From Patescibacteria group bacterium (GTDB lineage: Bacteria; Patescibacteriota; Microgenomatia; UBA1400; PJMF01), in the NCBI GenBank assembly GCA_018816385.1, contig JAHIVK010000054.1, forward strand, positions 1 through 44,636: 44,636 nucleotides of DNA. The letters are read 5' to 3'. Position numbers and translations under genes: made by a program. Of the stretch, positions 1 through 44,636 are shown piece after piece. Position 1 is the stretch's first letter. The number at the start of each line of letters is the position of its first letter. The notes under the pieces were generated by a model. The model did not search any database. It was not told the origin of the DNA and saw nothing but the letters and a program-made list of their open reading frames with translations.

Positions 1-137
1 TAATTATGGATAGATTTTATAGCATTTTCGTTGATTCTGATGACGATAGTAGCCTCAGCTACTTGAGGAAGAAGAAGCAAAGAAAATGCATAAAAGATGC
101 CATAAGTAGCCATTGCCCTTATTTCGCGACAAGTCTA
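1..137. repeat. Partial copy (a) of ~166-bp palindromic MITE-like element, cut by window start
   Basis: Near-identical to 38055-38219 (taattatggatagattttatagcattttcg...cttatttcgcgacaagtcta). Confidence 0.85.
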
Positions 138-161
138 TTATATCCTAAACAATTAACCTAT

Positions 162-1586
162 CTAAGGGACTTGCAGTAATGTTAAAGAATTGGTCAATCC
201 TGGCTTTTTCCAGAGCGTACCGTATGCCAGTAAAATCTGATCGCCAGATTTAGCAATCCCCAACTGGGCAAACTGATCCAGGAGCTTTTGAGAACTTTCC
301 AGTTTGTCCGAGTCCGGCAGATTGATAATCATGCCTGTCACATCATACAACAAACTCATTTTGCGATAAGTTTGAGGGTTGCTGGTCAGAGCAATAATGG
401 GGACCTTAGGTCTGAATCGAGCCATCATTTTGGCTGTTTGACCGGTTTCGGTTAAACAAACAATTTTGTCAATTTTGGTCTGACCATTGTTGATAATTGA
501 ATCTTCAACCAAATCAGCTGAGGCTTGAGTCATAAATGAGGTTGTACCGGAAAAGACTGGATGTACTTGTTGACATGGTGCATGTTGTTCGTTAAATTCG
601 GCGATAGTGGCTTGAGTAGCTACGGCCTCAACTGGATACTTGCCAATAGTAGTTTCTTCACTCAACATGACCGCATCAGTCCCGTCGTAGATAGCATTGG
701 TCACATCAGATACCTCGGCTCTGGTTGGTCGAGGATGATCGACCATGGACATGAGCATTTGGGTGGCAGTAATTACGGGTTTAGCGTGTTGGCGACACTG
801 ATAAATAATGGTTTTTTGCCAGTAAGTTAATTTCTGAAATGAAATTTCGACTGCCAAATCCCCCCTGGCCACCATGACCGCATCAGAAGCAATGATAATT
901 TCTTCCAGATGATCAATAGCTGATTGATTTTCGATTTTAGCCACGATGTCTTGAGTTAAATTTCTCTTTTTGAGTTCTGCCCGAAGGATTTCAATATCCT
1001 CCGCAGTTCTGACAAAAGATAAACCAATGTAATCCACCAGTTCGTTGGTGATGATGTCCAGATATTTTTTGTCTTGATCAATCAGGGCGGGTAAGTTAAT
1101 AGTTACTCCTGGTGTATTAAGAGTTTTGCGATGTTTGACTTCAAAATTGCTTAAAGCTCTAGCGTTGAGGCAGTTACCTTCTTTGGATTTGATGATAAAC
1201 TCTCCCAAGCCATCATCAATTAATATTGAACCATCAACACTTAGTGCATCAATCACGGCTTGAGGAATTTGAGGTTGTTTGGGTTGGGGCTCATTTTGTT
1301 CAGAACAAAATTTAATGATTTCATCTTTGACCACTGGGAAAGATTTACCTTCTGCTAAATTAATCCGAATTTCTGGACCTTGCAAATCAAGTAGAATGGC
1401 AATCGGTTGATTCATTTCCTTGGCTACTTGATGAACTCGCTTAATTCTTTCCAAGTGCCAAGTTGGTTCAGAATGTTTAGTATTAAATCTGGCTACGTTC
1501 ATACCGTTTTCGATCAGCAGTCTGATAATTTCAATCGATTCGGTGGCAGGGCCGATGGTGGCCACAATCTTAGTTGCTTTAGTCAT
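162..1586 (-). CDS. pyk: Pyruvate kinase
   Basis: TKIVATIGPA, GPEIR, VAKIEN, MVARGDLAVEI, KPVITATQMLMSM...PRPTRAEVSDVTNAIYDGTDAVMLSEET. Confidence 0.95.
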   Translation of the reverse strand: MTKATKIVATIGPATESIEIIRLLIENGMNVARFNTKHSEPTWHLERIKRVHQVAKEMNQPIAILLDLQGPEIRINLAEGKSFPVVKDEIIKFCSEQNEPQPKQPQIPQAVIDALSVDGSILIDDGLGEFIIKSKEGNCLNARALSNFEVKHRKTLNTPGVTINLPALIDQDKKYLDIITNELVDYIGLSFVRTAEDIEILRAELKKRNLTQDIVAKIENQSAIDHLEEIIIASDAVMVARGDLAVEISFQKLTYWQKTIIYQCRQHAKPVITATQMLMSMVDHPRPTRAEVSDVTNAIYDGTDAVMLSEETTIGKYPVEAVATQATIAEFNEQHAPCQQVHPVFSGTTSFMTQASADLVEDSIINNGQTKIDKIVCLTETGQTAKMMARFRPKVPIIALTSNPQTYRKMSLLYDVTGMIINLPDSDKLESSQKLLDQFAQLGIAKSGDQILLAYGTLWKKPGLTNSLTLLQVP

Positions 1587-1680
1587 GAGTCCTTTCCATG
1601 TCCCTCTTGAGTTGTGGTTTAGTTTGGGTTAGAGTGATTTGGTAATTAAGGTAATTGTAAACTAAAGAAGGAGAACTGTC

Positions 1681-2178
1681 ATGGGAGATAACACACCAAA
1701 ACTGCAAACTGGAGATGATATTGCCATAGCGGCGGTTAGTCAACAAACCAAAGAATTAACCGAAGCTGAAGAAGTGGCTCAATCTAATGAATTGGCAGAC
1801 ACTTTAACTTCTCTGCAAAGTCTGATTGAGCGAAATGCCAAAAGGATTAATCAAGTCAGACAAGATTTGAGGGAGAAAAGAGAAAGTTTAAAAAGTGTTT
1901 ATGATAACGACGGCCAGTTGAGTGGCGCTCAGGAAGAGTTAAAACAGTATGACCAGAAAGTTAGAGAGCGCCGAGTTCAAATCAGTAATGATCCTCAAGC
2001 TGTCACCCTTAGAAATGACATTGGTGAATTAAATGAGAGCAAAAAAGACTTGGAAATGGCTTTGAGTGACCACTTGGTTAACTATTACCAACTCACCAAC
2101 TCCACCAGCTTTGATACCAGCGATGGTGATCAATGGGAGTTTAAAATCACGGCCAAAGTCAAGACTCAGCGCAAGTAA
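1681..2178 (+). CDS. Hypothetical coiled-coil protein
   Basis: 165-aa ORF, charged heptad-like sequence; gaaggaga SD-like sequence upstream. Confidence 0.6.
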   Translation: MGDNTPKLQTGDDIAIAAVSQQTKELTEAEEVAQSNELADTLTSLQSLIERNAKRINQVRQDLREKRESLKSVYDNDGQLSGAQEELKQYDQKVRERRVQISNDPQAVTLRNDIGELNESKKDLEMALSDHLVNYYQLTNSTSFDTSDGDQWEFKITAKVKTQRK

Positions 2179-2186
2179 TCAAAAAC

Positions 2187-2447
2187 CTACTTGGAAATCC
2201 GATCGGCAATCTTTTGCAAGACTAGAGGTGAGATATTCTTCATTCTCTTGAGAGAACGAGATCTTCTTTTAAGTCTTTTGATCTGAATTTTCACAGTGGC
2301 TCTTTCTTTGGAAGGTTTACTGTAGTATTGACCATCTTTGGCATCTTGGACGATGTCGGTCATGGACACCGCCTTCTTGAATTTTTTAATGACGTCATGA
2401 GTTGAATCTTTGCCTTGGGCTCTAATGATAAGTGACATACGGCTCAC
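2187..2447 (-). CDS. rpsU: Small ribosomal subunit protein bS21
   Basis: DVIKKFKKAVS...YYSKPSKERATVKIQIKRLKRRSR resembles the S21 pattern. Confidence 0.7.
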   Translation of the reverse strand: MSRMSLIIRAQGKDSTHDVIKKFKKAVSMTDIVQDAKDGQYYSKPSKERATVKIQIKRLKRRSRSLKRMKNISPLVLQKIADRISK

Positions 2448-2500
2448 CTCCTTCCAAGTCTAGTTAGTCTACAGACTAATCTGAGCGACAATTATACCAT

Positions 2501-2983
2501 CTACTGGCTGGATTGACGGATCTGATGGGCTAGTTGGGCTAAATCTTTATCATCGGCACGAATTGAGTCGTTGGAGCTCAAGTATCCGGGATAAGTTTTA
2601 AAGAATTTTTTGTGGCTTTGGCTCTCGATATTTTTCCAAGCTTCCAGACCTCCCGTACCATGCATGGGAAAAAGTTTGCTGTGAAGATGATCAACGCCAA
2701 AGCCCTCAAAAAACATACCACACCTGGCTACATCTTCAAAGTAGTTGTCAAGAAGTCCTGCAACTTTTTTGGTGGCCACAATTAGTTCGCTCAACACTTG
2801 ATCAGATTGCTCAAAAGCATAGCTAGTATAGTGATCTTTGGGCATGACCACACTAAAACCTTGAGTGTTGGGAAAAATACTTAGGAATGCTAGGTGTTTT
2901 TCATCACTCCAAATGGTGTGTGATGGTACATCTCCTCTGACAATGGCACAAAACAAACAATCTTTTTTATTCAGCTTAAGCAT
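2501..2983 (-). CDS. HIT-family nucleotide hydrolase/transferase-like protein
   Basis: CLFCAIVRGDVPSHTIWSDEKHLAFLSIFPNTQGFSVVMPKDH ... VDHLHSKLFPMH; third His of the HxHxHxx motif is Lys. Confidence 0.75.
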   Translation of the reverse strand: MLKLNKKDCLFCAIVRGDVPSHTIWSDEKHLAFLSIFPNTQGFSVVMPKDHYTSYAFEQSDQVLSELIVATKKVAGLLDNYFEDVARCGMFFEGFGVDHLHSKLFPMHGTGGLEAWKNIESQSHKKFFKTYPGYLSSNDSIRADDKDLAQLAHQIRQSSQ

Positions 2984-3851
2984 AAATTTTTTTGATTAGG
3001 TCAATGATTTTATTTAAACCCAAAGGTGTGGCTTTTTGGCTTCTGTGTTTACGCGACCCGTTTAACAACATTTTGCCACTGGGATGATAATACCAAGTCC
3101 CCTCTGAATCAATTTCCAGTATTTTTGTATAGAGCGACTCGAGACTTAAAGCTTGATCTGGTCGAACTTTAATCCGAACATGCCCTTGTTCGGTATCTTT
3201 TCTGATGACTAGATCATAGCCCATTTTTTGAGCCAGCTTGAGAGTTTCATCATTTCTGGTGTCCAGCGCCAAACATTTGATTGATCCTAAATTAAAGGGC
3301 TGGCCTTTTTCCTTGATAATTTCTTCAGCCTTGATTTGTTGAGTTAAGACAGCATACACACTATCCAGACACTCAAAACCAAAATTGAGTTGTGAGTCAT
3401 CATTGTGGGGATCAAGATACTCCATGCCATGAATTAGCTCGTGAAGCATAAAAGTGTAACGGATGTGATTAGCCTCAGGCCAGGCAATTTCACCAAAATG
3501 ATCGACATCAGTCACATGTTGAACTAGGGCTTGGAGAGCTAAGTCAGTGACCAGTTCTGGGTGAAGTTTTGCTAGATGATCAAAAACTAGAGAACTTGCG
3601 GAAATGTGTTGTAGACCTCTGTCGGGTTGATGGTGATCGAACTCGCCCAGGCCGGTGTCAACATGCACCACTTGACTGGCATCAAAGCCCAAATGCAAGC
3701 GGTTAGTTTCTGATATATTGTCACCAGGATCAACAAAAGCCACTTGAGCCGAGGCATAATCTTGAGCATCAAAGCGCTTGAACAGCCAAACAGCAGTGAT
3801 GGCGTCTAAATCTGGGGCGTGGTGGGTGACAATTAGTTTTCTCTCAGGCAT
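2976..3851 (-). CDS. DHH/MYG1-like (UPF0160-like) putative metal-dependent phosphoesterase
   Basis: THHAPDLDAITAVWLFKRF, VDTGLGEFDHHQPDR. Confidence 0.6.
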   Translation of the reverse strand: MPERKLIVTHHAPDLDAITAVWLFKRFDAQDYASAQVAFVDPGDNISETNRLHLGFDASQVVHVDTGLGEFDHHQPDRGLQHISASSLVFDHLAKLHPELVTDLALQALVQHVTDVDHFGEIAWPEANHIRYTFMLHELIHGMEYLDPHNDDSQLNFGFECLDSVYAVLTQQIKAEEIIKEKGQPFNLGSIKCLALDTRNDETLKLAQKMGYDLVIRKDTEQGHVRIKVRPDQALSLESLYTKILEIDSEGTWYYHPSGKMLLNGSRKHRSQKATPLGLNKIIDLIKKIYA

Positions 3852-3880
3852 GAGTGGTCATAGTATACCATCAATAAAAA

Positions 3881-3919
3881 ACCAACCACACCATCCTTAT
3901 AAGGAGTGTTGTAGTTGGT
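3881..3919. terminator. Hairpin between MYG1-like gene and proS
   Basis: ACCAAC...GTTGGT outer arms around perfect TCCTTATAAGGA palindrome. Confidence 0.3.
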
Positions 3920-4047
3920 GTTCCCCACCGGGAAAGTAAGCTTAGTATACAATAAATTACACTCAGATATACTCGGAAAATGGTATGCCTCATCAGTCAA
4001 TAGTCATCAGACTTGAGGTAGGGAATAATAACTATAAGCCTAAATAT

Positions 4048-5739
4048 TTATTGTACTTTCTGCGGTAAAAGTTTGGTTAAAACTTCTTTTTTGGATAAGA
4101 CTTGAGATTTTTGGCTGGTTCTGGCTTTCCACTCAACTGCATCTTGGGTTTTTTGAGATACCACCAGTCTGACAGGAGCACCAATCAAATCAGCTACGGC
4201 AAATTTTTTACCAGCTGGTTCGTCTCGATCATCCCACAAAACTTCTGTACCTTGTTTGATGAGTTGATCATAAAGTTGCTCCGCTGACTCTTCTCCACCA
4301 GGCAGAGAAATGAGTTGAACGGCGAATGGAGCCACTGATTTGGGCCAAATAATGCCATGTTCGTCATGGTATTTTTCCACAATGGTGGCCAGAGTCCTTC
4401 CAATGCCAATGCCATAACAACCCATGTAATAGGGTTTGAGTTGGCCATCTTCGGCTTGGTAAGTCGCCCCCTTCATCTTTGATGAGTAGTGAGTGCCTAG
4501 TTGGAAAATGTTACCTACCTCGATACCTTTAACCTCTGTCAACTTTTTGCCTTGATGATTAGTATGACCCGCTTGGGCCAAAGCAATATCGGCCTCAACC
4601 TCGGTTTTAAAATCTCGGCCGTAGTTAACATTAAAAGTGTCAGTTGTTTCAGTTTTTTGACCACCATAGAAGTTGATAACTGTTTTGAGTGATAAATCTG
4701 CCACATACAGTGCTTGATGTCCCCAGGAGTGGACAAAGCCAGGTTTGGTGTCTAGAGTTTTAAGATCTTCTGGAGTGGCTTCATCAAGTAATTCAATAGC
4801 ATCAATAGCTTTTTCTAGTTTAGTTTTATTGACTGTCAAATCTCCTCTGATGGTGGCAATCACAATTTGGCCAGTATCTTGGCGTTTATAAACCACGTTC
4901 TTTAAGAATCGCCACTTGGGTTGTTTAAAGTGAGTCGCTAATTTTGCCATATTGGTCACATCTGTGGGTAAATCTCGAACTTCCATAGGTAGAGGTTTTT
5001 CATCTGGGTTAATTGGCTCGAGCTTAACTTCTGCCACGTCTTCATGGGCGCAGTAACTGTCATCTGCGGTTTCTAAATAGCGGCTCTCCCCCACATTGGA
5101 ATCGACTATAAACTCATGACAGTACTCTCCGCCAATATAGCCATTGTCTGCCAAAACCTGTTTAGTTTTTAAACCTAGTTTTTCAAAGATTTTAAAATAG
5201 GCATCGGCCATTTGCCCATAAGTTTTCTTGAAGGTTTGAGCATCTGTATCAAAACTGTAGGCATCCTTCATTAAAAATTCCCGAGCTCTAAGCAAACCAC
5301 CCCTAGCCCTGAGTTCATCTCTAAATTTTTGGGAGAATTGGTAAATATTAAAAGGCAGATCTTTATAAGACAATTGAAATTTGCGGACCACATCCACAAA
5401 CATTTCTTCGGCGGTGCCACCTAAGGCAAATTTAGCACCGCGCCGATCGGCCAGAGTCATTAAACCAAAGTTGCCAGCATTTTGACGATTAGTTTCTTGC
5501 CACAACTCAATTGGGTGAAGCACAGGCGAGATCATTTCTTGGGCGCCGACCGAATCCATTTCTCGGCGAATAATATCCACTATTTTATTTTGGACTCTCA
5601 TGCCCAGAGGTAACATGAAGTAACGACCGGCCACACTTTCTCTAATAAAACCGCCTTTAACCAACAGTTGATGACTGATAAGTGTGGCATCTTTGCTGGT
5701 ATCTTTGGTGGGTTTGCCAAAAAGCTGTGAATACTTCAT
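4048..5739 (-). CDS. proS: Prolyl-tRNA synthetase
   Basis: FALGGTAEEMFVDVVR, FRDELRARGGLLRAREFLMKDAYSF, YGIGIGRTLATIVEKYHDEHGIIWPKSVAPF. Confidence 0.95.
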   Translation of the reverse strand: MKYSQLFGKPTKDTSKDATLISHQLLVKGGFIRESVAGRYFMLPLGMRVQNKIVDIIRREMDSVGAQEMISPVLHPIELWQETNRQNAGNFGLMTLADRRGAKFALGGTAEEMFVDVVRKFQLSYKDLPFNIYQFSQKFRDELRARGGLLRAREFLMKDAYSFDTDAQTFKKTYGQMADAYFKIFEKLGLKTKQVLADNGYIGGEYCHEFIVDSNVGESRYLETADDSYCAHEDVAEVKLEPINPDEKPLPMEVRDLPTDVTNMAKLATHFKQPKWRFLKNVVYKRQDTGQIVIATIRGDLTVNKTKLEKAIDAIELLDEATPEDLKTLDTKPGFVHSWGHQALYVADLSLKTVINFYGGQKTETTDTFNVNYGRDFKTEVEADIALAQAGHTNHQGKKLTEVKGIEVGNIFQLGTHYSSKMKGATYQAEDGQLKPYYMGCYGIGIGRTLATIVEKYHDEHGIIWPKSVAPFAVQLISLPGGEESAEQLYDQLIKQGTEVLWDDRDEPAGKKFAVADLIGAPVRLVVSQKTQDAVEWKARTSQKSQVLSKKEVLTKLLPQKVQ

Positions 5740-5759
5740 GTTTTCTTAGACCAATTAAA

Positions 5760-5783
5760 TAGAATTCTTTCGCTACAAGGCTA
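5760..5783. repeat. Probable decayed mini-palindrome of the TAGACTT family
   Basis: tagaattctttcgctacaaggcta; resembles 35693-35716 and the MITE right end (cgctacaagtcta). Confidence 0.45.
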
Positions 5784-5784
5784 C

Positions 5785-6681
5785 CTACTTCCAAAACTCC
5801 ACTTCATCCGCAATCAACTTGGCGATGGAGATGGTTTCTACATTGTGGGGAAGAGTCTGATGATAAATAGTGTTGGTAATCACCACTTTTTCGATGGGTG
5901 CTGATTTGATTTTATCCAGCGCTCCTCCGGCAAATAGGCCGTGAGTGGCTAAAAAGTAGATTTGCTTGGCTCCTTCCGCGTGCAACAGTTTGGCAGTCTC
6001 CACCGCCGTACTGCCCCCCACAATAATATCGTCATATAATATCACCTGCTTGCCTTTGACATCACCCTGAAGACTAACCTCGGTCACTTTACCGGTTTGC
6101 AAATCTCGATGTTTATTAATATTTAGCAGTTCTACGTCAAGTTGTTTGGCAAACTGGCGGGAACGTTTGAGACCGCCAAAGTCCGGGCTCACCACTACTG
6201 TTTGTTTATGATTCAGATGATCTTTGACGTACTCCAGCATCAACTGTTCGGCCGAAATATGAGTGGTGGGCACCGAGAAAAAGGCCGGAATACTGGTATT
6301 GTGCAGATCAATTAAGACCACCCGCCGGACAAATGAGTTGGAAACTAAGTCGGCCACCACTTTGGCCGAGATGGGTTCGCCGGGCGAAAAAACTTTGTCT
6401 TGCAGGGAGTAACCCATCCAAGGGATAACGGCTTCAACCGACTTGGCCCCCATCCGTTCCAGGGCATCAGTCAGCAGGAGAAATTCAATAATTTGTTGAT
6501 CGGCCGGGCTCGAAAAAGACTGCAAAATCACCACGTCTTGGCCACGGACGTCATCCTTCACTTTGACTCGGCGCTCGCCATTGGCAAAAATGTTACTGGC
6601 AATTTTCACTAAAGAAACACCCAAGGCAGTGGCCACTTCAGTGGCCAGTTGGGGGTTGGATGAGCCGGCTATTAGTCGCAT
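5785..6681 (-). CDS. prs: Ribose-phosphate pyrophosphokinase
   Basis: FANGERRVKVKDDVRGQDVVILQSFS, VVSPDFGGLKRSRQFA, DDIIVGGST PRPP loop. Confidence 0.92.
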   Translation of the reverse strand: MRLIAGSSNPQLATEVATALGVSLVKIASNIFANGERRVKVKDDVRGQDVVILQSFSSPADQQIIEFLLLTDALERMGAKSVEAVIPWMGYSLQDKVFSPGEPISAKVVADLVSNSFVRRVVLIDLHNTSIPAFFSVPTTHISAEQLMLEYVKDHLNHKQTVVVSPDFGGLKRSRQFAKQLDVELLNINKHRDLQTGKVTEVSLQGDVKGKQVILYDDIIVGGSTAVETAKLLHAEGAKQIYFLATHGLFAGGALDKIKSAPIEKVVITNTIYHQTLPHNVETISIAKLIADEVEFWK

Positions 6682-6705
6682 AAAGCTCCAAGTCGATTTA
6701 CTTTA

Positions 6706-6763
6706 CGAGTTTCGCGCCTCCAGATCGGCTAAACCAAGTTTGGTTTGATTGCCGTAAAACTCG
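6706..6763. other. Nested inverted repeat upstream of prs
   Basis: CGAGTTT...AAACTCG enclosing AAACCAA-gt-TTGGTTT. Confidence 0.35.
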
Positions 6764-6774
6764 CGTTACTCATT

Positions 6775-6813
6775 GTAGTTTAACTGGTAACCAGGGTTTC
6801 GTCCAGAATGGAT
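6775..6813 (-). repeat. Shared 3'-flank motif copy 1
   Basis: GTAGTTTAACT-N9-GGTTTCGTCCAGAATGGAT, same spacing as 7994-8032. Confidence 0.7.
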
Positions 6814-6865
6814 CATGACTAACAACGATTGATTTAGCTGGCACTTAACTTATGTGCCAAGAATT

Positions 6866-7783
6866 TTATGCAGTTCTTTGAGCAATTATCAAATCCAGTT
6901 CTTCTTCTGTCATCTGGAGCTGATCAGCAAGCTTATGAGCCTGGGCTAGATTTATTGAATTGTCACGATACAGCTCATCTATTTGATTTCGTATCTCCTC
7001 AATTTTGGTTCGAGTATTGCCAAATTGTGTGAGATCAGTCATCTCTAGGTTCATAATTATAGATAAGTATTCTGAATAGGTAGCGTCTTGTAATACTTGC
7101 CTTTTTTCTTTGATAACTTGTTGTAGTTCAGTTAATTGGGCTTCACTTATTTTATCATTAATCTTTTTGAGATCCATGACAGAACTAGCTTGGTTTATAG
7201 CAGTTTGAAAAGACTCAAATTGTTCTTCTTGAAATTGTTCTATTGAAGCTATTATTTTTTCTCTCAATCTACCAGCGTGAGAGTGACCAAGTCCACCTTC
7301 CGATTCTGTGCGATCAACATTCTCTCTTAAACTCAGGAACTTATCCATGGAATCAGCGTCGTTAATCTCTTGGATAAATTCGTCTTCTTGCTTATCCCAA
7401 CCTCCTATTAAGTCTCTTTGATCGCGTATCATCCGGACAAAATCATCATAAACTCGCCCATAAACTTGTTCTGGCGGACTGGTTCTTTGTTCAAACTCCG
7501 AAATCTTTTTGTCTGCCTCAGACTCAAAGAACGGTTGAGATGCACGATCTAATTCTTTTTGAGTCTCGGCTTGATGAACAGCTCTGGCATAAGTTAGAAC
7601 ATTATCTAGGCGTACGCCTTTTGGAGGATAAATTGTATCTAGAACGCGATCATCGAACTTTTGGCCCTTTTTAAATGTTGACTTAAACAGAGCAACCAAA
7701 TCATCAGTTGTTTTTCCTTCCGCTAAACTTGGGCCTATCAAATCTCTGGATATTTTTGGGGTGTCACGTTGTTCTTGATTCAT
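6866..7783 (-). CDS. Hypothetical helical protein (305 aa)
   Basis: Long ORF, strongly helical/charged, no recognised domain. Confidence 0.7.
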   Translation of the reverse strand: MNQEQRDTPKISRDLIGPSLAEGKTTDDLVALFKSTFKKGQKFDDRVLDTIYPPKGVRLDNVLTYARAVHQAETQKELDRASQPFFESEADKKISEFEQRTSPPEQVYGRVYDDFVRMIRDQRDLIGGWDKQEDEFIQEINDADSMDKFLSLRENVDRTESEGGLGHSHAGRLREKIIASIEQFQEEQFESFQTAINQASSVMDLKKINDKISEAQLTELQQVIKEKRQVLQDATYSEYLSIIMNLEMTDLTQFGNTRTKIEEIRNQIDELYRDNSINLAQAHKLADQLQMTEEELDLIIAQRTA

Positions 7784-7857
7784 AAAATCATTGATCAGTT
7801 AAGTTTGTACTGATCACCTTTTTGGTTTTACAAACTACTGCGGTAATTATATCATAA

Positions 7858-7987
7858 TGCATCTTTTGACCATTTTCCCATTTTTATCTTCCTCAAGTAG
7901 CTCTGGCTACTATCGTCATCTAAAAATGGTGAAAATGTGTCAAAATCTATCATTAATTTCTTTATTTCTTATTTCACTACAAGTCTA
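7858..7987. repeat. Divergent copy (b) of MITE-like element, one terminus lost
   Basis: Shares gcatctttt, ctcaagtagctctggctactatcg, aaaatctatc and tttcttatttcactacaagtcta with 41967-42132. Confidence 0.7.
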
Positions 7988-7993
7988 TTGATA

Positions 7994-8032
7994 GTAGTTT
8001 AACTCGAAGCTGAGGTTTCGTCCAGAATGGAT
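7994..8032 (-). repeat. Shared 3'-flank motif copy 2
   Basis: GTAGTTTAACT-N9-GGTTTCGTCCAGAATGGAT. Confidence 0.7.
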
Positions 8033-8044
8033 TGAGACAATTTG

Positions 8045-11000
8045 TTATGTGGCTTTTTCTATGATGAAAAAATTATCGAAAGATGTCCAAGAAGGTTCAG
8101 CCACGTCAATACTACCCCCGAGTGAATCATAGTATTTTTTTAGTTTGAGATTACTTTCGTTGATAAAATATTCTCCCGAAATTGGTTTTATATGATACCC
8201 TCTTGATTCAAGTACCTTGAGAACATCAGCTCTAGCAGTGAATCGATGCGTATTAAATATGATTGATAATTCCGGAGTATTTAATATCCTGTCGACCATA
8301 TGCAAAATCATTTCGCTGGAAAAATGCTCGCTAAAGTTTTGATACTGTGGATTCACATATTCGCGATCAATCAAGATTGCTAATCTTGGTTGATTGTCCC
8401 CTGAGAGTCGAACTTGAGAAAGTTCAACGAAACTTCTTGCCAATCTATTTCTTTCGCCATGTCTGATTTCAAAAATATCAATCATTTCATTAGAGCCATC
8501 CAATAAACGAGAGTAAGCTGCATGATTGTGGCCAGTTGGTTCTGTTAATCTTTGACAACTCAAAGTGATATCGGGTGCTCTTGCCAGATTTCTAAATGCG
8601 ACTGTCGTCTCGGTTTCAAAGACAGTTTGTCCCGAGACACTTTCTTCACTCATAGTACTTTTTAATTTATCTAAATCAGATAAAACTTCTTCTTCCAATG
8701 CTCTTGTGTTTGCATCTGTTGACCTTCTTTCGGGATCTATTATTCCCAACCTTTTCAAAGCACTAAAAAATTCTCCAACAAGCTTGTCAATTTCATTGAG
8801 ATAATCTCGTTGGGCTTTGAACTTATCTTCACTGATTGTTCCCAATTTATACAGTGCTTTTAATATAACCGATATTCCCTGATATGTTCCCAGACTTTTT
8901 CCTAATTTTCCCTTTTCTTCCCTTGGTGTTTCAGGATTTTTAAGTTTAGTTTGCGCATCTTTAATAAATGTCATGACTGCTCGATATATATTCGGTAAAT
9001 CTTGGCGTATCACTCCTTCTAAAGTCATCAAGTACCGCTTATATATCTTAAGCTGTTCAGCTTCTGAGTCACTAGCATTTTCCTTTTCAATTCTCGCTTC
9101 AAGCTCTTTGATTTTTGCGGAAAATAGTTCTCTCAGGTGAATAGACAAATCCGACTGGACAATATCTTTGATTCTCTTGAGACGATGTGTGGTAGATTCT
9201 TCAGACGTAATGACATTGCCATTGACACGCAATCTTCTTCTTGGAGTTAAATCAAGCCAAGTTCGCATGACCCTACTTCTGACTTCTGGAGGGATGCCTT
9301 CAAATATCCTATTAAATTGATGTTCAGAAAGTTCAGCTCGTTTTTCTAAATAAGCTTGAGGATTACGCTCCAAATTCAGTTCAAGTGATTGTCTGATCGC
9401 ATCCATTAATATGCCAAATTGCGGACTTTGGCTTGAAAAACTCTGCCCAAATATTCCTACAGCCCGACAATTAATTTCAAGTATGTCATCGAACTCCCTA
9501 TCTGCTTTTGCCAGTTCTATTAATTCATTTTGTTTTGTAGCTAACTTCTCTTGTTCCAAATCAGAATATATGACAGGAATGGCCAGATCGACCATCATGC
9601 TGGTTAAAATTTCATTAGCTTCTTGAAAATTGGCTGACTGAAGCAATTGATTTTGCCAATCCGTAATTTGCGCGACTGCCGCGATTCTGGCATTGATGAG
9701 ATATTTTAGGGCTAATCGATCCAATTCCGTGGCTTTTTGTGAAATAGAAAATATTTTTGTAAGTACTTCATCTGGAATTTCACCATTCAAGATACTCTTA
9801 TTAAATTGGCCAATTCTATTGTGAGCATCTCTGATATTGGAAAAATAGTCATCTGAAAAAAGTTTTTTGGCATGGTTATATAGTTGAACATCGGCGCTCA
9901 ATGCCACAAACAATTTGAAATTATTTTCTGGCATTAAATCTTCTTCTTTGAGTGAATTTCTTGCTTCTTTGAGTTTCTCTTCTATTCCTGGAAATTGTGC
10001 TAATTGGGCGTAATATTGAAATAGATTGGGATTAAAAGTGAAGCCAAGATTATCTCGTAGAATATCTAATACTTGAAAAATATGATCGCGATCAGGAGAT
10101 TCCGTAAGACTTTTCAGAAGTTTAATGTGGTGAAAATTAAATTTGTAGTTATAGCTTGCCAGTCGAGTAATCACGTCTTTATTATCTTTAATGAAGATGG
10201 CAGCTGGAATTGATCCGATATTGAACTTTGCCGAAGGTTGGTCAATAAATTGATTATAAACTTGGACTGCGTCTATTAATTGTTCTTTTGTATAACCACT
10301 CTCAATAAAGGTTGTCAGTTCATGACTATCACTAATTGTTAAACTGTACTTTATCACTTCTCTTAAAATTACAACTGCTGTGGGCAACTGATCAATAACT
10401 GGTTCAAGCTGTAATAAAAAAGGCAAGTCTGTTATTTTAAAGACATACGGACCAATGTCTCTTTCGTCTTGAAAATAAGAGTCATCACTGGCTTGAACTT
10501 GACTTACTGTAGAAAGAAGTTTTGGCAAACTTTCCATGTGTGGTATCAGATGCGAAAGGTTTTTTATGTCATCGGCTCGAAATTTATATCCATGAATAAC
10601 TAAAAGATCAAGGTAACCTTCATGACTTGCTGATAATTGAAGCAATGGCATTAAGTCACTATTTTGAAAAGCATAGTGATATGTTTGTTGTAGTTTGCCA
10701 ATGAAATCATGAAAATCAACCGGAGTGTTGACAATAATTTTAATGTCCTTTAACTGAAGATTATGATAACCAAAGTTTTCACTAAGTATTTTAAATACTT
10801 CTTGCGTTTGTTTGGAAAATAACTTTGTTTTTAAGGCATCATCTTGAGATAACGCATCAAGTAATGTTTGTTGGTCTTTGATTTCGAACTTAGCAAAAAT
10901 TGGATAAAAATTAAATTGATCTATTAGACTGACCATTAATTCTCGACGGGGATGATCTATATTTAAGATCCGTTTGATATCAGGCAGACATATTTTATTT

Positions 11001-13036
11001 GATTGGACTTTCTTGATAAAATCTGAATTTTCTGGATTAAATAACTGCTGTTGTAGCTCTTTATCATCAAATATTTCCAGTAAATTAATTATTTCTTTGG
11101 CATCGACTTGCCACCCGAATTCTTGCATCAATCTGATTGTTAAAGCTTTCAATTCTGGAGACTCTAATTTACTTAAAGCAGTTGGGTCATTGGCAATAGT
11201 TTCAAAGGTTTCTACGTTTGGTAACATGAAAGAATCTGATAAATTGCAACCAATGCTCTCCATAGCGTTGATTATTGAAACCATATTGGGGTGATTCCCT
11301 AATTGAATGTAGAATTCTGGATTAAATGCATTAAAATTACCTCCTAATGCCCTGATGACTACTGTTGTGGAATCCCGTATAAAATTTTGACGGATTGTCG
11401 GATTCACAAATATCTCTGCTATATGACTTTTTCCCTCATAATAAAGATCAAAATTACTGGGTTTATATCCAGCTTTAGTTTTAAGAATCTCCAGAAATTT
11501 GAGGAAATCCTCATCAGTAAATATTTCCATTACATCGTGATTAGAGACCATTGAAGATAGAGTCTTCAAGTCAATGCTAAATTTCTCGATGTCTTGATAT
11601 ATTCTTTGTAAAGACTTTAAAATATAAATAGCACTTTTGCCCTTTGCTAGATCTTCTCCAAATAATTCGTTGAGATTGGATAATTCATCCACAGTTATGG
11701 GAGAACCTCTTATTTCTGCTAATAATTCAACAAACTCTCGGCTTTGAGTATCGCTCAAAAATTTTTGGATATGAGGTTGACTTAATACTTCCTGCAAATA
11801 TTGCACAGCTTCTTGTCGTACTTCTTGAGGTTTTTGCTCGGCTTCGTAACTGTCAAATAATGTTCCTAATGTGGGTTTGCCACCTAAGTAATCGTATTTG
11901 CTAGCATATCCAAGAGATACGCCAGAACGATAGAGGTCAACTATAAGTTTTAATATACCCGCTTGGTCAAGAGCTATTATATTTTCAAATATAGGTATGT
12001 TGCGTTTATAATTTGATGGTAAAATAACAAACTTACTTAAATAAGCAACAAATTCTAAGTAATTTGGGTTATTTAGAATTATTTGGAGTTGTCCAATTTC
12101 TGCAACACTTACTTGTATATTTAAGGCAGTAGACAGAGTATTTATTTTTTGGACCAAGTCTAGTGAAAATACTGTATCAAGATCGGGGTTTTGGGCAAGC
12201 TGAGTGAGAAATTCTATTTGTCCAACCTCAACAACTTTGCCATACGTAGCATTTTTCTGCGAGAACCAATCATTACCCCACCAAGATATATTTTGTGCAA
12301 GTTCGAGGACCCCTTTTGCATGGGGTGCAGAAAAAAATTCTTCCAGTTTTGCCATATAGTCAGGCGACTTCAACATGTAATCGCTAAACCAAAAACCAAT
12401 TTTGACCAATCCTTCAGCCAGTTCAACAGGGTGATTATTGGTAGAAATGAGGCCTTTGATGAGCTCGATATGCTTTTGTTCAAGTTTCAAAGGTACACTT
12501 CGATCAAGAGATAATTTGGCATGCTTACCAGTTTGATTTTCATCAATGTGGTAAATTTCTCCCTGCCAACCTTTTTTTTTCCACTCTTTCAGTATTCGCC
12601 TCTTTTGTTCATCTTTGAGACCCTTTGGTACTTCAACCTGTTTGTGCTGATATTCGTAAACTGTAGATTCAAAGTAATCTGCCAGTTCCAGAAAACGGTT
12701 TAAATCTTTTATGCCTTCAAGTCGAGCTTGGACAAGTAGTATCTGTCTATGGATTTTATCTGAAATTGATCGTGGTCTTTCTTGTGGCTTCTCAATTTTA
12801 GAAACTGGTTTTTCTATACTAGTAGCGGTTTTTTCTATAACCTCCCAGGTTTTTTGACTTTGTTGAGTTTGTTCAACCTGATGACGAGCCACCTCTGCTT
12901 GATAAAAGCTCTCTATATCGATAAACCTGCGTTGTTGAAGAACAGGTTCCTGAGGAAGAACCTCTGGAGTGACCACTGGTCTTGGTTCCTGTTTAATCAA
13001 TAATTCTTGTTTTTGGGGAACTTCAACATCTATCAT
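8045..13036 (-). CDS. Giant alpha-helical, solenoid-like protein of unknown function (1663 aa)
   Basis: Uninterrupted 4992-nt ORF; recurring Leu-rich helical units; separate mixed alpha/beta-looking C-terminal region (LSCQRLTEPTGHNHAAYSRLLDGSNEMIDIFEI...). Confidence 0.85.
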   Translation of the reverse strand: MIDVEVPQKQELLIKQEPRPVVTPEVLPQEPVLQQRRFIDIESFYQAEVARHQVEQTQQSQKTWEVIEKTATSIEKPVSKIEKPQERPRSISDKIHRQILLVQARLEGIKDLNRFLELADYFESTVYEYQHKQVEVPKGLKDEQKRRILKEWKKKGWQGEIYHIDENQTGKHAKLSLDRSVPLKLEQKHIELIKGLISTNNHPVELAEGLVKIGFWFSDYMLKSPDYMAKLEEFFSAPHAKGVLELAQNISWWGNDWFSQKNATYGKVVEVGQIEFLTQLAQNPDLDTVFSLDLVQKINTLSTALNIQVSVAEIGQLQIILNNPNYLEFVAYLSKFVILPSNYKRNIPIFENIIALDQAGILKLIVDLYRSGVSLGYASKYDYLGGKPTLGTLFDSYEAEQKPQEVRQEAVQYLQEVLSQPHIQKFLSDTQSREFVELLAEIRGSPITVDELSNLNELFGEDLAKGKSAIYILKSLQRIYQDIEKFSIDLKTLSSMVSNHDVMEIFTDEDFLKFLEILKTKAGYKPSNFDLYYEGKSHIAEIFVNPTIRQNFIRDSTTVVIRALGGNFNAFNPEFYIQLGNHPNMVSIINAMESIGCNLSDSFMLPNVETFETIANDPTALSKLESPELKALTIRLMQEFGWQVDAKEIINLLEIFDDKELQQQLFNPENSDFIKKVQSNKICLPDIKRILNIDHPRRELMVSLIDQFNFYPIFAKFEIKDQQTLLDALSQDDALKTKLFSKQTQEVFKILSENFGYHNLQLKDIKIIVNTPVDFHDFIGKLQQTYHYAFQNSDLMPLLQLSASHEGYLDLLVIHGYKFRADDIKNLSHLIPHMESLPKLLSTVSQVQASDDSYFQDERDIGPYVFKITDLPFLLQLEPVIDQLPTAVVILREVIKYSLTISDSHELTTFIESGYTKEQLIDAVQVYNQFIDQPSAKFNIGSIPAAIFIKDNKDVITRLASYNYKFNFHHIKLLKSLTESPDRDHIFQVLDILRDNLGFTFNPNLFQYYAQLAQFPGIEEKLKEARNSLKEEDLMPENNFKLFVALSADVQLYNHAKKLFSDDYFSNIRDAHNRIGQFNKSILNGEIPDEVLTKIFSISQKATELDRLALKYLINARIAAVAQITDWQNQLLQSANFQEANEILTSMMVDLAIPVIYSDLEQEKLATKQNELIELAKADREFDDILEINCRAVGIFGQSFSSQSPQFGILMDAIRQSLELNLERNPQAYLEKRAELSEHQFNRIFEGIPPEVRSRVMRTWLDLTPRRRLRVNGNVITSEESTTHRLKRIKDIVQSDLSIHLRELFSAKIKELEARIEKENASDSEAEQLKIYKRYLMTLEGVIRQDLPNIYRAVMTFIKDAQTKLKNPETPREEKGKLGKSLGTYQGISVILKALYKLGTISEDKFKAQRDYLNEIDKLVGEFFSALKRLGIIDPERRSTDANTRALEEEVLSDLDKLKSTMSEESVSGQTVFETETTVAFRNLARAPDITLSCQRLTEPTGHNHAAYSRLLDGSNEMIDIFEIRHGERNRLARSFVELSQVRLSGDNQPRLAILIDREYVNPQYQNFSEHFSSEMILHMVDRILNTPELSIIFNTHRFTARADVLKVLESRGYHIKPISGEYFINESNLKLKKYYDSLGGSIDVAEPSWTSFDNFFIIEKAT

Positions 13037-13121
13037 ATTTATTTATCCATAACTAGCATACAAAAATTTGGAACATTAATAAAGATTCAGTGTCTAGCAG
13101 ACGTAGGATGCTGAGTACATT

Positions 13122-16055
13122 TTAACTGCGGTGAGCAGAGGCGTTAATCAAACCGCACTTCTTGTACTTCAATCCCGACCCGCAGGGACAGGGATCATTG
13201 CGGCCAATTTTGGCCTGCTTTTCGCCCGGTTCGGGCCGGCGGGCGGTAGCTCCTTTGGCTCCAGCCAAGGCTGAAGCAAAATCACCTTTTGAGGCAGAGG
13301 TTTTTTGAGGTGCCGGTTGAGGTAAACTGGCATCAGCTACCTCTTTGGTCAATTCTTCGTGAATATCATCTTTATGAGCCACCATTTGGGCTGGTGCTGG
13401 TTGGCGCATGGGAGCTTGATTCAGTTGGACTCTAAACATCCGACTGGCAATAGTTGATTCGGTCGTGCCCAGTAGGGTCTCAAACATGGCAAAAGCTTCT
13501 TTTTTATATTCAGACAAGACAGTTTGTTTATCGCCCCTCAGCCAAATGCCTTGTCTGAGTGAATCCATAGCATCCAGGTGGTCCATCCACTGCTGATCAA
13601 TAGTAGAGATGGTGACGACTCTTTCCAGCATCCGCATCTGCTCTTCGCCTATGGTTTGTTCTCTAGCCCCGTAGGTTTGTTGGGCTAAAGTCACCAATTT
13701 GTCGGTGATGGAATCGATATCATCAACTTTTTTTAAGTCTTCAGCTAAGCGTTGTTGTGAAGTCTGATCAAAAGGAATCAGTTTGGTGAACTCTTTGGCC
13801 AATGTGGCATACTCATTGTCTGTGTACTCATGAGGAGCGTGCAAACTGGTAATGGATTTAACTTCATCCTCGATATAGCCCAAAATTTGATCTTTAAGAC
13901 TGGTCTGAGTTTCTGATGTGGTTTGGCTGGCTTGTTCCAGCAATCGTCTGCGCCGGGCATAAATAATATCTCGTTGTTTATTCATCACATCGTCAAACTC
14001 CACTAACCGTTTTCTTTGATCAAAGAAAAATCCTTCAACTTTAACTTGAGCTGACTCAATGGATTTACCCACCATGCCGTGTTCAATGGGTTGGGTCTCA
14101 TCAATTTTAAGGAAATCCATAAGTTTGGAGATTTGTTCTCCGCCAAAAATGCGCATAATTTCATCTTCCAGTGAGATGAAAAATTGGGAAGCGCCCGGAT
14201 CACCCTGCCGGCCAGATCGGCCTCTGAGCTGATTATCGATTCGGCGAGATTCGTGACGCTCTGTACCCAAAATAAACAGTCCGCCAGTTTCCACCACTGC
14301 ATCATGATCGGTCTGCCACTTGGTCAAAGCTGTGGCGTATTCAGCTAATTTGTAGTTAGCAGGATTAACTGAGGGTGGCAGTTTGACACCAGCTGGAATA
14401 TTAACTTTTTTAAGTGATTTGGTGAGAGTTTTTTTGCGATAATCTTTAAGTTCCGGTTTGGCTCCTCCCAGCACAATGTCCACTCCTCGACCGGCAATGT
14501 TGGTGGCCACGGTGATAGCGCCTTTTTTACCCGCATCAGCAATAATAAAAGCCTCTTTTTCGTGATTCTTGGCGTTGAGAGTTTGGTGAGTGATTTTTTT
14601 GCGATCCAAGAAATCGGCCACAATTTGGTTGTGATTAATCGATCTGGTACCAATTAAAATTGGCTGACCTGTGGCGTGAAGCTCTTCGATCTTTCTGACA
14701 ATGGCAGAGTATTTGGCGGTAGTAGTCTTGTAGACAATGTCCAGCTTGTCCTGGCGAATAACCAGTTGATTAGTGGGGATGACAATCACATCAGTTTCAT
14801 AGATTTTTCTAAACTCTTCTGCCTCGGTTTGGGCGGTGCCCGTCATACCAGACAGTTTTAAGTAAAGACGGAAGTAATTTTGAATAGAAATAGTGGCTAA
14901 GGTTCTTGATTCCTGCTGAATTGGCACATCCTCTTTGGCTTCAATCGCCTGATGCAAACCCTCACTGTAGCGACGGCCATACATCAGGCGCCCCGTGTGT
15001 TCATCCACAATGATAACTTGCTTATCGCGCACAATGTAATCTTTATCTCTGGTGAAAATGGTTCGAGCTTTGAGGGCGCTCTCTACATGATGGATAACGT
15101 CAAAACTTTCTTCGTAAAGATTTTTGACACCTAGTTTTTGTTCCAGACGTTTAACTCCCAGGTCGGTTAAAGTCACCGAACGGGCTTTTTCATCAACTTT
15201 GTAATCTGCTTCTTTGGCCAAAGAAGTCACCATTTTGGCATACTGATAGTATTTGTCTGTCGGGTCGCTATCTGGGGCGGAAATAATTAAAGGAGTCCTG
15301 GCTTCGTCAATTAGAATTGAGTCAGCCTCATCCACAATGGCAAAGTGATGGGCATTTTCCTGGCGTTGGACCATCTGATCCAAGCTTTGGACCATGTTGT
15401 CCCTTAGGTAATCAAAGCCAAACTCATTGTTGGTGCCGTAGGTAATATCGGCTGAATAGGCTTGTTGGCGGGTGGTAGGCTCAAAGTGTTCCAGGCGCTC
15501 ATCTCCTCGATCCTGGGAATCTATGTCTGGATTATAAAACTTAGCTTGGTCATGAGTGATAACAGCTACTTTTAAGTCTAGGAAATGATAAATAGGTCCC
15601 ATCCAACCTGTGCCGGTTTCTGCTAGATAATCATTGACCGTTACCAGATGAGCGCCCTTACCCAGTAGGGAATTGAGGTATAGAGGCATAGTCACAGTTA
15701 AAGTTTTACCTTCTCCAGTTTTTTGTTCAGTAATGGTGCCATTATGTAAAGCAATAGCCGCCAGAATTTGGACATCAAAATGGCGTAAACCAATCACCCT
15801 TCGGGAAACTTCGCGGACAGTGGCAAACGCCTCTGGCAAAATCTGATTCAGAATATCTGTTTCGGCTTGATGCTGTTCTCTGCCTTGCTTAATCAGTTCG
15901 CGGAAAAGTTTGGTTTGACCTGACAATTTAGTATCACTCAAACCCTTGAATTTTGGTTCTAAAGTATTGACTTGATCGACAATTTTCTGGTAGCGATCCA
16001 GGGCTTTTTTGTTCTCGTCAAACAGGTTTTTGAATAGGCCTAACATGGAGGGCAA
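13122..16055 (-). CDS. secA: Preprotein translocase subunit SecA
   Basis: TGEGKTLTVTMPLYLN, DEADSILIDEARTPLIIS, GRGVDIVLGG, C-terminal SEC-C zinc motif GRNDPCPCGSGLKYKKC. Confidence 0.97.
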   Translation of the reverse strand: MPSMLGLFKNLFDENKKALDRYQKIVDQVNTLEPKFKGLSDTKLSGQTKLFRELIKQGREQHQAETDILNQILPEAFATVREVSRRVIGLRHFDVQILAAIALHNGTITEQKTGEGKTLTVTMPLYLNSLLGKGAHLVTVNDYLAETGTGWMGPIYHFLDLKVAVITHDQAKFYNPDIDSQDRGDERLEHFEPTTRQQAYSADITYGTNNEFGFDYLRDNMVQSLDQMVQRQENAHHFAIVDEADSILIDEARTPLIISAPDSDPTDKYYQYAKMVTSLAKEADYKVDEKARSVTLTDLGVKRLEQKLGVKNLYEESFDVIHHVESALKARTIFTRDKDYIVRDKQVIIVDEHTGRLMYGRRYSEGLHQAIEAKEDVPIQQESRTLATISIQNYFRLYLKLSGMTGTAQTEAEEFRKIYETDVIVIPTNQLVIRQDKLDIVYKTTTAKYSAIVRKIEELHATGQPILIGTRSINHNQIVADFLDRKKITHQTLNAKNHEKEAFIIADAGKKGAITVATNIAGRGVDIVLGGAKPELKDYRKKTLTKSLKKVNIPAGVKLPPSVNPANYKLAEYATALTKWQTDHDAVVETGGLFILGTERHESRRIDNQLRGRSGRQGDPGASQFFISLEDEIMRIFGGEQISKLMDFLKIDETQPIEHGMVGKSIESAQVKVEGFFFDQRKRLVEFDDVMNKQRDIIYARRRRLLEQASQTTSETQTSLKDQILGYIEDEVKSITSLHAPHEYTDNEYATLAKEFTKLIPFDQTSQQRLAEDLKKVDDIDSITDKLVTLAQQTYGAREQTIGEEQMRMLERVVTISTIDQQWMDHLDAMDSLRQGIWLRGDKQTVLSEYKKEAFAMFETLLGTTESTIASRMFRVQLNQAPMRQPAPAQMVAHKDDIHEELTKEVADASLPQPAPQKTSASKGDFASALAGAKGATARRPEPGEKQAKIGRNDPCPCGSGLKYKKCGLINASAHRS

Positions 16056-16099
16056 TTATGGCAGAAAAAGGTCATTTTGGGGAGGGGAAAAAGGGGTTT

Positions 16100-16214
16100 G
16101 TCATCCTCGCGCCTTTTTGTCATCCTCGCGCCTTTTTGTCATCCTCGCGCCAGCGGGGATCCAGGGGCGCAGTTGTCAATCCTGGATTCCCCCCGCCTGG
16201 GCGAGGAGAATGAC
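16100..16214. repeat. REP/BIME-like cluster: 19-bp tandem (gtcatcctcgcgccttttt) plus inverted REP pair
   Basis: gtcatcctcgcgccagcggggatccagg...cctggattccccccgcctgggcgaggagaatgac. Confidence 0.85.
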
Positions 16215-16232
16215 AACTAACGAAAAAAGTCT

Positions 16233-17504
16233 CTACATCAACTCTTGAATAATTCCTGGGATTTTGATTTGCCCGTCCTTGGTTTGCCAGTTCTCTGCGC
16301 ACGCCACTAACAGTCTGGGTGTAGCCACCATGGTGTTGTTGATGGTGTAGACGTACTTGGTGGTGCCATCTTGATCTCGATACTTAATGTTCAGCCTTCG
16401 AGCTTGAAAGTCATTAAAGTAACTAGCCGAGTGAGTTTCCCGATATTTATTTTGAGCTGGGAACCAAGTTTCAATGTCAAACTTGAGGCGTTGGCCAGCT
16501 CCCATGTCACCAGTACACATGTTAACCACTTGATAGGGTAAACCCAAGTCCACCAACATACTTTCGGCCAACTCCACCATTTGCCCGTGCCATTTTTTGG
16601 TTTCTGCTTCATCAGCTATGGTATAGACTACCTGTTCAACTTTATTAAACTGATGAACTCGGATAATGCCTTGGGTATCTTTGCCGTAGGTGCCCACCTC
16701 CCGTCTAAAGCAAGGTGATAAACCACACATCTTAATAGGTAGATCTTTGTAGGAAAGTGTTTCGCCCGTACAGTAGGCAGTTAGAGCCACTTCGGCGGTG
16801 CCAGTTAAAAATTGCCCATCTTGAGTTTGGTAGTGATCCGCTTTGCCCCAAGGAAAGAAGCCAGTGCCCTCAAGAGCCGGTTCGCCCACCAAAACCGGGA
16901 CTGACATAGGCGTAAATCCAGCTTTGATTAATAGTTTTAGTCCGTACTTGAGTAAAGCCTGTTCCAAAAGTAGACCATCACCTTTGAGAAAGTAAGATCT
17001 AAAGCCACCAATCTTGACTGCTCTTTTGACATCAAGCCAACCTAAGTTTTCCATTAATGTCTGATGAGCTTGGGGGGTAAAGTCAAACTTTGTTGGTTCG
17101 CCAACTGTTTTAATCACCTGATTGCCCGATTCATCCTTGCCAACTGGTACGCCTTGAGCTGGAGGATTGGGCATCTCCAACATCAACTTTTGGTAATTTG
17201 TTTGGATTTGAGTTAACTTGGGTTCTTCAATTTTGAGTTGGTCTTTAATTTGTTTGCCTTGGGCAATTTGATCAGCTTGAGGTTTTTGACCTTGAGCCAC
17301 TTGAGTTTTAATCTGGTCAACCAAAGTGTTGCTTTGTTGTCTTAAGTTATCAACCACTAGTTGTTGGGATCTTCTGGCTTCATCAGCCTTCAGCAGTAAA
17401 TCAACTACTTTGGCATCCAGCTGTTTATCTAGACAAGCTTGTTTAATCAAGTCGGTATTATCTCTGATGTAATTAATATCTAACATAGTGGATTTTCTTG
17501 GCAA
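16233..17504 (-). CDS. serS: Seryl-tRNA synthetase
   Basis: MLDINYIRDN, LTGTAEVALTAYCTGETLSYKDLPIKMCGLSPCFRREVGTYGKDTQGIIRVHQFNKVEQ. Confidence 0.96.
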   Translation of the reverse strand: MPRKSTMLDINYIRDNTDLIKQACLDKQLDAKVVDLLLKADEARRSQQLVVDNLRQQSNTLVDQIKTQVAQGQKPQADQIAQGKQIKDQLKIEEPKLTQIQTNYQKLMLEMPNPPAQGVPVGKDESGNQVIKTVGEPTKFDFTPQAHQTLMENLGWLDVKRAVKIGGFRSYFLKGDGLLLEQALLKYGLKLLIKAGFTPMSVPVLVGEPALEGTGFFPWGKADHYQTQDGQFLTGTAEVALTAYCTGETLSYKDLPIKMCGLSPCFRREVGTYGKDTQGIIRVHQFNKVEQVVYTIADEAETKKWHGQMVELAESMLVDLGLPYQVVNMCTGDMGAGQRLKFDIETWFPAQNKYRETHSASYFNDFQARRLNIKYRDQDGTTKYVYTINNTMVATPRLLVACAENWQTKDGQIKIPGIIQELM

Positions 17505-17561
17505 TCAATAAATAGGTTGCTTGCGCTTCTCCAAATACATTATTTTTACGACAGGTCTATT

Positions 17562-18113
17562 TTACTCCTCCACTGGTTGGCTGTTAAAAACTTCTATCAA
17601 AAATGCTATATGAGAGTCTGGTTCAACTCCGATTAATTTAAAACCCTTTTGGATATCAGCTCGGCTAACTTTGGTGGCAAAACTCTTATCTTTGATTTTT
17701 TTCTTGACTGATTTGGGTTTCATATCGCCAAAACCACTGGGTCGCATTAAGGAAACCGCGTGCATTAAGCCGGAGAGTTCATCACAAGCAAACAAATATT
17801 TTTCCATTAGAGTCTGGGGTTCCCGACCGGTCAAACCAGGTGCGTGAGCAGACACGGCATCTTTAACTACCTGAGGATAATCTGCCAAAAGTTCTTTGAT
17901 GGCTTTGTGAGGGTGCTCATCTGGAAACATGTCGTAATCCAGGTCATGGAGTAAGCCCACTTGATACCACAATTCCTCATCTTCACCCAATTTTTGAGCA
18001 TAAGCTTGCATAGCCTGAGCCACCATTTCGCAGTGGTGAATCAGAGCTTGATTTTTAATAAACTCTTTGAGGAGCGTTGCTGTTTGTTGTCTGGTTGGTA
18101 AGTTATTTGTCAT
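17562..18113 (-). CDS. HD-domain phosphohydrolase
   Basis: HHCEMVAQAM...VGLLHDLDYD motif. Confidence 0.85.
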   Translation of the reverse strand: MTNNLPTRQQTATLLKEFIKNQALIHHCEMVAQAMQAYAQKLGEDEELWYQVGLLHDLDYDMFPDEHPHKAIKELLADYPQVVKDAVSAHAPGLTGREPQTLMEKYLFACDELSGLMHAVSLMRPSGFGDMKPKSVKKKIKDKSFATKVSRADIQKGFKLIGVEPDSHIAFLIEVFNSQPVEE

Positions 18114-18162
18114 ATTGAGCTTTATTTATTGGCCATGGTCATCATTTTAACAGTTTTTATTT

Positions 18163-19818
18163 TTAGGTCAGGGGCTGATTAACTGAGAGTTGTTTTTGGC
18201 AATTATGGAGAATTTCTTTGGGTGTATTAAGCAACAGCCAAGCAGCTCGAGGTCCATGAGTTTTGCCCAGTAAAACTTGATAGATACTGGTGAAAGCCTG
18301 CTTTGGTCCTATGCCATTTTTTGACTCAGTGAAAATAGCCTGTTGAAGCTCTTGAGGATCTGGCCATTTTTTGTTCAAGACTTGATTAATTGTCCAAATC
18401 ACAAACTCTTTTTGATCTGCAGTCAGTGAACTAGTGTCATATGACACATTTGCTCTGGGTGTGAGTTGAAATTCACTGGGTGCGTAGTTATCCAGCCAGA
18501 TTTGAGCATGTTTTTTTCTGAGTTCAAGTTCGGCAATTTCTTTTTTAGTCAATGCTGATCCCTTGATCTTGGTAAACTCTGCCTCTAAATCTTTTTCGGG
18601 ATACTGCATCCAGCCAGCCACATCCCGATACCTGGGCAGAAAGTATGGCTTGGGGACAGCCCCAACTTGAGCCAGCTCAAAAGATCTGGCCAGTCTTTGA
18701 TCTCCCGTTTCTTGTCCCCAGAATATTTGGGCCGCTTGGTCATAGTCATCAAATAAGTCTGGCACAGCCATAGTGGCAGGATCAAAATCTATGACCTGAT
18801 TAAAATGTTTATTAGTAAATAGAAAACGACCAACTGCTGGAGGAAACAGTTGCACAAATTCCCTGGCTGAAGTCCCCACTCCCTTGCTGGAACTCATCTT
18901 AGCTCCCCTGACTAAAATCCATTCGTAAGGAATATCGAAAGGAATAATTGAGTTAAAAACTTGCTCGCAGAAAGCATTGGCCATATCGCGGGAACCGCCA
19001 GCTGAAGTGTGATCTTTGCCGGAACCCTCAATGGTCACCCCCATTACCTGCCAATGAGCTGGCCAATCAATTTTCCACATCAGTTTGCCCGACCCATCAA
19101 AAGGTGAGGTAGTGAAGCGTTTTAATTCTTGGCCATCTTTGTCCAAACTGACGGCCTCAACCTTTTGACCATCCCAGGATTGAGTTAGGGTTTTTTTTGA
19201 TTGCAAATCTTTATCAAATGATTTGAATGGATACCAATTTGTTGGTAAATCATACTCTGCAACCTTGGTATAAATATCTTTAATGACTTGAGCTTTATCT
19301 AAGGATGTTTTAATCACTCCATTCATTTGTCCTGATTCATAAAGTTGATGACTCCAGACTATTTCTTGAGAACAACCTAAATAGCGGAAAGCATGGATAA
19401 AATCAAAGGCATAAAGTTGGGCATAACTATTGGCCTCTTGTAACTTTTTCTTTTCTTCACTTGGAATGTGACTGGTATCAATGCCTGACTCAGTAATTTG
19501 GGGCGCAGGGATTTGGCAAAGTGGTTTATCAATGTATGGTTGATACTTTTTAGTATCTAAGTAGCTGGGGATTTTTGTCATGCCATCCAGGTCGTTAATG
19601 ACATAGGTGCTAGTCACGGGTTGGTCAGTTTTGGTGGCTAAAACTTTGGCGACTAAGTCATGGAGCACCACACCTCTCAAAGAACCAACGTGGACTCTAC
19701 CAGAGGGAGTTTTCATATCATCCACATGCAGTTTATTAACTTGGTGCTTTGTTTGCCAATCCAGAACTTCTGCCACCAAAGTGTCTATCCAGTGAGGTGA
19801 CCCAGTTTGTGTTGTCAT
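18163..19818 (-). CDS. lysS: Class I lysyl-tRNA synthetase
   Basis: PSGRVHVGSLRGVVLHD (HIGH-like), GAKMSSSKGVG (KMSKS-like), SGKDHTSAGGSRD. Confidence 0.93.
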   Translation of the reverse strand: MTTQTGSPHWIDTLVAEVLDWQTKHQVNKLHVDDMKTPSGRVHVGSLRGVVLHDLVAKVLATKTDQPVTSTYVINDLDGMTKIPSYLDTKKYQPYIDKPLCQIPAPQITESGIDTSHIPSEEKKKLQEANSYAQLYAFDFIHAFRYLGCSQEIVWSHQLYESGQMNGVIKTSLDKAQVIKDIYTKVAEYDLPTNWYPFKSFDKDLQSKKTLTQSWDGQKVEAVSLDKDGQELKRFTTSPFDGSGKLMWKIDWPAHWQVMGVTIEGSGKDHTSAGGSRDMANAFCEQVFNSIIPFDIPYEWILVRGAKMSSSKGVGTSAREFVQLFPPAVGRFLFTNKHFNQVIDFDPATMAVPDLFDDYDQAAQIFWGQETGDQRLARSFELAQVGAVPKPYFLPRYRDVAGWMQYPEKDLEAEFTKIKGSALTKKEIAELELRKKHAQIWLDNYAPSEFQLTPRANVSYDTSSLTADQKEFVIWTINQVLNKKWPDPQELQQAIFTESKNGIGPKQAFTSIYQVLLGKTHGPRAAWLLLNTPKEILHNCQKQLSVNQPLT

Positions 19819-20147
19819 TGTAGTTGATTATAAAGCATGTATTGAGGTAAAGATAACTGACTAAAACTATTTGTGATTAAAAAACTTGGCAAATTCAATT
19901 TGAGGAGCATGCGAATTAAACACAACTTAATTTAAATACGCTTATCGTTTTGGAGTTTAATTCGTTGAGTGAGCTTTGTTTTTTTAATAAAAAATTCTCA
20001 TAAAGCGAACGCCTCCGACAATTGTAATTTCCAAGTTTTATACCAATTCTGGTTGACTTAGCACGAAGACCGCAAATCTCCGTTAGTAGAGAATCAGGTT
20101 GGGTGATGGCTTGTTGTTTTGAAAACAGGTGGTGCGGGAATGACAGG

Positions 20148-20666
20148 CTATTTAACGTCGATGATTTTGTACTCAACCACTCCCCCTGGTGCTTGGACTT
20201 GGGCTGTATCCCCCTTCTTTTTACCCATCAGGGATTTGCCCAAAGGAGACACGCTAGAGATTTTATTTTCTCCGGGTTCAGATTCAAATTCGCCGGCCAC
20301 ATCAAAAGTTTTTTTAGCTTGAGAGCCTTTTTTCAAAATTGTGACTTTTGAGCCAACTCCAATTACAGTTTTACTGCGAGTATTGGTGATAATTTGAGCT
20401 TTTTCGATAATTTCTCCAATTTGATCAATCCGAGTCTGAACCAGTTGCTGGTCATCTCGAGCACTGTGATATTCTGAATTTTCGGATAGATCACCATACT
20501 CTCTAGCTTTAGTCACTCGATCAATAGCTTCAGGCAGTTTAGTATCAACTAGCTCTTTCAACTCTTGTTTCAATTCATCCAATCCAGCCTGAGTTAACTG
20601 GATTTGTTGACCATTTATTTGATTAGCTTGACCATTGTCTGTTTTCATCGTCGCATCAGTATACAT
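20148..20666 (-). CDS. greA: Transcription elongation factor GreA
   Basis: LTQAGLDELKQELKELV...AREYGDLSENSEYHSARDDQ, PLGKSLMGKKKGDTAQVQAPGG. Confidence 0.96.
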   Translation of the reverse strand: MYTDATMKTDNGQANQINGQQIQLTQAGLDELKQELKELVDTKLPEAIDRVTKAREYGDLSENSEYHSARDDQQLVQTRIDQIGEIIEKAQIITNTRSKTVIGVGSKVTILKKGSQAKKTFDVAGEFESEPGENKISSVSPLGKSLMGKKKGDTAQVQAPGGVVEYKIIDVK

Positions 20667-20695
20667 TAAAATTATCCGAGAGCAAGTAGGTTTGA

Positions 20696-20998
20696 TTACA
20701 TCTGGAGAGAATCATTTGAATCGACACTTTGCCATCTTTGGGCTTGATCGACACTATCCACCATAATGGTGACTTCGTCGCTGGGTGAAACTGTTAAAAA
20801 GCCATTGGATACGGTCATTGATTTCCAAACATCAGCCTTTAAGTAAAGGAGTTCCCCCTCTTTGATTCTGGTAAATAAAGGAATGTGTCCAGGCAAAATA
20901 GTGATCATACCTTGGACAGCTTGGGCCGAAACAGCTTCGACTTCTGTAGATAAAAGTTCTTTTTCTTGTGAGACTATCTGCAGTTTGAGTTTGGCCAT
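20696..20998 (-). CDS. atpC: F1Fo ATP synthase epsilon subunit (short)
   Basis: KLKLQIVSQEKELLSTEVEAVSAQAVQGMITILPGHIPLFT; operon position. Confidence 0.9.
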   Translation of the reverse strand: MAKLKLQIVSQEKELLSTEVEAVSAQAVQGMITILPGHIPLFTRIKEGELLYLKADVWKSMTVSNGFLTVSPSDEVTIMVDSVDQAQRWQSVDSNDSLQM

Positions 20999-21003
20999 GA
21001 TAT

Positions 21004-23278
<2,275 letters not shown>

Positions 23279-23284
23279 ATAATA

Positions 23285-24814
23285 TTACTTAGATTGTTCT
23301 AACATCAATTCCGGATGTAAACTGTTAAAAGTTTTAACTATTTGATGCAGTTCTTGATCAATGTCTTCGGTTAATTTGGCTTGATTTTTGATTTCACTCA
23401 AAAGTTTGCGATGATTGGAGTGCATGTACTTGATGTATAACTGCTCCCACTCGGTGATAGCTTTTTCTTCAACTGGGTCAAGATAACCCTTGACTGCCGC
23501 AAAAATGATCACCACCTGCTCTTCTGGTTTGAGGGGTTGGTCCCAACCTTGTTTTAAGATGGCATTAACCCTAATACCTCTATCTAGTTGAGCTTTAGTT
23601 TTTTCATCCAAATCAGAACTAAATTGAGAAAAGGCTTCCAATTCTCTAAATTGAGCTAGATCTAATTTCATAGTGCCAGCCACTTGTTTAGTGGATTTAA
23701 GTTGAGCTGATGAGCCGACTCTAGAAACAGACAAACCAATATTAATAGCTGGTTTCATGCCAGCGTTAAACAGGTCAGTTTCAAGATAGATTTGACCATC
23801 AGTAATTGAGATGACATTAGTGGGAATATAGGCAGATACGTCTCCAGCCTGAGTTTCGATAATTGGCAGAGCAGTAATTGAACCTCCGCCGTATTTATCA
23901 TCTAGTCGGCAAGCTCTTTCCAGTAGCCTGGAGTGAAGGTAAAAAACATCACCAGGATAGGCTTCTCTACCAGAAGGACGACGCAGTAAAAGTGAAATTT
24001 CTCGGTAAGCTTGAGCGTGTTTAGTTAAATCATCAAAAATGATTAACACATCTTTGCCTTGATCTAAAAAGTATTCGGCTACAGCTTGACCAGTGTAGGG
24101 AGCTAAGTATTGGGCGGCGGCAGTATCAGAAGCGCTGGCCGAGACAATTATGGTATGATCCATAGCTGATCTTTCGGTTAAGACTTGAGTAATTTGAGCC
24201 AGTGAAGCTCGTTTTTGACCAATTGAAACATAAACACAAACCACATCACCAGCGGTTTGATTAAGGATGGTCCCCAGGGCAATAGCCGTTTTGCCTGTAG
24301 ACCTGTCACCAATAATCAGCTCTCTTTGGCCTCGACCAATGGGAATCATAGCGTCAATGGCTTTGATGCCAGTATGCATAGGGACCGAGACTGATTTGCG
24401 TCGAATCACTCCAGGAGCAATTTTTTCTAGAGGCATGAATCTTTTTGGTTTAATAGGATTGCCGCCATCAATCACCTGTCCTAGACTATCAATAGTTCTA
24501 CCCAGAATACTGTCTGCTACTCCAACTGACAGGACTCGGCCGGTTCTCTTAACAGTTGAACCAGCTCTCAAATGCATAACGTGTCCTAGGGCGACAATAC
24601 CCACGCCCTCTTTTTTGAGATTTAAAGCTAAACCAAACTCACCCTGGCCTAGATCAATTAATTCGCTAATTTGAGCAGAATCTAGTCCAGAGACTTCTAT
24701 GATGCCGTCACCAAATGATTCAACCGTGCCCACAGATTCAGACTGGGGTGATAAATCTGCATCTTGAATTAATTCCTTGAGAGACTCTGAGAATGAGGGA
24801 CTGAGTTTATTCAT
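23285..24814 (-). CDS. atpA: F1Fo ATP synthase alpha subunit
   Basis: GRGQRELIIGDRSTGKTAIA, operon context. Confidence 0.98.
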   Translation of the reverse strand: MNKLSPSFSESLKELIQDADLSPQSESVGTVESFGDGIIEVSGLDSAQISELIDLGQGEFGLALNLKKEGVGIVALGHVMHLRAGSTVKRTGRVLSVGVADSILGRTIDSLGQVIDGGNPIKPKRFMPLEKIAPGVIRRKSVSVPMHTGIKAIDAMIPIGRGQRELIIGDRSTGKTAIALGTILNQTAGDVVCVYVSIGQKRASLAQITQVLTERSAMDHTIIVSASASDTAAAQYLAPYTGQAVAEYFLDQGKDVLIIFDDLTKHAQAYREISLLLRRPSGREAYPGDVFYLHSRLLERACRLDDKYGGGSITALPIIETQAGDVSAYIPTNVISITDGQIYLETDLFNAGMKPAINIGLSVSRVGSSAQLKSTKQVAGTMKLDLAQFRELEAFSQFSSDLDEKTKAQLDRGIRVNAILKQGWDQPLKPEEQVVIIFAAVKGYLDPVEEKAITEWEQLYIKYMHSNHRKLLSEIKNQAKLTEDIDQELHQIVKTFNSLHPELMLEQSK

Positions 24815-24843
24815 AGTTTGGCCTTATTTATTAAATCTATAAT

Positions 24844-24868
24844 TAGACTTTCTGCGGCAGAAAGTCTA
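24844..24868. repeat. 25-nt mini-palindrome TAGACTTTCTGC-G-GCAGAAAGTCTA overlapping the atpH stop
   Basis: 12-bp perfect arms; the atpH TAG stop (24866-24868) lies in the right arm. Confidence 0.9.
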
Positions 24869-25300
24869 TTGTTGTTGAAGTATTTTTTTTATTTTTTCCA
24901 GTTTGCTGGCAATTGTGCCGTCATATTCGGTTGATCCCACTCGAACTTTAAGACCACCAACCACCTTTGGATCAATGACTTCTCTAAAGTCGATGGGTCC
25001 TTGGTTTTTTTCAATGGCTTGTTTGATTTTTTTTCTTTGATCATCTGATAGTTTGACAGCTGTGACCACGGTGGCAGTTGGCAATTGAGATTGAAGCTTG
25101 GCCAATTTACCGGCAATCGTGACGTCAAATTCTTTAAGACCAACCGTAATTTTTAATCCGCCAATAACCCCCGAATTAACCACTTCCTTCAACTCAAACT
25201 CTTGACCAATTTTACGCCTGATTTCACTCTCAACAGCTTTTTTTTGAGTTGGTGTTAATTTGTGGGCAGTGGTAATGACAACTCTTGGTTGATTGGTCAT
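24866..25300 (-). CDS. atpH: F1Fo ATP synthase delta subunit, apparent tandem duplication of the C-terminal domain
   Basis: Operon position between b and alpha; two copies of an LTxxQ...V(I/V)GGLK(I/V)xVG...TIAxKL pattern. Confidence 0.85.
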   Translation of the reverse strand: MTNQPRVVITTAHKLTPTQKKAVESEIRRKIGQEFELKEVVNSGVIGGLKITVGLKEFDVTIAGKLAKLQSQLPTATVVTAVKLSDDQRKKIKQAIEKNQGPIDFREVIDPKVVGGLKVRVGSTEYDGTIASKLEKIKKILQQQ

Positions 25301-25307
25301 AAATTAT

Positions 25308-25793
25308 TTATATTTGTTTCAAAAACAGATTAAGTTCTTGGTCAATCAGTTTTGAGTGTTGAGCAGAAGTCAATGAAGTGCCCACAACTTTGGCACTGGT
25401 TTGAATGACTGCTTCGGCTAGTTGATCGTTCATACCTTTGAGCATTTGTTCCTTTTCATTGACCCACTTTTGTTTCAAAAGTTCAACTTCTACTTGAGCC
25501 TGTTGTTTTGCCTCTTCAATGATTTGAGTTTTGGTAGTGCTAGCTTCTTTGGTGGCTTTGTCCAAAATTTGAGCTGATTTTTCATTCAGTTCTTGTTTGG
25601 TTTTCTCTCCTAGCGCCTCAATTTGTTCTCTTTGCACCAAAGCTTCTTCAGCCGCCTTTTGTCCTTCGGCAATTCTTTTTGATCTCTCATCAAAGACTTT
25701 TAAAATGGGTTTATAGAGTAGCACAGACAGACTGCCAACAACCACCAAAAAGTTGATGGCTTGAAACAAAATTTGGGGAAATTGAATATCCAT
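25308..25793 (-). CDS. atpF: F1Fo ATP synthase b subunit
   Basis: N-terminal TM, long charged helix, KPILKVFDERSKRIAEG. Confidence 0.95.
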   Translation of the reverse strand: MDIQFPQILFQAINFLVVVGSLSVLLYKPILKVFDERSKRIAEGQKAAEEALVQREQIEALGEKTKQELNEKSAQILDKATKEASTTKTQIIEEAKQQAQVEVELLKQKWVNEKEQMLKGMNDQLAEAVIQTSAKVVGTSLTSAQHSKLIDQELNLFLKQI

Positions 25794-25814
25794 AGCTCTC
25801 CTTTATTTTTGATT

Positions 25815-26039
<225 letters not shown>

Positions 26040-26053
26040 TTATAAATAATTAC

Positions 26054-27007
26054 TTAATGTTCTTCGTGACCTTGGGTGGCCATGTTAAAAAATACCAGCG
26101 ACAACATAGAAAAAACTAAGGCTTGAATAAAACCCACAAATAGCTCCAAGCCGTAAAAAGGCATAGGCACCACCACGGGAATTAAAAAAGTGATGACTAC
26201 CAACAGCACTTCGCCGGCAAAGATATTGCCAAATAACCGGAAAGCAAACGAGATAATTTTGGCAAACTCGGAAATAAGCTCCAGCAGGCCTACAAAAAAA
26301 TCAATGGGACTGGCAAGATTAAAGAATTTTTTGAGGTAAGAAAACTTGAGGGTCATTAGACCAAAAATTTGAGTAGCAATGACTGAAGTAATTGCCAAAG
26401 CTAAAGTCGTGTTGAGGTCAGCACTACCGGGACGGAAAACAGGAGCCTTAATTTGATGATTGCTAGCTTCAATTAATTCTTCTTTAGTGAACATATCTAA
26501 ATCATTGACAATATTGGTTTCTGTTTCAACTTGATGTTGGAGAGTGATCTCATGATTGGGGTCAGCCTGATGCTGGTCTGTTTCTAGGTGTTGATTAACT
26601 TCTTCCAGTGTCACTTCAATCGCCTCAAGTTCATTGGTTATAGTCACTTCATCTTGTTCGGCAATAGGCGTAGTAACTATGGTACCCACACCCGGCAATA
26701 AGCCGAACCAGTTGTTAAACAGGATAAACAAGAAAAAAGTTGCAAAAAATGGTAAAAATCGGCGTGTTTTTTTGGCGTCTCCAGTGATAGTTTGGATAAA
26801 GCTTTGTAAAGTCTCAATTAGCCACTCAGCAACATTTTGTAAACCTTTTGGTTTATTTGTAGATTTAAGTTTAAAGCGAACTATCAAGGCAAACGCAATC
26901 ATTACAAAACTAACAATCAAGCTGGTTAACATTGAGTTAGTAATTTGGAGATGGCCAATTTGGAATAATGGTTCAGCTGAAATTGAAATATGTGGACCAG
27001 TTGCCAT
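26054..27007 (-). CDS. atpB: F1Fo ATP synthase a subunit with large acidic loop
   Basis: NNWFGLLPG, SADLNTTLALA, FAFRLFGNIFAGE (conserved Arg), C-terminal FVGFIQALVFSMLSLVF. Confidence 0.96.
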   Translation of the reverse strand: MATGPHISISAEPLFQIGHLQITNSMLTSLIVSFVMIAFALIVRFKLKSTNKPKGLQNVAEWLIETLQSFIQTITGDAKKTRRFLPFFATFFLFILFNNWFGLLPGVGTIVTTPIAEQDEVTITNELEAIEVTLEEVNQHLETDQHQADPNHEITLQHQVETETNIVNDLDMFTKEELIEASNHQIKAPVFRPGSADLNTTLALAITSVIATQIFGLMTLKFSYLKKFFNLASPIDFFVGLLELISEFAKIISFAFRLFGNIFAGEVLLVVITFLIPVVVPMPFYGLELFVGFIQALVFSMLSLVFFNMATQGHEEH

Positions 27008-27075
27008 AAGTTATTTCTGTATTATTTTGACTCAAAAGTACGCATTATATCCAGATTGAGTATTATAACAGCACC

Positions 27076-27113
27076 AGACTTTATTAACTCGTTTTTTATT
27101 TCGCAGAAAGTCT
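27076..27113. repeat. Mini-palindrome of TAGACTT family upstream of atpB
   Basis: AGACTTT...AAAGTCT arms; inner taactcgttttttatttcgcag resembles MITE right end. Confidence 0.65.
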
Positions 27114-27176
27114 ACTCAATTTAATAGTGACTGCTTCAATAACACACATTTTTAGTTAATTCAAAAAAACGGGTTG

Positions 27177-28985
27177 TTACTCTGCCAGAACAATCACTGC
27201 ACTGTATTTGCTCAAGCTATCTTCAGTTGAGTAACCCTCAGCAAATACTAATTCTAACTCTGAATCCTTACTTAAAGCTTGCACCAATCCAACACTCTCT
27301 TCGGCCATCAGCACGTACACGCCAGCTTCATAATCACCCTTAGCATTGCCAGCCACCACAGATTTATAATCAGCGGTTTCCAGTTTTGTTTTGGTCGTGC
27401 CGGCGTAGCCTGCTTTGGTAGTGGCATTGACAACCAAGATAGAAACGGTTGTTCGATCAACTTCAATGGGTGTGGGTGCGATAGTGGGCTCAGTTTCGCC
27501 TGGAGTTTGAGCGTCGTCAGTGATGACAACTGGAGTTTCTGGGGGGGTAGCTTGCGAATTGGTGAAGTTAAGGATGGCTAATCCAACTCCAACGCCAATG
27601 GCGACAGTTGCGAAGAATACAGCCACGGTGATAAAGAGCATTCTGAGCATAGTGTTGACTCCTGTTGATTTGGTTGATGCAGGCTTTTGTATTTGAGTGG
27701 CTGATGTGAGTTGAGGTTTAAGACTTGGTTTTTCTTGATGACTATTGTCTGAGGTAGAGCTAGTGAAGCGAGTCAAGTCGATGTTGGCTTTGGGAGTTTC
27801 TTCTGGTTTGGCTTTACCCATGGCTGATCCTACAGTTGGACTAACCTCTTTCTTTTCCAGGGTTTTGTTTAATTTAGCTTCAATATCTAATTTATTATCT
27901 AGTTTGGCAGTTGATTCAAACTTAACTCCCGATTTAGTAGGTTTAATTTGATCGGTGGTTTCACCGACTGATTCCACACTTACCTCTGGCGTAGGAGCGA
28001 CAACAGGTGTTGATTTTTCCTCTTGGGAGGCATCATTGGGTTTGGGCAGATCTGACATACTCTGGGTCTCCTGACTAGTTGATGCTTCATTATTAAATGA
28101 ATTGGCTTGATATACAAGGTCCTCTTGGTCTTGAGTCGAAATAGAGCCAAGTTTAAACTGAGGCACCGGATACTCATCAATCGACAGAGTTCTCATGCCG
28201 GACTCAATAATTTGTTTAACAAATCCCGGCATTTTGGCCTGATCGTCTTTAATATTTGTTAATTGCTGAAGTGGCACGGTGTCACTTAAGAGAGTTTTGA
28301 GTTTATCTTCAATTTGATTACTGGCTAGTAAGTATATAGTTTGAATGTTAGGTTCAGTACCCTTGAGAGTTTTAATAGTTTCGGCGACTTGATCAACGTC
28401 TGTTGCAAGAGTTAGGGTGGCTTGATCAACACCAATGTAGTGCAAGGCTGTATAGAGATAAGCTCCAATTTGCAGGACGGAAATTGAGGGTTCAAGGGAA
28501 ACTACAGATTTAACAGTCCAAGTTACGGGTGAAATACTAGAAATTTGGACCTTATATTTATTGGCCATGATTCTGATGGGAGCCAGCAATGATTTTTCCA
28601 GAGCCGAAACTTGCACTTTGGCATTGTTATTAAGTTGAGCCAACACACTGGTTTCGATTTCATGGGTAGATTTGGTTAAACCTAGTTTGGGTAAGGTGGT
28701 GTTGATAAGTTGGTCAATTATCTTTTTATCATCTGTTTCATTGACTGTTAGGATGGTATTGGTGAACATAGAATCAGGTAAAATTAACCGATATTCTTCC
28801 GGTTCCAGTTTTTCAAACAACTTTTCAATGTTGACAGTATTAAAAACATTTTCATCCATAAACTGACCATTGATCTGGCGAAATGACTGGATGGCAAAGG
28901 TATGGGGTTTTTTGGCGGGTAGCAACTCGGCGATGTACGCCAAATCCGGCAGGATGTAGAGAAGTTTGTGTGTGTTGAGCATCAA
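27177..28985 (-). CDS. Membrane protein with PilM-like N-terminal region, one TM helix and LytR_C-like C-terminal domain
   Basis: N-terminal LPDSMFTNTILTV-type region; TM LFITVAVFFATVAIGVGVGLAIL; C-terminal VSILVVNATTKAGYAGTTKTKLETADY. Confidence 0.6.
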   Translation of the reverse strand: MMLNTHKLLYILPDLAYIAELLPAKKPHTFAIQSFRQINGQFMDENVFNTVNIEKLFEKLEPEEYRLILPDSMFTNTILTVNETDDKKIIDQLINTTLPKLGLTKSTHEIETSVLAQLNNNAKVQVSALEKSLLAPIRIMANKYKVQISSISPVTWTVKSVVSLEPSISVLQIGAYLYTALHYIGVDQATLTLATDVDQVAETIKTLKGTEPNIQTIYLLASNQIEDKLKTLLSDTVPLQQLTNIKDDQAKMPGFVKQIIESGMRTLSIDEYPVPQFKLGSISTQDQEDLVYQANSFNNEASTSQETQSMSDLPKPNDASQEEKSTPVVAPTPEVSVESVGETTDQIKPTKSGVKFESTAKLDNKLDIEAKLNKTLEKKEVSPTVGSAMGKAKPEETPKANIDLTRFTSSTSDNSHQEKPSLKPQLTSATQIQKPASTKSTGVNTMLRMLFITVAVFFATVAIGVGVGLAILNFTNSQATPPETPVVITDDAQTPGETEPTIAPTPIEVDRTTVSILVVNATTKAGYAGTTKTKLETADYKSVVAGNAKGDYEAGVYVLMAEESVGLVQALSKDSELELVFAEGYSTEDSLSKYSAVIVLAE

Positions 28986-28991
28986 GTACGA

Positions 28992-29021
28992 TTATACTAT
29001 ACAATCTGGAGCTGGTATAAT
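28992..29021 (+). promoter_or_regulatory. Putative promoter of tRNA-Lys
   Basis: TTATAC - 18 nt - TATAAT (29016-29021), preceded by tgg. Confidence 0.45.
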
Positions 29022-29041
29022 CCAGGGTTGCCCAAAATATT

Positions 29042-29115
29042 GGGTCCGTAGCTCAGTTGGTTAGAGCGACAGCCTTTTAAGCTGTGCGTCCCGGGTTCGA
29101 GTCCCGGCGGACTCA
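29042..29115 (+). tRNA. tRNA-Lys (anticodon UUU)
   Basis: Full cloverleaf: acceptor GGGTCCG/CGGACTC, anticodon stem ACAGC/GCTGT with loop CTTTTAA, T-stem CCGGG/CCCGG; 3' CCA not encoded. Confidence 0.97.
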
Positions 29116-29119
29116 CTTT
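29099..29119 (+). repeat. 21-nt direct repeat, copy 1 (tRNA-Lys 3' tail)
   Basis: gagtcccggcggactcacttt, exact match to 29275-29295. Confidence 0.95.
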
Positions 29120-29120
29120 C

Positions 29121-29273
29121 TAAAATAAGTCGATAGAATATCGACTTATTTTAAAAATGATCCTACGGATCAAACCCATGTCTTCAATAAAGACTCATCT
29201 TTATTGAAGACACGGGTTCCCCCGAAATTGATCTTAATCAATTTCGGGACTAGTCCCGAATCGAAGATTCGGG
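29121..29273. other. Run of five adjacent inverted repeats
   Basis: 29121-29153 (15-bp stem), 29158-29172 (6 bp), 29173-29218 (~21 bp, one mismatch), 29221-29248 (12 bp), 29255-29273 (8 bp); 29246-29257 GGGACTAGTCCC bridges the last two. Confidence 0.9.
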
Positions 29274-29274
29274 G

Positions 29275-29295
29275 GAGTCCCGGCGGACTCACTTT
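29275..29295 (+). repeat. 21-nt direct repeat, copy 2
   Basis: gagtcccggcggactcacttt. Confidence 0.95.
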
Positions 29296-29314
29296 TGTCT
29301 GATAGACTATCTCT

Positions 29315-30157
29315 ATGCCCGAACTGCCTGAAGTTGAGACGATTGTGAAAAGACTCAAATCCGAGCTGGTGGGTGAGGTGATTACCCGAGTTGAAGTGAA
29401 GCGAGCTAAAAGTTTTCAGGGAAATACCAAACAGCTCAAGGGCCGGCGGATAGTCGATGTCTCTCGGAGGGCAAAGCTAATTCTCATCAAGTTAAACCAG
29501 GACAACCTTTTAATTCATCTCAAGATGACCGGCCAATTGATCTTGATCAATGACCATAAACGACTAGGAGGTGGTCATCCCTCGGCCGACTGGATTGGGG
29601 GTCTGCCCAGTTCTCATACACGAGTGATTATTTACTTAATGTCCGGCCAAGTGCTCTACTTTAACGATCAGCGGGTGTTTGGTTGGATTAGACAGATGAG
29701 CGATCAAGCAGTCGATCAAGAGTTAGCCCAATATGGTCCCGATATTATCAATGTTCGTGTTACTGCGGGGTATCTTTATCAAAGACTGCAAGCAAGGTCA
29801 TCAGCCATTAAACTGGTTTTACTTGATAGTCGGGTGGTGGCCGGTTTAGGCAATATCTATGTGTGTGATGGTCTGTTTCTGGCGGGCATCAATCCTCAAA
29901 AAAAAGCCAAGACTGTATCTCTGTCTCAAGTCACTAAGTTATTAACCGCTCTCAAGACAGTCATCAACAGAGCCATCAAGCTGGGCGGAGCCAGCATCAA
30001 CACTTACCGTCAAGTTGACGGCTTGTCCGGGGGTTATCAAGACGAACTGTTAGTTTACGGCAGGGAGGACATGCCCTGTCCCCAGTGTGGCGCCAAAATT
30101 GAAAGGTTCAAGCAGGGAGGTCGAAGCACGTTTTGGTGCCGGCAGTGCCAAAGATAA
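29315..30157 (+). CDS. mutM: Formamidopyrimidine-DNA glycosylase
   Basis: MPELPEVETIVKRL, GLGNIYVCDGLFLAGINP, C-terminal zinc finger CPQCGAKIERFKQGGRSTFWCRQCQR. Confidence 0.97.
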   Translation: MPELPEVETIVKRLKSELVGEVITRVEVKRAKSFQGNTKQLKGRRIVDVSRRAKLILIKLNQDNLLIHLKMTGQLILINDHKRLGGGHPSADWIGGLPSSHTRVIIYLMSGQVLYFNDQRVFGWIRQMSDQAVDQELAQYGPDIINVRVTAGYLYQRLQARSSAIKLVLLDSRVVAGLGNIYVCDGLFLAGINPQKKAKTVSLSQVTKLLTALKTVINRAIKLGGASINTYRQVDGLSGGYQDELLVYGREDMPCPQCGAKIERFKQGGRSTFWCRQCQR

Positions 30158-30229
30158 CTGGGTCGCCCTTCACAGAAAAATCAGCAGAACAAATTTACAG
30201 AAACATCGGCAAAATTTGATTGGAGATGA

Positions 30230-31165
30230 TTACTGGCAGTATTGCTTGATCTTCTCCACCGACCTAGCCAGCGCCTGCTTTTCTTCCCAATTGAGCTTGG
30301 GTTTCAAGATCTCCCCTACTCCACTCCGGTCCACCACACAGGGCACGCTCAAGCTGACGCCGGAATGATCCAAGTATTGATGTAGAGGAATGCTGACGGG
30401 CAGGACTTCTTTGGCGTTGGTTAGCACAGTTTTCACCAGATGATGAATGACGGCCGCGATGCCGTAGTAAGTGGAGCCTTTGGATTCAATAATTTTGTAG
30501 GCGGCGTTTTTGGCTTTTTGAAAGGCTGTTTGGGCCTTTTCATCGCTAAACTCGGGAAACTCGTTCAAAGTCTGGCCGCCGACAGTAGCGCTGGACAGTA
30601 CCGGAAAAGAACTGTCGCCATGCTCGCCCAGAATGTAGGCGTGAATACTGTTGGGGCTGACTTGCAGAAATTGGCTTAAGTGAAAGCGAAAACGAGCCGT
30701 GTCCAGAGTCGTGCCGGAACCAAAAATTCTCCCCTTGGGCCAGCCAGCCAACTGATAGGCTCGATAAGTTAAAACATCCACTGGGTTTGAAACAATGATC
30801 ACAACTGCTCCGGGCGCGTGACGGACCACCATCGGTATAATCTGCTCGATCACCGCCAGGTTGTTTTGAGCCAGATCCAGCCTAGTGTCGCCGGGTTTCT
30901 GGGCACTGCCGGCGGTGATAACCACCACGTCACTATGGCGAATATCCAGATAGGAATCGGTGGCCAAAATCTTGGTGGGGTTTAAAAAACTCAAGCCGTG
31001 TTCTAGGTCCAGTTGCTCACCCACGATTTGTTGTTTGTGGCGCCCCAGCAAAACCAGTTCGTTAACTAGATTATCGTGTAGTAGGGAAAAAGCGACGCTC
31101 ATGCCCACTCGACCACAACCAATGATAGTGACCTTGTTATTGTCAAAGCGAGCAGGGCTGGACAT
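30230..31165 (-). CDS. ldh: L-lactate dehydrogenase
   Basis: GCGRVGMSVAFSLL, GSAQKPGDTRLDLAQNN, VSNPVDVLTY, GEHGDSSFPV. Confidence 0.92.
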   Translation of the reverse strand: MSSPARFDNNKVTIIGCGRVGMSVAFSLLHDNLVNELVLLGRHKQQIVGEQLDLEHGLSFLNPTKILATDSYLDIRHSDVVVITAGSAQKPGDTRLDLAQNNLAVIEQIIPMVVRHAPGAVVIIVSNPVDVLTYRAYQLAGWPKGRIFGSGTTLDTARFRFHLSQFLQVSPNSIHAYILGEHGDSSFPVLSSATVGGQTLNEFPEFSDEKAQTAFQKAKNAAYKIIESKGSTYYGIAAVIHHLVKTVLTNAKEVLPVSIPLHQYLDHSGVSLSVPCVVDRSGVGEILKPKLNWEEKQALARSVEKIKQYCQ

Positions 31166-31188
31166 GGTATCAGTTTATCACTTTAAAC

Positions 31189-32151
31189 CTACTTGAGCAA
31201 TAATACTCTAATAACGGCTGCGATTTTATCGACAGTTAAGCCGTGTTTTTGATAGAGTTCTGCTGGAGTGCCGGACTCACCGAACTGGTCTTTGACCCCT
31301 AAAATTTGGAAGGGAATTTTAAGCTGATGTTGGCTGATGACCTCGGCCACCGCGCTACCCAAGCCTCCGATGACTTGGTGATCTTCCAGAGTGATCACAA
31401 CTTTGGCCACTTGGCAAATTTGGAGGATTGATGGCTGGTCCAGTGGCTTGAGCGTATGGCAGTTGACCACGCCAACTTTGAGACCTTGTTTGGACAGGGA
31501 TTGGGCAGTATCAATGGCTGTCTGAAGTAAATATCCATGAGCCAAGATAATAGCATCATTGCCGTAGATGACAGTTCTAGTTTTGCCAAGTTCAAAGGGT
31601 TGTTGAAATTTAATGATTGGAGTTTTGGGTTTGGTGACTCTCAAATAGGTTGGACCTGGGACGCTGGCTAAACTCAAGGTGGCTTGGTAGGCTTCGGCTC
31701 CATCGGCGGGCGAAACAACTGTCATGTGAGGTAAACTTCTCATTAAAGCAATATCTTCCAGCGCTTGATGAGTGGCGCCGTCTGGTCCGGTGGCTAAGCC
31801 AGCGTGTCCGCCAATAATTTTGACTGGTAAATTGGGCAGGCAAATGCTAGTCCGAATCACGCCCCAGTTTAAGCTAGGGCTAAATACTGCAAAACTGGCT
31901 ATAAAAGGTATTTTGCCGGCCATGGCCAGACCGGCGGCTAGACCGGCCAGGTGCTGTTCGGCCACACCTACCTCAAAAAAGCGATCTGGGAATGCTTGTT
32001 TGAACCAATCTACTCTGGTGGAACTGGCCAAATCAGCCGAAACTACCACCACATTGGGATTAGTTCTGCCCAGCTCCAATAGGGCTTGCCCCACTCCGTC
32101 TCTGGTTGACTGCAAATCTACCGGTGGTTTGGGTGGTAATTGATTATTCAT
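31189..32151 (-). CDS. Transketolase, C-terminal subunit
   Basis: VVVSADLASSTRVDWFKQAFPDRFFEVGVAEQHLAGLAAGLA. Confidence 0.9.
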   Translation of the reverse strand: MNNQLPPKPPVDLQSTRDGVGQALLELGRTNPNVVVVSADLASSTRVDWFKQAFPDRFFEVGVAEQHLAGLAAGLAMAGKIPFIASFAVFSPSLNWGVIRTSICLPNLPVKIIGGHAGLATGPDGATHQALEDIALMRSLPHMTVVSPADGAEAYQATLSLASVPGPTYLRVTKPKTPIIKFQQPFELGKTRTVIYGNDAIILAHGYLLQTAIDTAQSLSKQGLKVGVVNCHTLKPLDQPSILQICQVAKVVITLEDHQVIGGLGSAVAEVISQHQLKIPFQILGVKDQFGESGTPAELYQKHGLTVDKIAAVIRVLLLK

Positions 32152-32236
32152 TTGTCATTGTGACTTTCCTTCCACGGGTTGGTTTTTTTATGACCATCAT
32201 TTCTCTTCGCGCCTTGTCATTTTCCTCTCGCGTACT

Positions 32237-32510
32237 GTCATTCTCCTCGCGTAGCGGGGGGAATCCAGTGGTTGGTCTCATACTCCTGGATCCCCGCTGG
32301 CGTGAGGATGACAGACCCTCTGGATCCCCGCTGGCGCGAGGATGACAGACCCTCTGGATCCCCGCTGGCGCGAGGATGACAGACCCTCTGGATCCCCGCT
32401 GGCGCGAGGATGACAGACCATCTGGATCCCCGCTAGACCCCGCCCAAGCGGGGGGCGCGAGGATGACAGACCCTCTGGACCCCGCCCAGGCTGGGCGTGA
32501 GGATGACCAG
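32237..32510. repeat. REP-type array with 34-bp tandem units
   Basis: aggatgacagaccctctggatccccgctggcgcg at exact 34-bp spacing (atg ending 32310, 32344, 32378, 32412), then degenerate units; inverted REP at 32237. Confidence 0.92.
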
Positions 32511-33423
32511 TGCCCGCGGGTTTATTTTGATGAACAGTCTGATTAAGTTCATCCAAAGCTTGTTTAGCCTCGGCTTGATTTGGGGCTCGCCCGTGCCAAT
32601 CGGGATTATTTTCCATAAACGACACGTCCTTGCCAGCCGTCGTGTGGCAGATAATGGCAGTTGGTAGGTGGCACGTGCGAGCCCCATTCAGAGCCCAACT
32701 AATTTGATCAAAATTATGGCCATCAATTTCTACCACTTGCCAATTGCAACTGGTAATTTTTTCGGCCAGTGGTTCCAAGGGGGCAATTTCCTGGGTGGTA
32801 CCATCAATTTGGATGTCATTGCGATCAATCAGAACAGTCAGGTGAGTTAAATGATGAGCGCCAGCGTAACGATAGGCTTCCCAGATTTGGCCTTCCTGAT
32901 GTTCCGCATCACTGGTTTGGACAAAAATGTGGTTGCTTTTGTGGTCTAGTTTGAAAGCTGTGGTCAGACCGCAACCCAAAGACAAACCCTGGCCCAGCAG
33001 ACCCGATGTATTCTCTACCCCCGGCAGTGAACCTTGGTGAGGGTGGCCTTGGAGACGTGAGCCAAACTGTCTTAAAGACCCAAGTTCCTCAAGGGGAAAG
33101 TAACCGGCTTGGGCTAACGTCGCATACCAAACCGGACAGACATGACCATTGGAGAGCAGAAAATAATCGCGCTCTGGCCAGTCCGGTTGATGAGGTCTCT
33201 GCTTGAGGACAGCAAAATAAAGACCAGTCATCACATCAGCCAATCCCAGCGACCCGCCAGGGTGGCCACTGCCGGCCCCAGCGATCATCTCGATCACGTG
33301 GCGCCTAATCTTTTGGGCGATAAAAGCTAACTCCGAGGGAGTTTTTGTTAAACTTGTCGCGAAATGAGGGAAATGATTAACCGGTTTCTTATTTCTGGGC
33401 ACATCTCTTGTCTGATCGGGCAT
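32278..33423 (-). CDS. Transketolase, N-terminal subunit with repeat-encoded C-terminal tail
   Basis: GAGSGHPGGSLGLADVMTGLYF, LSNGHVCPVWYATLA; tail TGHPHAQPGRGPEGLSSS... lies in the REP array. Confidence 0.9.
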   Translation of the reverse strand: MPDQTRDVPRNKKPVNHFPHFATSLTKTPSELAFIAQKIRRHVIEMIAGAGSGHPGGSLGLADVMTGLYFAVLKQRPHQPDWPERDYFLLSNGHVCPVWYATLAQAGYFPLEELGSLRQFGSRLQGHPHQGSLPGVENTSGLLGQGLSLGCGLTTAFKLDHKSNHIFVQTSDAEHQEGQIWEAYRYAGAHHLTHLTVLIDRNDIQIDGTTQEIAPLEPLAEKITSCNWQVVEIDGHNFDQISWALNGARTCHLPTAIICHTTAGKDVSFMENNPDWHGRAPNQAEAKQALDELNQTVHQNKPAGTGHPHAQPGRGPEGLSSSRPPLGRGLAGIQMVCHPRASGDPEGLSSSRQRGSRGSVILAPAGIQRVCHPHASGDPGV

Positions 33424-33452
33424 TAAAGCTACTATATCAGTTACGCGTTTAA

Positions 33453-33618
33453 TAGACTTGTAGTGAAATAAGAAACGAGTTAATTATGGATAGATTTTAT
33501 AGTATTTTCGTTGTTTCTGATGCCGATAGTAGCCAGAGCTACTTGAGAAAGAAGAAACAAATGAAAATACATAAAAGATGTCATAAGTAGTCGTTGTGCT
33601 TATTTTGCTACAAGTTTA
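33453..33618. repeat. Palindromic MITE-like element copy (c)
   Basis: TAGACTTGTAGTGAAATAAG...CTTATTTTGCTACAAGTTTA. Confidence 0.88.
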
Positions 33619-33688
33619 ATAAACACCTAGTTTATGATACTTTTGATACAGACATCAGAACTCAGTCAGTTTATGATGAAAGGTATCT

Positions 33689-34612
33689 ATGGAATATGTT
33701 TTAGCTGCTGATGGTGGTGCTACAAAAACTAGTGTGCTAGTGGCAGATTTATCTGGCCAAGAAGTGGGACAAGGCTCGGCCGGACCAACTAGTTTGGCAA
33801 CTGCCTCTGTGGGAGCGGCTAGCTTCAATTTAAGAGAAGCCATCCGTCAGGCGACTCAGCAATTACCAGAAGGCTACGTCATCAAAAAGGCTGTCATGGG
33901 TTTGGCCGGTTTAGATACAGAGCAAGAAATGGTTAAGTCTCTAGAGGTGTTTGATCCCATCCTCAAATTCTTTAAGATTGAAGATTTCAAATTAGTTAAT
34001 GATAGTCTAATTGCTTTGGCAGGAGGAACGGATAATCCGAATGCGGTTGTCTTAATTTCTGGGACTGGTTCAATCTGTTATGGCCGAAATGACCAAGGCG
34101 CATCTGCTCGAGTCAGCGGTATGGATTATTTACTGGCAGATCAGGGCTCGGCTTATTACATTGGCTATCGAGTTATAAGACATGCGGTTAAAAGTCATGA
34201 TGGCCGAGAAAACAAGAGCCAGTTGGAGGATTTAGTGGCTGGTCATTTCAGAATTCCTAACATCAGTCAACTAAAAGACCATGTTTATAACCCTCCTTTG
34301 ACCAAAAATGAGATTGCCAGTTTAGCCAAGCTTTGTTACCAGGCTCATGAAACGGGAGATGAAACTGCCAAACTTATTTTGGATCAAGCCGTAGAACAGT
34401 TGGCTATGATGGTGACAACGGTGGCCAAAAGACTCAATCTTGAAGACAAGCGAATTGATGGGGTGATAGCGGGTTCGGTCATGGCGTGTGAGTATGTCAA
34501 AACCAATTTAGTTTTGAAGCTCAAGACCGATCTCCCCCGCTTAACCCCAGTTTTTCCAGCCAAACCCAACGTCTATGGTGCACTCAAGATGGCGCTTAAA
34601 ACACAAACTTAA
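33689..34612 (+). CDS. BadF/BadG/BcrA/BcrD-family ATPase, N-acetylglucosamine kinase-like
   Basis: LAADGGATKTSVLVAD, MGLAGLDTE, NDSLIALAGGT..VVLISGTGSICYG. Confidence 0.85.
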   Translation: MEYVLAADGGATKTSVLVADLSGQEVGQGSAGPTSLATASVGAASFNLREAIRQATQQLPEGYVIKKAVMGLAGLDTEQEMVKSLEVFDPILKFFKIEDFKLVNDSLIALAGGTDNPNAVVLISGTGSICYGRNDQGASARVSGMDYLLADQGSAYYIGYRVIRHAVKSHDGRENKSQLEDLVAGHFRIPNISQLKDHVYNPPLTKNEIASLAKLCYQAHETGDETAKLILDQAVEQLAMMVTTVAKRLNLEDKRIDGVIAGSVMACEYVKTNLVLKLKTDLPRLTPVFPAKPNVYGALKMALKTQT

Positions 34613-34880
34613 TAAATTACAATTAGTTTTGACGTTCGCTCCACACAAACTGCAAACGAAAAACAGATCATCCGCTTTGTAAAGGCTGATTTTTTCTGAT
34701 GGTTTAGTTCAATGCGCAATGTGTTGTTGTATGTTTTTGGATATCCGCATATTTTATCTCATCTCAACTGGTGAAGTGTGCGATTCCACTCACGAACTTG
34801 TGCGTTAACATTTTTTATACATTTGTGATATACTTCAATAGTACTATGTATCATTACGAACTAGCATAGGAATCGCTGAT

Positions 34881-35219
34881 ATGAAATCAAAAGACGCATC
34901 GCCCGCATCAGAATCGTTGGATAGTAACACTGTTGATATCTCACAAATTGGACCACACAGTAAAGACGTGTTGTATTTAGTAAGCAAAATAGAAGAAACC
35001 TTATATTATGTCTCTGACGCAGCAAAAGTGTCACCTGAGAACACAGTGGCTTGTCTTCATTCTATTGCCAGATCACTAAGTTGGTTGCATGGTGGATATT
35101 ATTCACTCATATTAGCAGGAACGGATGATTTGCAACGACAAGTGTACTTTGCTCTAATACAAGATATTTCAAGGCTCTTTACTATCATCCATACCTATAT
35201 CTTAGAGTATCAGGCATAA
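34881..35219 (+). CDS. Hypothetical protein (112 aa)
   Basis: ORF with upstream TGTGATATACT-like -10 region. Confidence 0.45.
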   Translation: MKSKDASPASESLDSNTVDISQIGPHSKDVLYLVSKIEETLYYVSDAAKVSPENTVACLHSIARSLSWLHGGYYSLILAGTDDLQRQVYFALIQDISRLFTIIHTYILEYQA

Positions 35220-35283
35220 CTTTGTGCGCCACTCGAAATTAGATAGCCCCCCGGTAGATCACGAGTCACAAGCTTGATCAATT

Positions 35284-35580
35284 TTATTTTACCTTGAGTT
35301 TTTGGAACCAGCCCCGGCGATACAGTACCCCGATCACGGCGTAAACCGCCACGTCGATCCAAGTCTCGTCGATAGTTTCATTTTGAGGTTCTTGTTTGGT
35401 GACCAGCAAGTGTTTGGTTCGCTCGATTTTTTCGCTAATCCGCATGGCAATGCCCAGCTCGCCATTAGCCAGAATGTTGCCCTTGCCGTAATCTTTGTGC
35501 TTCTTGAGAAACATCGCTAGTAACTCGGCGTTAACTAGATTAAAAGCTTCATCCAGAGTTTGAGGTGTAATTTGGACCAT
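35284..35580 (-). CDS. DUF1599-like / nucleotide-modification-associated protein
   Basis: KHKDYGKGNILANGELGIAMRISEKIERTKHLL...DETWIDVAVYAVIGVLYRRGW. Confidence 0.65.
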   Translation of the reverse strand: MVQITPQTLDEAFNLVNAELLAMFLKKHKDYGKGNILANGELGIAMRISEKIERTKHLLVTKQEPQNETIDETWIDVAVYAVIGVLYRRGWFQKLKVK

Positions 35581-35692
35581 GATGGATTCTTTATTTTATA
35601 GTTAGTTTAAAGCCATTTGTAGCTTTTACTTAAACCTAAATCTGATATTTGGTTTTGAGGTTGTTATATATATTTGCTCCCTTCAATCATAA

Positions 35693-35716
35693 TAGACTTC
35701 TTTCGAAAAAAGTCTA
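35693..35716. repeat. 24-nt mini-palindrome TAGACTTCTTTCGAAAAAAGTCTA
   Basis: Near-perfect inverted repeat with TAGACTT/AAGTCTA ends. Confidence 0.8.
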
Positions 35717-35737
35717 ATTGACTTGGATTCAATCAGA

Positions 35738-36355
35738 CTACTTAAAATAAGCCCGAATCACATCAGCCGAAAAATGTAGCTGATTAAACCTGCCAATAAT
35801 TTCTTGTCGAGTGTAACCTTGTTTTTGCCACTGATTTCCCAAGGCTATAATGCCCTCAACAGCATCATAGGGAAAGATAATCCAAGCACTGGTGGTGGAA
35901 CTGTAAAAATTGGGTTTAAAACTAGAATGAGGTTTATAGAAAAGCGAAGCTGTAGTTAAAGATTCGACTTCTTTTTTTTTGAGTAGTTGGCTGACAAACT
36001 CAAAAGATGCGCCAGTGTCAGCTACATCATCAAACAGTAAAACATCTTCTCCCTTGATAGATATGGGAATATCTTGATAAACCTGAGGTCGTTTTAATTG
36101 TTGATTAATGCCAGCATAGAACTTGACACCAATGCTGGCTACCTCTTTGACCTGAAGATAGTCAACCAAAGATCTGGTCATGGGCCAACCACCTTTAGCC
36201 AATGTCACAATTCGATCAAACTTCAATCCATCGCTTCTGATAGCTTGAGCTACCTCAAATGCCAGCCGGTCAAGGTCTGGCCAACTAGGAGTAATGTATT
36301 GAGTTTGGCACTTGGGAAAAGCAATTGGTTTGAACTCCATATGCCAGATTATCAC
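35738..36355 (-). CDS. Phosphoribosyltransferase
   Basis: VTLAKGGWPMTRSLVDYL, EDVLLFDDVADTGASFEF PRPP-binding motif. Confidence 0.85.
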   Translation of the reverse strand: MIIWHMEFKPIAFPKCQTQYITPSWPDLDRLAFEVAQAIRSDGLKFDRIVTLAKGGWPMTRSLVDYLQVKEVASIGVKFYAGINQQLKRPQVYQDIPISIKGEDVLLFDDVADTGASFEFVSQLLKKKEVESLTTASLFYKPHSSFKPNFYSSTTSAWIIFPYDAVEGIIALGNQWQKQGYTRQEIIGRFNQLHFSADVIRAYFK

Positions 36356-36381
36356 TAATTGGCAAATATTTGCAACTAGTG

Positions 36382-36389
36382 TGTTATAA
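36382..36389 (+). promoter_or_regulatory. Putative extended -10 of the RRM gene
   Basis: tgttataat about 105 nt upstream of the ATG at 36497, implying a long 5' leader. Confidence 0.45.
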
Positions 36390-36496
36390 TACTTGGGTAA
36401 AGTTGAAAGAACAGACGGAGAGAGCAGTTAATTTGCCTTCAAAGAATCGTTCCCAGACTTAGTAATAATAGAGCCCGAGTTAATTTTAGGGCAGAA

Positions 36497-36877
36497 ATGA
36501 GTGAGTGTATGTTTGATCAGACACCACAAGAGAATCCAAAAAAGCTGTTCGTAGGCAGCGTTCCTTATAGCGCAACGGAAGATCAGTTGCGTGATCTATT
36601 TGCTCCCCATGGGGAGTTAGTAGAGGTCAAATTGATTACCGATCGGATGACTGGTCGTTCCAAGGGCATTGCCTTTGTGACCTTCGCCGAAGAGAGTCAA
36701 GCTAAAGCCGCTATCGAAGCCGTCAATGGTTTCGAGATGGATGGCAGAGCTTTGATTGTCAACGTGGCCAGACCTCCACAACCCCGAACTGATCGAGGTG
36801 GTTATAACCGAGGCGGTTATAGCAACGATCGTCGTGATAGTGGTGGTGGCGGTTACGACCGCAGACCTCAGAGGTAA
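36497..36877 (+). CDS. RRM-domain RNA-binding protein with Gly/Arg-rich tail
   Basis: KLFVGSVPYSATEDQLRDLFAPHGEL (RNP2), KGIAFVTF (RNP1), tail GGYNRGGYSNDRRDSGGGGYDRR. Confidence 0.93.
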   Translation: MSECMFDQTPQENPKKLFVGSVPYSATEDQLRDLFAPHGELVEVKLITDRMTGRSKGIAFVTFAEESQAKAAIEAVNGFEMDGRALIVNVARPPQPRTDRGGYNRGGYSNDRRDSGGGGYDRRPQR

Positions 36878-36900
36878 TTTTTTACTTTTGAAATTGAAAG

Positions 36901-36925
36901 AGCCCTCGCAAGAGGGCTCTTTTGG
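36901..36925 (+). terminator. Intrinsic terminator after RRM gene
   Basis: gagccctc-gca-agagggctctttt. Confidence 0.88.
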
Positions 36926-36948
36926 TTTGTGTTAATTTAATCGATTTA

Positions 36949-37425
36949 CTAATTTAATTGCCAGAGCGAAAAATTAAGTAGCGTGGCAAAACTGACCCAA
37001 AGTAAGTATGGCCAGAGTAAACGACTGGCCCAGATGTTTAACTTAGAAAAAAGTCTGATCAGTAGCACAATCATCAACCAAAGAACAATAATAATTGCCA
37101 AAGCCAACCCTAAATTCTTCAGTCCAAAGAATGCGATAGACCAAGCGGAATTAACTACTAAGTGAAGTAAAAATATACTGGTAGCTGTTTTAACTTGAGG
37201 TATTTGATTGCCTTTTGACCAGACTAGATATAAGGCTATACCCATCAGCGTATAGAGAGTTATCCAAACCGGACCAAAGATCCAGTTAGGCGGATTAAAA
37301 TCGGGTTTAACCAAGGTCACATACCAAGTAGAAATGGCAGAGGCAGTGGCTAACGAGCCTATGATCCCAGCTAACTGAGATAAGAGAATAGAAGCAACAA
37401 GTAACAAAGGCTTTTTTATTTTCAC
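36949..37425 (-). CDS. tspO: TspO/MBR-family protein
   Basis: WYVTLVKPDFNPPNWIFGPVWITLYTLMGIALYLVW. Confidence 0.92.
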   Translation of the reverse strand: MKIKKPLLLVASILLSQLAGIIGSLATASAISTWYVTLVKPDFNPPNWIFGPVWITLYTLMGIALYLVWSKGNQIPQVKTATSIFLLHLVVNSAWSIAFFGLKNLGLALAIIIVLWLMIVLLIRLFSKLNIWASRLLWPYLLWVSFATLLNFSLWQLN

Positions 37426-37478
37426 TTTATCCAGTATAGCAAACTACAACTCAGTCAGGGCTGTAATTTAGTTCACAT

Positions 37479-38054
37479 TTGAGGCATAATACCCAAGTTA
37501 TGTGGCAGATTTATCTCCAGATTGTGATTCAAATAGTTTTTATACTGCTTTTTATTCGGCAGATTCTAATTGCAGTCATCGCTTGGTGGACTGGGACTCA
37601 GTCTGATGCTCCATTTGAATCTACCAAAGTCAGTATCACCAAAAAATTGGTCCAGGGTTTGAAACTTCAACCAGATCAAAAGATTTATGATCTAGGTAGT
37701 GGTTCGGGTAAGCTAATTTTCACTTTAGCTAAATTGATTAAAAATCCCATGGTGGGAGTCGAAAAGAACTGGCCTTTATTTATGATTTCTCAAGTTAGAA
37801 AATTCATTTCACCTTACAAAAATCGGATCAATTTTCTTCATCAGGACTTGTTCGAGATGGACCTGTCCCTGGCTGATGTGGTTTATATTTACCTCAGTCC
37901 CAAAACCAATCGCAGAATTAAAGCCAAGTTTGAAAAAGAACTCAAGCCAGGAGCAATTGTGATAGCTCTTAGGTGGCAGTTTGAGTTTGATCAATTAAAG
38001 TTAATCAAAACCATTGACGCCATGCACAAGATATATATCTATCGGAAAATTTAA
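37479..38054 (+). CDS. SAM-dependent methyltransferase with N-terminal TM segment
   Basis: IYDLGSGSGKLIFTLAK, VGVEKNWPLF. Confidence 0.75.
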   Translation: MRHNTQVMWQIYLQIVIQIVFILLFIRQILIAVIAWWTGTQSDAPFESTKVSITKKLVQGLKLQPDQKIYDLGSGSGKLIFTLAKLIKNPMVGVEKNWPLFMISQVRKFISPYKNRINFLHQDLFEMDLSLADVVYIYLSPKTNRRIKAKFEKELKPGAIVIALRWQFEFDQLKLIKTIDAMHKIYIYRKI

Positions 38055-38219
38055 TAGACTTGTCGCGAAATAAGAAATAAGTTAATTATGGATAGATTTT
38101 ATAGCATTTTCGTTGATTCTGATGACGATAGTAGCCTCAGCTGGTTGAGGAAGAACCAGCAAAGAAAATGCATAAAAGATGCCATAAGTAGCCATTGCCC
38201 TTATTTCGCGACAAGTCTA
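38055..38219. repeat. Palindromic MITE-like element copy (d), intact
   Basis: TAGACTTGTCGCGAAATAAG...CTTATTTCGCGACAAGTCTA perfect 20-nt termini; central GCTGGTT-gaggaag-AACCAGC hairpin. Confidence 0.92.
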
Positions 38220-38256
38220 ATAATCATTTAATTCAAATTTTGATTAGTAATTGTGA

Positions 38257-38387
38257 CTACTTAAAATCAACCACTACCTGTTTGCCGTTTTTTTCTGCAA
38301 TCTGATACAAAGTTTCCAGGGTGATATTCTGCCTATCTAGGGGTATAATGTGTGCCTCCACTGAATAATTTGTATATATTTTCAGTC
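38257..38387 (-). pseudogene. Possible remnant of an XRE/HTH antitoxin-like gene
   Basis: Minus-strand open stretch ...DRQNITLETLYQIAEKNGKQVVVDFK*; no upstream domain. Confidence 0.4.
38344..38349 (+). promoter_or_regulatory. Putative -10 of typA
   Basis: gTATAATg 45 nt upstream of the likely ATG at 38394. Confidence 0.4.
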
Positions 38388-38393
38388 TTGATC

Positions 38394-40208
38394 ATGAACA
38401 TCAGAAATATTGCTATTATCGCTCACGTGGATCATGGTAAAACTACCTTGATCGATGGCATGCTTAAACAAACTCACTTGTTTCGGGATAATCAGTCGGA
38501 GATGAGTCAGTCGACCATTCTTGACTCTGGGGATTTGGAGCGAGAAAAAGGCATCACCATCTTGGCCAAAAATACGGCCGTTTTATACAAAGATTACAAG
38601 ATAAATATTATCGATACCCCTGGTCACGCTGATTTTAGTGGCGAAGTTGAACGAGTCATTAATATGGCTGATGGAGCTTTGCTAGTCGTTGATTCGGCCG
38701 AAGGTCCCCTACCCCAAACTCGGTTTGTTCTGGAACAGGCCTTTAAAAATCACTTAAAGATGATTGTAGTGATTAACAAGATTGATAAAAAGTTAGCCGA
38801 ACCTCAAAAAGTCCTAGCTCAAACCGAAGAGTTGTTTGTGAGTTTGGCAGACGATGCAGAGCAACTTAATTTTCCGGTAGTCTATGCCTCGGGAATTGCC
38901 GGTAAAAGTTGGCTAGAGTTACCCAGTGATTTTAATCAGCCAGCTAACCTAGTGCCTCTGTTTGACACCATTTTGGATTTTATTCCCGCCCCTCAAGCCA
39001 ACGCCACCCTGCCTTTTAAAATGCAAGTGGCCAACATTGACTTTGATAGCTACAAAGGCACTTATGCCATCGGCAAAGTTTTACAAGGCACAGTTAAAAT
39101 CGCTGATCGATTGAATATTTGGACCGAAAATGAAAAAGTTGGCGATTGCAAAATTACTCATCTTTTTACCAGTAAAGGTTTAGAGCGGGTGGAAGTTGAT
39201 GAGGCTTATGCCGGAGATATTATTTTTTTGACTGGGATTGATGAAATCAAGATTGGTCAAACTTTGGCCGATCCAGTTTTGGTGGGTGGTTTACCGACTA
39301 TCCAAATTAGTGAGCCAACTCTCAAAATTCAGATTGCTCCCAATAGTTCCCCTTTTGCAGGTAGGGAGGGAGAGTTTGGCACAGTCCGTCAATTGGCAGA
39401 GCGCTTGAGACGGGAGAAAAAAACTAACATCGGCTTGAAAATTGAAGAACAATCGGGCGATAAAGGTTTTATTGTCTCGGGCAGAGGCGAACTACACTTA
39501 GCTGTTTTAATTGAAAGTATGCGACGGGAAGGCTATGAGATGGAAGTTTCTAAGCCTCAAGTTATCTATAAAGAAATTGATGGTCAGAAACATGAACCGG
39601 TTGAACAACTTAACATCAGAATTTTGCAAGAATATATGGGAGTGGTGACGGAAGAATTGGGTAAACGCTTAGGTTTGCTTCAAGAAAGTCTGACAGATGA
39701 TAAAGGCGTGGCCCACATGACATATCGGGTGAGTAGCAGAAACCTACTGGGTTTTAGGTCTTCAATATTGAGCAAAACCAGAGGCAACGGTTTATTTGAT
39801 GCTCAGTTTTTAGGTTACTTTCCAGTTCAATCAGCCAGTATGAAAAAAATTAGAAATGGCGTGTTGGTGGCCACCGAAACTGGTCAAACCACTGCCTATG
39901 CTTTAATTAGTTTGCAAGAAAGAGGTTTGCCGTTTATGGGTGTGGGTGAACAAGTTTATGCCGGCATGATTGTGGGTTTGGGCAAAACATATGAAGACAT
40001 TGATATGAATGCCTGCAAAGCCAAGAAGTTAACTAACTTTAGGTCAAATGCCGATATTGCCATTCCCCTCGATACACCCATGAGACTGAGTTTAGAACAG
40101 TCGTTGGATTTTATTGAAGATGATGAACTGCTGGAGTTGACTCCCATCAGTTTGCGTTTGAGAAAAAAGATTCTAGATAAGAATCAAAGATATAAAAGAC
40201 AAAATTAA
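38394..40208 (+). CDS. typA: GTPase TypA/BipA (start revised from GTG 38352 to ATG 38394)
   Basis: MNIRNIAIIAHVDHGKTTLIDGMLKQT, DTPGHADFSGEVERVI, NKIDK; homology begins at the ATG. Confidence 0.95.
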   Translation: MNIRNIAIIAHVDHGKTTLIDGMLKQTHLFRDNQSEMSQSTILDSGDLEREKGITILAKNTAVLYKDYKINIIDTPGHADFSGEVERVINMADGALLVVDSAEGPLPQTRFVLEQAFKNHLKMIVVINKIDKKLAEPQKVLAQTEELFVSLADDAEQLNFPVVYASGIAGKSWLELPSDFNQPANLVPLFDTILDFIPAPQANATLPFKMQVANIDFDSYKGTYAIGKVLQGTVKIADRLNIWTENEKVGDCKITHLFTSKGLERVEVDEAYAGDIIFLTGIDEIKIGQTLADPVLVGGLPTIQISEPTLKIQIAPNSSPFAGREGEFGTVRQLAERLRREKKTNIGLKIEEQSGDKGFIVSGRGELHLAVLIESMRREGYEMEVSKPQVIYKEIDGQKHEPVEQLNIRILQEYMGVVTEELGKRLGLLQESLTDDKGVAHMTYRVSSRNLLGFRSSILSKTRGNGLFDAQFLGYFPVQSASMKKIRNGVLVATETGQTTAYALISLQERGLPFMGVGEQVYAGMIVGLGKTYEDIDMNACKAKKLTNFRSNADIAIPLDTPMRLSLEQSLDFIEDDELLELTPISLRLRKKILDKNQRYKRQN

Positions 40209-40235
40209 AATTTCAGTATGTCGGGCAAACCATAA

Positions 40236-40266
40236 TTAACTCGTTTCTTATTTCGCCACAAGTCTA
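40236..40266. repeat. Solo terminus of the MITE-like family overlapping a stop codon
   Basis: ttaactcgtttcttatttcgccacaagtcta; 40264-40266 is the TAG stop of the next minus-strand gene. Confidence 0.75.
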
Positions 40267-41868
40267 ATTACTGATCAATCGATAAAGGGTAAAGTTGTTG
40301 GTTTGAAGAGTTTTTTCCAGGTTGGGATAGGCTTGAAACTGCGGGTAGCTGTTTTTGGCGACTACAATCCAGTCGATTTGGTTTTGATGCAAAAAATCCC
40401 CGGCTTCTGTTTGGCTCAATTGATGGAGGAAAAACCCCTCTTGTTTTGTTTTGGCTTCTTGACCCCGGGGGGTTTGGAGAGTATGTCCGTAAAAGACTGA
40501 CTGATGGGTGACTGATGGCAAATAATTAGCAACTTCATACGGTGCCAGGACTCCCCCACCCGAATCTTGATCAATGGTCGATATCACCTGTTGCAGATCT
40601 GCCGGTAAATAAACCCAAGGGTTATTTTGTGTTACTACATCTATTCTCATGGCAAAGACCAAGACCCGACTGGCAAGAAACAACATGACAAAGAAGATCA
40701 CGACCAATTTTTGAGTGACCTGATCGGTGATTGATTTGAGAGCTAGAAGTAGAATCACGGTTAATGGAAAAAACAGCCCCCTTAGAAAAAATCTGGCGAT
40801 GCCCAGGGGCAGGAGTGATAACACTAAACAGCTCACCACCCAAGTTATCAAGAATGGTAAGTGTCTCGATGTTATTTTTTTTCTTGGCAGGCAATACCAG
40901 ACTGCAAAAAACAAAATAAATACTCCGTAACCAAGTAATAATTGCTCAAGATTGGGTTTGGATAAGACTTGAGTTGCCACCGAGCTGAAACCTGTTTGTC
41001 TTAAGTGCCAGTAGTAGATGAGAGTAGCGATTGAGGTGGTGATCAGAATTGAGCCCCATCTCACCCAAAATGTTTTGAGAAGAACTGGCTTGTTTTTTAA
41101 CCCAAGATTTGCGGTTAATTGAGCCACTTTTGGTTTGGTTAATCCGGTAGGGCGCTCGTGTTTTAAAAAAGCCAGTAGGGGAAAAACCACCATCAGCAGT
41201 AACAGATAGTAGGGATAGAACAAGACGAGTCCCAGCCAACTGATGAGAGATGCCCAAAAGTGTTTGGGCAACCGAGAAACGTCAAGATACCAATACAAAT
41301 TAATCAGGCCGGAAAAGTAAAGCAGGATGCCCAGCGCCTCGTGGGGTCTCTGCAGAGCGCTTTGAAAAGTGAAAGAGGTGATGTAGAGATCGGCCGGCGC
41401 CAGGTTGGAAGAGGCCAGCCAGCCCAGTCCCCCGCCCAGACCGCAGATGGCTAGTCCCAGCAAACTGAGTGATTTTGAGTTGACAAACTGCTTCAACCAG
41501 GAATACAAGCAGACAAGCAGAACAGCGCCAGTGACGATGGCCGTTAGGTGAAAAACCAGACTGGTGGGCAGGGGCAAGACTAAACCCAACAGAGCGTAGA
41601 GGGGATAGAACAAACTGGGTGAGGATAAAATAGTTGTATAGCGATTGGCCAAGAGAAAGTGACCCATTTGGCCGTTTTTAATGGCGGCTAAATAAACGTT
41701 CACATCCCAGGGATCAAACCAGGAGGCTTGGCCGGTGTAGAGCCTGTCGGTTGGAGTTTTGATCCAGGCGTAGAGGTTGGGTAACTGCTGGCTGACAATG
41801 ATCAATAAAATCACCAGCACCAGAGGAAGGTGAATTGATCGAAGCCGAATCATGATCTGTTTGAGCAT
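40264..41868 (-). CDS. Multi-pass membrane protein, possibly a GT-C/GT39-like glycosyltransferase
   Basis: Around ten hydrophobic segments, soluble C-terminal region. Confidence 0.5.
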   Translation of the reverse strand: MLKQIMIRLRSIHLPLVLVILLIIVSQQLPNLYAWIKTPTDRLYTGQASWFDPWDVNVYLAAIKNGQMGHFLLANRYTTILSSPSLFYPLYALLGLVLPLPTSLVFHLTAIVTGAVLLVCLYSWLKQFVNSKSLSLLGLAICGLGGGLGWLASSNLAPADLYITSFTFQSALQRPHEALGILLYFSGLINLYWYLDVSRLPKHFWASLISWLGLVLFYPYYLLLLMVVFPLLAFLKHERPTGLTKPKVAQLTANLGLKNKPVLLKTFWVRWGSILITTSIATLIYYWHLRQTGFSSVATQVLSKPNLEQLLLGYGVFILFFAVWYCLPRKKITSRHLPFLITWVVSCLVLSLLPLGIARFFLRGLFFPLTVILLLALKSITDQVTQKLVVIFFVMLFLASRVLVFAMRIDVVTQNNPWVYLPADLQQVISTIDQDSGGGVLAPYEVANYLPSVTHQSVFYGHTLQTPRGQEAKTKQEGFFLHQLSQTEAGDFLHQNQIDWIVVAKNSYPQFQAYPNLEKTLQTNNFTLYRLISN

Positions 41869-41905
41869 TTTTGTTTACTTTCCAGTATAGCTTGATTTTA
41901 AATAA

Positions 41906-41933
41906 TAGACTTTCTTATTTCGCAGAAAGTCTA
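41906..41933. repeat. 28-nt mini-palindrome TAGACTTTCT-TATTTCGC-AGAAAGTCTA
   Basis: 10-bp perfect arms, 8-nt loop matching MITE TIR sequence. Confidence 0.9.
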
Positions 41934-41966
41934 CAGTCTGTTACTTTTTGAAAATAGGTATATTAT

Positions 41967-42132
41967 TAGACTTGTAGCGAAATAAGCACAACGACTACTT
42001 ACGGCATCTTTTATGTATTTTCATTTGTTTCTTCTTTCTCAAGTAGCTCTGGCTACTATCGGCATCAGAATCAACGAAAATACTATAAAATCTATCCATA
42101 ATTGACTCGTTTCTTATTTCACTACAAGTCTA
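41967..42132. repeat. Palindromic MITE-like element copy (e), inverted orientation
   Basis: TAGACTTGTAGCGAAATAAG...CTTATTTCACTACAAGTCTA. Confidence 0.9.
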
Positions 42133-42141
42133 TTTCGTATT

Positions 42142-43434
42142 ATGAAAAAAAATTTTCTATTTGTGTCGTACGATGCCTTAATTACTGATACCGCTTGGCA
42201 GGTAGTTAAAGAGGGGCACCATGTTAAGTACTCAGTTGATGATAAAAAAAGTCAGGATGTCGGGATTGGTTTTGTGCCCAGAACCAAAAACTGGCGGGCT
42301 GAAGTAGATTGGGCTGACGTGATTGTTTTCGACGACGTGTTGGGTCATGGGATTTTGGCAGAAAAACTCCGCCAAAAGGGCAAGCTGGTTGTGGGAGGTA
42401 CCAAGTATACAGATCGACTAGAAGATGATCGCTCATTTGGTCAGAATGAACTCAAAAAACACGGTATCAAGATTCTTCCCTACCAAGAGTTTAATTATTT
42501 TGATGATGCCATTGATTATGTCAAAGCCAACCCTAATTCCTATGTCATCAAGCCGAGTGGTGATGCCCAGAACTATAAAAAGCTGTTATTTGTGGGTCAG
42601 GAAGATGATGGTTTAGATGTACTCAGAGTTTTGAATGCCTATAAAAAAACTTGGAGCGAACAAATAAAAGAGTTTCAACTCCAGCGTAAAGTCACTTCTG
42701 GTGTAGAAGTGGCAGTGGGCGCCTTTTTCAATGGTCATCAATTTATTTATCCAATTAACGTCAACTTTGAACACAAAAAACTCTTTCCTGGTGATTTAGG
42801 AGTGGCCACTGGAGAAATGGGCACCAGTATGTTTTGGAGTGCGCCCAATAAATTATTTTCCGAAACTCTCAAAAAAATGGAACCGACTTTAAAAGAAGAA
42901 CATTATGTGGGTTATGTTGATATCAACTGTATAGTCAATGGCAATGGTATTTATCCTTTGGAGTTTACTTCTAGATTTGGTTATCCAACTATTCAAATTC
43001 AAGCCGAATCGATGCTGATGCCAGTCGGCGAATTTTTATACAAATTGGCTGTAGGTGAAGATTTTCAACTTAAAACTAAACCCGGATTTCATTTGGGGAC
43101 TAGAATAGTAGTGCCACCATTCCCCTACAATGACCCCAAAACTTATAGAACTTTTTCCAAAAATAATGCCATTATTTTTAAAAAGCCTCATTTGGATGGA
43201 GTTCATTTGGAAGATGTAAAAATTAAACAGGGTGAATGGACGATTGCGGGTGACTCTGGGATTATTTTGGTGATTGCCGCCTCTGGTTTAACAATGCTTC
43301 AAGCTCAAACCCAGATGCGAAATAGGATTAAAAACATTGTGATTCCCAATATGTACTACCGGATTGATATTGGCAGTCGCTGGTATGAAGACAGCGACAA
43401 GCTCCACACTTGGGGGTATTTGCGCGAATTATAA
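42142..43434 (+). CDS. PurD-like ATP-grasp ligase
   Basis: NFLFVSYDALITDTAWQVVKEGH, YVIKPSGDAQNYKKLLFVG, GVEVAVGAFFNG, YVGYVDINCIVNGNGIYPLEFTSRFGYP. Confidence 0.75.
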   Translation: MKKNFLFVSYDALITDTAWQVVKEGHHVKYSVDDKKSQDVGIGFVPRTKNWRAEVDWADVIVFDDVLGHGILAEKLRQKGKLVVGGTKYTDRLEDDRSFGQNELKKHGIKILPYQEFNYFDDAIDYVKANPNSYVIKPSGDAQNYKKLLFVGQEDDGLDVLRVLNAYKKTWSEQIKEFQLQRKVTSGVEVAVGAFFNGHQFIYPINVNFEHKKLFPGDLGVATGEMGTSMFWSAPNKLFSETLKKMEPTLKEEHYVGYVDINCIVNGNGIYPLEFTSRFGYPTIQIQAESMLMPVGEFLYKLAVGEDFQLKTKPGFHLGTRIVVPPFPYNDPKTYRTFSKNNAIIFKKPHLDGVHLEDVKIKQGEWTIAGDSGIILVIAASGLTMLQAQTQMRNRIKNIVIPNMYYRIDIGSRWYEDSDKLHTWGYLREL

Positions 43435-43467
43435 TATTTTATTGATCAAAGCTACAGAAAGAACTAA

Positions 43468-43914
43468 ACGCAAAATACTCAATTAGCTAAAAAAAAGATT
43501 TTAGATTTACTTAAACACACTAACTGTCGACTCAAACCTTCGGTTATTGCCGGCGTAGGTGTATTTGCCATTCGAGATATTCCGGAAGATACAAATATAT
43601 TTTATGGTCAACCTGATCCTAAGTGGCATACTTTTAAAATGAGTCAGTTAAAAAATCTGGACAAGCAAGTTTTAAAAATGATTGATGATTTTTTTGTGAT
43701 TGAAAAAGATCAAACAGTCCAGATTCCAGAAGGAGCATTCGCTGATATGAATATTTCTTATTATCCAAATAATTCAGAGACTCCCAATGCTAAAACTACT
43801 GATGGAGGTTATACATTTGTGTCACTCAGGGATATTAAAAAAGGTGAGGAAATCACGGTGGCTTACAGTACGTATGATGAGAAGTATAAAGTGGATTCAG
43901 TCATCCTCACGTAG
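43468..43914 (+). CDS. SET-domain protein, 5' end unclear (the ORF track starts at an internal ATG, 43639)
   Basis: Open frame upstream encodes KPSVIAGVGVFAIRDIPEDTNIFYG; then FADMNISYYPNNSETPNAKTT...VSLRDIKKGEEITVAYSTYDE. Confidence 0.7.
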   Translation, partial: TQNTQLAKKKILDLLKHTNCRLKPSVIAGVGVFAIRDIPEDTNIFYGQPDPKWHTFKMSQLKNLDKQVLKMIDDFFVIEKDQTVQIPEGAFADMNISYYPNNSETPNAKTTDGGYTFVSLRDIKKGEEITVAYSTYDEKYKVDSVILT

Positions 43915-44000
43915 TGGGGAAATGTCATCCTCGCGTAAGCGGGGATCCAGGAGTGAGCCGGTCGACTGTGGATTCCCCCCGCCTGGGCGGGGAGAATGAC
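43900..44000. repeat. REP/BIME pair at the 3' end of the SET ORF
   Basis: gtcatcctcacgtagtgggg; gtcatcctcgcgtaagcggggatccagg ... gtggattccccccgcctgggcggggagaatgac. Confidence 0.88.
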
Positions 44001-44032
44001 GACTTAACTCGTTTCTTATTTCATAGAAAGTC
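44001..44032. repeat. Mini-palindrome of TAGACTT family
   Basis: gacttaactcgtttcttatttcatagaaagtc. Confidence 0.55.
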
Positions 44033-44102
44033 TTATTATCACGCTCATGAATCCAGAGACATGTTGCCAGATAAGCATCATGGATATTGTGCAGAGTATT
44101 GT

Positions 44103-44447
44103 TTAATTTTTCTTTGAGTGCTGATCGCGAGCGGCCCAATTGAAGGCTTTAAAGTAATTCTGCCAAGCTTCATCAGTAGTTCCAAAAGTGTTGTTTGCAA
44201 AAAAACTGTCAACTAGATTTTCGCGTAACCGGCAGACTTCTTTGAGGATTGATGCTTGGTGATTAAAAAGAATAGTTAAATCTATGAGTTCTAAGGCTCT
44301 AAAAAATGCTCTTTGACTATAATCTAATTTATTCTTTTTGCGCCAACTGATGGTCCGCTCTACTTCTGAACCGATGTTGGCCATTTGTTCAACCAGTGAC
44401 AAAGATTGCCATCTGCCAGCAGCCAAATCGGCGTGTTGATAAGGCAT
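44103..44447 (-). CDS. Small helical protein (114 aa), possible helical bundle
   Basis: Helical sequence LVEQMANIGSEVERTISW...AFFRALELIDLTI...WQNYFKAFNWAARD. Confidence 0.6.
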   Translation of the reverse strand: MPYQHADLAAGRWQSLSLVEQMANIGSEVERTISWRKKNKLDYSQRAFFRALELIDLTILFNHQASILKEVCRLRENLVDSFFANNTFGTTDEAWQNYFKAFNWAARDQHSKKN

Positions 44448-44519
44448 AATTTATTTGACCAATTGACCGACTATCTGAGTAATTATTTGTCTAACTTCTA
44501 TACGCCTGAGCAGAGAACG

Positions 44520-44537
44520 CCGGGCTTTTAAGCCCGG
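44520..44537. other. Hairpin at the tnpA 3' end, candidate IS end structure
   Basis: CCGGGCTT-TT-AAGCCCGG; overlaps the tnpA stop codon. Confidence 0.6.
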
Positions 44538-44636
44538 TGGTGAATGCGAGGCCTTGAGTGCTTAGTTTGTTGACGATCTAAGTAGGCTCTAATCACTTCT
44601 TCATTCTTTTCCCCGATACTTTCAACAAAATAACCA
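44528..44636 (-). mobile_element. tnpA: IS200/IS605-type TnpA (Y1 transposase), C-terminal part, truncated by window end
   Basis: Minus-strand translation GYFVESIGEKNEEVIRAYLDRQQTKHSRPRIHHRA*. Confidence 0.7.

Follow-up and report, generated by a model that had tools for sequence, protein, structure and literature searches.

The window analysed here, a contig of 44,636 nucleotides from a Patescibacteria group bacterium (JAHIVK010000054.1), carries an intact frame of 1663 codons, here called BIG, and raises the question of whether such a giant gene stands alone or belongs to a family, and of how its product is built. BIG is the largest open reading frame of the window, as a sequence-only reading had stated, the next being secA (977 aa); at the local base composition, 1663 open codons would be expected by chance with a probability of about 10^-56. 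That reading had also described a Gln/Pro-rich N-terminus and a protein lacking signal peptide and transmembrane segments, and both descriptions held. Residues 1-90 contain 14% Q, 10% P and 14% E and are probably disordered, while a hydropathy scan revealed no transmembrane or signal-like segment, the maximal Kyte-Doolittle value over 19 residues being 1.44, as expected for a soluble protein. Searches of Pfam, NCBIfam, PHROGs, PADLOC and PDB sequences gave no match at or near cut-off, and none that covered the whole protein with a characterised family. The sub-threshold Pfam and PHROG rows (Caudo_TAP, IL12, L544_NTransf) were weak or short, and a described family was not found in the published literature. 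A species-level gene of this kind is ordinary in itself, since 45,788 clusters that are species-specific and of unknown function are on record for Patescibacteria (PMC9132574).

A search of 41 further genomes from its own taxonomic family did not find BIG, giving a presence of 1 in 42. The full-length protein recovered nothing convincing from 138 relatives and then from 88 genomes of the order, nor did its C-terminal part from 181 and 379 genomes; of the weak C-terminal matches, those inspected (cysS-, hisS-, aroA-type and further known genes) were discarded as chance. Nothing convincing came either from scanning GTDB r220 contigs twice with sequence patterns or from viral contigs, phages and plasmids, one GTDB scan and one viral-contig scan having used patterns loosened with two invented alignment rows that are not real proteins. 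When 373 genomes of the class were searched with the full-length protein, four genomes matched, all from one other family (f17). These four related loci ruled out the earlier view of BIG as an orphan. Three of them encode intact proteins of 1415, 1544 and 1630 aa (L122, L123 and L125), and the fourth genome (G692), which belongs to the same genus as the genome carrying L125, has a remnant of the tail. A profile of the f17 relatives detected no further member in the 45 f17 genomes, so that the family is patchy (4/45).

The similarity between BIG and its intact relatives is restricted to the N-terminal part. BLAST of BIG against L122, L123 and L125 gave E-values of 3e-45, 1e-28 and 4e-13, with all alignments lying within residues 23-546. 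When residues 39-529 were compared by hhalign with a profile of the three relatives, the match reached 99.7% (E 5e-26) and stopped sharply at 529; pieces of the remainder (530-1663) scored at about the shuffle or chance level against the same profile. The four proteins therefore have in common a module of about 490 residues, which is probably all-helical and in which BIG is 22-29% identical to the others, and no C-terminal domain common to all of them was found. The relatives resemble BIG in this module, in size and in having neither transmembrane segment nor Pfam family, but their C-terminal two thirds are unrelated to those of BIG and consist of a middle module of their own followed by an HD-like or nucleotidyltransferase-like head. 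BIG is thus modular, since the N-terminal module is common to the three relatives, nothing is shared after residue 529, and the middle parts and heads differ.

Table 1. Positions of BIG, its parts, the neighbouring elements and the related loci. Coordinates refer to the window for BIG, p305 and the 47-nt element, and to the named locus for the relatives.
Feature	Position	Strand	Basis or remark
BIG, 1663-aa modular protein	8045..13036	minus	ORF, ATG start, stop present
BIG residues 1-90, Q/P/E-rich N-terminal tail	12767..13036	minus	composition
BIG residues 39-529, N-terminal module common to L122, L123, L125	11450..12922	minus	BLAST and hhalign
BIG residues 530-1285, lineage-specific helical arm	9182..11449	minus	no similarity to relatives; low-confidence all-helical model
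BIG residues ~632-1020, degenerate helical repeat of ~30-50 residues inside the arm		minus	jackknife 3/8
BIG residues 1286-1465, charged arm-head linker	8642..9181	minus	composition, sequence; no similarity to relatives
BIG residues 1466-1663, alpha/beta head	8048..8641	minus	AF2, Foldseek, hhalign
BIG residues 1615-1661, best conserved tail, GEYFINESNLKLKKYYDSLGG...PSWTSFDNFFIIEK	8054..8194	minus	66% identity to L124:1770-1910
p305, 305-aa orphan downstream of BIG, same insertion	6866..7783	minus	ORF
47-nt element copy 1, 3' of BIG	7986..8032	minus	81% identical to copy 2
47-nt element copy 2, 3' of p305	6767..6813	minus	19 nt exact with copy 1
L122 (G612)	719-4966	plus	intact, 1415 aa
L123 (G672)	6112-10746	minus	intact, 1544 aa
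L125 (G537)	5914-10806	minus	intact, 1630 aa
G692 remnant, BIG tail only	L124 1770-1910		upstream frames broken by stops

Among themselves, L122, L123 and L125 share a middle module of 570 columns (50% and 43% identity to L122) that is undetectable in BIG. The heads of L122 and L123 contain an H...HD pattern, as in HD hydrolases, and that of L125 contains GSTARGSNVPGDYDFD, a sequence consistent with the pol-beta nucleotidyltransferase motif; the Pfam rows at these heads were sub-threshold (HD, E 0.14, for L122; NTP_transf_2, E 0.035, for L125). Identity between L122 and L123 is 22-38% over most of the N-terminal half and 58-67% in the C-terminal half, while between L123 and L125 it is about 40% along most of the chain, as far as the head, and 18% at the start of the heads. 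Such mosaic identities are the pattern expected from module exchange. With only three intact relatives known, the proposed swapping of heads would correspond to few events. One module, at 3761-4285 of L122 and in the matching parts of L123 and L125, is highly conserved (GDLLKGI...ILxNGSLAKEYLGASADSDMTPFDTD...RDRGQF...GIRTGIASTEID...FTIAQN) and has no Pfam match; from its residues it looks enzyme-like, possibly of the nucleotidyltransferase or ADP-ribosyltransferase type.

Over 1000 residues of recurring helical units had been described after the Gln/Pro-rich N-terminus of BIG. The consensus quoted for these units, [L/I]..L....G......[D/E]...[L/I]..L, has no literal match in BIG. A relaxed form was mildly enriched (3 matches vs 0.5 expected, a number reached by 7 of 500 shuffles), and in a jackknife with a profile of eight hand-picked units three of them (747, 808 and 955) scored above all shuffles, the others being indistinguishable. 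On these two grounds we retain a helical repeat of degenerate form between about 630 and 1020, but not the range originally claimed. Pfam revealed no recognised repeat profile (HEAT/TPR/PPR-like) in BIG. The single-sequence AF2 model of residues 625-1020 was all-helical, with a pLDDT of 37.5, a pTM of 0.19 and no confident tertiary arrangement. A solenoid is likely for the predicted arm, although a regular one is weakly supported. The linker, judging from its residues, is probably helical as well.

The C-terminal ~200 residues had been singled out as distinct, in agreement with the AF2 models, where they are alpha/beta as opposed to the all-helical 625-1020 segment. The single-sequence model of the head is of low confidence (pLDDT 50.6, pTM 0.52), and its C-terminal part has the order beta-beta-alpha-beta-alpha-beta-alpha-beta. 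Foldseek, a check proposed for this domain, returned GNAT acetyltransferases as the ten best PDB rows (E 0.01-0.04), with TM values of about 0.25 on this low-confidence model. With the same model, all Z values from VIA stayed below 5 and several folds were mixed, and BFVD was mixed too; AP-endonuclease, exonuclease III and methyltransferase rows from Foldseek and VIA were rejected, with Z below 5 and ties with many other folds. The order of strands and helices predicted for the last part of the head and a helix-4-like motif, N.SN..L..YYDSLG, fit the GNAT fold (PF00583 and kin; RimI, Naa50). The head differs from GNATs in lacking both sequence-profile support and the CoA pyrophosphate loop motif. 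No Pfam GNAT row appeared up to E 10. Comparison by hhalign with 25 GNATs of BIG's taxonomic family gave 0.5%, the shuffle level, the aligned piece being the motif N.SN..L..YY..LG, whereas held-out GNATs gave 88-100%. A [Q/R]xxGx[G/A] (RxxGxG-type) loop is absent, the residues after putative beta4 being DREYVNPQYQNFSEHF. GNAT membership by sequence was therefore rejected. A GNAT-like transferase is nevertheless the best single guess for the modelled head, at roughly one chance in three, and an enzymatic role of the head is plausible. No PF00583 acetyltransferase was found in the genome that carries BIG, whereas, of 36 genomes of its family that were searched, 33 contain at least one.

The extreme C-terminus of BIG also has a relative elsewhere. 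The G692 remnant, where nothing but the tail is kept, is 66% identical to the last 47 residues (1615-1661), including N.SN.KL.KYYDSLGG. As the N-terminal module is 22-29% identical in the other relatives, the tail is under stronger constraint.

BIG and p305 lie between prs and secA and form a lineage-specific insertion (window 6681-13122). Both are AT-rich and have atypical codons (GC of BIG 0.354 vs 0.40-0.49). Among the 16 relatives whose prs and secA share a contig, the two genes lie within 76 bp of each other in eight and within 513 bp in one; the remaining seven contain inserts of 1.3-7.2 kb with unrelated ordinary genes. The junction is thus a variable insertion site of this family (loci L039-L071): prs and secA adjoin in many genera, and in others the genes at this site were named from their sequences as glycosyltransferases, flippases, RsuA-type, pyrimidine and ThiF-like genes. 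The p305 product is probably helical. Our searches gave no relatives of it, tblastn found no match in L122-L125, and comparison with BIG excluded a repeat or paralogue; a PADLOC Cas12b row was weak or short. A 47-nt element follows each of the two genes, and these are its only copies in the whole genome when a 19-nt core is searched with up to 3 mismatches, a distribution that links BIG and p305 by origin or regulation. The exact pattern was absent from other family members. The flanks of the element are conserved, its variable middle has the potential for a small hairpin (CTC/GAG vs CTGG/CCAG), and no stable fold was found. An integron attC site was rejected, as no matching core-site pair was read, and so was a tRNA or Rfam RNA, ARAGORN and Rfam giving no match there. 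In its arrangement, p305 is a cassette-like unit between 47-nt direct repeats. Neighbours of BIG and of its relatives are mostly housekeeping genes. Directly 3' of the relatives we found a RarA-type ATPase gene (L123) or opposite-strand genes (L122 and L125).

Taken as a whole, we give about even chances to BIG being one variant of a giant cytoplasmic protein built from modules, with a fixed N-terminal platform and a remainder exchanged between lineages. The platform of about 490 residues would be kept and everything beyond it exchanged, for a long helical arm and an alpha/beta head of about 200 residues in BIG, and for the other middle module with an HD-hydrolase-like or pol-beta-nucleotidyltransferase-like head in the three relatives. 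Platform and arm may attach to a shared partner or keep an assembly together, the arm may space or recognise, and the head might carry out either chemistry (in BIG perhaps acyl or CoA transfer, in view of the weak GNAT-like topology) or recognition. From gene order, BIG would have arrived with p305 at the variable prs-secA site, and the pair may act together. Of the scaffold-and-head arrangement suggested by the sequence-only reading, the separate C-terminal head stood, given the N-terminal module with differing heads and the tail found alone in G692, while the regular solenoid did not gain the same support; a cytoplasmic helical scaffold with a separate C-terminal head is the best supported architecture. 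Several points argue against the modular model as read from these sequences: the head model of BIG is of low confidence, its hhalign score against GNATs is at shuffle level and a CoA loop is absent, the putative HD and nucleotidyltransferase assignments lie below curated cut-offs, the proposed exchange would involve few events among three intact relatives, and a p305 counterpart is absent beside the relatives.

The absence of that counterpart also bears on the proposal that BIG is an effector resembling polymorphic toxins, in which a constant N-terminal part would serve delivery, the head would be toxic, p305 would confer immunity and the target would be the cell on which the bacterium depends. 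In favour, polymorphic toxin systems likewise have an N-terminal region that stays constant while the C-terminal domains behind it are not homologous, the detached tail in G692 recalls their orphan C-terminal modules, and a small orphan gene lies directly downstream of BIG. The BIG family differs from them in having no consistent immunity gene, no co-directional small gene being found directly 3' of L122, L123 or L125, and neither hydropathy nor Pfam searches of BIG and its relatives revealed a secretion signal, transmembrane segment or known delivery domain; we regard this proposal as improbable. A cytoplasmic conflict or defence sensor is a further proposal: platform and arm would recognise something made by a phage or mobile element, and the effector would be the head (nucleotidyltransferase, HD or alpha/beta transferase). 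HD and nucleotidyltransferase-type heads are common in nucleotide-based conflict systems, and the patchy presence (4/45 in f17, 1/42 in BIG's own family), the variable insertion site and the large sensor-like helical body all fit such a role. It is unlikely all the same, as neither PADLOC nor PHROGs has a family for BIG, the neighbours are mostly of the housekeeping kind and no recognised defence genes lie nearby. BIG could also be a dispensable lineage-specific gene, encoding a structural or scaffold protein that evolves fast and was acquired once, with the head as a fold relic devoid of catalysis. Its low GC content and atypical codons, the abundance of species-level unknown genes in Patescibacteria and the loss of all but the tail in G692 are consistent with this, but the frame of 1663 codons is intact and the tail is far better conserved in one relative than the N-terminal module is on average in the others, which makes mere dispensability hard to credit.

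If the modular reading of BIG is correct, a supposed orphan becomes a member of a family with recognisable head types, and it is this relation that adds to its interest. The common platform offers a profile for further searches and the kinds of head point to chemistries, in host-dependent bacteria with small genomes and many species-specific genes of unknown function. Should the heads serve a sensor or delivery system as effectors, this would have implications for how these bacteria deal with phages or host cells. That BIG represents a new class of giant cytoplasmic Patescibacteria-like proteins, with a helical platform and exchangeable HD, nucleotidyltransferase or GNAT-like heads, working as a sensor-effector conflict system or a delivered effector, is possible but doubtful.

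Elsewhere in the window, REP-like GTCATCC(T/C)CGCGCC repeats seem to form a tandem array upstream of secA (16097-16153) and to have become part of the final stretch of an open reading frame for the N-terminal half of a transketolase (32278-33423).

Follow-up and report, generated by a model that had tools for sequence, protein, structure and literature searches.

The delta subunit of the ATP synthase encoded in the window analysed here, that is, the whole 44,636-nucleotide stretch of contig JAHIVK010000054.1, consists of two consecutive delta C-terminal domains (CTDs) and has no N-terminal domain (NTD), which we regard as confirmed and, as far as the sequence facts are concerned, as close to certain. 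What determines the number of peripheral stalks, and with it the proton cost of ATP, has previously been tackled by engineering (PMC12229609), and one bacterial order offers a natural series of delta architectures, namely short NTD, lone CTD, tandem CTD, and CTD built into alpha. Comparing the members of this series tests whether it is the NTD that limits the number of stalks, how much a CTD can hold on its own, and whether a second CTD can replace the NTD, and also bears on the running of ATP synthase in minimal, energy-poor cells.

A delta subunit of two C-terminal domains

The gene, in the atpH position at 24866..25300 on the minus strand, starts with ATG and encodes 144 amino acids, exactly where the preliminary description had placed it. 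Its first domain (T1, residues 7-73; 25082..25282, minus strand) and its second domain (T2, residues 76-140; 24881..25075, minus strand) both match PF00213 and a CTD model (E = 9e-25 and 1e-25, respectively), with T2 also being supported by VIA-align, and are connected by a very short joint at about residues 72-75 (25076..25087, minus strand), where one predicted helix ends at residue 71 and the next strand starts at residue 75. PF00213 (Pfam OSCP) is a 172-position profile with a curated cut-off of 22.3 bits, and the whole 144-aa protein, at 108.2 bits, meets the membership of this family. Submitted alone, the T1 half matches only positions 101-172 of the profile (E = 6.5e-15, 56.1 bits) and the T2 half only positions 105-172 (E = 1.9e-16, 61 bits); several NCBIfam delta models also match with their CTD part in both halves. 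Hence, the earlier proposal that both halves belong to the delta/OSCP CTD is borne out, and the possibility that only one half does, which would have refuted it, is excluded, each half matching by sequence. The two halves also align to each other nearly end to end, as had been claimed, with 27 of 68 aligned residues being identical and a local score of 126 that was reached in none of 2000 shuffles of the second half (shuffle maximum, 58).

Since the CTD matches span residues 7-73 and 76-140 of 144, no residues are left in the protein for an NTD, and no N-terminal helical domain was found in the rest of the genome either. When all 999,501 bases of the genome were searched with PF00213 at E<=10, T1 and T2 were the only matches, with no other delta/OSCP, and an NTD profile built from 19 sequences had no match in any of seven genomes, these being G000 and six other CTD-only, tandem or fusion genomes (G414, G047, G415, G411, G386, and G301). 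The same profile was positive in all four full-length controls (G212, G314, G026, and G334) and matched a short-NTD control (G070) weakly and in two pieces. A short NTD could therefore escape this profile; however, the window protein offers no room for one. With the CTD present twice, the gene located between b and alpha, and the N-terminal six-helix domain absent, the protein has the same CTD sequence, fold, and gene place as canonical delta/OSCP (PF00213; PDB 6oqr_W, 9o19_W, and 6n2y_I) but differs from it in the missing NTD and the second CTD, and we therefore class it as a delta-CTD variant rather than as a canonical delta.

The AlphaFold2 model, obtained with a 33-row alignment (pLDDT 88.0, pTM 0.57), contains no helix bundle; the normal N-terminal six-helix bundle that would have contradicted the preliminary description was looked for in the model and is not there. 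The order strand-helix-strand-strand-strand-helix occurs twice, with predicted strands at residues 6-11, 36-41, 50-53, and 56-58 and helices at 17-31 and 63-71 in the first half, and strands at 75-80, 104-109, 117-121, and 124-127 and helices at 86-100 and 130-143 in the second. At a pTM of this size the prediction gives no reliable arrangement of T1 relative to T2, and the alignment-free prediction was weak (pLDDT 58.6). It is important to note that MAFFT put all 32 added single-CTD rows on the second half, leaving the first half without homologues in the alignment; consequently, the predicted fold of the first half rests on a homologue-free prediction plus its own profile matches. The top Foldseek matches were delta/OSCP chains, and VIA-align matched residues 73-143 to a Pseudomonas delta CTD with a Z of 11.9 and an rmsd of 1.2 over 71 residues, its matches outside delta/OSCP having a Z of about 6 or lower. 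These structural matches mostly cover the second half, and the first half was barely probed because its homologues were missing from the alignment.

The surrounding operon is complete, in the order a-c-b-delta-alpha-gamma-beta-epsilon, with all genes on the minus strand. It encodes subunits a (317 aa; 26054..27007; PF00119), c (71 aa; 25815..26030; PF00137), b (161 aa; 25308..25793; PF00430, E = 2.7e-15), alpha (509 aa; 23285..24814; PF00006, E = 9.6e-84), gamma (22406..23278; PF00231), beta (463 aa; 21004..22395; named from its sequence and operon position, without a separate profile scan), and epsilon (100 aa; 20696..20998; N-terminal sandwich domain only, matching PF02823 only). In known enzymes subunit b is the partner of the delta CTD, and the N-terminal helix of alpha, whose region in the window (residues 5-21; 24752..24802, minus strand) was assigned from sequence only, is the usual partner of delta.

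Distribution and history of the tandem

A survey of related delta genes, which had been suggested as a check, found the same architecture in nine of the 42 genomes of the window's family (G000, G208, G414, G428, G429, G433, G434, G435, and G438). The remaining family members carry a lone CTD (20 genomes; 19 by model and G431 by eye), a CTD-alpha fusion (two; G411 and G412), a short NTD (seven; G408-410, G413, G416, G417, and G440), or no delta match (four; G343, G406, G407, and G421), and the b subunits of the lone-CTD relatives have the same length as the window's. The delta protein, when used as the query against genome contigs, yielded no related loci, and alpha was used as the query instead. 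The 166 alpha-bearing loci, one per genome, comprise 94 with a short NTD, 34 that are CTD-only, 12 with a long NTD, nine 'long or odd', nine tandem, five CTD-alpha fusions, and three unclassified, the last representing, by eye, a full-length delta (G334), a lone CTD (G431), and a locus with none seen (G299). A 167th locus (G443) was left out, there being no alpha on its piece. The loci were drawn from the 30 best PF00213 matches, 20 hand-picked loci, 69 from an order search, and 60 that were mostly one per family, excluding divergent second operons and the few loci that occurred more than once, and given this mixed choice the set is not a random sample.

A class-wide search of 373 genomes with the tandem protein matched 53 at E<=1e-5. 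Full-length matches among those listed were G000, G438, G428, G435, and, weakly, G208; the tandems of G414, G429, G433, and G434 were not among the matches listed. In several further genomes the matches were long but weak (22-33% identity; e.g., residues 11-140 for G598) and lay in frames of 130-154 aa, which we took to be short-NTD deltas, without their loci having been read, and did not count as tandems. Of the 80 named bacterial loci that were compared, a CTD match was present in 78, of which 61 showed at least 85 residues before the CTD, 13 were intermediate, four were CTD-only (one of these, L183, starts near a contig edge and may be cut), and none was a tandem.

The alpha tree (72 rows; four loci with incomplete alpha, including tandem G438, were left out) contains a family core of 29 rows (100/97) with only CTD-only, tandem, and fusion members. 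The fewest changes on this tree are three for the tandem, two for the fusion, and four for NTD presence, or four, two, and five, respectively, when the first 60 columns are dropped. A single clade of all eight tandem rows, when enforced, was rejected (p = 5e-5), and one without G208 was not (p = 0.354). In the single-domain tree (66 rows and 67 columns, with many forks unresolved) the eight main-group T1 domains group together in a single clade (98/78) and the data do not reject a corresponding T2 clade (p = 0.193), indicating one duplication that was kept and diverged, while both G208 halves fall within the G208/G377 genus clade. Taken together, the two trees show one old, inherited duplication in eight genomes and one independent, younger duplication in G208. 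The G208 copies are identical to each other over about 80 bases, and thus gene conversion or misassembly is possible in that genome; its first copy is also without its last helix.

Amino-acid-changing differences were well below silent ones in all 14 comparisons, and dN/dS was 0.07-0.24 in the five of these that were unsaturated (three for T2 and two for T1), synonymous sites being mostly saturated. Neither the GG nor the motif D varies among the T1 domains (8/8) or among the T2 domains (8/8). When scored with a profile built from 61 canonical bacterial CTDs, T2 was higher than T1 in 9/9 tandems (means of 58.7 vs. 48.7 bits for the eight main-clade tandems), and the same was true against the lone-CTD profile in 8/9 (the exception being G414).

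In other genomes the CTD is fused in frame to the N-terminus of alpha, i.e., at L107 (G411), L085 (G412), L119 (G387), L120 (G386), and L247 (G254), and none of these five loci has a separate delta gene between b and alpha. The G411/G412 and G386/G387 fusions have separate origins on the alpha tree, and G254 belongs to a third family. Two further candidate fusions were rejected: a b-delta fusion, suggested by a C-terminal CTD in seven ORFs (195-235 aa) whose N-terminal regions are long, divergent, and without b features, and an alpha-gamma fusion in G429 (a 798-aa ORF), which is an artefact of a masked-N run.

Seven genomes assigned to the family (loci L054, L059, L063, L081, L091, L100, and L114) have short-NTD deltas, and their alpha genes branch away from the family core, as though the atp operon had been swapped. 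G415 was observed to contain a second, divergent F1-like operon (L117, 5620-10712, minus orientation), with b-like, delta-like, alpha, gamma, beta, and epsilon genes and no a or c gene beside it. Similar divergent alpha genes are found in L071, L089, L093, L095, L118, and L121, other members of the order carrying alpha genes that share only 32-43% identity with the window's.

Known enzymes and the possible role of the second domain

Of the three alpha N-termini of the canonical enzyme, one contacts the delta CTD and the other two contact the NTD, which is located on the three-fold axis (PMC12229609). Because the domain touching two of the three alpha N-termini is missing, we infer, in line with the preliminary description, that the stator top of the window enzyme is rearranged, although the manner of the rearrangement is not shown. 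According to the same paper, a PS3 enzyme in which the delta NTD was removed and the CTD joined to alpha has up to three stalks, the fusion construct containing 2.2-fold a and 1.8-fold b with an H+/ATP of 5.8 vs. 3.0. The authors attribute the limit of one stalk to the NTD and describe Acidaminococcus fermentans as having a natural delta-alpha fusion that is NTD-less; the CTD-alpha fusion layout is therefore not new. The window has the NTD-less delta in common with both PS3 deltaDeltaN-alpha (PDB 9jc1) and the Acidaminococcus fermentans fusion, whereas its CTDs, unlike those of the PS3 construct, form a separate tandem ORF that is unfused to alpha, the fused state occurring in five relatives. 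Of the features of an NTD-less multi-stalk ATP synthase, the window shows the missing delta NTD but not the fusion of the CTD to alpha.

Among solved structures, Chloroflexus aurantiacus (PDB 9itj series) provides the best match for a (6.8e-59, the next solved match being at 1.8e-25), b, gamma, and delta of the window; alpha is not closest to it. Its delta is shortened (157 aa, with the CTD from about residue 83) and has a single CTD, in contrast to the two CTDs of the window delta. The deposited chains amount to 18 alpha, 6 gamma, and 12 delta in 6 entries and to 36 a and 72 b in 18 entries, which, by arithmetic on PDB chain counts only, gives each entry three alpha, one gamma, two delta, two a, and four b; on this basis alone, the Chloroflexus aurantiacus ATP synthase appears to be a natural two-stalk F-type enzyme. 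In N-ATPases, delta is absent or fused to b and the gene order is beta-epsilon-X-X-a-c-b-alpha-gamma (PMC11738941), a definition that does not fit the window with its separate delta and its a-c-b-delta-alpha-gamma-beta-epsilon order. The C-terminal part (177-244) of the N-ATPase subunit b model (TIGR03321) matches both window halves; there, the CTD is part of b, whereas the window has a b of normal size (161 aa) and a separate delta gene. A literature search, which could not reach most subscription journals, found no tandem-CTD delta and no paper on the delta architecture of these bacteria, and the tandem is absent from the 78 named bacterial loci with a CTD match and from the solved structures listed. 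Within these limits, the delta of tandem CTDs seems to be a new form of a known subunit; NTD-less CTD-alpha fusions, engineered and natural, have already been published (PMC12229609).

As a tentative best explanation, to which we give somewhat less than an even chance, we favor the hypothesis that the NTD was lost and that an additional CTD fills its place beside the stalk-binding CTD, restoring one stalk per motor; this is inferred, no complex having been modelled. The lineage would first have lost the delta NTD, with many relatives living with one lone CTD, and in the tandem branch a CTD copy would have taken over the vacated place. T2 would then do the known CTD job of holding both the b-dimer stalk and one of the alpha N-terminal helices (an inference without binding data), while T1, held by the joint of about four residues, would sit at the former NTD place towards the centre of the F1 crown and make a second F1 contact that holds the head against torque. 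The tandem might, in other words, be a repair by which one stalk per motor is again enforced. Consistent with this hypothesis, the short joint puts T1 next to T2, like the NTD in a normal delta, T1 is on the N-terminal side and is the more diverged half, and the closer resemblance of T2 to canonical CTDs is what would be predicted if the original function stayed with T2 while T1 acquired a different one. On the other hand, T1 keeps the CTD hallmarks, which are unneeded for an NTD-like job unless they serve the fold only, and the fact that 20 of the 42 family genomes manage with one CTD means that a second F1 contact is not essential.

Alternatively, each CTD could hold its own b-dimer on a different alpha, giving two stalks, two a subunits, and about twice the protons per ATP. 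We find this doubtful, if worth keeping in mind: T1 and T2 both keep the CTD signature, the NTD is missing from the three-fold axis in a manner that, in the PS3 CTD-alpha fusion, goes with up to three stalks (PMC12229609), and the a, b, gamma, and delta of the window find their best solved match in the apparent two-stalk enzyme of Chloroflexus aurantiacus; yet this closeness may be kinship only, alpha not being closest to Chloroflexus, T1 is the less canonical half in 9/9 tandems, and a joint of about four residues looks too short for alpha sites 120 degrees apart (inferred, with the distances unmeasured). Extended to the relatives, the same idea would hold that NTD loss released the one-stalk rule and that lone-CTD, tandem, and CTD-alpha-fusion members have two or three stalks and a doubled or tripled H+/ATP, the tandem being a covalent two-stalk cap, an extension that we view with comparable doubt. 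It is unlikely, in our assessment, that T1 and T2 each bind one b of a single b-dimer, making the stalk top more symmetric. The single b gene of the operon does imply a b homodimer, and N-ATPases, with delta absent or fused to b (PMC11738941), would carry one CTD per b, the NCBIfam model of their b matching both halves as described above; however, known enzymes use one CTD per whole b-dimer, with E. coli delta being contacted mainly by one b (PMC6131620), and the length of b is unchanged in the lone-CTD relatives. That T1 is a passenger, i.e., a domain copy retained through linkage and without a role of its own, seems improbable, since it has been kept in eight genomes of five genera with near-constant length and joint and with low dN/dS in the unsaturated comparisons, even though its greater distance from canonical CTDs and the lost last helix of the first G208 copy would fit such a scenario. 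Finally, the genomes are drafts, several of them known metagenome assemblies, and the identity of the G208 copies over about 80 bases would be compatible with an assembly or annotation artefact; for the window, this can practically be discounted, given that its halves have diverged (27/68 identity) and the same layout is found in seven other genomes.

The alpha N-terminal helix and minor observations

In CTD-only and tandem genomes the region of the alpha N-terminal helix is present, mostly scoring far from the canonical pattern, and the helix of the window is the most canonical among the tandems. With 47 training rows, the score was above threshold in 20/26 cases with an NTD vs. 5/40 without, and raw scores differed strongly between CTD-only plus tandem and short-NTD genomes (Mann-Whitney p = 4e-13) in a previous scoring in which a few rows, such as G451 and some of the training rows, were wrongly cut. 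By eye, a recognisable helix is missing in four of the five natural CTD-alpha fusions and kept in G254; in G411 and G412 the last CTD helix runs almost directly into the alpha barrel. A change of the alpha helix coupled to NTD loss was nonetheless not accepted: the pair test was not significant, with three to four supported independent contrasts, and the strong raw trend is carried by few independent events and remains a hint only.

A few additional features of the window were noted. Epsilon (20696-20998) lacks the C-terminal helices, which in other bacteria act to inhibit hydrolysis. Subunit a (26054-27007) has an acidic insertion of about 65 residues, where the Chloroflexus subunit has about 36 and the chloroplast one few. 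Outside the operon, at 32278-32700, a transketolase-like ORF continues at its end into repeated translations (e.g., CHPRASGDPEG), as though a repeat element overlapped the 3' end of this gene.

Follow-up and report, generated by a model that had tools for sequence, protein, structure and literature searches.

A hairpin-filled insertion at a bacterial tRNA-Lys gene as the probable ORF-less derivative of a small tRNA-invading GIY-YIG element

Introduction

In a 44,636-nucleotide stretch of DNA from a Patescibacteria group bacterium, which is called the window in what follows, the end of a tRNA-Lys gene is found twice, on either side of a run of hairpins placed between the tRNA and mutM. How did this tRNA end come to be duplicated, and what is the DNA in between? 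An earlier note, made from the letters alone, had compared the repeat to those left by integrative elements using tRNA 3′ ends, had remarked that the interval is too short for an integrase, and had left three options for it: a minimal non-autonomous tRNA-targeting element, an excision scar, or a structured RNA. We analysed the locus by comparison with its relatives.

Results

Repeat and hairpins at the tRNA-Lys locus

The tRNA-Lys(ttt) gene, the putative target, is intact (29042–29116, + strand, as are all features below; ARAGORN, Rfam tRNA score 70.2 bits). A 21-nt sequence, GAGTCCCGGCGGACTCACTTT, was found exactly at 29099–29119 and again at 29275–29295, an offset of 176 nt, which leaves an interval of 155 nt (29120–29274). 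The repeat has an 18-nt core, which runs from the T-loop to one nt beyond the discriminator. This core consists of the final 18 nt of the gene (29099–29116), the retained tail, and of a displaced copy, GAGTCCCGGCGGACTCAC (29275–29292), from which identity extends through TTT to 29295. This additional TTT is probably due to chance, because the element of the second copy described below starts with TTT, and its right flank does not.

Five hairpins occupy the interval (approximately 29117–29157, 29158–29172, 29173–29218, 29221–29248 and 29255–29273). The leftmost, with arms TTTCTAAAATAAGTCGATA and TATCGACTTATTTTAAAAA, lies immediately 3′ of the tRNA; it is followed by a small one, TGATCC-TAC-GGATCA, which recurs in elements of two other genomes (G086 and G089), and by a central hairpin with a 4-nt loop. 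The last two, GC-rich and with an ACTAGT joint, are located at 29220–29274 and interrupt the displaced tail in its T-loop (TTC|GA); the 5′ half of its T-arm, GGGTTC (29214–29219), precedes them and is identical in the two other copies described below. A palindrome, GGGACTAGTCCC (29246–29257), spans hairpins four and five. The earlier note had described the 21-nt repeat and the five hairpins with their bridging palindrome, and both were found exactly where it had placed them. Folded as RNA, the region reached −127.6 kcal/mol, compared to a mean of −73.9 for shuffled sequences (z = −10.35), and none of 200 shuffles folded as well. No Rfam match to a group I or group II intron was found in the window or in loci L052–L054.

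A full-length relative in the same genome

Searching the genome of the window with the interval revealed a second place, on a contig (C76) with different flanks. There, tRNA-Ile(tat) is followed by a left hairpin, the word ACCCATGTCTTCAA, an ORF, the word TTGAAGACACGGGTTC, the right-end hairpins and a tail repeat, GAATCCCTCCCGACTCAC, which matches tRNA-Ile and not tRNA-Lys. Between the two copies, right-end identity is 90% across 96 nt, and 92% across 84 nt with a second query. The ORF of the Ile copy codes for a GIY-YIG protein (Pfam PF01541, E = 8e-15). In the window, the two words that flank it pair with each other as the central hairpin, and of the ORF only its start is left: from an ATG at 29157, a remnant (29157–29207) reads MILRIKPMSSIKTHLY*, which corresponds to the nuclease start codon and the codons right after it, the remainder being deleted. 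The ORF of the Ile copy begins MSQMDRPMSSKK. Between the window and Ile copies the arms show a compensated change (AAAAAAG/CTTTTTT versus AATAAAG/CTTTATT), and one pair in the first right-end hairpin is likewise compensated. As both element sequence and the truncated ORF start are still there, the excision scar is not supported as an option.

Copies and empty sites in related genomes

A third copy, bearing its ORF, was found at a tRNA-Lys(ctt) gene of Candidatus Microgenomates bacterium (WFTH01000047.1, genome G029), an independent assembly from another genus of the same family. Its nuclease ORF shows 62% protein identity, and the element comes with a 19-nt repeat of its own tRNA-Lys(ctt). In this lineage, the tail repeats at three different tRNAs are exact and 18–19 nt long. 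The full-length layout consists of an AT-rich left hairpin after the tRNA, a single ORF of about 85–90 codons, whose two complementary ends pair into a stem, and GC-rich hairpins that interrupt the displaced tail in its T-loop. This ORF codes for a single-domain GIY-YIG protein in which Y9, Y20, R30, H34 and E66 are invariant among full-length copies, so that a homing-type endonuclease domain with its catalytic residues is present in these and lost from the window copy. The left stems of five lineage elements are perfect, about 12–18 bp long and at the same position, and their sequence is unshared; these hairpins were folded singly, a MAFFT alignment being unsuitable for pair counts on such stems.

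In G029, as well as in G016 and G030, the tRNA-Lys(ttt) gene upstream of mutM has a single tail and no repeat. We concluded from these empty sites that the window carries an insertion, next to which the host tRNA gene was spared. No occupied/empty pair was seen within one species. The repeat is not confined to one assembly, since it is found on a second contig with other flanks and in the independent assembly G029. The earlier note had advised searching related genomes for the interval, and this did bring out the same module beside other tRNAs, Ile(tat) and Lys(ctt); the integrase that it had thought of for longer versions was absent, and a GIY-YIG nuclease was found instead.

Further ORF-less copies are present in the genome of the window at tRNA-Met, tRNA-Ala and tRNA-Glu, which indicates that ORF loss is common.

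The copy at a tRNA-Met(cat)-like gene (L033, contig C15, 1599–1830) is of the tail type: the tail, CCTAGTCCCGCAACA, is repeated 147 nt downstream, beyond a hairpin-filled interval. Those at tRNA-Ala (L041, 1501–1574, + strand) and tRNA-Glu (L043, 1500–1572, − strand) are of the head type, with the 5′ part of the tRNA duplicated upstream of the intact gene. The head copy of L041 has a GC hairpin, CCCGCCTGCAACGC...GCGGGCAGG, in its D-loop.

Association of the nuclease ORF with tRNA genes

Used as a DNA pattern, the right-end hairpins matched only the genome of the window and G029 within the order, and no further genome among 389 drawn from the phylum. The class is thus masked when only DNA is compared, and the ORF was used instead. 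From a search of the order with the element ORF, 93 loci were examined, picked by similarity and not independent of each other; a tRNA lay within 250 nt on the same strand at 57 of these, and on the opposite strand at 3 (ARAGORN calls, largely on MAG contigs, with a distance and score thresholds of our own choosing). A scan of named genomes gave 80 loci, with 49 same-strand tRNAs and no opposite-strand one by the same distance. Hosts included Microgenomates and other CPR, Omnitrophota, Bacteroidetes (Flavobacterium, Pedobacter and Halpernia), Ignavibacteria, Planctomycetota and Margulisbacteria, among others. The relatives listed from phage records are distant, with 38–40% identity among those matches.

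Two layouts were observed, either intact tRNA, ORF and tail copy, or head copy, ORF and intact tRNA. Beyond the ORF, a partial copy of the adjacent tRNA was detected at 78 of 103 tRNA-adjacent loci (insert-tolerant alignment, p ≤ 0.01). Copies reaching the tRNA end were found in 73 of 312 tRNA flanks of the retrieved loci, compared to 1 with reversed flanks, 0 with reverse-complemented flanks and 0 with the flank of another tRNA. Head copies begin at tRNA position 1 in 44 cases out of 50, and tail copies end at most 1 nt from the last tRNA base in 18 out of 27; in a few displaced copies the match continues into terminator or upstream sequence.

Two loci, L060 (1400–2011) and L215 (1050–1520), are arranged in tandem, with a tRNA head, an ORF, a second head, ORF remains and the intact tRNA, as if a restored tRNA had been invaded a second time. 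At L099 (560–790), the part of tRNA-Cys from the anticodon to the 3′ end is repeated in tandem downstream with no intervening ORF, each unit holding the same two short palindromes.

Displaced tRNA copies contain 57 inserts, most of which are near-perfect palindromes (CCTGCCTGCCGGCAGGCAGG is one example). Of the 57, 40 fall in the D, anticodon or T loop, for an expected 34% (p = 2.6e-8, a generous value given that the loci are partly related). In the window, the displaced tail has the right-end hairpins in its T-loop, in the same manner as these class inserts. In Flavobacterium xinjiangense the palindrome was confined to its element; Pedobacter cryotolerans, the genome of L215, has CCTGCCTGCCGGCAGGCAGG at 22 sites when up to 2 mismatches are allowed.

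A tree of 170 GIY-YIG proteins, built on few columns and with many unresolved forks, required 28 changes of tRNA association (43–62 with shuffled labels), 41 changes of tRNA isotype (48–55) and 16 changes between head and tail layouts (17–27). These counts, with tRNA association and isotype clustered on the tree, suggest that target preference is inherited. The relatives without a tRNA included YhbQ/UPF0213-like proteins, as well as ORFs located within rRNA genes, next to them or close to group I introns. By sequence, the closest solved structures are UPF0213 proteins and, weakly, the structure-specific nuclease SLX1.

Some of these relatives deserve a mention of their own. At L094, L106 and L102, element-related GIY-YIG ORFs are contained in a 23S or 16S rRNA gene or placed at its end, and these loci fit the non-intron rRNA inserts of PMC11270868. 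At L176, L178 and L179 (Omnitrophota and Planctomycetota), the GIY-YIG match (1201–1437) is between protein genes rather than at a tRNA, and the ORFs have an inverted repeat of some 13 nt on their two sides, CCCGCACCTTCTT and AAGAAGGTGCGGG, in the manner of a mini insertion sequence.

Alternative explanations

These results lead us to consider that the window interval probably derives, with loss of the ORF, from a small, mobile GIY-YIG element that invades tRNA genes. The full-length relative in the same genome and the empty sites thus speak for the minimal non-autonomous element among the options of the earlier note. One alternative is the remnant of a conventional integrative element, with a tyrosine integrase acting at the tRNA-Lys T-loop, the repeat as attL and attR, and the middle lost. 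The extent of the repeat agrees with it, as the segment from the T-loop to the tRNA 3′ end is a known sub-location of integrases. Moreover, an insert between an intact and a partial tRNA is the usual product of these enzymes (PMC9897764). The full-length copies weaken this explanation: none of the three copies has an integrase, and the sole ORF is the GIY-YIG one. The same element end is associated with tails that match the tRNA-Ile or the tRNA-Lys of the host, which a simple attP × attB exchange would not yield, and in the class the 5′ end of the tRNA is also commonly found as a head copy. With a GIY-YIG ORF in the longer versions, and related ends at different tRNAs each followed by a repeat of its own host, the att/integrase framework implied by the earlier note is not supported, and we see only a very slim chance for such a remnant. 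A structured RNA, or a terminator or processing array, that evolved between tRNA-Lys and mutM, with a repeat due to local duplication, would account for the strong fold of the window, the compensated changes between copies and the terminator-like A/T tracts of the left hairpins. It is nevertheless highly improbable, because tRNA-Lys is next to mutM without the interval in relatives, homologous structure is found at other tRNAs with other neighbours, an Rfam search gave no family match, and the truncated nuclease ORF start persists. A structured RNA may be processed from the transcript, as the third option of the earlier note has it.

The exact repeats of 18–19 nt at three tRNAs of the lineage are what a fixed stagger predicts, and could have been produced as a transposon-like target-site duplication, through a pair of nicks spaced by about 18 nt, for which either the GIY-YIG protein or, with the ORF as a passenger, another enzyme in trans would be responsible. 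We consider this unlikely: across the class, copies differ widely in length and have the end of the tRNA as their outer limit (44/50 head and 18/27 tail copies), and the GIY-YIG ORF is the sole gene common to full-length elements. As a general rule for the class, fixed-stagger duplication was set aside on the basis of these variable lengths and of the outer limit, beyond which few copies extend. Misassembly could be invoked on the ground that the contigs come from a MAG, but it is refuted by the exact 21-nt repeat, the fold at z = −10, the second contig and the independent assembly, so that chance or misassembly has a negligible probability.

Discussion

The derivative of a tRNA-invading GIY-YIG element thus being the preferred reading, we infer from the comparison of copies a model which concerns the site of cleavage, insertion through repair, the origin of the duplication, current mobility and the role of the hairpins. 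The predicted nuclease would cut a tRNA gene in a conserved loop, at TTC|GA of the T-loop in the lineage of the window, and repair of the break would copy the element into the cut gene. One intact tRNA gene would be kept, and the other tail piece stranded beyond the element. In the window, deletion of the ORF between its complementary arms would then have left a closed hairpin together with the start codon and first codons, so that further movement would require the nuclease of another copy. Movement of the window copy in trans and loss of its ORF after insertion fit equally well. As for the duplication, the kept end may have been copied from the target through a stagger, carried in with the element, or restored at a later time; the exact tails matching their hosts at tRNA-Lys and tRNA-Ile speak for a copy taken from the target in this lineage, and the variable inner and fixed outer ends seen class-wide favour selection for an intact tRNA.

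We rate the window element as homing-endonuclease-like and intron-less, with a target gene that is preserved. Some points run counter to this reading. The intact tRNA retains its whole T-loop, so a target restricted to this loop would leave the occupied gene cuttable. Very small proteins without an additional DNA-binding domain are unusual as site-specific homing enzymes, and the GIY-YIG ORF may be a passenger. More broadly, we lean towards the view that single-domain GIY-YIG nucleases make up, together with their ORF-less derivatives, a class of mini-elements, widespread and so far undescribed, which invade tRNA genes via their loops and at either end, always leave one intact tRNA, and mark the displaced piece with loop palindromes. 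They may act on structured-RNA genes through loops or cruciforms in the DNA, and not through a long recognition sequence.

In the open-access literature covered by the search, no description of GIY-YIG elements in bacterial tRNA genes was found, and we regard their novelty as provisional. If the model is true, a large share of the short bacterial proteins annotated as "GIY-YIG nuclease family" would be selfish genes in tRNA genes rather than repair or orphan proteins. The elements would rank among the smallest autonomous mobile elements, inserting at essential genes in a gene-preserving manner, and would account for some of the partial tRNA genes now attributed to phage integration. The targets of single-domain GIY-YIG proteins, and the abundance of small inserts in CPR rRNA and tRNA genes, would become testable.

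Partial tRNA genes are commonly ascribed to integrases, and tRNA-targeting phages and ICEs likewise insert between an intact and a partial tRNA (PMC9897764). The elements studied here differ from these in having no integrase, in their size (0.2–0.4 kb, compared to several kb or more), in the frequency of 5′-end versions and in the use of one element end at several tRNA types. The T4 SegB gene is a free-standing GIY-YIG gene linked to tRNA genes and involved in intron-less homing (PMC2988022); it is located between phage tRNA genes, and the passages considered here describe neither duplicated tRNA pieces nor insertion within a tRNA gene.

A closer parallel for the preservation of the gene is given by the mORFs of fungal mitochondria, in atp6, atp9, cox2 and nad3 of Allomyces and Glomus (PMC3630166). 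An endonuclease ORF (LAGLIDADG, or GIY-YIG for atp9) is found there near the end of an essential gene, the end is duplicated and a complete gene is left. Unlike here, where both tails are identical, mORFs concern mitochondrial protein genes and the kept end is diverged and foreign; hairpins set in loops and ORF-less hairpin derivatives, both present here, were not described. The inserts in CPR rRNA genes, positioned at the tops or bases of stem-loops, have in common with the present elements their CPR hosts, structured-RNA genes as sites, non-intron GIY-YIG ORFs and many short ORF-less forms (PMC11270868); they were described outside a homing context, with neither tRNA targets nor a duplicated gene end, and a family link was examined at three rRNA loci. 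Finally, the ends of the window copy are not transposase terminal repeats, as those of MITEs are, and its mobilisation in trans is a possibility; as in MITE-like, non-autonomous derivatives, these ends are shared with a full-length copy of the same genome, at tRNA-Ile, and the ORF is absent.

Follow-up and report, generated by a model that had tools for sequence, protein, structure and literature searches.

We found that the palindromic repeat dispersed through this Patescibacteria genome is a genuine, recently active MITE family, very probably best explained overall as a MITE that generates an ANT target duplication and is moved in trans by an IS5-family transposase. The unit is short, has TIRs, carries no transposase gene inside and occurs in many copies. 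The MITE reading had been proposed in an earlier note made from the letters alone, and it is borne out by perfect TIRs, target duplications, dispersed copies, an empty site, mobile derivatives and IS with the same ends; the IS630/Tc1-mariner affiliation and TA duplication proposed with it are not. The window (the whole stretch of DNA analysed, 44,636 nt) is the entire contig C14 of a 999,501-base genome in 77 contigs that is 97.5% complete.

The element in the window and the genome

When intact, the unit is 163 bp long and reads AGACTTG(T/C)NGCGAAATAAG...(inverted)...CAAGTCT, with a 3-bp ANT duplication outside it. All five window copies listed in the earlier note are real: those at 38055-38219, 33453-33618 and 41967-42132 have both ends, that at 1-137 is cut as the contig starts inside the element, and that at 7858-7987 has lost one end. 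Beyond that list, the window holds two solo ends (33349-33372 and 40230-40266) and four short palindromes. The features are:

38056..38218, + strand: full-length 163-bp MITE with perfect 19-bp TIRs; AAT at 38053-38055 and 38219-38221
38122..38160, + strand: hairpin tip of the 38056 copy, TGACGATAGTAGCCTCAGCTGGTTGAGGAAGAACCAGC, with the conserved GATA/TTGA tandem G.A loop
33454..33617, + strand: 164-bp MITE of an older subfamily; AAT at 33451-33453 and 33618-33620
41968..42131, - strand (core on minus strand): 164-bp MITE; ATT on both flanks
1..137, + strand: MITE cut by the contig start, an assembly break within the repeat
7823..7987, - strand: older MITE copy of the MIDFDTFSPF.. subfamily, one terminal repeat lost; best-conserved part 7858-7987
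40230..40266, - strand: 37-bp solo left end between two convergent genes
44004..44033, - strand: solo left end of TCTAT type, joined to a second dispersed repeat (GTCATTCTCCCCGCC..)
33349..33372, + strand: solo end relic TTAAACTTGTCGCGAAATGAGGGA
27076..27113, - strand: 38-bp deletion relic of a TCTGC-type element
41907..41932, strand not assigned: 26-bp palindrome of two fused end tips, deletion relic
24845..24867, strand not assigned: 23-bp palindrome AGACTTTCTGCGGCAGAAAGTCT, deletion relic; ATT on both sides
35694..35715, strand not assigned: 22-bp palindrome AGACTTCTTTCGAAAAAAGTCT, deletion relic; AAT on both sides

The copy at 38056 is inserted 1 nt past the stop codon of ORF 37479-38054, that at 41968 lies 10 nt upstream of the ATG of ORF 42142-43434, and the right end of the 33454 copy is mutated (CAAGTTT). 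The second dispersed repeat, TGTCATCCTCGCGCCAGCGGGGATCCAGG, occurs in the window at 16137-16218, 32286-32487 and 43923-44004, partly as a 34-bp tandem array, and is fused to or inserted in MITE solo ends at window 44004-44033 and at L096 19515, L106 4480 and L097 5667.

Flanks and gene context were analysed in ~724 kb of genome stretches chosen for containing copies. Among the 49 elements with both flanks within this sample, 28 have identical 3-bp flanks, compared with 11.0 expected and a maximum of 20 in 5,000 shuffles, and all 28 are ANT (ATT, n = 12; AAT, n = 11; ACT, n = 3; AGT, n = 2). The middle flank base agrees in 34 copies compared with 16.3 expected (shuffle maximum 29). All three intact window copies carry the duplication (AAT, AAT and ATT), and the lack of an exact 3-bp repeat around 21 of the 49 is assumed to be due to age or recombination. 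The TA that had been placed at each terminus consists of the T of the left ANT and the element's first A, mirrored at the other end; being one duplication base and one element base, it puts the element's true ends at AGACTTG...CAAGTCT.

Whole-genome counts of ends and core are pattern searches over the entire genome rather than the ~724-kb sample, and they upheld the proposed multicopy family. The terminal 20-mer at ≤3 mismatches gave 179 matches compared with 0 for the reversed pattern, and the core, GATAGTAGC-N4-GCTACTTGAG, was found at 99 sites compared with 0 in the reversed control. About 57 of these core sites lie ≤200 nt from a contig end (154 ends in all), and contigs begin or stop ~140 bp into the element, so that more than one-third of contig ends fall inside a MITE copy. 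This MITE alone therefore interrupts the assembly at more than one-third of contig ends, window position 1 among them. We estimate ~70 full-length copies (~42 internal plus half of the 57 near contig ends, since one broken copy may supply two ends), and ~1% of a streamlined ~1-Mb Patescibacteria genome is one MITE family.

Near-identical copies are dispersed in both orientations, and the best-matching ones are 95-99% identical, which indicates that the family was active in the recent evolutionary past. As had been observed, the unit as a whole folds back on itself, with -39 kcal/mol as DNA compared with -12.2 for shuffles (z = -9.8) and z = -9.1 and -10.7 for the two strands as RNA. At L191 4202-4364 (C28), two elements stand head to tail with CA between them, which suggests that one was inserted beside the other.

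Empty site, deletion derivatives and arm symmetry

Empty sites had been proposed as a check on the MITE reading, and one was found within the same genome. The copy at C22:2473-2635 is nested in an older arm, and the sequence obtained by joining its flanks matches intact arms at 86% over 36 nt, making it an internal empty site from a single self-nested case. The genomes available for comparison all came from other genera.

Besides the 163-bp form, the family includes forms of 49-75 bp and palindromes of 22-45 bp. One derivative, 66 bp long and lacking the core, occurs at four sites with one common internal junction, perfect ends and its own duplications, and is mobile as such. Because this derivative jumped, the interior of the MITE, hairpin tip included, is unnecessary for transposition. 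Junctions of the other short forms are mostly unlike one another, and these forms look like in-place deletions; replication slipping across the hairpin may delete the centre and leave the 22-75-bp relics.

At least 6 forms of the variable TIR block, AGACTT[NNNNN]GAAATAAG, occur. In 29 of 45 copies, the two arms have their form in common (shuffled mean 8.4, maximum 16), an agreement inflated by shared descent within subfamilies, and most copies with unlike arm forms differ by one base. That the arms share a form indicates that they change together, and their symmetry may be renewed by arm-to-arm copying or by selection for pairing.

Gene context, hairpin tip and coding capacity

Based on simple ORF calls, 35 of the 37 paired elements lie between genes, often with a stop codon 0-6 nt away. 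The neighbours of the window copies are unrelated (methyltransferase, BipA, transketolase, BadF ATPase and GARS); the uniform gene class that was said to favour a regulatory RNA or replication element was not found. Relative to the downstream gene, young copies are evenly oriented (17 sense, 18 antisense), compared with 23 sense and 8 antisense for older copies (p = 0.011, uncorrected and one of several orientation tests). The upstream gene showed no orientation bias relative to older copies.

Of the intergenic solo ends, 24 point towards the start of a gene and 8 towards a stop. Several left ends run directly into the start codons of genes for an MFS transporter, FemAB, a 7TM protein, a nucleotidyltransferase and five T4SS-pilin paralogs; MITE ends have turned into 5' leaders of genes, including all those of a type IV pilin cluster. 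The five pilin paralogs lie in a row on C77 (L110 15672-18968), and a solo left end stands before each, its inner part continuing into the start codon. These leaders may go back to a single event, after which the genes were duplicated.

The hairpin tip is conserved in a particular form. Below a GTAGC/GCTAC stem, the order C-G, G.A, A.G, T.T, A-T is found nearly always among 34 haplotypes from this genome and 20 from other genera, a few of which are chance matches without an element. Most copies have two further tandem G.A steps with one Watson-Crick pair between each, and in some copies this separating pair is C-G instead of T-A on both sides. In G027, the outer G.A steps are replaced by Watson-Crick pairs, and one copy there has GTAAC/GTTAC instead of GTAGC/GCTAC. 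A variant tip, GCTGGTTGAGGAAGAACCAGC, replaces GCTACTTGAGGAAGAAGAAGC (window 38140-38160) in several copies genome-wide; it has two changes per side and forms an alternative perfect hairpin. A hammerhead-like reading of CUGAUGA..GAA was rejected on inspection, as the helix runs through without interruption and lacks a three-way junction.

The G.A pattern is present in the hairpin of one strand only, and one subfamily after another retains it. Since copying between arms would remove mismatches of this kind, the fact that they persist suggests that the folded form of one strand is under selection; the geometry of the steps, judged from the bases, would be sheared. Together, the conserved tip and the sense placement upstream of genes hint at an RNA or single-strand function, and the tip might act in transcripts that carry the element in their 5' leaders. 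We tentatively suggest a new strand-specific motif of three tandem sheared G.A steps, with single co-varying pairs between them, under a GTAGC-N4-GCTAC stem, selected independently of transposition and possibly an RNA or single-stranded DNA signal repeatedly taken up by host genes as a 5' leader. As a mobile palindrome whose hairpin has retained a non-Watson-Crick motif across distances at the genus level, the element lends itself to testing.

The element could now be the host's structured RNA leader or processing site, with the G.A tip as a functional RNA, a role that is compatible with a MITE origin but which we consider rather doubtful. Conservation of tandem G.A at three places in most haplotypes, co-variation of the intervening pairs (T-A to C-G; GTAGC/GCTAC to GTAAC/GTTAC), the sense bias of older but not young copies and the solo left ends leading genes all point this way. 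However, the orientation test is uncorrected, one of several and based on crude ORF-based gene calls, the upstream neighbour shows no bias, copies adjoin unrelated genes, and no Rfam family matched the element above its gathering score. The structure could equally work as single-stranded DNA. Along that line, the tip may be of use to the element itself, its hairpin recruiting or positioning, as single-stranded DNA, a factor for transposition or replication, as the one-strand pattern kept through subfamilies would allow; we regard this as unlikely, because the tip-less 66-bp derivative transposed to four sites and we noticed no comparable tip in the G041 IS (described below), the sole IS examined in full.

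The unit had been said to have no coding capacity. Most copies of several subfamilies do contain an ATG-started frame of ~24-47 codons, and in most copies nothing interrupts the frame from the ATG at +33 (MDRFYSIFVDSDDDSSLSYLRKKK...); the part of the claim that stands is that substitutions are not coding-like. By codon position, they number 12/18/25 and 4/16/18, with the second position nearly as free as the third. These counts and the unchanged synonymous core sites argue that the constraint acts on the nucleotides and not on a protein. On the strength of the frame, the family might be read as a small protein-coding repeat (MDRFYSIFVDSDDDSSxSYLRKKK...), like the Rickettsia palindromic elements, but the variable second positions, the identical core codons in other genera where stops and frame shifts occur, and the intergenic placement of the elements make this very improbable.

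Transposase partner and known systems

A full-length transposase flanked by the MITE end, proposed earlier as a check, was found in other genomes (G041, G049, G061, G298 and G331). G041 has a 1,016-bp IS with AGACTTGTAGCGAAATAAG ends, a 298-aa transposase and the duplication TTT. This transposase matches PF13359 (3e-27) and PF01609 (3e-18), and its best NCBIfam match is IS5_4 (2e-25, below the curated cut-off). The transposases of the other four genomes are 46-52% identical to that of G041 and have the same kind of ends, compared with other or weaker ends for transposases at 29-34% identity. IS with MITE-like ends carry the duplications AAT (G061), ACT (G298) and ATT (G331). Only the ~19-bp ends are common to IS and MITE, and the interior is not shared.

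No matching transposase was found in the MITE's own genome or in 41 others of its family (42 genomes), so mobilization in trans is something we infer. The contigs seen were all ~3 kb or longer, and a multicopy 1-kb IS could be absent from the assembly. A MITE need not have its cognate transposase beside it in the genome, as it can outlive its helper. We propose that an IS5-family transposase, now absent or unassembled here, would cut the TIRs in trans and insert the unit at ANT sites in an ISL2-type pattern.

Several loci in the genome were rejected as partners. Long TIR pairs at C66:12167-13342 and C77:18422-19725 enclose trpS and pilin genes and no transposase. The genome's own PF01609 matches (C27 and C66) do not qualify as helpers: the C27 protein is of IS1634 type and neither locus has MITE ends. 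The clearest intact transposase met in the genome is an IS1634-family protein of 495 aa at C27:477-1247 (L113), unrelated to the MITE ends.

The MITE family is of IS5/ISL2-type and not IS630-type affiliation. We take the ANT duplication to be the ISL2-type rule, and the putative subgroup assignment is based on it; no paper stating this rule was found in the literature. An IS630/Tc1-mariner-type MITE duplicating TA would account for the T before and the A after the element in 40 of the 49 copies but is extremely improbable, as the bases outside the 'TA' match (34 of 49 compared with 16.3 expected), which TA insertion does not predict, and the IS with these ends have ANT duplications and IS5-family transposases (PF13359/PF01609).

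Core copies are confined to the same family (G003, G072, G073 and G077 of one genus, G027 and G070), and the other matches among 374 class genomes are isolated, with 2 mismatches, and consistent with chance. The core also occurs in records of Candidatus Pacebacteria bacterium CG10_big_fil_rev_8_21_14_0_10_44_11. Phage, plasmid and viral collections gave no match to the element, and no MITE described in Patescibacteria/CPR was found in the literature.

Among known systems, the IS5-family, ISL2-type IS of G061, G298 and G331 (~1 kb) have ~19-bp ends and an ANT duplication in common with the MITE, which differs from them in having no transposase and no evident internal similarity. The Correia/NEMIS elements of Neisseria are ~100-155-bp palindromic MITEs present in tens to more than 100 copies, with long TIRs, intergenic placement, internal-deletion size classes and a one-hairpin transcript, often at gene starts (PMC10969869, PMC2229807). 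The window MITE is similarly palindromic and intergenic, with long TIRs and size classes formed by internal deletion. It differs in core, phylum and ends, the Correia end sequence being, as we presume, another one; membership was rejected because the duplication here is a 3-bp ANT rather than TA. RUP of Streptococcus pneumoniae shares its ends with an IS and is thought to be mobilized in trans (PMC2229807), but RUP pairs with IS630-Spn1 and TA, whereas the window MITE pairs with IS5-type IS and ANT. QMITE2 of Coxiella and Chunjie of Geobacter decay in size and sequence into short palindromic relics (PMC10969869). The window MITE has such relics as well; its sequence is unrelated to theirs, and its 3-bp duplication is shorter than the 7-9 bp of QMITE2.
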